DNA of 34,203 nt, taken from contig WFXL01000145.1 of NCBI GenBank assembly GCA_015490605.1, forward strand, positions 1-34,203, given 5' to 3'. The translations under genes and the position numbers were made by a program. The stretch's first letter is position 1; each line of letters opens with the position of its first letter. This DNA is from Rhodospirillales bacterium. Its GTDB lineage: Bacteria; Pseudomonadota; Alphaproteobacteria; Geminicoccales; Geminicoccaceae. This document shows positions 1-34,203 of the stretch, one piece after another. The notes under the pieces were generated by a model, which worked only from the letters and a program-made list of their open reading frames with translations, searched no databases and was not told the origin of the DNA.

Positions 1-70
1 GGGCGATGACCTCCACATCCGTGGCTGCGGCGGCCGGCCGCCGCAGCCACGGATGTGGAGGTCATCGCCC
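1..70. repeat. Perfect 70-bp palindrome at the window edge
   Basis: Bases 1-35 are the exact reverse complement of bases 36-70, with the centre inside CGGCCGGCCG. Bases 36-70 continue aroA in frame, while bases 1-35 only repeat that segment in reverse. The likeliest explanation is a fold-back artefact at a contig end. A real terminal hairpin or inverted duplication is less likely because the turn falls inside a housekeeping gene. Confidence 0.95.
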
Positions 71-1176
71 CGCACCGTCACCTCCACCCCGGCGGCCCGG
101 AGCCCCTCGGCGATGGCGGCCAGGCGGTCGCTTTCCTTCACCCGCAACTCGGCGAGGCCGCGCATTACCGTCTCGCCCTCGGCACAGGCCGCCACCACCG
201 CGAGGATCGGATATTCGTCGATCATCGAGGGCGCCCGTGCCGCCGGCACCTCGACCCCGCGCAGCCGCGCACCCTCCACCCGCACATCCGCCACCGGCTC
301 GCCGCCGAGCTCGCGCCTCTGCTCGAGCGTAATCGCCGCCCCCATCTCCCGCAGCGTCACGAGCAGGCCGCTGCGCAGCGGGTTGACCGACACGTCCCGG
401 ATCCGCACATCCGAGCCCGCCAGCACCGCCGCTGCCGCCAGCGGAAAGGCGGCCGAGGAGGGATCGCCCGGCACCACGAAGGCCGTGGGCGTAAGTTCGG
501 CATCGCCGCGCACCGAGACCCGCTGGCGCCCGTCCGCCAGAGGCTCCACTTCCACCGTCGCGCCCATGGCCCGCAGCATGCGCTCGCTATGGTCGCGCGA
601 GGGGGCCGGCTCCACCACCGAGGTGATCCCCGGGGCGTGCAGACCCGCCAGCAGGATCGCCGACTTCACCTGGGCCGAGGCCACCGGGCTGGTCCAACTC
701 AGCGGCAACAGCCGCCCGGGCCCGCGGATGACCAGCGGCAGCCGCCCACCCTCGCGGGCATGGATCTCGGCGCCCATGGCCGCAAGTGGCGCCATCACCC
801 GGCCCATGGGCCGCCGCCTGAGCGAGGCATCGCCCGTGAGCACCGCCTGGAACGGGTGGCCCGCAAGCATGCCCATCAACAGCCGCGCCAGCGTGCCGGC
901 ATTGCCGCAGTCGATCACCTCTTCGGGCTCGGCCAGCCCGGCCACGCCGCAGCCGTGCACCACCCAGCGCCCCGGCCCTTCGCGCACCACCTCGACACCG
1001 AGGGCGCGTACCGCCGCCACGGTGGCGAGCACATCCTCCGCCTCGAGCAGGCCGCGGATGGTGGAGCGGCCGGCGGCGAGCGCCCCGAACAGCACGGCGC
1101 GATGGGAGATGGACTTGTCGCCCGGAACCCGCAGCGTCCCCCGCAGCGGGCCATGCGGCGCGGCACGGACACGCAC
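1..1176 (-). CDS. aroA: 3-phosphoshikimate 1-carboxyvinyltransferase (EPSP synthase), 3' end missing
   Basis: This cytoplasmic shikimate-pathway enzyme transfers enolpyruvate from PEP to shikimate-3-phosphate. Visible motifs run in family order: PGDKSISHR near the N-terminus, DCGNAGTLARLLMG, GDASLRRRPMG, SAQVKSAILLAG, RDHSERMLRAMGA and ELRVKESDRLAAIAEGL. The RxHxE and SAQxK strings point to the class II form. Genuine sequence ends at about base 36, after GDDLHIRGCGG. Below that the frame enters the mirrored arm of the palindrome and stops resembling the family, so about 60 C-terminal residues are absent. The GTG at 1176 is preferred because GAGGGG lies 10 bases upstream and it leaves a normal short leader before GPLRG; GTG at 1215 is an alternative. 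The gene diverges from the FYDLN-acid gene, a common alphaproteobacterial arrangement. Confidence 0.93.
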   Translation of the reverse strand, partial: MRVRAAPHGPLRGTLRVPGDKSISHRAVLFGALAAGRSTIRGLLEAEDVLATVAAVRALGVEVVREGPGRWVVHGCGVAGLAEPEEVIDCGNAGTLARLLMGMLAGHPFQAVLTGDASLRRRPMGRVMAPLAAMGAEIHAREGGRLPLVIRGPGRLLPLSWTSPVASAQVKSAILLAGLHAPGITSVVEPAPSRDHSERMLRAMGATVEVEPLADGRQRVSVRGDAELTPTAFVVPGDPSSAAFPLAAAAVLAGSDVRIRDVSVNPLRSGLLVTLREMGAAITLEQRRELGGEPVADVRVEGARLRGVEVPAARAPSMIDEYPILAVVAACAEGETVMRGLAELRVKESDRLAAIAEGLRAAGVEVTVRGDDLHIRGCGGRPPQPRMWRSSP

Positions 1177-1313
1177 CTCGACCGATCCCCTCTTGGAGCG
1201 GCCCCGGTGGTGCACGATTTTGGCGACGCCTTCAATGTGTCGCGCGCTTGCCGGGGCGGCGGGGGTGTGGCAATGCCCCGCACCGCCCCGTCCACCAGCA
1301 TGGGAGGTCGGCC

Positions 1314-1790
1314 GTGTCCAAGCCCGAATGGGGAACCAAGCGCACCTGCCCCGCCTGCGGGGCGCGCTTCTATGATCTGAACCGCGCCGAGATCGTCTGC
1401 CCTGCCTGCGGTGCGGCCTATGAGGAGAGCGAGGCGGCCCGCAGCCAGCGGCTCGCCGCCCTGGCCGAGGCCAAGGAGACCGCGGGCGAGGAAGGTGCGC
1501 TCGAGGAGCTCGCGGTGGATGACAAGGCGCTGGCGGAATCCCTCGAGGATGAGGAGCTCGAGGAGGAGGCCCTCGAGGACGAAGAGGAGGAGGTGGCGCC
1601 GGCGGCCGGCGACGACGAGGAGGAGGACGAGGGGCTGTTGCTGGAGGATGAGGAGCTGGAGGAGCAGATCGGCCTCGAGCGCCCCGACCTCGACGGCGAG
1701 GATGAGGAGGCTGAGGATGCCCTCGATCTCGAGGAGGACGAGGAGGACCTCGGCACCTATCTCGATGAGGACGACGAGGAGGAGCGCTGA
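1314..1790 (+). CDS. TIGR02300 / FYDLN-acid domain protein
   Basis: The 158-residue product begins with a zinc-ribbon-like module: CPACGARFYDLNR, then VCPACGAAY, giving two CxxC pairs around the FYDLN motif that names the family. The remaining residues, from about 50 onward, are an extremely Glu/Asp-rich, probably disordered tail ending in DEDDEEER. The biochemical function of the family is not established; DNA or RNA mimicry or chaperone-like binding would be speculation. GTG 1314 is chosen as start because GGGAGG lies 7 bases upstream and the protein then starts at the conserved SKPEWGTKRTCP. An upstream ATG at 1248 adds a non-conserved extension. The gene diverges from aroA and is followed 18 bases later by the acyltransferase gene. 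Confidence 0.9.
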   Translation: MSKPEWGTKRTCPACGARFYDLNRAEIVCPACGAAYEESEAARSQRLAALAEAKETAGEEGALEELAVDDKALAESLEDEELEEEALEDEEEEVAPAAGDDEEEDEGLLLEDEELEEQIGLERPDLDGEDEEAEDALDLEEDEEDLGTYLDEDDEEER

Positions 1791-1808
1791 ACCCGCGCCC
1801 GCCCATCC

Positions 1809-2777
1809 ATGGCCCACTCGCTGCTGTTCGGCCGCATCGCCCGCCATTGGCGCGGTTTTGCGCCGGTGGACCACACCCTGTGGGCCCTGGAGGCAGGCGT
1901 GCTCCATACCCTCTATGCCGCCACCGGGAACCTCGCGGTCGAACGCGCCTCGGCCCTGGGCGCGCGTGTGGGGGCGGCCCTCGGCCCGCGCCTGCGCAAA
2001 CACCGCCATGCCCGCGCCAACTACGCTTGCGCTTTCCCCGAGCGCACCCCGGCCGAACTCGAGGCGCTGGTGCGCGCCATGTGGACCCAGGCCGGCCGGG
2101 TGCTGGCAGAGTTCCCCCATGTGCCGGAGCTGGCGGTGGGCCGGCTGCGGGAGCGGGTGGAGATCGTCGATGGCGGCGGCCTCGAGCTGGTGTGCGACCA
2201 CCCGGGCGGGGTGCTGATGGTGGGCGCCCATCTCGGCAACTGGTACATGGCGCTGGCGCTCGCGCGCCGGCTCGGTGAGCGCCACCTCGCCATCTTCCGC
2301 GAACAGACCAACCCCTACATCGAGCGGCTGTTCGCCCGCTGGCGCCGGCGGCTGCCAGTGCGATTTGCCGCCGTCGGCGGGGCCGGCACGCTGCTTGCCC
2401 GCGAGCTTCGCGCCGGCCGGCGGGTGGGAGTGCTGCTGGACCAGCGCTACGACGGCGGTGAGCCCATCCCCTTCTTCGGCCGGCCGGCGCTCACCGCAAC
2501 TCCGCCGCTGCGGCTGGCCCTGCGGCTCGGGGCCCCGATCGTGCCGGTGGAAACCCGCCGGCTCGAGGGTGTGCACTTTCAGGTCATCGTCCACCCGCCC
2601 CTGATGCTCGAGGAAAGGTTGCCGGCGGCCGCGGGCGCGCGGGTGCTCGCCACCCGCCTCAACCGCATCTTTGAGGGCTGGATCCGCGCCGCCCCGGGCC
2701 AGTGGTTCTGCCTGAAGCGGCGCTTTCCCAAGGAAAGGAAAGGGGATGGCGGTGGTCCAGGCGGCCAATCCGATTGA
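1809..2777 (+). CDS. LpxL/HtrB-like lysophospholipid (lipid A) acyltransferase
   Basis: The 322-residue protein resembles the family that adds secondary acyl chains to lipid A precursors at the inner membrane. It has a hydrophobic N-terminus, a VGAHLGNWYMALA block at residues 138-150, the IFREQTNPYIERLF segment, the GVLLDQRYDGGEPIPFFG block and PIVPVETRR. The catalytic HX4(D/E) motif is altered: His141 is followed by LGNW and then Tyr146 where the acid should be. This may mean changed chemistry or an inactive paralogue. No strong ribosome-binding site is seen before ATG 1809, so coupling to the preceding gene is likely. The 3' end overlaps the ELM1 gene by 32 bases, implying co-transcription. 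Family assignment is solid; activity and acyl specificity are not. Confidence 0.82.
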   Translation: MAHSLLFGRIARHWRGFAPVDHTLWALEAGVLHTLYAATGNLAVERASALGARVGAALGPRLRKHRHARANYACAFPERTPAELEALVRAMWTQAGRVLAEFPHVPELAVGRLRERVEIVDGGGLELVCDHPGGVLMVGAHLGNWYMALALARRLGERHLAIFREQTNPYIERLFARWRRRLPVRFAAVGGAGTLLARELRAGRRVGVLLDQRYDGGEPIPFFGRPALTATPPLRLALRLGAPIVPVETRRLEGVHFQVIVHPPLMLEERLPAAAGARVLATRLNRIFEGWIRAAPGQWFCLKRRFPKERKGDGGGPGGQSD

Positions 2778-4017
2778 TCCCAAGGCCGACACCCATCCAG
2801 CGCCTGACGCCGATTTCCGCCCGCCGCGCACCTGGCTGATGATGGGCCACAAGGCGGGCGACAACAATCAGATCCTGGCGCTGGCGGAGGCGCTGGGCTG
2901 GCCGTTCGAGATCAAGCGGCTGGTCTATCGCCGCACCGAACTGCTCACCAATCTCCTGGCCGGCCCCAGCCTGCGCGGGCTTGTGCGCCAGCGCTCGAGC
3001 CCGCTGACCCCACCCTGGCCCGAGCTGGTGATCACCGCCGGCCGCCGCAACGAGCCGCTGGTGCGCTGGATCCAGCAGCAGGTGGGCGATCGCGGGCGCA
3101 TCAAGATCGTCCATGTGGGCCGGCCGTGGGCGCGCCATGAGTGCTTCGACCTCATCATCACCACCCCGCAGTACCGCCTTCCGCACAAACCCTGGATCCT
3201 CCACAACGAACTGCCGCTGCATCGGGTGCGCCCCGAACGCCTTGAGGCGGCAGCCGCCGCCCTGCGGCCGCGGCTTGAGGCACAGGGCCTGCGGCCGCCC
3301 TATGTGGCGGTGCTCATGGGCGGCCAGGCGGGGCCTTACAATTTCGACCGGGAGAATGGCGCGCTTCTGGGCTACTGGGCCTCGCGGGTGGCGGCCGAGC
3401 TCGGCGCAAGCCTGCTGGTGACCTCGAGCGCCCGCACTCCCGCCAAGGCGGTGGATGCGCTCGAACGCGAGCTCACCGTGCCCGCCCTGGTCTACCGCTG
3501 GCGTCCCGATGACCCGGACAATCCCTATTTCGGCATGCTGGGGCTGGCGGCGAGCCTGATCGTCACCTGCGACTCCATGTCCATGCTGGCGGAGGCCTGC
3601 TCCACCGGCAAGCCCGTGTTCGTCTTCGATCTCGCCCGCGGACGCGGCTCGCGGCGCCCGCCGCTGCCGGCCGACGGCCGCATTCGCAAACGCTCGCTCT
3701 GGGAGCGCCTGGCCGACTGGCATCCGCGGCCCGTGATCTATCGCCTCGGCATGCAGCTTGGGCCGCGGCGGCTTACGCGCGATGTGAGCCTCATTCACCG
3801 GCGCCAGGTGGAGCTGGGACGGGCGGTGTGGCTGGGCGATCCCTGGCCCGAGGGGCAGACGCCGCCCCCGCCGCGGGACCTGGAGCGGGCGGTGGCGGCG
3901 GTGCGGGCGCTGTTCGACGAACGCGGACGGCCGCGACCGCCGGCGCTGCCCGAGCTGGTGCCCATCTATCCGGGCGGCTCGCTGGTGCAGGAGCTGCGCG
4001 CGCGGCTGTTCCAGTAG
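2746..4017 (+). CDS. ELM1 family protein (DUF1022)
   Basis: The 423-residue protein matches the bacterial branch of the family named after plant mitochondrial fission factor ELM1, which has a glycosyltransferase-B-like layout. Typical segments are TWLMMGHKAGDNNQILALAE near residue 30, VHVGRPWARHECFDLIITTP, LMGGQAGPYNF, LLVTSSARTP and the C-terminal VTCDSMSMLAEACSTGKPV, a loop resembling donor-sugar sites of GT-B enzymes. A role in envelope polysaccharide or lipid A assembly is inferred from the adjoining, overlapping acyltransferase gene; no bacterial substrate is established. ATG 2746 has a strong AAGGAAAGG-type ribosome-binding site although it lies inside the previous gene. The gene ends 4 bases before the convergent SYLF gene. 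Confidence 0.85.
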   Translation: MAVVQAANPIDPKADTHPAPDADFRPPRTWLMMGHKAGDNNQILALAEALGWPFEIKRLVYRRTELLTNLLAGPSLRGLVRQRSSPLTPPWPELVITAGRRNEPLVRWIQQQVGDRGRIKIVHVGRPWARHECFDLIITTPQYRLPHKPWILHNELPLHRVRPERLEAAAAALRPRLEAQGLRPPYVAVLMGGQAGPYNFDRENGALLGYWASRVAAELGASLLVTSSARTPAKAVDALERELTVPALVYRWRPDDPDNPYFGMLGLAASLIVTCDSMSMLAEACSTGKPVFVFDLARGRGSRRPPLPADGRIRKRSLWERLADWHPRPVIYRLGMQLGPRRLTRDVSLIHRRQVELGRAVWLGDPWPEGQTPPPPRDLERAVAAVRALFDERGRPRPPALPELVPIYPGGSLVQELRARLFQ

Positions 4018-4021
4018 CCGC

Positions 4022-4711
4022 TCAAAAGCTCGTCAGTACGCGCCGCAGCGGCTCGGCCTGGGGATTGCTGACGTCCCCGCGCACCACCGCCTCCGGCGTC
4101 ACGGCGCGGCCGTAGTACTCGCGCAGATAGTCGGGGTCGATGGCCAGCACGGCCCCGTCGAAACTCATGCCGGCATAGAGGCCGATGTTCTTGGCGAAGA
4201 CATAGAGGTCCTCGCCGAGATTGGTGGTGGTGGCAGCGCCGATGCCGGCCCCCACCGGCCCCAGCGCGGCACTCGCATCGACGCCGATCTTGAATTCCGA
4301 CGAGAGGATCTTGTCGACGGCGCGGCGGTTCATAATGGTGATCACCAGATCGGTGGCCTGGCCGCCGATCTGCAGGCCGATGCTGCCACCGGCGAGGGTG
4401 AGGAAGACCGGGTCGCTCCAGCGCCCGCTTTGGGGATCGCGCACCACCAGCACGCCGCGGCCGAACTGGGCGCCGAGGATGAAGCCGCCGCGCAAAAGCC
4501 GCGGCACCACCACCACCCCATAGGCGTTGCGCACATAGACCCGCATCTGGCGGAACTCGGGATCATCCCGCATCTCCTCGAGGAGGATGCGGGCACGGTC
4601 CACCACCCGCGCCGCCTCGCCGGCGTGCGCCGGCGGCGACGTGAGCGTGGTGGCGGCTAACAGCGCAAGGGCGGCCATGACGGCCGCACGGCGACGCGAC
4701 AGGGGGCGCAT
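4022..4711 (-). CDS. YSC84/SYLF-domain lipid-binding protein, exported
   Basis: The 229-residue protein has a clear N-terminal signal peptide: RRR, a hydrophobic AVMAALALLAA core and an AHA cleavage region near residue 30. It is followed by a SYLF domain with the signature segments GVVVVPRLLRGGFILGAQFG, LTLAGGSIGLQIGGQATDLV and FKIGVDASAALGPVG. SYLF domains bind phosphoinositides in eukaryotes; the bacterial members are secreted or periplasmic proteins without a defined role. ATG 4711 is chosen because GGAGGAG lies 6 bases upstream; a GTG five codons earlier falls on that ribosome-binding site. It is convergent with the ELM1 gene and lies 65 bases downstream of spoVR on the same strand, so some read-through is possible. 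Confidence 0.88.
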   Translation of the reverse strand: MRPLSRRRAAVMAALALLAATTLTSPPAHAGEAARVVDRARILLEEMRDDPEFRQMRVYVRNAYGVVVVPRLLRGGFILGAQFGRGVLVVRDPQSGRWSDPVFLTLAGGSIGLQIGGQATDLVITIMNRRAVDKILSSEFKIGVDASAALGPVGAGIGAATTTNLGEDLYVFAKNIGLYAGMSFDGAVLAIDPDYLREYYGRAVTPEAVVRGDVSNPQAEPLRRVLTSF

Positions 4712-4776
4712 CTGGGTCTCCTCCACGCGGGCGCCCTCAACCTACGCCCTCAAGCCCGGGGTGCAAGCACCGCCTC

Positions 4777-6186
4777 TCAGTTGAGCAGCTTCGCATCGAA
4801 GCCGGATGCGGTCACCGACAGAAGCGCTCGCTTGCCGCGCAGGCGGGTCTCGAGATAGACATCATGCCCCCAGAGCTCCCGCACATAGCCCAGGGTCTTT
4901 TCCGCGTGAGTCATGTCCAGATCGCGCCCGTCGTGTTCGTGCACCAGATAGAGGGCGCGGCGGCCGCGATAGTCGGCGTCATGGATGCGGATCACCGGAA
5001 TGTTGCCGGTCCCCACCCGCCGCAGGAGCTCGCGCTTGACCTCCTCCCAATGGTCCTCGTCCGCCACCTTGGTCACCACCAGATGTTCGCCCCGCGGCCT
5101 GTAGGTGAACAGATCGAGCTCGCGCATGAGTTCCGGGGTGAGGAAGCGGCGCAGGAAGGAGACATCCCGGTCGACCTCGCGCACCTCGAACATCTTCTCC
5201 ACCCCGAAGCGCTGCTCGATGTCCCTCCAGACCACGAAGCCGATGTGATAAGGATTGAGGCTTCCGGGATGGGGGCACACCACCTGATTGTGGCGCACCA
5301 GGAACTCCAGATGGAGTGCCTGCGGCAGATCGAGACTGTGGAGGATACGGTGGTGCCAATAGCTGGCCCAACCTTCGTTCATGATCTTGGTCTCGATCTG
5401 GGGGATGAAGTAGCGCGCCTCCTCATCGACAATGGTGAGCAGGTCCTTCTGCCACTCCGCCAGCTGGGGATTGTGGTCGCGGATGAACAGCAGCAGGTCC
5501 TCGTCCGGCTCCAGCGGCAGCCGGTCGAGGTCGGGCTCCTCCGGCTCCTCGCGCCGGTGGATGGCGGCGAAGGGATCGGGCCTGGGGCGGTGGCGCTCCA
5601 GCAGCCGGCGCCGCTGTTCCGCGCGCGAGAGCCGGCGCAGGGCGAGATTGCGGCTGCGGTTGAAGGCCAGCGCATGGGCGGCATCCAGCACCCGTTCCAC
5701 CGCCTCGGCGCCGATGGAGGGGTCCTCGATGTAGGCGCGCACCCGATCCGCATGGGCCTTGAAGCGCGCGAGGGTCTGGCGGGCGTCGGTGGCCACGCGG
5801 AAATGGAAGTTGTTCTTGAAAAAGTCGTTGTGGCCGTAGACGTGGGCGATGGTGAGGATCTGCAGACATAGGCTGTTGTCCCGCATGAGATAGGCGAGAC
5901 AGGGATCGGAATTGATCACCAGTTCGTACGGCAGGCCCTGAACACCATAGTCGTACATGGTCTTGATCTGTTCGAAGGCCTTGCCGTAGCTCCAGTGGGG
6001 ATAGTGGGCCGGCATGCCGTGGTAGGCCATATAGCCCAGCATCGCCCGATGGTCGCAGATCTCGAACTCCTGCTCGTAGCAGTCGAGGCCGAATTCGGCC
6101 ACCTTTGCGCGGATGCGGGCGTCCCACGCCTCCAGTTCGGCCAGGGTCCATTCGCGCCCCTCACACCGCACCGCCACCTCGCTCAT
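4777..6186 (-). CDS. spoVR: SpoVR family protein
   Basis: The 469-residue protein is the full length of the SpoVR/YcgB family. Conserved blocks are FEICDHRAMLGYMAYHGMP, HWSYGKAFEQIKTMYDYGV, YELVINSDPCLAYLMRDN, HVYGHNDFFKNN, the NEGWASYWHHRILH region near residue 290, and HPGSLNPYHIGF. SpoVR was named from a Bacillus spore-cortex gene, but in proteobacteria it is nearly always linked to prkA and a DUF444 gene in stationary-phase or starvation responses, as here. Its ATG overlaps the stop of the DUF444 gene by 4 bases, so translation is probably coupled. The molecular activity is unknown. Confidence 0.95.
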   Translation of the reverse strand: MSEVAVRCEGREWTLAELEAWDARIRAKVAEFGLDCYEQEFEICDHRAMLGYMAYHGMPAHYPHWSYGKAFEQIKTMYDYGVQGLPYELVINSDPCLAYLMRDNSLCLQILTIAHVYGHNDFFKNNFHFRVATDARQTLARFKAHADRVRAYIEDPSIGAEAVERVLDAAHALAFNRSRNLALRRLSRAEQRRRLLERHRPRPDPFAAIHRREEPEEPDLDRLPLEPDEDLLLFIRDHNPQLAEWQKDLLTIVDEEARYFIPQIETKIMNEGWASYWHHRILHSLDLPQALHLEFLVRHNQVVCPHPGSLNPYHIGFVVWRDIEQRFGVEKMFEVREVDRDVSFLRRFLTPELMRELDLFTYRPRGEHLVVTKVADEDHWEEVKRELLRRVGTGNIPVIRIHDADYRGRRALYLVHEHDGRDLDMTHAEKTLGYVRELWGHDVYLETRLRGKRALLSVTASGFDAKLLN

Positions 6187-7373
6187 ACCCCCTCCGCCGG
6201 CTCGCGCTCGCGCGCCATGAAGGCCCGGAAGGCGGGCCAGATGTCCTCGCGGCGCTCGATCAGCACTGCCTGGAAGTTGTCCGCCCCGAGCTCGCGGAAG
6301 CGCTCCAGCATGGAGCTCTCATAATAGTGCGAGCCCATGGGCTTGATCTCGCCATAGCCGAACAGGTTGCACACCTGGCACAGCTCCCGCGCGGCCTGCA
6401 TGGCCTCGTCATTGTCGCTCTCGAAATTGTCGCCATCGGAGCAGTGGAAGGCGTAGATGTTCCAGTGGGCTGGATGGTAGCGGTCGTGGATGATCTCCAG
6501 TGCCTTGCGATAGCCCGAGGAGATCATCGTCCCGCCCGATTCGCCCCGGCGGAAGAATTCGTCCTCGGTGACCTCCTTGGCCTCGGTATGGTGGGCAATG
6601 AACACGATGTCGACGTTATTATACTTTGTGCAAACGAACTGGTACAGCAGAAAGAAGAAGCTCCGCGCGAGGTACTTCTTCAGCCGGTCCATCGACCCCG
6701 AGGTGTCCATGATGCAGATCACCACCGCATTGCTCTCCTCGCGCGGATCGGTGCGCAGGCGGCGGTAGACCAGATCGTCCCGGTGGAAGGGAAAGCGCGG
6801 CTCCTCCCCGCCCGGCGGCGCCAGGGCGGCGGTGCGGCCGGTGGCCACCTTGCGCTTGATGCGCTGAAGTGCGGTACGTCGGCGATCCAGATGCGCCCGC
6901 ACGCCCTGGCGGCGGTAGCCCTTCCGCCGCGCCACCCGCTCGGCGAGGACATTCTTGAGAATCTTGCGTTCGAGATCGGGCAGCTCGAGGTCCTCGAACA
7001 TGATGTCCACGAGTTCCTCGAGGGTGATCTCGGTCTCGTAGATGTCGCTGCCCGGCTGGTTGCCGGCCGGGCCGGGGCCACCCTGGCCCTGCTGGCCGGC
7101 GCGTCCCACCACCTGGCCGGGGCGGGTGTCGCCGCGCCCCTGCCCCACGCCGCCATCATTGTCGCCATAGACGAAGCGGTACTCCTTCACGCCCCGGATC
7201 GGCACCCGGATGATGCGGTCGCGATCGCGGCCGATGATGCTCTCCTCGGCGATGATGTCGGCGATATGGTCGCGGATCGCCCGCCGCAGCTTCTCCCGGT
7301 GGCGCTTGCGGTCACCGGCGCTGCGGTCGGAGCGGAGCGCATCGCTCTCGGAGAAGGGCCGGAAGACGGTCAC
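6183..7373 (-). CDS. YeaH/YhbH family protein (DUF444, VWA-like)
   Basis: The 396-residue middle gene of the prkA operon starts TVFRPFSESD, followed by a basic, charged segment (GDRKRHREKLRRAIRDHIAD) and a Gly-rich linker near residues 85-120. The C-terminal half is a von Willebrand A-like domain with the MIDAS string IMDTSGSMDRLKKYLARSFF. These proteins are thought to act with the PrkA kinase, but no substrate is settled. GTG 7373 is chosen because family members start at about this phrase and a G-rich ribosome-binding region (GAGGGGCGGGGG) lies in the 17-base gap after prkA. An earlier GTG at 7403 would overlap prkA. The 4-base overlap with spoVR suggests coupled translation. Confidence 0.93.
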   Translation of the reverse strand: MTVFRPFSESDALRSDRSAGDRKRHREKLRRAIRDHIADIIAEESIIGRDRDRIIRVPIRGVKEYRFVYGDNDGGVGQGRGDTRPGQVVGRAGQQGQGGPGPAGNQPGSDIYETEITLEELVDIMFEDLELPDLERKILKNVLAERVARRKGYRRQGVRAHLDRRRTALQRIKRKVATGRTAALAPPGGEEPRFPFHRDDLVYRRLRTDPREESNAVVICIMDTSGSMDRLKKYLARSFFFLLYQFVCTKYNNVDIVFIAHHTEAKEVTEDEFFRRGESGGTMISSGYRKALEIIHDRYHPAHWNIYAFHCSDGDNFESDNDEAMQAARELCQVCNLFGYGEIKPMGSHYYESSMLERFRELGADNFQAVLIERREDIWPAFRAFMAREREPAEGV

Positions 7374-7390
7374 CGCCGCACCCCCGCCCC

Positions 7391-9322
7391 TCAGTCGCGC
7401 CACAGATGGTTGGCGGCATATTTGAGGATGGTGTCGATGCTGGACTCGTCATAGCCCTGCTCGATGAGATTGCGCACCATGGCGTCGTACTTCTCCTTCT
7501 GTTCCTCATCGCGGGTACGCGCCTTGGTGACGATACGGCTGATCTCCCGCACCGAGCTCATGAGCTTGCGCTCGATGGCCTCCTTGAGGGGCTCGTAGGA
7601 CTCGTAGGAGATCTTCTCACCCCGGCGGGTGGCCGCCCACAGATAGGCGATCACCTCCTGCCGGAAGCCGTCGGCGGCAGGGCCGATGATGGCGATCTGC
7701 TCCTCGATGGACTTCAGAAAATCGACGTCAGGCTCCATCTCCTCGCTGGTGACCGGATCCTTGACCTTGGTGCGGGTCACATAGGCCTCGGCGTGGTCGA
7801 GATAGTTGTGGAACAGCGTCTCCGCCTGGTCGCGGAAGGAATAGACGAACGCCCGGGTGATGTCCTTCTCGAGCATCTCGAGATAGACCTTGTGGAGCGT
7901 ATCCTGGAGGAATTCCAGGTACTGGCGCTTGGTGTCGTCGGGCAGGTCGGCCTCCTTCACCATCTGCACCAGCGCCTCGCGCACATTGATGGGGTGGATG
8001 ACGCCGTCGTTCTGCGACAGGGCGGTATCGAGCGCCTTCATGATGAAGCGCGTGGAGATGCCGAACATGCCCTCACGCTTGGCGTCCTCCATCAGTTCCT
8101 GGGCGGTGAGGCGCTTGGGCCGGCCCTTCTCCAGCACCTCCTCGCCGTTGTAGATCTTGAGCTTGGTGAGGAGGTCGCACTTGGGGGTCGGCTCGAGGCG
8201 GGTGAGGATGGCGAACATGGAGGCGATCTCAAGGGTGTGGGGCGCAATGCGAGCGTTGAAACGCGCGCGCTTGAGGAATTTCTCGTAGATCTTGATCTCT
8301 TCCGACAGGCGGAGATTGTAGGGAACCTTGATCACCACGATGCGATCCAGGATCGCCTCGTTGGTGTGATCAGCCTTGAACTTCTGCCACTCGGCCTCGT
8401 TGCTGTGGGCGACGATGCAGCAGTCGACATAGACCGTTCCGTGGCGTCCGGGGGCGGGGATGAACTTCTCCTGGGTGGCGGTGATCATGGTGTGGAGGTA
8501 TTCGGTCTCGTTCTTGAAGACCTCGATGAACTCCACCAGCCCGCGATTGCCGGCGTTGAAGGCGCCGTTGAGCTCCAGCACCCGCGGATCATCCTCGGAG
8601 AAGCGGTCGAGCTTGGAGATGTCCACCGAGCCGATCAGCACCGAGGTGTCCTGATTGTTGGGATCCACCGGCGGCACCACGCCGATGCCGCGCCGCGCCC
8701 GGGCCGAGAAGCGCACCGTCCGCACCGGCACCTTCTCATATTCGCCGCGGAACTCCTCCTTAAGGCGGAACCGGCACACCGGACAGAGATCGCCCTCGAT
8801 CCGCACCCCCAGCATCTCCTCGAAGGCCGGCCGCAGATGGCGCGGGATCAGGTGCAGCGGCTCCTCATGCATGGGGCAGCCGTCGATGGCATAGAACGGC
8901 CCGAGCTCCTCGAGCCCCCGCTTGAGCCGTTCCACCAGCGAGCTCTTGCCCGAGCCCACCGGCCCCATGAGGTAGAGCACTTGGCGGCTCTCCTCGCCGC
9001 CCATGGCCGCGGCGTGGAAGTAGCGGACGATCTTCTCCAGCGTCCGCTCCATGCCGAAGAATTCATCCTTGAAGAAATGATACACCTTCACCGGACGGTC
9101 GCCGAACAGCCGCTTCGCCCGCGGATCGGCCTCACGGTCGAGTTCGGTGACACCGGCACGCATGATCATGTCATAGAGACGCTGGTGCGCCAGCGCCGCC
9201 ACGCCGGGGTCGGCCTTGACGATCTCGAGATAGTCGAGCAGGGTGCCGCGCCATTCCTCCTGCTGGCGTGCGGCACGGTCCTGCTCGATGAGGGCGGCGA
9301 AGTCGAGCTTGTCTCCGGGCAT
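7391..9322 (-). CDS. prkA: PrkA-type serine protein kinase / AAA+ ATPase
   Basis: The 643-residue product covers the full family length. The N-terminal AAA-like part carries the Walker A motif GPVGSGKSS at about residues 120-128. It is followed by CPMHEEPLHLIP, GDLCPVCRFRL, the PVDPNNQDTSVLIGSVDISK block and CIVAHSNEAEW. The C-terminal PrkA domain includes the DVDFLKSIEEQ segment. PrkA (YeaG in Escherichia coli) is a cytoplasmic kinase or ATPase induced on starvation. As first gene of prkA-DUF444-spoVR it defines a three-gene stress operon. ATG 9322 is preceded by AGGTGAGGACAG. The promoter should lie in the upstream gene-free region, but no site there is convincing to me. Confidence 0.96.
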   Translation of the reverse strand: MPGDKLDFAALIEQDRAARQQEEWRGTLLDYLEIVKADPGVAALAHQRLYDMIMRAGVTELDREADPRAKRLFGDRPVKVYHFFKDEFFGMERTLEKIVRYFHAAAMGGEESRQVLYLMGPVGSGKSSLVERLKRGLEELGPFYAIDGCPMHEEPLHLIPRHLRPAFEEMLGVRIEGDLCPVCRFRLKEEFRGEYEKVPVRTVRFSARARRGIGVVPPVDPNNQDTSVLIGSVDISKLDRFSEDDPRVLELNGAFNAGNRGLVEFIEVFKNETEYLHTMITATQEKFIPAPGRHGTVYVDCCIVAHSNEAEWQKFKADHTNEAILDRIVVIKVPYNLRLSEEIKIYEKFLKRARFNARIAPHTLEIASMFAILTRLEPTPKCDLLTKLKIYNGEEVLEKGRPKRLTAQELMEDAKREGMFGISTRFIMKALDTALSQNDGVIHPINVREALVQMVKEADLPDDTKRQYLEFLQDTLHKVYLEMLEKDITRAFVYSFRDQAETLFHNYLDHAEAYVTRTKVKDPVTSEEMEPDVDFLKSIEEQIAIIGPAADGFRQEVIAYLWAATRRGEKISYESYEPLKEAIERKLMSSVREISRIVTKARTRDEEQKEKYDAMVRNLIEQGYDESSIDTILKYAANHLWRD

Positions 9323-9734
9323 CTGTCCTCACCTCACTGGCGACCCTGCGGATCCCGGCATGCGGGAGCGAGAGTCCCCGATCGAGTCCAGTTAACCATG
9401 AATCGCGAAGGGTGGAAAGCCCGATCCTTCGGCCCGGAGCGACAATTATCGGGCATTCGACAAAATCGTGAAGACAATTGTGGGAAGACTGTGATGATCG
9501 CACCCGTGGGACGGCGCCTTCTCAGGGCCACACCCGGCAGTGCTCCCGGGTTGCCACGCTCCCCTGCCCTCCCTGTGCGATGGATCGATCGAGGCGCACT
9601 CGCCCGCTCGCGACGGTCCCGAGGATGGCGCACGGGCCGCCCGGTTCCCACGACGTTCCAAGTCGCTATGATACGGAATTCCCCCCTAGGGTCAACGGCA
9701 TACCCGCGGTCGGCGCGGACCCTGGCGGGCGGCC
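9323..9734. other. Gene-free divergent region between prkA and the sugar-transferase gene
   Basis: About 410 bases without a supported gene separate prkA (leftward) from the rightward sugar-transferase promoter. An AT-richer island at about 9440-9485 carries AATTGTC-like strings repeated on the minus strand (two AATTGTC and one TTTTGTC) and a palindromic ACAATTGT. It is a plausible control region for prkA, but I cannot name a regulator. A TATGAT at 9668-9673 has only a weak upstream partner. Frames open through this area lack ribosome-binding sites and family resemblance. Confidence 0.5.
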
Positions 9735-9762
9735 TGACGCCTCCTCACGGCCCTGCTATAAT
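9735..9762 (+). promoter_or_regulatory. Sigma-70-type promoter of the sugar-transferase operon
   Basis: CTGACG at 9735-9740, a 16-base spacer and a perfect TATAAT at 9757-9762 make a near-consensus housekeeping promoter, rare in such GC-rich sequence. The predicted transcript begins near 9769. The ATG at 9761 therefore lies inside the -10 box and cannot be the start, which supports GTG 9791. Confidence 0.7.
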
Positions 9763-9790
9763 GTGTTGTGGTGCTGGGGGATGGGAGGCG

Positions 9791-10480
9791 GTGGCGCAAG
9801 CGGCGGTGCACAACCGGTGGTTCTATTTCGCCACCAAGCGGCTGTTCGATGCCGCCCTTGCCGCCTGCGGCCTGCTGCTGACGGCGCCGCTTATGGCGCT
9901 GGTAGCGCTGGCGGTACGCCTTGCCCTGGGCCCACCGGTGCTGTTCGTCCAGGAACGGGCCGGCCTCCATGGCCGTCCGTTCCGCCTCTACAAGTTCCGC
10001 ACCATGATCGAGGCCCAGGATGCTGCCGGCCGGCCGCTGCCCGACGAACAGCGCCTGACGCGCCTTGGCGCCTTCCTGCGCTGGACCTCGTTGGATGAGC
10101 TGCCGCAGCTGTGGAACATCCTCCGCGGCGACATGTCCTTCGTCGGCCCGCGGCCCCTGCCCACCGCCTATCTGCCGCTCTATTCGCCCGAACAGGCACG
10201 CCGCCATGAGGTGCGCCCGGGCCTTACCGGCTGGGCCCAGATCCATGGCCGCAATCGGCTCTCCTGGGAGGAGCGCTTTCGCCTCGATGTCTGGTATGTG
10301 GACCATGCCTGCTGGCGGCTGGATCTCAGGATCCTCGCCCGCACCCTGGGGCTGGTGCTGCGGGGTGAGGGGGTGAGCCCCGAAGGACGTCTTACCTCCG
10401 AACCCTTCCGCGGCTCCACCCCTGGTGCGCTCGCCGCCGCCGAGGCGCTGGATCCCGAGCGCGGGGAGCAGCGCTCGTGA
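9791..10480 (+). CDS. Bacterial sugar-phosphate transferase (PglC/WcaJ-type initiating transferase)
   Basis: The 229-residue protein is a small monotopic phosphoglycosyl transferase of the bacterial sugar transferase family. It moves a phosphosugar from a UDP-sugar onto undecaprenyl phosphate to begin a surface glycan. It shows one N-terminal membrane segment (LFDAALAACGLLLTAPLMAL), then FRLYKFRTM, SLDELPQLWNILRGDMSFVG followed by PRPL, and RPGLTGWAQIHGRN. GTG 9791 is chosen from the promoter position and a G-rich leader (GGGAGGCG). Its stop overlaps the aminotransferase start (GTGA), so the two are co-translated and probably act on the same amino-sugar glycan. No glycosyltransferases or flippase are in the window, so the full locus must lie elsewhere. 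Confidence 0.9.
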   Translation: MAQAAVHNRWFYFATKRLFDAALAACGLLLTAPLMALVALAVRLALGPPVLFVQERAGLHGRPFRLYKFRTMIEAQDAAGRPLPDEQRLTRLGAFLRWTSLDELPQLWNILRGDMSFVGPRPLPTAYLPLYSPEQARRHEVRPGLTGWAQIHGRNRLSWEERFRLDVWYVDHACWRLDLRILARTLGLVLRGEGVSPEGRLTSEPFRGSTPGALAAAEALDPERGEQRS

Positions 10481-11637
10481 GCCACTGGCCCCAGTTCGCC
10501 GAGGATGAGATCGAGGCGGCGGTGCGGGTGCTGCGCTCGGGCCGGGTCAATGCCTGGACCGGCGAGGAGGTGGCCGCCTTCGAGCGCGAGTTCGCCGCCT
10601 TCCTCGGCTGCCGCCGGGCGGTGGCGCTGGCCAACGGCACCCTGGCGCTGGAGCTGGCGCTGCTGGCTCTCGGCATCGGCCCCGGCGATCGGGTGGTGGT
10701 CACCCCCCGCAGCTTCTTCGCCTCGGCCTCGGCCATCGTGCGGGTGGGCGCCGAGCCGGTGTTCGCCGATGTCGACCGCGACTCCCAGAACCTCACCGCC
10801 GAGACCATCGCCGCGGTGCTGGACCGGCGGGTGCGGGCGCTGGTGTGCGTCCATCTGGCCGGCTGGCCCTGCGCCATGGGGCCGATCCTGGAGCTGGCCG
10901 AGGCCCACGGGCTCGCCGTGGTGGAGGACTGTGCCCAGGCCCACGGTGCCGCCATCGACGGCCGGCGGGTGGGGACCTTCGGCCATCTCGCCGCCTGGTC
11001 CTTCTGTCAGGACAAGATCCTCACCACCGGTGGCGAGGGCGGCATGGTCACCACCGACGACGAGGACCTCTACCGCCGGGTGTGGTCCCTCAAGGACCAT
11101 GGCAAGGGCTATGAGGCGGTGTTCACACGCCGCCATCCGCCGGGTTTCCGCTGGCTGCACGAGCGCTTTGGCACCAACGCCCGCCTGACCGAAATGCAGG
11201 CCGCCATCGGACGTCGCCAGCTCATGAAACTGCCCGCCTGGCTCGAACGGCGGGCGCACTTCGCTGGCCTCTACCGCGAGATCCTGGGCGGCCTTGCGGC
11301 GGTGCGGCTGCCCTGGCCGCCCGTCGGCGTGCGCCATGCCTGGTACAAATTCTATCTGTTCGTGCGCCCCGAGGCGCTCGCGGGCGGCTGGAGTCGCGAT
11401 CGCATCCTGGTGGAGGCCCAGGCCCGCGGCGTGCCCTGTTTCACCGGCTCCTGCCCCGAGATCTACCGCGAGCGCGCCTTTGACGGCACGCCCTTCCGCC
11501 CCCCGCAGCCGCTCCCCGTGGCGCGCGAGCTCGGGGAGACCAGCCTGATGCTGGAAGTGCACCCCACCCTCACGGAGGCGGAGGTGGTGCGCCGCGGCGA
11601 GATCCTGCGGGCGCTGCTGCAAGAGGCCACGCGCTGA
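10477..11637 (+). CDS. DegT/DnrJ/EryC1/StrS family PLP aminotransferase
   Basis: The 386-residue enzyme is expected to convert a 4-keto nucleotide sugar to the amino sugar using PLP. It opens with the family phrase SGRVNAWTGEEVAAFEREFA, has VEDCAQAHGA as the cofactor-contact Asp region near residue 150, and AWSFCQDKILTTGGEGGM with the Schiff-base lysine at about K180. The SFCQDK context is typical of PglE/WecE-like nucleotide-sugar aminotransferases. It starts with GTG overlapping the sugar-transferase stop. No dehydratase or acetyltransferase is nearby, so the exact sugar cannot be given. The gene ends 10 bases from the convergent terminase gene of the phage cassette. Confidence 0.9.
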   Translation: MSHWPQFAEDEIEAAVRVLRSGRVNAWTGEEVAAFEREFAAFLGCRRAVALANGTLALELALLALGIGPGDRVVVTPRSFFASASAIVRVGAEPVFADVDRDSQNLTAETIAAVLDRRVRALVCVHLAGWPCAMGPILELAEAHGLAVVEDCAQAHGAAIDGRRVGTFGHLAAWSFCQDKILTTGGEGGMVTTDDEDLYRRVWSLKDHGKGYEAVFTRRHPPGFRWLHERFGTNARLTEMQAAIGRRQLMKLPAWLERRAHFAGLYREILGGLAAVRLPWPPVGVRHAWYKFYLFVRPEALAGGWSRDRILVEAQARGVPCFTGSCPEIYRERAFDGTPFRPPQPLPVARELGETSLMLEVHPTLTEAEVVRRGEILRALLQEATR

Positions 11638-11653
11638 GACATCCCGCTCAGCG
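11632..11653. terminator. Stem-loop spanning two convergent stop codons
   Basis: CGCTGAG at 11632-11638 pairs with CTCAGCG at 11647-11653 around an 8-base loop. It covers the stop codons of both the aminotransferase (rightward) and the terminase (leftward) genes. There is no T-run on either side, so any termination would be factor-assisted; the structure may instead protect both 3' ends. Confidence 0.4.
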
Positions 11654-13204
11654 GCGCAGTGGCCGGAAGGTGCGGGTGGCCGGGCGCCAGTCGGGCGCCG
11701 GCCGGGGGCGGCGCGGCAGGACGCGAAGGCGCATGGGTTCGGCCAACAGACAGCCGGCCACCGCATCGAGGCCATCGTCGCGCCCCTGGGCGCCGGGGCG
11801 CCATTCCCGCATCTCGTTCACAAAGGGTGTGGCCAGCACCCGCCGGTGGACATGCAGCCGCCGGCTTGCCAGCAGCGGGTCGAAGGCCTCGAGGATACGC
11901 CGGTCCTTGGGGATGTGGCTGTGGTGCTCGCGCACCACCGTGGGGGCGCCGGTGCGCTGCAGTTCGCGGCGCAGGGTGGCCGGCAGGAAACGGCCGAGGC
12001 CGTTCACCTCCACCCGGATCACCGGCACCGCGTGGGCCGTGCAGAAGGCCGCCACCTCGCGGCACATCACCGAGGCCTCGTCGTCCTCCGGCGTGCGCGG
12101 AGTGGAATCGAGATAGCGCAGGTCGTGGAGGAAATAGTGGCCCTCGGCGTCGGTGAAGACCACCGCCACCACGCTGGCGTCACCCTTCTCCGGGCGGCCG
12201 ATGGCCGGATCCCAGAAGGCGGTGGCCGAGACCATGCGGCGGCCGGCGATGGTCAGCACCAGCTCGCCATTGGCCTCGTACATCTCCGCCTCGTCGTCAT
12301 AGGTCACCAGCTGGGCGGGATCGAGCCGCAGCTCTTCAAGCGGCACCGGCTGCAGCAGCATCTGGCTGCGAAAGCGTGCCGGTCCGCTCTCGCGCTCGAT
12401 GCGGGCGATCTCCTCCGTGGGAAAGCGCTCGGGCCACAGGCTCCGGCCCTGTTCGTCGCGGATCGGCAGCACCAGCCGCCGGTAGCCGTCGAGGAACGGC
12501 CGTTCCTCCCCCAGCTCCGGCCGCGGTTCGGCCGCATAGATGCTGTGGTAGTGATGCGGCGTGCCCACATAGAGGATGGTGCCGCCGGGACACAGGACGA
12601 AGGGCAGCTCCGCCAGGCGGGCGCGCAGTTCGGCGCGCTTGGTGGGGGTGTCGCAGGTGTTGGGCACCTCCACATCGTCGCAGACGATCACATCCGCCCG
12701 GGCGCCGGTGATATTGGCGAACAGCCCGCGGGCCATCACCGAGGGATCGCGCAGATCCCGCCGACGGCGGACGGTGATCTGATCCTGGGCCCAGCCGCCC
12801 GGGCCCTCAGGGCGGATGGCGGCGCACAGCGGGTGGCGCTCGATGATACGGCGGATGTTGCGGGTCATCCGCGTGGCAAGGCCGTGTTCGGCGGCGAACA
12901 CCAGGATCCGCAGATCGGGGTTGCGCTGCAGCAGCCAGGCGCAAAACAGCCCCACCAGGGTGGACTTGCCGGCATTGCGGAAGACCATCAGCAAAAGCCG
13001 CCGGTGGCCCTCGTGCCAGCTGGTCTCGAGCCAGTCGGCGATGCGCCGGTGGAGGGCGGGCGTCGACTGGCGCTGGATCACGTTCCAGAGGTAGACGAAG
13101 GCGCCGAAACCGAGCTCGCGGGTATCCAGCGGGAGCTCCGGCCGGCGCGGCGGCCGGCAGAGGGACTCCAGCTGGCCATAGGCGAGCGGGGGGATCTCCG
13201 CCAT
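11648..13204 (-). CDS. Phage terminase large subunit
   Basis: The 518-residue protein is the predicted DNA-packaging motor. The ATPase half has a Walker A-like FRNAGKST at residues 75-82 and Walker B VIVCDD at about 172-177, followed by GTILYVGTPHHYHS, the coupling-motif region. The nuclease half keeps acidic positions in AFWDPAIGRPEKGDAS, RVEVNGLGRF and GRDDGLDAVAGCL. All expected catalytic segments are present, so it looks functional. ATG 13204 follows GTGAGG and lies 8 bases after the preceding helical-protein gene. A longer open frame upstream runs through the neighbouring genes and is not coding. As in T7 (gene 19), the terminase is last in the cluster, but no small-terminase gene is recognisable. 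Confidence 0.9.
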   Translation of the reverse strand: MAEIPPLAYGQLESLCRPPRRPELPLDTRELGFGAFVYLWNVIQRQSTPALHRRIADWLETSWHEGHRRLLLMVFRNAGKSTLVGLFCAWLLQRNPDLRILVFAAEHGLATRMTRNIRRIIERHPLCAAIRPEGPGGWAQDQITVRRRRDLRDPSVMARGLFANITGARADVIVCDDVEVPNTCDTPTKRAELRARLAELPFVLCPGGTILYVGTPHHYHSIYAAEPRPELGEERPFLDGYRRLVLPIRDEQGRSLWPERFPTEEIARIERESGPARFRSQMLLQPVPLEELRLDPAQLVTYDDEAEMYEANGELVLTIAGRRMVSATAFWDPAIGRPEKGDASVVAVVFTDAEGHYFLHDLRYLDSTPRTPEDDEASVMCREVAAFCTAHAVPVIRVEVNGLGRFLPATLRRELQRTGAPTVVREHHSHIPKDRRILEAFDPLLASRRLHVHRRVLATPFVNEMREWRPGAQGRDDGLDAVAGCLLAEPMRLRVLPRRPRPAPDWRPATRTFRPLRR

Positions 13205-13211
13205 CGGGGCC

Positions 13212-13643
13212 TCACCCCAGAAGACTGCGACGGCGCACGAGGCCCCGCACCAGCCCCTCGGCCCGCGACAGCCAGCGTTCACTGCGGGCCAGCAGGTCGC
13301 GGCGGGCACGACGGCGGTAGAGATCGTCGACCGCCTCAAGCCGCTGGGCCAGGCGCGCGCGATCGGCCTCCATCTCGGCCTCGCTGCGGCGCTCGAGACC
13401 CCGGAGGACGGCATCGAAGGAGCTGCCGGTGGCCACCCCGGCAGCGCCCGCGCGCGCACGGGTGGCCGCCAGCCGCTCGAGCAGCTTTTCGCGCGCCTTG
13501 CGCTCCTCTTCCGCAAGACGCGCCAGAAGCTCGCGCCGGCGTTCGCGCTTTTCCCGCGCGAGCTCACGGCGGCGGCGGCGATAGGCCTCGCTCTGAAGGG
13601 CGAGTTCGAGTCCGAGGGTGGCAAGTGTACCCAGTCCCGACAT
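13212..13643 (-). CDS. Small charged helical phage protein (possible internal virion protein)
   Basis: The 143-residue protein has a short hydrophobic start (SGLGTLATLGLELAL) followed by a long Arg/Glu/Lys-rich segment from about residue 20 to 130 that is almost certainly alpha-helical, with coiled-coil-like repeats such as RLAEEERKAREKLLERLAA. It occupies the place between the tail nozzle and terminase where T7 carries internal virion proteins, so a role as a short gp14-like internal or ejection component is inferred from position only. ATG 13643 lies 6 bases after the nozzle stop. No sequence family is recognised. It is much smaller than the set of large ejection proteins it would have to replace. 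Confidence 0.75.
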   Translation of the reverse strand: MSGLGTLATLGLELALQSEAYRRRRRELAREKRERRRELLARLAEEERKAREKLLERLAATRARAGAAGVATGSSFDAVLRGLERRSEAEMEADRARLAQRLEAVDDLYRRRARRDLLARSERWLSRAEGLVRGLVRRRSLLG

Positions 13644-13649
13644 GGGCCT

Positions 13650-15545
13650 TCAGACCTCCACTTCGAGGGTGACGGAGAGCAGGGTGAAGGGGCGCGGATC
13701 GTCGTCCTGCAGGCGGAAGGCCGGCGGATCCTCGCCGCGACGCCAGCCGAGCGCCCGCAGGCTGACATCGCCCGTATGGGGTACTGCCGGAAGCGGGACG
13801 GCCCCGGCACCGCGGCCGAGATCCACGGCGAGACGGTAGGTCTCCAGCAGCCGCAAGGTCACCCGCACCGGCCGCCACGGCCGATCGGCCGCCACCCCGG
13901 CGCCGGCATCGGTGGGCGCAAAGGGGATGAGCTCATGGGTGAAGCCGTGGCCGATCAGGAGCTCGCCCACCGGCTCGGCAAAGCCCAGGCTGCCGCTCTG
14001 GATCACGAGCGGCCCCAGGGGCTCGCCATCCACCACGAGGCGCACGGTGCGGCCGATCCAGCGATCGAGGCCGGTGAAGGTGGTGGCCGGCGGCGAGGCC
14101 TGATAGCGGATGGCGCCATCGAGCCCGACGGCCGGATCCAGTCGTTCGAGGGCGGGCGTGCCGGCGCGTTCCACCAGCAGATAGACCCGACCGTCGAGGG
14201 TGAGGGCATCGCGCACGAGCCCGTCGGTGGCATGCGAGGCCCAGGCCACCACATTGGCGTTGCGGTCGACGGTCAGCGACGCAAGGCGGCCGTCGCCGCG
14301 CACGAGCCACAGGCGCCGGCCCACCGGCTCGAAGGCCAGCGCGCGGGGCTCTTCCACCAGGTGGGCGGCGAGCATGGCGAGATCCGCCGCCTGCCACGCC
14401 TGTTCCGTGTCGGTATAGACGAATTCCCGCAGATCGCGGCCGCTGCGGCCGACGAACAGCACCGCACCGTCCACCTCCACCGGCCGTGCACGCCGCTCGG
14501 AGGGGCTGCCGATGCGGGTCTGGCGGGCCACCTCCACCCGGGTGGGGGTGATGGGATCGCCGTGGACCACCCATTCGCCGGCGGAGGTGAAGACGAACAG
14601 CCGGCGGCCCGCCACCAGATGACGCACCAGCTCGCGCTCCTCGCCCACGAGGCGGAAGGCCACGGCCTCATCATCGAGGCCGGTGCCCACATCGAAGTCG
14701 AACGGCCGCCCGCTGCGCGACAGCCACACGAAGTCGGGGAGATCGCGGGTGCCCCCCACCACCAGCCGGTTCTGATGGACCGCGACGGTGGCGGGCCAGC
14801 CGCGGGCGGGCGAGAAGGCCTGTTCGGCCCAGTCGTCGGTGCCCACGAGCCCGGCGGGATCCTGCGGACTCTCCACCTCCACCTGGGTGGCGCTGATGAC
14901 ATTGAAGATGCGGGCGAAGAGCGGGCCGATGCGGAGCCAAGTGGCTACGTGCTGGGCGGTGAAGACGGGCGCGCTGGCGGTGACGGTGAAGGTCCAGCCA
15001 CCACCGCTCGTTTGAACATTGGCAAGGCCCAGCCGCACCCCTTGCGGGGCGATGCGCTCGAAGGGGACGAACGGGCGCGAGAGGGGATCGCCGGGATCCT
15101 CGCGGCGGAAGGGCCAGGGTTCGAACACCCAGCCGAAGGGCGGATCGAACACCAGCCGATGGGGCTCCACCTCGGGATGCACCAGCAGTAGCGCATCGTC
15201 CCAGACGGCGTGGTCGAGGGTGGCGATGCGCGCGGACGTATAGCCCGCAAAGGCGATCTGCTGATCCAGAGTGCCGTCGGGATAGAGCAGGTCGAGCCCC
15301 GTGGGCCGAAGTGCTACCAGCCGGTCGCCGGCACTGCGGGGGAACGGCAGGATGCGCTCAGCCGCCGGCAGATCCACAAGATGCCAGCTGCCCGGTCGGC
15401 GACGCAGCCCGCCGGTGACCTCGGGGACGAGATTGTGCAGACGCCGCGCACCCTCGCGCCGCGCCCGCAGGTCGAAGCGGCCGGCCAGCCGCGGGTCGAG
15501 TTCGCCCGCGGCAAAGCTGGTCTGGAAGGCGAGCCGGCGGGTCAT
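13650..15545 (-). CDS. Tail nozzle / tail tubular protein B-like (T7 gp12-type)
   Basis: The 631-residue protein begins FQTSFAAGELDPRLAGRFDL, followed by ARRLHNLVPEVTGGLRRRPG, the characteristic opening of phage nozzle (stabilisation) proteins in short-tailed phages. The middle is beta-rich and includes WPATVAVHQNRLVVGGTRDL, FDFDVGTGLDDEAVAF and FTSAGEWVVHG, typical of the propeller-like tail-tube family. An IFNVISATQVEVES stretch near residue 215 resembles the small FCCH-type repeat often annotated in these proteins. It should form the distal tail tube below the adaptor. Its ATG overlaps the adaptor stop by 4 bases. No lesion is visible. Confidence 0.86.
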   Translation of the reverse strand: MTRRLAFQTSFAAGELDPRLAGRFDLRARREGARRLHNLVPEVTGGLRRRPGSWHLVDLPAAERILPFPRSAGDRLVALRPTGLDLLYPDGTLDQQIAFAGYTSARIATLDHAVWDDALLLVHPEVEPHRLVFDPPFGWVFEPWPFRREDPGDPLSRPFVPFERIAPQGVRLGLANVQTSGGGWTFTVTASAPVFTAQHVATWLRIGPLFARIFNVISATQVEVESPQDPAGLVGTDDWAEQAFSPARGWPATVAVHQNRLVVGGTRDLPDFVWLSRSGRPFDFDVGTGLDDEAVAFRLVGEERELVRHLVAGRRLFVFTSAGEWVVHGDPITPTRVEVARQTRIGSPSERRARPVEVDGAVLFVGRSGRDLREFVYTDTEQAWQAADLAMLAAHLVEEPRALAFEPVGRRLWLVRGDGRLASLTVDRNANVVAWASHATDGLVRDALTLDGRVYLLVERAGTPALERLDPAVGLDGAIRYQASPPATTFTGLDRWIGRTVRLVVDGEPLGPLVIQSGSLGFAEPVGELLIGHGFTHELIPFAPTDAGAGVAADRPWRPVRVTLRLLETYRLAVDLGRGAGAVPLPAVPHTGDVSLRALGWRRGEDPPAFRLQDDDPRPFTLLSVTLEVEV

Positions 15546-16111
15546 GAGCGCCTCGCGCGGATCAGGGTGAAGTCCTCGACCCGCCGCGGGGTCGCCTGCT
15601 GGCTGTCGATCAGCCGTGCGAGCTTGAGCTCGGCCTCGGCCAGCCGACGCAGGGTGCGGGCGCGGCTCTCGGCCTCGGTGAGCGGCAGGGCGAACTCGGC
15701 CGCCAGCCGGGCGATGAGGGCATTGGCGAAGAAGGCGGGAAAGGCGCTCTCCGGCACCCGGCGCTGATAGGTGAGGGTCACCCGGGGTGCATCGGTCACC
15801 AGCCGGTCGCCGCGGATGCGGAACACCAGCCCGCGGCCGCGGCCGCCGGTGCCGGCGGAGATGCTCCGCAGCATGTCGCTTGGGAGGAAATAGGCATAGG
15901 CGAAGTCGCCCGGCCGGGTGGCATCGTCGCGCACCAGCTCCGCCTGGGCGACGGTGAAGGACCAGGGATGGGCGGCGAGCAGCGCATCGCGCACCATGGG
16001 GTAGAGCTGGCCCGCCACCTCGGCCTCGGCGCGGGGCTCGGAGAAGGAGGCGATCCCCGGGATGCCGAGCTTGAGGAGGGCCTTGGAGCAGAGTTCGACG
16101 TCGGTGTACAT
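15542..16111 (-). CDS. Tail adaptor / tail tubular protein A-like (T7 gp11-type)
   Basis: The 189-residue protein starts MYTDVELCSKALLKLGIPGI and continues EAEVAGQLYPMVRDALLAAHPWSF after an acidic stretch, the standard opening of gp11-type adaptor proteins joining portal to nozzle. FAYAYFLPSDMLR and the C-terminal FANALIARLAAEFALPLTEA helix are also family-like. ATG 16111 has GGAG upstream; the longer upstream open frame runs over the neighbouring gene and hairpin and is rejected. It follows the hairpin at 16157-16185, so it may be expressed at a lower level than capsid. Its stop overlaps the nozzle start. Confidence 0.88.
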   Translation of the reverse strand: MYTDVELCSKALLKLGIPGIASFSEPRAEAEVAGQLYPMVRDALLAAHPWSFTVAQAELVRDDATRPGDFAYAYFLPSDMLRSISAGTGGRGRGLVFRIRGDRLVTDAPRVTLTYQRRVPESAFPAFFANALIARLAAEFALPLTEAESRARTLRRLAEAELKLARLIDSQQATPRRVEDFTLIRARRS

Positions 16112-16156
16112 GGCTCCGTTCCGCCAGGTGGCCGGGGGAGAGCGCCGGCGGGCGCG

Positions 16157-16185
16157 GGGGCCGGGGTCGGTCGGACCCCGGCCCC
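16157..16185 (-). terminator. 12-bp GC hairpin after the capsid genes
   Basis: GGGGCCGGGGTC at 16157-16168 pairs perfectly with GACCCCGGCCCC at 16174-16185 around a 5-base loop, 6 bases past the stop of the cement-position gene. It lacks a T-run. By analogy with capsid-downstream partial terminators in phages, it probably lowers transcription of the tail genes or protects the capsid mRNA 3' end. Confidence 0.65.
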
Positions 16186-16191
16186 GCAGGC

Positions 16192-16461
16192 TCAGTCGGC
16201 GTTGGTGCTGCCGAAGGGCGTGAGGTTGGTGACGTCGACGCTGGTGCCGTCGTTCGCCACCACCACCATCACACCATGGGAGGGCGCGCTGTCGATGGCG
16301 GCGTTGACGAAGATGAAGTCGCCCACCCGCAGCATCCGCGCTGCCTCGTTGAAGTAACCGAGATCGTCCACTTCCGACGGCAGGTCGGAAGTGCGGTAGT
16401 GCCACAGGGTGAAGCCGTTGGCGTAGGTCAGCGCGCTGAGGTTCTTGGGATCGTATGCCAT
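16192..16461 (-). CDS. Small phage protein in the cement/decoration position
   Basis: The 89-residue protein (MAYDPKNLSALTYANGF start, then LWHYRTSD, LGYFNEAARMLRVGDFIFV) belongs to a group of short proteins found directly after the capsid gene in many phages. The body looks like a small beta-barrel domain with the turn MLRVGDFIFVNAA. Bordetella phage BPP-1 has its cement protein next to its capsid gene, so a capsid-stabilising role is inferred from position and size. It begins 2 bases after the capsid stop and is followed by a strong hairpin. Confidence 0.8.
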   Translation of the reverse strand: MAYDPKNLSALTYANGFTLWHYRTSDLPSEVDDLGYFNEAARMLRVGDFIFVNAAIDSAPSHGVMVVVANDGTSVDVTNLTPFGSTNAD

Positions 16462-16463
16462 GA

Positions 16464-17282
16464 TCAGGCCTCCAGGCAGGGCATGCGGACGACACCGGCG
16501 GGATCGATCAGACCGGCACCCTGGGACATCATGTTCGAGACGAAGTAGGCGGCGCGGTCACCGTGCCAGGTGATGTCGGTGGTGATGTCCTGGCCGACGG
16601 CGTGACCCACGGCGCTCTTGTGGTACCAGAAGCACTGGCGCACGCCGGCCTCGAGCGGCAGCCCCGAGTGCGGGATCCACAGGGTGCCGAGCCAGTACTT
16701 CGCCTGGGTGCCGCGCCAGGGGAGATCGTTGTCGCCGACGAACTCGGCATTGGCGAACTCGGGCAGGTTGAGCAGCTCCGACCACTGCTTCCAGCCGATC
16801 ACCGCATAGCGCTGGCCATCGTCGGGGACGTCGTTGGCGCCGAGGATCTCGAACGCCTCCAGCACCTTCTCCTTGGTGAGGCCGGTGGTGGCATCGCCGG
16901 CGACGTTGGTGGTCTGGGCGAGGGCCTCGACGATGAGCTCGTCGGTCTTGCGCCCGAGGGCGAAGGCGCCGGCATTGGCCAGCACCTGGCGCTCGTCGAT
17001 GTTGGTCTTGAGCTCATCCAGCCGGTCGACCCACTCGCCGGCGTAATAGTCCACCAGGAACACCTCGACGGCGCTGAAGTCCACATTCATCACCGGCACC
17101 ATGCCGTGGCGCGCCTTGGTGGCGGCGGAACCGCGGCCGACCCGCTGGAACACGGTGGAGCTGCCCCGCACGCCGTTCTTGACGCGGACCGTGGGGCGCA
17201 GCTTCGAGCCCTGGCGCTGGTAGGCCTCGTGGACCTCGCGCTCGAACTGCTTGATGAAGGCCTGTTCGATGGTGATGCTCAT
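16464..17282 (-). CDS. Major capsid protein
   Basis: The 272-residue protein starts MSITIEQAFIKQFEREVHEA, then QRQGSKLRPTVRVKNGVRG, the opening of the capsid family found in BPP-1-like and related short-tailed phages. MNVDFSAVEVFLVDYYAGEW and IDERQVLANAGAFALGRKTD are the conserved middle region, followed by WKQWSELLNLPEFANAEFVG. It is predicted to form an HK97-fold shell. ATG 17282 is chosen because GGAG lies at proper spacing and members start here; an upstream ATG at 17336 gives an unrelated extension. The gene order scaffold-capsid-cement supports the call. Confidence 0.9.
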   Translation of the reverse strand: MSITIEQAFIKQFEREVHEAYQRQGSKLRPTVRVKNGVRGSSTVFQRVGRGSAATKARHGMVPVMNVDFSAVEVFLVDYYAGEWVDRLDELKTNIDERQVLANAGAFALGRKTDELIVEALAQTTNVAGDATTGLTKEKVLEAFEILGANDVPDDGQRYAVIGWKQWSELLNLPEFANAEFVGDNDLPWRGTQAKYWLGTLWIPHSGLPLEAGVRQCFWYHKSAVGHAVGQDITTDITWHGDRAAYFVSNMMSQGAGLIDPAGVVRMPCLEA

Positions 17283-17399
17283 GACAGCTCCGATCTCCGT
17301 TCGGGGTGAGCGGGAGGGTTCGGACCGGTTGTCCACATGGGGCCGATCCGTGGGGGAGAGCCCGCGGACCGTCGGGCGGTTGCCCGCGGGATCGCGGCG

Positions 17400-18380
17400 T
17401 CAGTCGCCGTAGAGCCGGCGGAAGCCCTCGGTGACCTGCGCCACGAATTCGGGGTCGCGATCGCGCCAGTAGCGGGGATCGCGCATCATCTCGACCAGCT
17501 GGTCCTCATCCGGCACGAGCCCGCCGCCCTCGGCCTCGGCGAACAGCTCGGGCTCCTCCGCCAGCGCCATGCGATGCAGCGCCAGCACGCCCTCATAGCT
17601 GGAACTCAGGGCCTCGGCGGTGGCGGGATCGAGCCGCCGCTGGGCGAAGTCGCGGAGCTCCCGGGCGATCGCCTCGAAGCGCTCGCGCCCGCCGAAATGG
17701 GCCTCGAGCCGCTCGCGCTCGCGGCGGGCGGTGGCCTCGGCCACCACCTCGGCCACCGCCGGCAGCAGCCGCTCGGCGGCGAGCTCATAGACCAGCTTCG
17801 CCTGGTCGCGGGTAAAGCCGGCCTCGTGCAGCCGCCGGTCAAGCTCGGGATCGCGTTCGATCAGCGGATGGGGCGAGTCGAAGTCATAGTCCTCCGGCCG
17901 CGCGGGCCAGCCCAGCGCCCTAAGGAGCCGCCGGCGCCCGGCCTCATCCTCGGGCCCCTCGGGCAGGCTCACCATGCGGCCGAGCTTGCGCTCGAGCTCG
18001 GCGTAGGATTCAAGCAGGGCGTCCACCCGCACCTCACCCCGCGCCGCATCCCAGAACTTCTCCGGTACGTGTGGCGGGCGCGGGCGGGGCATGGCCTCCC
18101 CGGGTTCGGTGCCTTCACTTTCGGCCGCATCGGCCTCGGTCACCGCGGCAGCGTCGGCTGCGGCGGCGGCATCGGCGGCGTCACCGGCGGGCATCCCGCC
18201 CTCGCCTCCGTCCGCCGGCGCGGTGGCTGCGGTCGCATCGGCGGTGCCGGTGTTCGCGTCGGCACCGGCGGTGGCCGGGGCGGTGTCCGTTGCGAACGGC
18301 TCGGTTGCCGGCATGCCGGAGGGCACGTCCCGTTCGGGCTCGGGGCTGGGCAGGTCGGTCGAGGATGGCAGGACGGTCAT
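17400..18380 (-). CDS. Capsid scaffolding protein
   Basis: The 326-residue protein lies directly before the capsid gene. Residues 1-100 are low-complexity, rich in Ala, Asp, Thr and Pro and probably disordered. The conserved part begins VPEKFWDAARGEVRVDALLE, then YAELERKLGRMVSLPEG and GWPARPEDYDFDSPHP, a string typical of T7-like and BPP-1-like scaffolds. The C-terminal half is charged and helical and ends in WRDRDPEFVAQVTEGFRRLY. It should guide capsid assembly and then leave the shell. ATG 18380 is chosen with GAGGAG 6 bases upstream; the longer frame invades the Bbp19-like gene. Confidence 0.86.
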   Translation of the reverse strand: MTVLPSSTDLPSPEPERDVPSGMPATEPFATDTAPATAGADANTGTADATAATAPADGGEGGMPAGDAADAAAAADAAAVTEADAAESEGTEPGEAMPRPRPPHVPEKFWDAARGEVRVDALLESYAELERKLGRMVSLPEGPEDEAGRRRLLRALGWPARPEDYDFDSPHPLIERDPELDRRLHEAGFTRDQAKLVYELAAERLLPAVAEVVAEATARRERERLEAHFGGRERFEAIARELRDFAQRRLDPATAEALSSSYEGVLALHRMALAEEPELFAEAEGGGLVPDEDQLVEMMRDPRYWRDRDPEFVAQVTEGFRRLYGD

Positions 18381-18390
18381 GGCAGGCTCC

Positions 18391-18657
18391 TCACTGACGG
18401 CGCTCGCGGGCCTGGCGGACGAGGCTCTCGATGTGGGCGACGACGCTGCGCTGGCCCTCCACGTGGCGCAGCACCGCATCCGGGGCGGTGGGCGGCACCC
18501 GCCGGCCGAGAAAGGCGCGGCGCAGATAGTCCAGCACGCGGCGGCCGGCGGGGGTGTCGAAACAGGCGGCGAACAGCTCCACCAGCTCGTCCGACGCCTG
18601 GCGCGCGGCGGCGGGATCCAGGCGGCTCCAGCCGCGGCGGGAGGTGCGGGGCCTCAT
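18391..18657 (-). CDS. Bbp19-like phage protein
   Basis: The 88-residue protein carries the motif CFDTPAGRRVLDYLRRAFLG near residue 33 and EGQRSVVAHIESLVR near the end. This resembles the small Bbp19 family of Bordetella phage BPP-1, located between portal and scaffold. Function is unknown; its fixed place suggests a role in procapsid assembly. ATG 18657 overlaps the portal stop by 4 bases, so it is translationally coupled, and the scaffold start follows 10 bases after its stop. Confidence 0.78.
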   Translation of the reverse strand: MRPRTSRRGWSRLDPAAARQASDELVELFAACFDTPAGRRVLDYLRRAFLGRRVPPTAPDAVLRHVEGQRSVVAHIESLVRQARERRQ

Positions 18658-20150
18658 GGCCGCTCCTCCCGGCCCACCGCCTGGGCCAACAGTGTCAGCG
18701 GGTTACCGTCGCGCACGAACTCCGCCGGCACACCCAGCCGTTCGGCGAGCCAGCGCACCGCCGCCCCCACCTCCACCAGCGGGCGGGCGACCTCACCGAG
18801 ACGCTCGACGGTCTCGAGCCACAGCAACACATTGCGCACATCCTGACGTGCCTGTTCACGGGCGAGCGGTGTGCGGAAGGCGACCTCGACGGTGTGGCCG
18901 TCCACCGGCAGGTCGGGAATGGCGCCGCGGCGGCGGAGGATGTGGACCGCCCGATCCAGAAGCGGGCGCAACAGTTCGCCCTCGAGCCGGCCATAGATGG
19001 CACCCAGCAGGCGGGCCATCTCGGCGCTGCGCTCCAGCACCTCGGTGGCGGTCATGCGCGGGCCGTCCACCGGCCCCAGCCGGTCCACCAGCAGCGCATG
19101 ACGGATGCGGGCGCGGAGATCCGACAGCACCAGCTCGGAGACATCAAAGCGGCCGGGGGTCTCGAGCGGGGTGAGGCCGGCGGAGCCCGGCGCCTTGGGG
19201 ATGATGCTGCCGGGCGAGAGGTCGATGTTGGCCGGATTGAGCACGCCATCGTCCTCGGCCAGCCAGATGCCGGTGACGGCGATGGAGGCGTTCTGCAGGA
19301 TCAGCTCCACCACCTTGTTGGCGGTGCGGATGTCGGGCAGCGCCGTCATCACCGGCGAACGGCCGTAGGTCTCGCCGGCGGCCTTGAGCCAGCGGAAGGT
19401 GAGGAAGGGGGAGTGGGCGAAACGGCCGCGGGCGAGCACCACCGCGGTGGGAAGACCGGCACTGCGGGCGGGGATGAAGGCGGCATAGTGCCAGCCGTCC
19501 TCGGCCGCCAGCACCGCCTCCACCAGCTCCGCCGGCCGCTCGGGCTCCTCCTCCATGCGCGCCATCAGCTCCGGCGGCAACTCGGCAGCCGGAAAGCGCT
19601 CGCGCAACTGACCCCAGCTGGGACTGGTGCGGCGGAACTGCCGGGTGATGCGGCCGTCGGCATCGCCCAGCACGAACATCTCCGTCACCGGCACGGCGGT
19701 GAAGCGGAAGGCCGAAGGTGCCCCCAGCGGCGCCTCACGGAACAGCAGGGTGGCGGTGCCGGCGGTGACCAGGTCCAGAAGACACTGGTGCAGCTCCACA
19801 TAGAGGTTGGAGCGGGCGAAATGGCCCTCGATCACTCGGGTGGCGCGCTCCAGTTCGGGCGCGAGGGCGGCGCGGGTGGCCTCGTCCAGGTCGGTGCCGG
19901 GGGTGAGCTCGAACCAGCGCGACCAGGGCGGGGCGAGCTCGGCCAAGAGACTGGCGGCGAGCTGTTCGGTGGCATCGCAGGCGGTGCCGTCGAACAGCTC
20001 GTCTTGGGTGCGCACCGCCTCCCCGAGGCGGCCGGCACGCACCGGGGCGGCATAGGCGAAACATTCCTGCCAGAGGGGTTCCCAGCTCTTACGGCGGCGG
20101 CTGGCCTCGGCGAACAGATGGTCGAGGGTGGCCGGGGACGGCGCGGACAT
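18654..20150 (-). CDS. Phage portal (head-to-tail connector) protein
   Basis: The 498-residue protein is the first structural gene of the cluster. It has the T7-type portal opening SWEPLWQECFAYAAPVR, then TQDELFDGTACDATEQLAAS, SLLAELAPPWSRWFELTPG and, further on, FLTFRWLKAAGETYGRSPVM, the diagnostic RW.....ETYGRSP signature. NKVVELILQNASIAVTGIW and MTATEVLERSAEM follow. It forms the dodecameric ring through which the terminase loads DNA. ATG 20150 has GGAG upstream and sits 59 bases from the neighbouring small gene, behind its own predicted promoter; the longer open frame upstream is not coding. Confidence 0.9.
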   Translation of the reverse strand: MSAPSPATLDHLFAEASRRRKSWEPLWQECFAYAAPVRAGRLGEAVRTQDELFDGTACDATEQLAASLLAELAPPWSRWFELTPGTDLDEATRAALAPELERATRVIEGHFARSNLYVELHQCLLDLVTAGTATLLFREAPLGAPSAFRFTAVPVTEMFVLGDADGRITRQFRRTSPSWGQLRERFPAAELPPELMARMEEEPERPAELVEAVLAAEDGWHYAAFIPARSAGLPTAVVLARGRFAHSPFLTFRWLKAAGETYGRSPVMTALPDIRTANKVVELILQNASIAVTGIWLAEDDGVLNPANIDLSPGSIIPKAPGSAGLTPLETPGRFDVSELVLSDLRARIRHALLVDRLGPVDGPRMTATEVLERSAEMARLLGAIYGRLEGELLRPLLDRAVHILRRRGAIPDLPVDGHTVEVAFRTPLAREQARQDVRNVLLWLETVERLGEVARPLVEVGAAVRWLAERLGVPAEFVRDGNPLTLLAQAVGREERP

Positions 20151-20184
20151 TCGCGGTCTCCGCTCAGGACTTTGTGCGGGTGTA

Positions 20185-20213
20185 ACGGTATTTATTCCTA
20201 AACCCGCTGTCAA
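20185..20213 (-). promoter_or_regulatory. Promoter of the virion gene operon
   Basis: On the minus strand TTGACA (20213-20208), a 17-base AT-rich spacer and TACCGT (20190-20185) precede the portal gene; transcription would start near 20178. The -35 is perfect and the -10 weak, so activation may be needed. Flanking GCGGGT and ACCCGC form a 6-bp inverted repeat across the promoter that could bind a regulator. The -35 overlaps the stop codon of the upstream small gene. Confidence 0.55.
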
Positions 20214-20635
20214 GCCCGTGGCCGGGCCACCAGCACACAACGCCGATCCCGCCGCAGCCGGCGGTAGAGCGCCCACGGCGTGAGCGGCGGCCGCCCGCCG
20301 AGCCCCAGCAGCCGGCGGGTGAGCTCCACGCAGGAGAAGGGTGCGGGCAGCAACCGCCGCGCCCGCGGGGCCACCACCGGAGCCACTAGGCCCAGCACGG
20401 TGGCACCCAGGCGGGCGTAGCTCCGGGCCAGCGGCTCGACACCCACGTCCGGAGCGGGCATGATGTGGACGCCGGAGGCGCGGCTGTCGCACAGGATCCA
20501 TCCGTCGCCGGCGCGCAACAGACAGAAGCAGTGGCGGAAGCCCGGGGTGAGGGGGCGCAGCCAGCGGCTGTCGGGTCGGTCCTCGAACACCACGAGGGCG
20601 GTGATCTGCGCGGCGGGACGATGAGGGGGGCTCAT
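20210..20635 (-). CDS. Small phage-linked protein with His-Cys and Ser-Cys-Val-Glu motifs
   Basis: The 141-residue protein is not a named family to me. It shows GFRHCFCLLRAGDGWILCD at residues 32-50 and FSCVELTRRLLGL at 100-112, followed by LTPWALYRRL. An early His (H35), an Asp (D50) and a Cys opening a helix (C102) recall circularly permuted NlpC/P60 or papain-like folds, so a cysteine-hydrolase or inactive relative is a guess. ATG 20635 is chosen because AGGA lies 8 bases upstream; ATG 20641 is too close to it. It sits between the virion operon and the regulator, divergent from the latter, with its own promoter overlapping the shared operator. Confidence 0.7.
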   Translation of the reverse strand: MSPPHRPAAQITALVVFEDRPDSRWLRPLTPGFRHCFCLLRAGDGWILCDSRASGVHIMPAPDVGVEPLARSYARLGATVLGLVAPVVAPRARRLLPAPFSCVELTRRLLGLGGRPPLTPWALYRRLRRDRRCVLVARPRA

Positions 20636-20664
20636 GCGCATGTTCCTGCGTCTCTGGGATAGGG

Positions 20665-20693
20665 ATCCTTGACTCGGCAGGTTTTCCTGTCAA
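20665..20693 (-). promoter_or_regulatory. Leftward promoter of the small His/Cys gene
   Basis: TTGACA at 20693-20688 (minus strand), 17-base spacer, then AAGGAT at 20670-20665. The -35 is consensus and the -10 poor. It gives a leader of about 20 bases before ATG 20635. It overlaps the dyad at 20671-20696, so repressor binding would block it. Confidence 0.45.
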
Positions 20694-20696
20694 GTC
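20671..20696. promoter_or_regulatory. Putative repressor operator (26-bp dyad)
   Basis: GACTCGGCAGG-TTTT-CCTGTCAAGTC is an interrupted palindrome centred at 20683.5 with 9 of 13 half-site positions symmetric, including the inner CAGG/CCTG and outer GACT/AGTC. It overlaps a leftward -35 (TTGACA) and a rightward TTGACT at 20669-20674, the position expected for a divergent repressor to control both sides. Confidence 0.5.
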
Positions 20697-20736
20697 TGCC
20701 GGCGACCACGGAAGGGGTTCGGGAGCGGGGCGCACC

Positions 20737-21372
20737 ATGCTGACGCACGATCAGATCTGGCGCGGAATCGACCGACTCGCGGAGCGTCACGGCCTCTCCC
20801 CGTCCGCCCTCGCCCGCAAGGCCGGCCTTGATCCCACCACCTTCAACCGCAGCAAGCGCCGCACCCGCGAGGGCAAGTTGCGCTGGCCCAGCACCGAGAG
20901 CCTCGCCAAGGTGCTGCAGGCCACCGGCACCAGCTTCCAGGAGTTCGTCGCCCTCATCGAGGACAATCCCGAGCCGCCCGCGACCCCACCTAGGCGACTG
21001 CGGGCGCGCCGGCTGGGCGAGCTCGAGCCGCTGGTGCATCTGGATGCCAGCGGCTTTCCCCTGGGCGAGTGGGACGAGATCGACTTCCCCCGGATCGAGG
21101 ATCCCGACGCCTACGGCATCGAACTTGATCGCGACGTGGCCCCACCCTGCTATCGCACCGGCGATCTGGTGCTGGTGTCACCCCGCCAGAGCGTGCGCCG
21201 CGCCGATCGGGTGCTGCTGTGCACCCGCGACGGCGAGCTGCTGTTCGGCGTGCTTGATCGCCGCACCCTCACCCGGGTGGTGCTGGATCCCCTCGACCCG
21301 CGCGGCCAGCCGCGCGATCTGCCGGCCGAGGAGCTGGCCTGGCTCGCCCGCATCGTGATGGTCTCCCAGTAA
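20737..21372 (+). CDS. LexA/CI-like repressor with degenerate S24 peptidase domain
   Basis: The 211-residue regulator has an N-terminal helix-turn-helix (LAERHGLSPSALARKAGLD, then TTFNRSKR) and the LRWPSTESLAKVLQATG string of an alphaproteobacterial LexA-related family. The C-terminal half keeps the S24 fold outline (YRTGDLVLVSP, DRVLLCTRDGELL, LAWLARIVMVSQ). Against the usual GDSMxPxYRxGD, this protein reads RDVAPPCYRTGD, so the nucleophile Ser is Val134. The usual Lys in GEVMAK is Gly171. The Ala-Gly cleavage site is also not evident (LDASGF). It should dimerise and bind DNA but not self-cleave with RecA. It diverges from the phage genes over the predicted operator. Confidence 0.88.
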   Translation: MLTHDQIWRGIDRLAERHGLSPSALARKAGLDPTTFNRSKRRTREGKLRWPSTESLAKVLQATGTSFQEFVALIEDNPEPPATPPRRLRARRLGELEPLVHLDASGFPLGEWDEIDFPRIEDPDAYGIELDRDVAPPCYRTGDLVLVSPRQSVRRADRVLLCTRDGELLFGVLDRRTLTRVVLDPLDPRGQPRDLPAEELAWLARIVMVSQ

Positions 21373-21537
21373 GCCCCGGCCCGCCGCACTCACGGCCGCG
21401 TGGGCAAGCCTCGAGAGTGGAGCAGCAGGCGCCGAAACCGCCTTCGCCGATGACGGGGTTGCCGTGGAGAGCGCGCAAAGCGGCGCCTTGGTGCCGGCGC
21501 TCTTGGGATGGCGCGGGGAGACCGGGACCAGCCCCGC

Positions 21538-21611
21538 GCGAACGCCCCCCGCGGCTCCGCCCTGCGGTCGCCCTGGTCCGCCATCCACCGCGAGGCCACC
21601 AGGGCGTTCGC
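21538..21611. repeat. Nested inverted repeats
   Basis: GCGAACGCCC (21538-21547) and GGGCGTTCGC (21602-21611) are exact inverted copies. Inside, CGCCCTGGT (21569-21577) pairs with ACCAGGGCG (21598-21606). The right arms share bases 21602-21606, so the two stems compete. They lie directly next to a terminator on the minus strand. Confidence 0.7.
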
Positions 21612-21638
21612 AAAAAAGGTGGCCGCCCGCAGGCGGCC
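21612..21638 (-). terminator. Intrinsic terminator for leftward transcription
   Basis: Read on the minus strand, GGCCGCC-TGCG-GGCGGCC (21638-21621) is followed by ACC and six T residues (21617-21612). It lies about 140 bases after the polyprenyl synthase stop and would end that transcript before it runs antisense into the repressor gene. Confidence 0.75.
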
Positions 21639-21776
21639 CAAGTCGAGGCAGGCGTCACGACATCGGGGAGGACGGGAGGGAGAAGGGACAGCCCCTTTCT
21701 CGCTGCCCGGCCTCCTTCCTAGCAGCCGAATCCTAACGGATGGTTAACGCCGTGCGGGAAACGCCGAGGGCATATC

Positions 21777-22799
21777 TCAGTATGCGCGGGCGATGCAGAA
21801 ATCCACCAGCCCCAGGAGCGCCTCGCGAAAGCGCGACGGCGGGAACACCGAAAGCGCCTGCCGCGCCTCCTCGCCGTAGGCCCGCGCCCGCTCCAGGGTG
21901 GCGCCCACGGTGCCGTGGCGGGCGAGGATGGCACAGGCCCGCTCGAGGTCGCCCTCGCGCTGGTCCAGCTGTTCCAGGGTCCGCTGCCAGAAGGCCCGCT
22001 CCTCCCCATCCGCCCGCGCCAGCGCCAGAATCACCGGCAGGGTGAGCTTGCCCTCGCGGAAATCGTCGCCCACCCCCTTGCCCAGACGTCCGGGGTCGGC
22101 GGCATAGTCGAGGGCATCATCCACCAGCTGGAAGGCGATTCCGAGATGACGCCCATAGCGCCCCAGCGCCTCCTCCTCCGCCGGTGGCCGCCCGGCCACC
22201 GCGGCGCCCACCCGGCAGGCGGCCTCGAACAGGGCCGCGGTCTTGGCCTCGATCACCGCGAGATAGCGGGCCTCATCGGTGGTAAGATCGCCCGTGGTCT
22301 CCAGCTGGGCCACCTCGCCCTCGGCGATGATCGCCGACGCCCGCGCCAGAATCTCCAAAACCCGCAGGCTGCCGTCGGCGGTCATCAGCTGGAACGCCCG
22401 CGAGAACAGAAAGTCGCCCACCAGCACCGGCGCCTTGTTGCCCCAGATGGCGTTGGCCGAGGCACGCCCGCGCCGCAGATCGCTGCCGTCCACCACATCG
22501 TCGTGCAGCAGCGTGGCCGTGTGGATGAACTCGACGCAGGTGGCAAGGCCGATGTGGCGATCGCCGGCATAGCCGCACAGCCGCGCCGCCAGGAGCGTCA
22601 GCAGCGGCCGGATGCGCTTGCCCCCGGCCGCCACCAGATGGCGCGCGAGCTCTGCCACCAGCGGCACCCGGCTCTCCAGCCGCGCCACCACCAGCCGGTT
22701 GACCCGGGCGAGATCCTCGGCGACCAGAAGCCGGGCCCGCTCGAAGGCGTCCTCGGCGACCGCCTCGGGGCGGGCAGGGGCCAGGGATCCGATGCGCAA
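21777..22799 (-). CDS. ispB: Long-chain polyprenyl diphosphate synthase (octaprenyl/decaprenyl type)
   Basis: The 340-residue enzyme condenses isopentenyl diphosphate onto an allylic primer to make the ubiquinone side chain. It shows GGKRIRPLLTLLAARL near residue 59, the first Asp-rich motif HDDVVD (D100-D104) with the RRGRASANAIWGNKAPVLVG block after it, and the second motif FQLVDDALDY followed by GVGDDFREGKLTLPVI. These are typical of solanesyl/octaprenyl synthases; chain length cannot be read directly, and ubiquinone-10 with a decaprenyl chain is common in alphaproteobacteria. ATG 22799 is followed by the conserved start region. The gene diverges from the DUF2007 gene, a common alphaproteobacterial arrangement, across a short region with a perfect dyad. 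Confidence 0.93.
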   Translation of the reverse strand: MRIGSLAPARPEAVAEDAFERARLLVAEDLARVNRLVVARLESRVPLVAELARHLVAAGGKRIRPLLTLLAARLCGYAGDRHIGLATCVEFIHTATLLHDDVVDGSDLRRGRASANAIWGNKAPVLVGDFLFSRAFQLMTADGSLRVLEILARASAIIAEGEVAQLETTGDLTTDEARYLAVIEAKTAALFEAACRVGAAVAGRPPAEEEALGRYGRHLGIAFQLVDDALDYAADPGRLGKGVGDDFREGKLTLPVILALARADGEERAFWQRTLEQLDQREGDLERACAILARHGTVGATLERARAYGEEARQALSVFPPSRFREALLGLVDFCIARAY

Positions 22800-22823
22800 A
22801 CGCTCCCTCCTGCGGGGATAGTC

Positions 22824-22842
22824 CGGACGGTCTCACCGTCCG
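22824..22842. promoter_or_regulatory. Perfect dyad in the divergent region
   Basis: CGGACGGT-CTC-ACCGTCCG is a perfect 8-3-8 palindrome between the divergent polyprenyl synthase and DUF2007 genes. It could be an operator or a hairpin in the synthase mRNA leader (about 25 bases before its ATG). No convincing -35/-10 pair was found around it. Confidence 0.45.
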
Positions 22843-22916
22843 CACGGATTCGCAAACACGGAATCCCCCATGTGAGCAAGGGGTGAGGTGGTCGCGGCCA
22901 GCGGCGGAGGCAAGCC

Positions 22917-23141
22917 ATGGAGACGGTGCTCGCCACCAACGATCCAGTGGAACTCGCCTGGGCCCGGGCGGTGCTGGCCGAAGCCGGCATCGACCACCAG
23001 GTGTTCGACGAGCAGACCAGCGTGCTCGAGGGCAGCATCGGCGCCATCCCCCGGCGGCTGGTGGTGCCCGCCGACCAGGCCTCGCGGGCACGCTGGCTGC
23101 TGCGCACCGCCCGCGGACAGCTCACCTCCGGATCCCGGTGA
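22917..23141 (+). CDS. DUF2007 domain protein
   Basis: The 74-residue protein has the family's pattern: METVLATNDPVELAWARAVL, AGIDHQVFDEQTSVLEGSIG and PRRLVVPADQASRARWLL. It is a small ferredoxin-like fold often annotated as a putative signal-transducing protein; the true function is unknown. GGAGG lies 6 bases before ATG 22917. The stop overlaps the methyltransferase start (GTGA), a conserved alphaproteobacterial gene pair. Confidence 0.88.
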   Translation: METVLATNDPVELAWARAVLAEAGIDHQVFDEQTSVLEGSIGAIPRRLVVPADQASRARWLLRTARGQLTSGSR

Positions 23142-23902
23142 CGCGGCCCGGCACCACCACCGACGACCGCCTGCTGGGCGGTCGCCTGCGGCTGCTGCAG
23201 CCGGCACGCGGCTATCGCGTGGCGGTGGATGCCCTGCTGCTGCAGGCGGCGGTGCCGGCACGGGCGGGTGAGACGGTGGTGGATGCGGGCGCCGGGGTGG
23301 GTGCTGCCGGTCTTGCCCTGGCGGTGCGGGTTCCGGGCGTGCGGGTGCTGTTGGTGGAGCGCGATCCTGACCTCGCCGCCCTCGCCCGCGCCAATGTCGC
23401 GCGCAACCGGCTGGAGGCGCGGGTGGAGGTGATGCAGGCGGATGTGGCCGAGTTGCCGCGCCGGCTCGCCGGTCGGCGCATCGACCATGTGATGACCAAT
23501 CCGCCCCACCTGCCAGCAGCGCGTGCGCGCCCGCCCGGACGCCATCCCGAGGCGGTGGTGGAGACGCTGCCGCTCGCCGCTTGGTGCGATGCCGTGTTGC
23601 GGCCGCTGCGCCCGCGCGGCTGGCTGGTGGTGGTCCATCGCGCCGACCGCTGGCCGGAGCTCGCCCGCGCCCTCGACCACCGCACCGGCGATCTGCGGCT
23701 GTTGCCGCTGTGGCCGCGCGCCGATGCCGCCACCGCCCGCCGCCTCATCCTCGCCGCCCGCAAGGCCTCGCGTGCCCCCGCGCGGCTGCTGCGGGGCCTC
23801 GTGCTCCACCGCGAGGACGGCGATTTCACGCCGGCGGCAGAGGCGATCCTGCGCCACGCCGGCGCCCTCGACCTCGGCTGGGATCCCGCTGGAGGGAGCT
23901 AG
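23138..23902 (+). CDS. TrmN6-like SAM-dependent methyltransferase
   Basis: The 254-residue protein resembles tRNA1(Val) A37 N6-methyltransferase. It opens with DDRLLGGRLRLLQPARGYRV then AVDALLLQAAVPA, has the SAM-binding VVDAGAGVGAAGLALAVR (motif I) and LLVERDPDLAALARANV. The catalytic NPPY-type motif reads VMTNPPHLPAARA, with His in place of the aromatic Tyr/Phe. The C-terminus (LILAARKASRAPARLLRGLV) matches the family's usual KGS/KASR ending. GTG 23138 is fixed by the GTGA overlap with DUF2007. The His substitution leaves substrate and activity open. Confidence 0.85.
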   Translation: MTRPGTTTDDRLLGGRLRLLQPARGYRVAVDALLLQAAVPARAGETVVDAGAGVGAAGLALAVRVPGVRVLLVERDPDLAALARANVARNRLEARVEVMQADVAELPRRLAGRRIDHVMTNPPHLPAARARPPGRHPEAVVETLPLAAWCDAVLRPLRPRGWLVVVHRADRWPELARALDHRTGDLRLLPLWPRADAATARRLILAARKASRAPARLLRGLVLHREDGDFTPAAEAILRHAGALDLGWDPAGGS

Positions 23903-23906
23903 GACC

Positions 23907-24770
23907 ATGGCCACCCTGCCCCGCATCCTCACCCGTCTGCGCCCGCCGGTGGTGCCGCTGGTGCGAATCCAGGGTCCGCTGGCAACCGGTCTTCGGCCCC
24001 TGGGCGGGGTCACCCTGCGCCAGCTGGAGCGCCCTCTCGAGGCCGCCTTCACCCTGAAGCGGGCGGTGGCGGTGGCGCTGGTGATCGACTCGCCTGGCGG
24101 CAGCCCGGCCCAGGCGGAGCTCATCGCCGGCCGCATCTGCACCCTCGCCCGCCGCCACCGCCGCCCGACCCTCGCCTTCGTCGAGGGGCTCGCCGCCTCC
24201 GGCGGCTACTGGATCGCCTGTGCCGCCGATGAGATCTTCGCCCTGCCCACTTCCCTGGTGGGCAGCATCGGCGTCATCACCAGCGGCTTCGGCCTGCACG
24301 AGCTGTTGCGGCGCCACGGCATCGAACGACGGATCCACGCCCGCGGCCCGCTCAAAGCCTTCCTCGATCCCTTCCGCCCGGAGGACCCGGCGCAGCTGGC
24401 AGTGCTCGAGGAACTCCACGCCGACCTCTATGCGAGCTTCCTCGACTGGGTGCGCCAGCGCCGCGGCCCCCGCCTGCAGCTGGATGAGGCCACCCTCGGC
24501 TCCGGCCGCCTGTGGACCGGACGCCAAGCGCGGGAGCTGGGGCTGGTGGACGGGCTTGGGGAGGTGGAGGATGTTGTCCGCGCCCGCTTCGGCCCCGCGG
24601 TGCGGCTGCGCCCGCTGGGACCAGCCCGCCGGCGGTGGCCCTGGGGGCTGGTGGAGCGGGCGGCAACTTGCTTTGCCGAGGCGCTCCTGGACGGCCTCGA
24701 GGCCCGCCTCACCACCACCCCGCCGGGCTTCGGCACCGCCCGCCCTTTTCCCACCGAGGGCGATCGCTAG
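23907..24770 (+). CDS. S49 family (SppA/SohB-like) serine peptidase
   Basis: The 287-residue protein carries the S49 fold. It starts with PPVVPLVRIQGPLATG and the LVIDSPGGSPAQAELIAGRI block. The nucleophile Ser98 lies in EGLAASGGYWIACAADEIFA and the general base Lys150 in RGPLKAFLDPFRP, the Ser-Lys spacing expected for the family. There is no clear signal peptide, so it may act at the cytoplasmic face of the membrane as a signal-peptide or membrane-protein-fragment peptidase. ATG 23907 is preceded by GGAGGGA. It lies 4 bases after the methyltransferase gene and forms one transcription unit with DUF2007 and the small membrane protein. Confidence 0.92.
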   Translation: MATLPRILTRLRPPVVPLVRIQGPLATGLRPLGGVTLRQLERPLEAAFTLKRAVAVALVIDSPGGSPAQAELIAGRICTLARRHRRPTLAFVEGLAASGGYWIACAADEIFALPTSLVGSIGVITSGFGLHELLRRHGIERRIHARGPLKAFLDPFRPEDPAQLAVLEELHADLYASFLDWVRQRRGPRLQLDEATLGSGRLWTGRQARELGLVDGLGEVEDVVRARFGPAVRLRPLGPARRRWPWGLVERAATCFAEALLDGLEARLTTTPPGFGTARPFPTEGDR

Positions 24771-24800
24771 TTGGCAACCCGGGCGGAGGGAGGTCCCGGC

Positions 24801-25103
24801 GTGTTCGGCCTGTCGCTCACCAAGATCCTCTTCACCCTGCTGGTGATCGTCGCGGTGTGGAAGGGATTCCGCCTTCTGGGCCGACTGCAGGCGCGCGCGC
24901 GCCAGACCCCGGCACGGCAACCCGGCCGCAGCGCCACCAGACGTCGCGAACCACAGGAGGCGGCCCGCAGCGGCCAGGCGCTGGAGCTCGAACCCTGCCC
25001 CCTCTGCGGCACCTATGTGCCGGTGGGCACCCGCTGTGAGAGCGTGGAGCGCTGTCTGCGGCGCAAACCGGCCACCGCCCCCGGGGAGCGGGCCGGCCGG
25101 TGA
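24801..25103 (+). CDS. Small membrane protein with C-terminal zinc-ribbon-like cysteines
   Basis: The 100-residue protein has one N-terminal membrane helix (LTKILFTLLVIVAVWKGFRL), a basic Arg/Gln/Pro-rich linker and a C-terminal CPLCGTYVPVGTRC with ESVERC after it, four cysteines suited to a metal site. I do not recognise a characterised family, though the layout recalls small PP0621-like proteins of proteobacteria. GTG 24801 is chosen because GGAGGGAGG lies 7 bases upstream; the open frame begins earlier at a TTG without such a site. It follows the S49 gene by 30 bases and stops 4 bases before the convergent aapP. Confidence 0.8.
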   Translation: MFGLSLTKILFTLLVIVAVWKGFRLLGRLQARARQTPARQPGRSATRRREPQEAARSGQALELEPCPLCGTYVPVGTRCESVERCLRRKPATAPGERAGR

Positions 25104-25107
25104 GCCG

Positions 25108-25857
25108 TCAGTGGAGGATCTGGCTCAGGAACAGGCGCGTGCGTTCCGAGCGCGGGTTGGCGAAGAACTCATCGGGCGGCGCCATCTCGACGATCTCGCC
25201 CTGGTCCATGAAGCAGATGAAATCCGCCACCTGACGGGCGAAGCCCATCTCGTGGGTGACCACCACCATGGTCATGCCCTCATTGGCCAGCTCGATCATC
25301 ACATCCAGCACCTCCTTCACCATCTCCGGATCGAGGGCGGAGGTGGGCTCGTCGAACAGCATGATCTTGGGCTTCATGCAGAGCGCGCGGGCGATGGCGA
25401 CCCGCTGCTGCTGACCGCCCGAGAGCTGACCGGGGTATTTGTGGGCCTGTTCGGGGATCTTCACCCGCTCGAGGAAGAACATGGCCAGTTCCTCGGCCTC
25501 GTGGCGGGGCATGTGGCGCACGTGCATCGGCGCCAGGATGAGGTTCTCCATCACCGTCAGGTGAGGAAACAGGTTGAACTGCTGGAACACCATCCCGACC
25601 TCACGGCGGATGGCATCCAGATGCTTGACGTCGCCGTCCAGCGGGATGCCGTCCACCACGATTTCGCCGCGCTGATAGTCCTCGAGCCCGTTGATACAGC
25701 GGATCATGGTGGACTTGCCCGAGCCCGACGGGCCGCACACCACCACCTTCTGGCCGCGTTCCACCTCCAGCGTGATGCCGCGCAGCACGTGGAACTCGCC
25801 GAACCACTTGTGCACATCGCGCATAACGATGATGGGACCGGCGCCCTCCTGCGCCAT
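25108..25857 (-). CDS. aapP: General amino-acid ABC transporter, ATP-binding protein
   Basis: The 249-residue ATPase powers uptake of L-amino acids. It has Walker [10 protein letters not shown] near residue 41, [16 protein letters not shown] (Q-loop), signature [15 protein letters not shown], Walker [17 protein letters not shown] and the switch His in [11 protein letters not shown], all intact. ATG 25857 has GGGGAGGG upstream; the longer open frame runs back into aapM. It is the last gene of the leftward aapJ-Q-M-P operon, starting 13 bases after the aapM stop. The polar amino-acid subfamily is clear; substrate range is by analogy with Rhizobium Aap. Confidence 0.96.
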
Positions 25858-25870
25858 CGCTGCCCTCCCC

Positions 25871-26980
25871 TCAGTCGCGCTCACGGCCCGTCGCCAGCTT
25901 GCGTTCGACATACTGGCTGTAGCGGGACATGCCGAAACAGAAGATCCAGAAGCCGAAGGCGGCAAAGAGATAGGACTCCGCCGCCCGCCCGAGCCAGGCG
26001 GGGTCGGTGGTGATGAGTTTGGCCATGCCCAGGAGATCGTACAGGCCAATGATGGTCACCAGTGAGGTGTCCTTGAACAGGCCGATGAAGGTGTTGACGA
26101 TGCCGGGGATCACCAGGCGCAGCGCCTGCGGCAGGATCACAAGCCGCATCATCTGCCAGTAGGAGAGCCCCAGCGCCTGGGCGGCCTCGTATTGTCCCTT
26201 GGGAATCGCCTGCAGCCCGCCGCGCACCACCTCGGCCATGTAGGCCGAGGAGAACAGCGACACGCCCACCAGCGCCCGCAGCAGCTTGTCGATGCTCACC
26301 CCGGGCGGCAGGAACAGCGGCAGCATCACCGAGGCCATGAACAGGATGGTCACCAGCGGCACGCCCCGCACCAGCTCGATGAACACCACCGACAGCGAGC
26401 GGATCACCGGCATGGACGAGCGCCGTCCCAGCGCCAGCAGGATCCCCAGGGGCAGCGAGGTGGTAATCCCCACACCGGCAATCACCAGGGTCAGGAACAG
26501 ACCGCCCCAATTGGCGGTCTCCACCGGCTCGAGTCCGAACCAGCCGCCGGCGAACAGCCCATAGGCGACGGGCGGATAGACCAGGATCAGGCCGATGGCG
26601 TAGCTGATGCGGCGCGGCATGCGGGGCAGGAACAGCGGCACCATCGCCACCACCAGGATGGCGAAGGCCAGCAGCACCCGCCAGCGCTCCTCCACCGGAT
26701 AGAGGCCGAACAGATACTGGTGGAAGCGGATGCGGATCAGCGCCCAGCAGGCGCCGTCCGACGGACAGTCGGCCTTGCTGCTGCCGGCAAGGGAGGCGTT
26801 GAGCACGGCCCATTCGAAGAAGGGCACCAGGGTTGCCCACAGCAGCCACAGCACCAGCAGGGTCAGCAGGCTGTTGTACCAGGTGGAGAAGAGATTGTGC
26901 TTGAGCCAGGCGAGCGGGCCGATGCGCTCGCTGACCGGCGGCCGCACTTCGGCGGCAGGATGTTGGCTGGGCACAGCCAT
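25871..26980 (-). CDS. aapM: General amino-acid ABC transporter, permease AapM
   Basis: The 369-residue inner-membrane permease has several membrane helices and the AapM-type long N-terminal region ([20 protein letters not shown], then a periplasmic loop with two Cys: [14 protein letters not shown]). The permease core has the EAA-loop [20 protein letters not shown] that docks onto AapP. GDTS-like and [19 protein letters not shown] segments are typical of the HisM/AapM family. ATG 26980 follows aapQ by 3 bases. It pairs with AapQ in the heterodimeric channel. Confidence 0.95.
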
Positions 26981-26983
26981 GGC

Positions 26984-28171
26984 TTAGCGCTCCACCAGCG
27001 CCATGCGGCGATTGTACCAGTTCATGAAGGCGGAGATCAAAAGCGACAGGGTGAGGTAGACCGCCATGGTAATGGCGATCACCTCCACCGCCTGGCCGGT
27101 CTGATTGTTGATGGTGCCGGCGACATTGAAGAAATCCGGATAGCCGATCGCCACTCCGAGGGAGGAGTTCTTGGTGAGGTTGAGGTACTGGCTCGTCTGC
27201 GGCGGGATGATCACCCGCAGCGCCTGGGGGATGACGATCAGCCGCAGCGTTTGGCCGCGGGTGAGCCCCAGCGACCAGGCCGCCTCCCACTGGCCCTTGC
27301 TCACCGACTCGATGCCGGCGCGGACGATCTCGGCGATGAAGGAGGCGGTATAGACTGACAGCCCCGCCACCATGGCGAGGAACTCCGGCAGCATCACCAG
27401 CCCGCCGGTAACGCGGAACTTGCCTAGCTCGGGATATTCGAAGGTGAGCGGCCGGCCGGTCAGCAGGAAGGTAGCGACCGGCAGCAGCACCAGGATGGCG
27501 AGGCCCACCCGGAAGGTGGGAAACGGCTGGCCGGTGGCCTCGAACCGGCGGCGCGCCCAGCGCGCCAGCAGCACCACCGCCACCACCGCCACGCCCAGGG
27601 CCACCAGCGTGTATTCGAAGCCGGGCTCGAACACCGGCCGCGGCACAAACAGGCCGCGGACATTGAGATAGAGCCCCTCGCCCAGCACCACGCTGTTGCG
27701 CGGCGCCGGCAGCCCGCCCAGCACGACGAAGTACCAGACGATCAGCTGCAGCAGCAGCGGCACATTGCGGATGATCTCGATGTAGGCGGCTGCCACCTTG
27801 GCCACCAGCCAGTTGGACGAAAGCCGGGCGATGCCGACGATGAAGCCGAGGATGGTGGCGATGACAATGGAGACGAGGGAGACGTAGAAGGTATTGAGCA
27901 GGCCCACCAGGAACGCGCGGGCATAAGTATAGGTGCGGTCATAGGCGATCAGCGTCTGGCTGATGTCGAAGCCGGCAGTGGTCCAGAGGAAGCCGAAGCC
28001 GGTGGAGACGCCGAGACGCTCGAGATTGAGCAGCGTGTTGCGAATGAGATAGGCCGCGCCGGCCAGCACCAGCGCCAGCACCACCAGCTGGGCGAAGATG
28101 GCCCGCACCCGGGCATCGTTCCAGAAGGCCGTCGGCCGGCGCCGCGGCCGCGCGACTGAATCCCTGGCCAT
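26984..28171 (-). CDS. aapQ: General amino-acid ABC transporter, permease AapQ
   Basis: The 395-residue inner-membrane permease partner of AapM has a basic N-terminus followed by LVVLALVLAGAAYLIRNTLL, the GFGFLWTTAGFDISQTLIAY periplasmic stretch typical of AapQ, LLNTFYVSLVSIVIATILGF, and a large insertion between helices (residues about 180-255). The EAA loop is QWEAAWSLGLTRGQTLRLIV, followed by SQYLNLTKNSSLGVAIGYPD. ATG 28171 lies 83 bases after aapJ across a strong hairpin, so it is probably made at lower levels than the binding protein. Confidence 0.95.
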   Translation of the reverse strand: MARDSVARPRRRPTAFWNDARVRAIFAQLVVLALVLAGAAYLIRNTLLNLERLGVSTGFGFLWTTAGFDISQTLIAYDRTYTYARAFLVGLLNTFYVSLVSIVIATILGFIVGIARLSSNWLVAKVAAAYIEIIRNVPLLLQLIVWYFVVLGGLPAPRNSVVLGEGLYLNVRGLFVPRPVFEPGFEYTLVALGVAVVAVVLLARWARRRFEATGQPFPTFRVGLAILVLLPVATFLLTGRPLTFEYPELGKFRVTGGLVMLPEFLAMVAGLSVYTASFIAEIVRAGIESVSKGQWEAAWSLGLTRGQTLRLIVIPQALRVIIPPQTSQYLNLTKNSSLGVAIGYPDFFNVAGTINNQTGQAVEVIAITMAVYLTLSLLISAFMNWYNRRMALVER

Positions 28172-28213
28172 GGTCGTCGATCAGGGTCGGCGGTGGGATG
28201 GTGAGGCCGCGGC

Positions 28214-28244
28214 CCGGTGCGCGACCCGGAAGGCCGCGCACCGG
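28214..28244 (-). terminator. 10-bp stem-loop between aapJ and aapQ
   Basis: CCGGTGCGCG (28214-28223) pairs perfectly with CGCGCACCGG (28235-28244) around an 11-base loop, 10 bases after the aapJ stop. There is no T-run. Such stem-loops between binding-protein and permease genes usually stabilise the upstream mRNA or cause partial termination, giving excess binding protein. Confidence 0.6.
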
Positions 28245-28254
28245 ACCCTTCGGC

Positions 28255-29277
28255 TCAGCGGAACGGCATGGCGTACTGCAGACCGCCGCGGGTCCACAGG
28301 TCGTTGATGCCGCGATCGATCTTGAGCGGGGTGTTCTGGCCGAGATTGCGTTCGAAGATCTCGCCGTAGTTGCCCACCTGCTTGATCACCTGATAGGCCC
28401 AGTCCTGCGGCAGGCCGAGGTACTTGCCGAACTCGTCCTCCACCCCCAGCAGCCGGCGGATGGTGGGATCGGTGCTCTTCTCCCGCATCTCATCCACATT
28501 GGCGCTGGTCACGCCATACTCCTCGGCCTCGATGGTGGCGTAGAACACCCAGCGCACGATGTCGCCCCACTCATTGTCGCCATGACGCACCACCGGCCCG
28601 AGCGGCTCCTTGGAGATCACCTCGGGCAGGATCACCCACTCGTCGGGATTGTCGAAGCGGGTGCGCTCGGCATAGAGGCCCGAACGGTCGGTGGTGAAGA
28701 CGTCGCAGCGGCCAGCCTGGAAGGCGGCGATGGCCTCATTGGCGTTCTCAAACACCACCGGCTCATACTTCATATTGTGCTTACGGAAATAGTCCGCCAG
28801 GTTGCGCTCGGTGGTGGTGCCGGTCTGGACGCACACCGAGGCGCCGTCGAGTTCAAGAGCACTCTTCACACCGAGGCTCTTGTTCACCATGAAGCCCTGG
28901 CCGTCATAGTAGTTCACCCCGACGAAATCGAGGCCGAGGGCGGTATCGCGGGTGAGCGTCCAGGTAGTGTTGCGGATGAGCACATCGATCTCGCCCGACT
29001 GCAGGGCGGTGAAGCGCTCCTTGGCCGACAGCGGCACGTACTTGACCTTGGAGGTGTCGCCGAAGATGGCCGCCGCCACCGCCTTGCAGTAGTCGACATC
29101 GAAACCCGACCAGTTGCCCTGGTCGTCGACGGTGGCGAAGCCCGGCAGGCCGCCGCCATTGACGCCGCAGCGCACGAAGCCGTTCTTCTTGACCGCCTCG
29201 AGGGTGGGGCTCGCCTCGGCGATGCCGAAGCCGGCCACCACGAGCGCGCCTGCCAGCGCGAGAGACGACAGTCTCAT
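28255..29277 (-). CDS. aapJ: General amino-acid ABC transporter, periplasmic binding protein
   Basis: The 340-residue periplasmic protein captures L-amino acids for AapQMP. It has a signal peptide (MRLSSLALAGALVVAGFGIA, cleavage after EAS near residue 23), then VKKNGFVRCGVNGGGLPGFA, GFDVDYCKAVAAAIFGD, VLIRNTTWTLTRDTALGLDF and VCVQTGTTTERNLADYF. The C-terminal YGEIFERNLGQNTPL and GINDLWTRGGLQYAMPFR are diagnostic of AapJ/BztA. ATG 29277 is set by GGGAGG 4 bases upstream; the longer frame reads into the divergent region. It is the first gene of the operon. Confidence 0.97.
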   Translation of the reverse strand: MRLSSLALAGALVVAGFGIAEASPTLEAVKKNGFVRCGVNGGGLPGFATVDDQGNWSGFDVDYCKAVAAAIFGDTSKVKYVPLSAKERFTALQSGEIDVLIRNTTWTLTRDTALGLDFVGVNYYDGQGFMVNKSLGVKSALELDGASVCVQTGTTTERNLADYFRKHNMKYEPVVFENANEAIAAFQAGRCDVFTTDRSGLYAERTRFDNPDEWVILPEVISKEPLGPVVRHGDNEWGDIVRWVFYATIEAEEYGVTSANVDEMREKSTDPTIRRLLGVEDEFGKYLGLPQDWAYQVIKQVGNYGEIFERNLGQNTPLKIDRGINDLWTRGGLQYAMPFR

Positions 29278-29389
29278 GGTACCTCCCGTAGCACGATGGC
29301 GTGTCCCACGACCACCCCGCCGGGGTGGCCGGCCGGCAGCATGGCACGTCGCGCGCATGTTGCAAGGCCATGGTCCCATGCCTGCGCGC

Positions 29390-29419
29390 TTGGGTGGGCG
29401 ATCGGGGCCGTGCTATGCT
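29390..29419 (+). promoter_or_regulatory. Candidate promoter of the cytochrome gene
   Basis: TTGGGT (29390-29395), 18-base spacer, TATGCT (29414-29419). Predicted start is near 29426, about 25 bases before GTG 29451. Both boxes are imperfect, but the position fits. The divergent aapJ promoter must lie in the same 170-base region; I see no clear match. Confidence 0.4.
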
Positions 29420-29450
29420 TGTCCCACCGGGCCAGCGGGGAGGATGGACC

Positions 29451-29870
29451 GTGTGGTGGCGACGGATGGCGGTGCTCATGGCCGGCCTGGCGCTGACGGC
29501 GCCGGCGGCGGCCGGGGAGGATGGCGGCGATGCCGCCCGCGGACGCAAGCTCGCCGAGCAGGTCTGTGGCCGCTGCCATGCGTGGGACCCGGCCGATCCC
29601 TACAATTCCATCGATTCCACCCCCTCATTCCAGTGGATGGCCAAGAAGCTCGACTTCTACCGCGAGCGCATCCTGAGCGTCACCGACCGGCTGCCCCACA
29701 TCGCCCAACGTCTTGAAGTGGATGCCGCCGACCTCGAGGACATCCTTGCCTATGTGGTGACCCTCGCACCCCAGTCGCAGCAGGGCCCGGCGGCGGCGGA
29801 GGAAGAGGAGGACGACACCACCCGCCGGCTGCGGGAATATCTGCGCAAGCTGCGCCAGGGCGGCGGCTGA
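29451..29870 (+). CDS. Small c-type cytochrome, exported
   Basis: The 139-residue protein has a signal peptide (WWRRMAVLMAGLALTAPAAA) and one haem-attachment motif, CGRCH at residues 39-43, preceded by GRKLAEQV as in class I cytochromes c. The C-terminal helix is LEDILAYVVTL, followed by an acidic, charged tail. In class I proteins a Met in an HPxMP-like loop is the sixth haem ligand. Here the corresponding region reads TDRLPHIAQRL, with His83 and no Met, so ligation may be unusual. The redox partner is unknown. GTG 29451 follows GGGGAGGA. It lies 87 bases before phaC on the same strand. Confidence 0.78.
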   Translation: MWWRRMAVLMAGLALTAPAAAGEDGGDAARGRKLAEQVCGRCHAWDPADPYNSIDSTPSFQWMAKKLDFYRERILSVTDRLPHIAQRLEVDAADLEDILAYVVTLAPQSQQGPAAAEEEEDDTTRRLREYLRKLRQGGG

Positions 29871-29957
29871 CCCGCCGGTCGGTCGCACCACCCTGCCACA
29901 GCCACCCCACCATCCCATCTTGCGACCGGGGCCCGGGTCTTTGCCGGAGAATGCCGC

Positions 29958-31715
29958 GTGTCCGCCACCGATGCCACCGCTCTCGCCCGTCATGCCGGCC
30001 AGCTGTGGGCCGAAATGCTGCGCCATCCGCCGGTCGACGATGGCCCGCGGATCCCCGATCCCGTCGACATCGCCCGCATCTTTGCCCTCGCCTGGGCGGA
30101 GCTGGCGCTGTTCCACCGCCACCATGTGGCGGCGCTCCAGCAGGCCTGGCTGCAGGACCTGCAGGCGGTGCTGCAGCGGGTGATGGATCGCGCCGGCGGT
30201 GGTGCGGTTGAACCGGTGGCGCTGCCCGAGCCCGGCGATCGCCGCTTCCAGGACCCCGCCTGGGGCGAGGATCCGCGCTTCGATGCCCTGCGCCAGGCGT
30301 GGGCGGTGACGGTGCGGCGGCTGCGCGAGCTGTTCGCCGCAGTGACGCGGCTCTCGCCACGCGATCGGCGCAAGCTCGACTTCTATCTGCGGCTCTACCT
30401 CAACGCCATCTGCCCGGCCAACTTCCCCGCCACCAATCCGACGGTGCTGCGACGCGCTCTCGAGACCCGCGGGGAGTCGCTCCAGCGCGGCCTCGTCCAC
30501 CTGCTCGAGGACCTCGCCCGCGGCCACGGCCGGTTGCGGATCCGCACCACCCGCCACGAGCCCTTCCGTCTGGGCGAGACCCTTGCCACCACCCCGGGCA
30601 AGGTGGTGCTGCGCAACCGGCTGATGGAGCTGATCCAGTATGCCCCCGCCACCGAGACGGTCCACCGCCGGCCGCTGCTGATCGTGCCGCCGTGGATCAA
30701 CAAATACTACATCCTCGACCTGCGGCCGAACAACAGCTTCGTGCGCTGGGCGGTGGCCCAGGGATTGACGGTGTTCCTCATCTCCTGGGCCAATCCCGAC
30801 GAGACGCTGCGGGATGTCACCTTCGAGGACTATCTGCGCGAGGGGCCGCTGGCAGCGCTCGAGGCCATCCGCACCCAGACGGGCGAGCCCGAGGCCAATG
30901 TCATCGGCTATTGCATCGGCGGCACGCTGGTGGCCTGCATGCTGGCCTGGCTTGCGGCCCGGGGCGAGCGCCGGGTGCGGGCGGCCACCTTCTTCACCGC
31001 ACTCACCGACTTCGAGGAGCCGGGCGATCTCGGCGTGTTCATCGACGAGGATCAGCTCGCCCGGCTGGAGTCCTACATGGCGCGGCGGGGCTATCTCGAT
31101 GCCGCCTACATGCAGACGGTGTTCGCGCTGCTGCGGGATGTGGACCTCATCTGGAACTATGTGATCAACAATTATCTTCTCGGCAACGATCCGCCGGCCT
31201 TCGATATTCTCTACTGGAATGACGATTCGACCCACATGCCCTGCATGATGCAGAGCTTCTATCTGCGGCGCTTCTACCTCGAGAACGCCCTCGCCCGCCC
31301 GGGCGCCCTCACCCTCCTGGGTGAGCCCCTGGATCTCGGCCGTATCCGCAACCCCTGCTACATGCTCGCCACCCTGGACGACCACATCGCCCCCTGGAAG
31401 AGCGTCTATCGCGGTGCGCTGCGCTTCGGCGGCCCGGTGCGCTTCGTGGTGGGCCAGTCGGGCCACATCGCCGGGGTGATCAACCCGCCCGCGGCCCACA
31501 GATACGGTTACTATGTGGGCCGGCGGCGGCTGCCCGACCCTGAGCGCTATCTCGCCAGCGCCAGCTTCCACCCGGGCTCCTGGTGGCCCGACTGGTACCG
31601 CTGGCTCCGCCGCCACGCCGGCCCCCAGGTAGCGGCCCGCGATCCTGCGAAGGGCCCCTTGCCGCCGCTGGATGATGCCCCCGGCCGTTATGTGCGGGTG
31701 CGGCGGGTGGACTGA
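29958..31715 (+). CDS. phaC: Class I polyhydroxyalkanoate synthase
   Basis: The 585-residue enzyme polymerises (R)-3-hydroxyacyl-CoA into storage polyester at granules. Conserved parts: RRFQDPAWGEDPRFDALRQA near residue 95, PANFPATNPTVLRRALETRG, PPWINKYYILDLRPNNSFVR, and the lipase-like box GYCIGG with catalytic Cys319. The Asp is in LDDHIAPWKSVY and the general-base His in GQSGHIAGVINPP. All three catalytic residues are present, and length is normal for class I. GTG 29958 has GGAG 8 bases upstream. No phaA, phaB or phasin gene is in the window. A small RNA on the opposite strand ends just past its 3' end. Confidence 0.96.
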   Translation: MSATDATALARHAGQLWAEMLRHPPVDDGPRIPDPVDIARIFALAWAELALFHRHHVAALQQAWLQDLQAVLQRVMDRAGGGAVEPVALPEPGDRRFQDPAWGEDPRFDALRQAWAVTVRRLRELFAAVTRLSPRDRRKLDFYLRLYLNAICPANFPATNPTVLRRALETRGESLQRGLVHLLEDLARGHGRLRIRTTRHEPFRLGETLATTPGKVVLRNRLMELIQYAPATETVHRRPLLIVPPWINKYYILDLRPNNSFVRWAVAQGLTVFLISWANPDETLRDVTFEDYLREGPLAALEAIRTQTGEPEANVIGYCIGGTLVACMLAWLAARGERRVRAATFFTALTDFEEPGDLGVFIDEDQLARLESYMARRGYLDAAYMQTVFALLRDVDLIWNYVINNYLLGNDPPAFDILYWNDDSTHMPCMMQSFYLRRFYLENALARPGALTLLGEPLDLGRIRNPCYMLATLDDHIAPWKSVYRGALRFGGPVRFVVGQSGHIAGVINPPAAHRYGYYVGRRRLPDPERYLASASFHPGSWWPDWYRWLRRHAGPQVAARDPAKGPLPPLDDAPGRYVRVRRVD

Positions 31716-31721
31716 GGGGTC

Positions 31722-31750
31722 AAAAAAGATGCCGGGTCGTGCGACCCGGC
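31722..31750 (-). terminator. Intrinsic terminator of the predicted small RNA
   Basis: On the minus strand GCCGGGTCG-CA-CGACCCGGC (31750-31731) is followed by ATC and six T residues (31727-31722). Read on the plus strand the same hairpin, 15 bases after the phaC stop, could also help end the phaC transcript, though no T-run follows it there. Confidence 0.8.
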
Positions 31751-31873
31751 CAAGTGGATCAGGGAGGCTGAACGTCTGGGAAGACGAAGCGCGAAGGCTC
31801 CATCCTGCGGGCCCAAGCCCGCATGCTCGGCACTGCCGACCGTTCCCGGTCCCAGACACCCGGGAACCACGCG
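31722..31873 (-). ncRNA. Predicted small RNA of about 150 nt between phaC and dapC
   Basis: On the minus strand a promoter (31908-31880) and an intrinsic terminator (31750-31722) bracket a transcript of about 152 bases with no supported reading frame. Predicted structure includes an 8-bp hairpin, GTTCCCGG/CCGGGAAC (31867-31842), whose 10-base loop holds GTCTGGGA (31857-31850). That loop sequence is exactly complementary to TCCCAGAC at 31781-31774, allowing a pseudoknot or alternative fold. A hairpin TGCGGGC-TTGG-GCCCGCA and the final terminator follow. I could not identify it as 6S, 4.5S, tmRNA or RNase P RNA from known conserved strings. Confidence 0.6.
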
Positions 31874-31879
31874 CCCTCT

Positions 31880-31908
31880 TAAATACAAACCCACCCCCGC
31901 GCTGCCAA
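31880..31908 (-). promoter_or_regulatory. Promoter of the predicted small RNA
   Basis: TTGGCA (31908-31903), a 17-base spacer and TATTTA (31885-31880) on the minus strand make a good sigma-70-type promoter. Transcription should begin near 31873. A CCCCCGCG/CGCGGGGG inverted pair (31894-31901 and 31943-31950) covers the spacer. Confidence 0.6.
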
Positions 31909-32027
31909 GGGGGCGAGGTCGCTGGAGGCGAAGCGTCGCACCCGCGGGGGCTGTTGTCGCCGTTATCCGGATGCCATCCCTCCAGAGGCGAACCCCGGGC
32001 GGTCTCCATCGCCGGTTTGTTGCGTCG
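31909..32027. other. Structured gene-free stretch upstream of the small RNA promoter
   Basis: No gene is supported here. CTGGAGG (31922-31928) and CCTCCAG (31979-31985) are exact inverted copies, and CGCGGGGG (31943-31950) pairs with the copy inside the small RNA promoter. These may be regulator sites or chance in GC-rich DNA. The dapC promoter starts immediately to the right. Confidence 0.4.
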
Positions 32028-32057
32028 TTGAAAGATCTTGGCGGCAGATGCTAGGAT
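32028..32057 (+). promoter_or_regulatory. Promoter of dapC
   Basis: TTGAAA (32028-32033), 18-base spacer, TAGGAT (32052-32057). The predicted start near 32064 excludes a TTG at 32038 as translation start and supports ATG 32074 or 32083. It diverges from the small RNA promoter. Confidence 0.55.
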
Positions 32058-32073
32058 CCCGCACGAGCAGAGC

Positions 32074-33276
32074 ATGGAATCCATGATCGCATCCCCCACC
32101 TTCCTGGAGCGGCTCAGCGCCTTCCCCTTCCGGCGGCTGGCGGCGCGGCTGGCCCAGGTCGCACCGCCCCCCCATCTCACGCCCATCGACCTGGCCCTGG
32201 GCGAGCCGCGCCACGCGCCACCGGCGCTCCTGGCCGAGACCGTCGCCGCCCACGCCCACGAATGGAACCGCTATCCCCCGCCCGCCGGCACCTCCGCCTA
32301 CCGCGAGGCCTGCGCCGAGTGGCTGTGCCGGCGCTACCGCCTGCCGGCCGATGCCATCGATCCCGAACGCCATCTGCTGGCGCTGGCTGGCACCAAGGAG
32401 GGACTGTTTCTGGTGGCGGCCTTGGTAAAGCCGGATGCGGGTTCGCCCAAGCGGCTGGCACTGATGCCGGATCCGCTCTACGGTGTGTATTACGGTGCGG
32501 CGCTGGCCTGGGGGCTCGAGCCCCGCCCGCTGCCCGCCACCCGCACCACCGGCTTTCTTCCCGACCTCGAGGCGCTCGATGCCGCCACTCTTGACCGTAC
32601 CGCGCTCTTCTATCTGTGCTCGCCCTCCAACCCCGAGGGGGCGGTGGCCGATCGCACCTATCTCGCCCGCGCGCTGGAGCTCGCCCGCCGGCACGATTTC
32701 CTGCTGGTGCTGGATGAATGCTATGCCGAAATCTACCACGGCGAACCGCCGCCGGGCGGGCTCGAGGTGGCCTGGGACATGGCGGGTGACTTCCGCAATC
32801 TGCTGGTGTTCCACAGCCTCTCCAAACGCTCCAGCGCCCCCGGCCTTCGCGCCGGCTTCGTGGCCGGCGATCCCGACCTCCGAGCGCGCTTTCTCCACCT
32901 GCGGAGCTATGGCGCGCCGGTGGTGCCGCTGCCGCTGGAGGCCGCCGCCGCCGCGCTGTGGCGCGATGAGGCCCATGTGGCGGCCAATCGTGCGCGCTAT
33001 CGGCAGAAATTCGACCTGGCCCAGGAGATCCTCGGCGACCTCGCGGGCTTCCGCCGCCCCGCTGGCGGCTTCTTCCTGTGGTTGGATGTGGGCGACGGCG
33101 AACGGATCGCGGTGGAACTATGGCAAAGGGCGGCTCTGCGGGTTCTTCCCGGCGCCTATCTGAGCGTGGGAGCCGAAGCGGCGGCTCCCGGGCGAAATTA
33201 CGTACGGCTGGCGCTGGTCCACGACGAGGCGACGACCGCCGAGGCCCTCAGACGGCTCGCGGCGGTACTGGGCTGA
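32074..33276 (+). CDS. dapC: Succinyldiaminopimelate-type aminotransferase (class I/II PLP)
   Basis: The 400-residue enzyme matches the DapC branch of fold-type I aminotransferases, which forms N-succinyl-LL-diaminopimelate precursors for lysine and peptidoglycan. It opens FLERLSAFPFRRLAARL then PPPHLTPIDLALGEPRHAPP, has RYPPPAGTSAYREACAEWL-like substrate-entry and LALAGTKEGLFLVAALV segments, YLCSPSNPEGAVADRTYL for the Asn contact, DECYAEIYHGEPPPGG, and the PLP lysine K251 in HSLSKRSSAPGLRAGFVAGD. ATG 32074 is preferred on promoter position; ATG 32083 is possible since no strong ribosome-binding site decides. It has its own promoter and is followed 53 bases later by ftsK. Confidence 0.9.
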   Translation: MESMIASPTFLERLSAFPFRRLAARLAQVAPPPHLTPIDLALGEPRHAPPALLAETVAAHAHEWNRYPPPAGTSAYREACAEWLCRRYRLPADAIDPERHLLALAGTKEGLFLVAALVKPDAGSPKRLALMPDPLYGVYYGAALAWGLEPRPLPATRTTGFLPDLEALDAATLDRTALFYLCSPSNPEGAVADRTYLARALELARRHDFLLVLDECYAEIYHGEPPPGGLEVAWDMAGDFRNLLVFHSLSKRSSAPGLRAGFVAGDPDLRARFLHLRSYGAPVVPLPLEAAAAALWRDEAHVAANRARYRQKFDLAQEILGDLAGFRRPAGGFFLWLDVGDGERIAVELWQRAALRVLPGAYLSVGAEAAAPGRNYVRLALVHDEATTAEALRRLAAVLG

Positions 33277-33329
33277 AGGCTGGACGCGCCACGCGCACCT
33301 CCTCCCTCGGCAGCCGGCGGAAACCGACC

Positions 33330-34203
33330 ATGGCCCATGCCCTCCTCTCCCCCTCGCTGCGCCCCCGCCTGGCCCGCGCGCTGCGGGCGGCGCTGGTGCG
33401 CGCCCTCGGCCTCGTGCTGCTGGCGGCAGGCCTGTGGGGCCTGGTGGCGCTTTTGGGTTTCGATGCCGGCGATCCCTCCTGGAATGCCACCGGCCGTGGA
33501 CCGGTGGCCAACCCGCTGGGCTATGCCGGCGCGGTATTCGCCGACCTCGGCCTGCAGCTCTTCGGGATCGCCGCCGGTCTCTTGCCTCTGGCCCTGCTGG
33601 CCTGGGGTGCGCGCCTGGCGTTCGGCACCCCGTGGCGTCAGCCGGCGATCCCCCTCACAAGCCTGCCACTCGCCCTGATCGCCTCGGCAGCAGCCCTCGC
33701 CGCGCTGGCGACGCCGGCGGCCTGGCCCTATCGCGTGGGCCTCGGCGGGCTGGTGGGCGATCTGATCTACACCCGCCTCGTGCCCGCCCTCGGCCAGGAG
33801 ACCTACCTCAGCCTCACCCTGCCGCTGGCGCTGGTGCTGGGCGTGCTGGCGCTGGGTCCGCGGGTGGCGGAGGCGCTGTGGGCACTGGGACGGCTTGCGG
33901 CCGCCTCGCGCCGGGCCGGCCGGGGCGCCGGGCGGGTGGCGGCGGCCACGGTCCGTGCCGGTTATGCTGGCCTCCGGCGGCTGCGCCCACCGCGTCCGCC
34001 GGCACCCCGCGCAGCCACCTCCGCATCTCCGTCGCCGGCCCACACCACCCCGGCCTCGAGCGCACGCCTGCGCCGCCTGGGACGGGCACTGGCACGGCTG
34101 CTGCAGCCGTCGGGGCCCGATGTCGCCACCGCCGGCGTCGGCCGCCGCCCCCGCGCGACCGTCGAGGCCGTCGGCGAGGATGCCGCGCCGCCGACGCCAC
34201 CAC
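33330..34203 (+). CDS. ftsK: DNA translocase FtsK, N-terminal part (cut by window end)
   Basis: The frame starting at ATG 33330 is open to the window end (291 residues), so no stop is seen. It begins MAHALLSPSLRPRLARALRA, then hydrophobic helices including LVLLAAGLWGLVALLGFDAG and DPSWNATGRGPVANPLGYAG, a phrase typical of alphaproteobacterial FtsK, followed by further membrane segments to about residue 180. After these comes a Pro/Ala/Arg-rich linker. The ATPase and gamma domains would lie beyond the window. FtsK anchors at the division septum and moves chromosome dimers to the XerCD site. The linker supports FtsK over other four-helix membrane proteins; confidence is limited by truncation. 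Confidence 0.88.
   Translation, partial: MAHALLSPSLRPRLARALRAALVRALGLVLLAAGLWGLVALLGFDAGDPSWNATGRGPVANPLGYAGAVFADLGLQLFGIAAGLLPLALLAWGARLAFGTPWRQPAIPLTSLPLALIASAAALAALATPAAWPYRVGLGGLVGDLIYTRLVPALGQETYLSLTLPLALVLGVLALGPRVAEALWALGRLAAASRRAGRGAGRVAAATVRAGYAGLRRLRPPRPPAPRAATSASPSPAHTTPASSARLRRLGRALARLLQPSGPDVATAGVGRRPRATVEAVGEDAAPPTPP

Follow-up and report, generated by a model that had tools for sequence, protein, structure and literature searches.

A probable RogA-family repressor lacking its self-cleavage parts faces a T7-like, host-inherited structural cassette in Geminicoccaceae

What does a LexA/CI-like repressor hold in check, and how is it released, when the parts needed for its own cleavage are missing? 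The question is posed by an open reading frame in the 34,203-nucleotide stretch of Geminicoccaceae DNA analysed here (the window; Table 1). The frame is confirmed as a genuine gene for an HTH + S24 repressor of the LexA/CI fold. Pfam finds HTH_26 at residues 11-76 (8.6e-5) and Peptidase_S24 (PF00717) at residues 137-207 (1.8e-5), both above the curated cut-off, while NCBIfam offers no model for the protein. The AlphaFold model has a mean pLDDT of 92.5, with an N-terminal domain of Cro/C1 type and a C-terminal domain that adopts the LexA fold (Z 12.3 against Escherichia coli LexA, 116 residues aligned, rmsd 2.6). Domain content and fold thus agree with the original prediction, which had named a LexA/CI-like repressor.

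Self-cleaving S24 repressors carry a catalytic Ser-Lys dyad and an Ala-Gly cleavage site, and the window repressor has neither. In relatives with a preserved active site the sequence is LEISGDSMxP, GEVMAK and, at the cleavage site, AQAG; the corresponding stretches in the window are IELDRDVAPP, GELLFGVL and RRLGELEPLVHLDASGFP, the last without an Ala-Gly pair. Independently, a profile of the family matched to the lambda CI chains of the PDB pairs V/L134 with the NSM serine of CI and Gly171 with position Lys192, which is Ala in the K192A chain. The replacements first proposed from the sequence, Val134 for the serine and Gly171 for the lysine, are therefore borne out by both alignments and the missing cleavage site by the alignment with relatives, and the structure model supplies the expected fold. 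A Ser/Lys pair elsewhere, the finding that would have told against the proposal, is not conserved within the family C-domain. Since the dyad occurs in none of the 27 full-length members of the window's own family and the gene is still under selection (dN/dS 0.23 against the closest congener, 0.23-0.45 against relatives), its absence is not a matter of chance or sequencing error.

These comparisons support the loss of self-cleavage in the window repressor, from which it follows soundly that SOS would be unable to act through its self-cleavage. SOS itself is present, as the host genome encodes RecA and a LexA whose GDSM, Lys and Ala-Gly are all intact. Both the retained LexA fold and this intact host LexA would suit a repressor that cleaves itself through other residues, or is cut in trans by LexA or another S24 protein. 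With no substitute dyad conserved in the family and the cleavage site gone as well, such residual cleavage is highly improbable.

The loss can be placed among the homologs. In 175 aligned sequences the cleavage parts are mostly retained jointly or missing jointly: Ser, Lys and Ala-Gly are all kept in 117, all missing in 42, and 16 are intermediate. As 117 of the 175 keep all three, the ancestor very probably had the complete set. The repressor tree requires at least 13 state changes, and losses also occur outside the window's family. Within that family the members form one clade, which together with the uniform lack of the dyad marks the loss as old and lineage-wide. Pairwise identity after loss is 0.48 in the C-domain vs 0.72 in the HTH, compared with 0.61 vs 0.63 in intact members; as judged from these identities, constraint on the C-domain relative to the HTH is lower after loss. 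Species of Azospirillum carry a repressor with intact cleavage parts, presumably cleavable, along with the gene cassette described below.

Across a divergent intergenic region the repressor faces phage-derived head, tail and packaging genes of T7 type (Table 1). No self-replication genes lie beside them, which is the make-up of a gene transfer agent (GTA). In the window ORFs scanned, small ORFs being covered in part, neither an integrase nor a replication gene was recognised, so that the gene content of a temperate phage, in which these accompany the structural genes, is not found. Nor was a tail fibre or lysis gene identified in the window. A search for T7 RNA polymerase in the family gave no match, but its control was also silent. 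The cassette is equally far from the RcGTA type: the marker PF13547 is absent from genome G000, and the major capsid protein (MCP) belongs to PF19821 and the terminase (TerL) to the T7 type, with no HK97-type head. Host genes flank the cassette, prkA-DUF444-spoVR on one side and a polyprenyl synthase on the other. The prkA-DUF444-spoVR set (4777-9322, minus strand) directly adjoins it, and a congener (G002) has the same neighbours.

Table 1. Coordinates of the repressor, the divergent region and the cassette in the window
Feature	Coordinates	Strand	Evidence or remark
Unassigned ORF at cassette end, 485 aa	10180..11637	-	upstream end uncertain; congener G002 gave the sole match found (63%)
T7-type terminase large subunit (TerL)	11648..13120	-	NF033889 1.9e-123; phrog_38
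Possible gp14-like internal virion protein (weak)	13212..13643	-	PF24072 E 0.001, below curated cut-off
Tail protein, gp12-like	13650..15545	-	phrog_376 2.1e-98
Tail tube protein, gp11-like	15542..16495	-	phrog_394 7.9e-42
Major capsid protein (MCP)	16464..17336	-	PF19821 9.1e-82; phrog_3437
Scaffold (T7 capsid assembly protein family)	17400..18479	-	PF05396 3.5e-11
T7-type portal / head-tail connector	18654..20180	-	PF12236 1.5e-120
Conserved first cassette gene, 143 aa	20210..20641	-	invariant His37, Asp52, Cys104; best fold match cysteine peptidase 3kw0
Divergent intergenic region, repressor/cassette, 95 bp	20642..20736		no GTTC-N7-GTTC SOS box
Operator-like site GGCA-GGTT-TTCC	20676..20687		one mismatch vs RogA operator GGAA-N4-TTCC (PMC9632790)
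Operator-like site GGAA-GGGG-TTCG	20710..20721		one mismatch vs RogA operator GGAA-N4-TTCC (PMC9632790)
Repressor gene, 211 aa: HTH (residues 1-76) + catalysis-dead S24/LexA-fold domain (residues 84-211)	20737..21372	+	ORF call, Pfam, alignment, model
Val134 codon, catalytic Ser position (GDSM in relatives)	21136..21138	+	alignment with relatives, lambda CI profile
Gly171 codon, catalytic Lys position (GEVMAK in relatives)	21247..21249	+	alignment with relatives, lambda CI profile

The fold match of the 143-aa protein (Z 7.5, 114 aligned, rmsd 3.6) is suggestive only of a cysteine-hydrolase-like protein; Foldseek alone returned no significant match. In G328 a pectate-lyase-like tailspike candidate and a cell wall hydrolase lie near TerL (L135:1248-6589, 10639-10995), and an additional HTH protein stands between capsid and scaffold.

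The missing integrase, replication and clear lysis genes in the window, like the lower conservation of the C-domain than of the HTH, are what a decaying prophage would leave, namely the remnants of a temperate podovirus whose repressor lost its active site by drift. Against such a remnant stand open frames and purifying selection throughout the cassette. Between two congeners dN/dS is 0.11 for the MCP and 0.17 for both portal and TerL, with 0.16 for host ispB. The same gene order also recurs across many families. Of the 31 genomes of the window's family, the capsid gene is present in 27 and the repressor, whole or partial, in 29; most carry one linked copy, mostly in the same divergent order. 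Decay confined to the window's genome is ruled out by this family-wide conservation.

The distribution of the cassette was followed in a class-wide sample of 387 alphaproteobacterial genomes at least 90% complete. MCP identity is bimodal across them, 64 genomes having a match at 54-100% and the remainder one at or below 40%. Repressor and cassette occur together in 56 of the 64 cassette genomes (20.8 expected, p=1e-23), no genome combines the cassette with the RcGTA marker PF13547 (6.6 expected, p=0.001), and 23 of 40 genomes with that marker have the repressor (13 expected, p=6e-4); all three p-values are optimistic, because genomes are not independent samples. Of the 126 genomes with the repressor, 47 have neither the cassette nor RcGTA.

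The trees of the cassette proteins follow that of the host. Mantel correlations with rpoB are 0.64 for the MCP, 0.77 for the portal, 0.62 for TerL and 0.54 for the repressor; none of 5000 permutations reached the MCP and portal values, and distances in the MCP tree are about those of RpoB. Together with the dN/dS values this is the descent with the host expected of a GTA. In some genomes the cassette is split, its parts lying 68 kb (G077) or about 155 kb (G181) apart or on two contigs (G389). In G006 the capsid gene stands alone with an open frame 1.9 Mb away, and the cassette has no room for a capsid gene between scaffold and gp11. Split loci combined with descent alongside rpoB are an organisation not expected of an ordinary prophage. 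On this comparative evidence, what the repressor faces is no prophage but a T7-like structural cassette, widely conserved and passed on vertically. With the intact G006 gene so far displaced and the cassette kept even in genomes of 0.9-1.2 Mb, a prophage remnant is very unlikely. In G045 the capsid gene lies in two pieces on separate contigs (residues 18-236 and 217-289), and one of the matched stretches contains stop codons, which points to a broken gene, an insertion or an assembly fault.

A functional temperate or satellite phage, with its replication genes elsewhere and an antirepressor in control, has a precedent. The CI repressor of phage 186 is non-cleavable and is removed by the Tum antirepressor; like the window repressor it has an S24-fold C-domain without self-cleavage, and that domain matches the window model (Z 9.8, 100 aligned, rmsd 2.7). 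A 34 kb Pelagibacter podovirus has a related MCP (48% identity), which points the same way. Phage 186 is, however, a true temperate phage, and no antirepressor was identified beside the window repressor. The fixed single copy, the rpoB-like descent and the split loci also speak against a phage; IMG/VR matches are mostly short contigs, mostly below 20 kb, and there was no plasmid match. A working phage is accordingly an unlikely reading of the locus.

A probable relative of the window repressor is found in Caulobacter. RogA (CCNA_00080) is a protein of 213 aa with HTH and S24 domains from which key cleavage residues are missing. Its targets are the GTA activators gafYZ, which it represses at a promoter with two GGAA-N4-TTCC repeats, and homologs have been reported in Rhodospirillales (PMC9632790). 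The window repressor resembles it, by the published description, in length (211 vs 213 aa), in the HTH + S24-like layout without catalytic residues, in an inverted repeat of the form GGAA-N4-TTCC at the target and in its tie to a GTA-type element. The two differ in that RogA acts at a distance, through gafYZ, on an RcGTA-type (HK97-like) cluster, whereas the window repressor adjoins a T7-like cassette. In this comparison by description, operator and layout, the window repressor family is a probable part of the RogA family. A catalysis-dead S24 repressor is as such already known, from RogA and 186 CI. A profile search for Caulobacter RogA in 12 RcGTA-bearing genomes returned only other S24 proteins with intact residues.

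With at most one mismatch, GGAA-N4-TTCC has 47 occurrences in the 102 upstream regions of the repressor family; shuffled sequences give 5.8 (12 at most) and random windows 5.4. The hexamer TTCCTA has 76 occurrences there vs 5.7. The RogA-type operator is thus enriched family-wide, and the two sites in the window are imperfect copies of it. In two genomes (G118 and G284) the sole exact tandem pair of GGAA-N4-TTCC genome-wide is at the repressor promoter. A search for tandem operators before gafYZ gave no clear match; three genomes had one, the two just named, at the repressor promoter, and G257. The divergent promoter has no SOS box, a single match at 9644 being at chance level, and no consensus sigma-70 promoter or terminator was found between 20560 and 20800. 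At the capsid loci of split genomes (L127, L130, L132, L133) the 900 bp preceding the capsid gene contain no RogA-type operator. A second regulator is therefore probably at work at these loci.

The locus is best explained, with good though incomplete confidence, as a host-inherited, GTA-like element of podovirus origin under a RogA-like repressor that is uncoupled from SOS, so that release would come from a non-SOS signal. A dimer of the repressor, formed via the LexA-fold C-domain, would sit on the divergent region and block the repressor's own gene as well as the T7-like cassette. The cassette, as its genes suggest, most likely makes gene-transfer-agent-like particles that would package host DNA. 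Most relatives, Azospirillum included, have the cleavage machinery intact, so DNA damage could open the element in them. In the window's family the SOS switch would have been lost once, at the base of the family, and as the SOS link is cut, release would need another signal. Such a host signal or partner could be turnover of the repressor, an antirepressor or an activator. A parallel may be seen in Caulobacter, in which RogA is catalysis-dead and GTA production occurs in stationary phase.

The function of a particle is not readable from sequence, and the same dead repressor might instead govern a domesticated particle that carries no genes, for instance a device for killing or for lysis. Selection nevertheless maintains portal, scaffold, MCP and TerL alike, so DNA packaging itself is probably what is selected; a non-carrier particle is improbable. 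For a GTA-like element, several known systems offer comparison. Like the type I GTAs RcGTA and CcGTA, the cassette combines vertically inherited head-tail genes, a slowly evolving capsid, host control and sometimes split loci. In contrast to them it derives from T7-like and not HK97-like stock, lacks PF13547 and never occurs with them in the sample. FpGTA of Faecalibacterium (2026) is presented, in the accessible part of its report, as a GTA-like element that is the first of podovirus-like morphology (PMC12946183). It shares with the cassette a podovirus-like make-up, and is about 10 kb long, in two separated operons, and near-universal in its group; the likeness drawn here is one of make-up. 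Unlike the cassette, it belongs to Firmicutes, and that part of the report mentions no RogA-like repressor (PMC12946183).

The formal classification of GTAs recognizes two alphaproteobacterial families (types I and II) and one from a spirochete (PMC9662315), and no account of a T7-like alphaproteobacterial GTA was found in the open-access literature. The cassette has a fair chance of being a new GTA type. A wider proposal falls somewhat short of an even chance: a third alphaproteobacterial type, of T7-like podovirus origin, may stand in for RcGTA across much of the class, with a self-cleaving, SOS-coupled repressor of the RogA family as ancestral switch and the SOS link cut in whole lineages by the three-part loss. 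If true, Caulobacter RogA would be the same repressor family re-used on a different GTA. GTAs transfer host DNA at high rates, and their known origins go back to only a few phage stocks; here a podovirus-derived element occurs, and never alongside RcGTA, in about one sixth (64 of 387) of the alphaproteobacterial genomes sampled. Tied to a repressor that seems cleavable in certain lineages but dead in others, the element would allow direct tests of how such elements are wired to DNA damage and why that link is severed.

Azospirillum offers a candidate setting. Mitomycin C is reported to release particles with about 10 kb of DNA, judged to be GTAs, from A. lipoferum strains and Azospirillum sp. 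B510; the particle DNA of A. lipoferum 4B consists of random host fragments, and the authors assign the particle genes to RcGTA-like regions (Boyer 2008, cited in PMC3899980; PMC3899980). The genus has the T7-like cassette together with a repressor whose cleavage parts are intact, although the genes were assigned elsewhere and the particle-yielding strains are not those examined here. The cassette is a candidate gene set for these particles, whose genes have only been guessed so far.

Several loci depart from the common repressor layout. In three genomes of one family (G303, G366, G234; loci L137, L149, L155) an ORF of 303-310 aa joins the repressor HTH (57-62% identity) to an unrelated C-terminal region, the S24 domain seemingly swapped out entirely while the locus still lies beside the cassette. 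Four genomes of about 0.9 Mb (G397, G093, G337, G192; loci L165, L166, L167, L171) keep a rearranged cassette, and at three of these loci the full repressor gives way to short homologs, about 81 aa long, that consist of the HTH only. Alphaproteobacterial-type homologs also appear in records labelled Mycobacterium sp. KBS0706 (L486, NZ_VCCH02000039) and Anaerolineae MAG (L465), which are probably contaminated or mislabelled assemblies.
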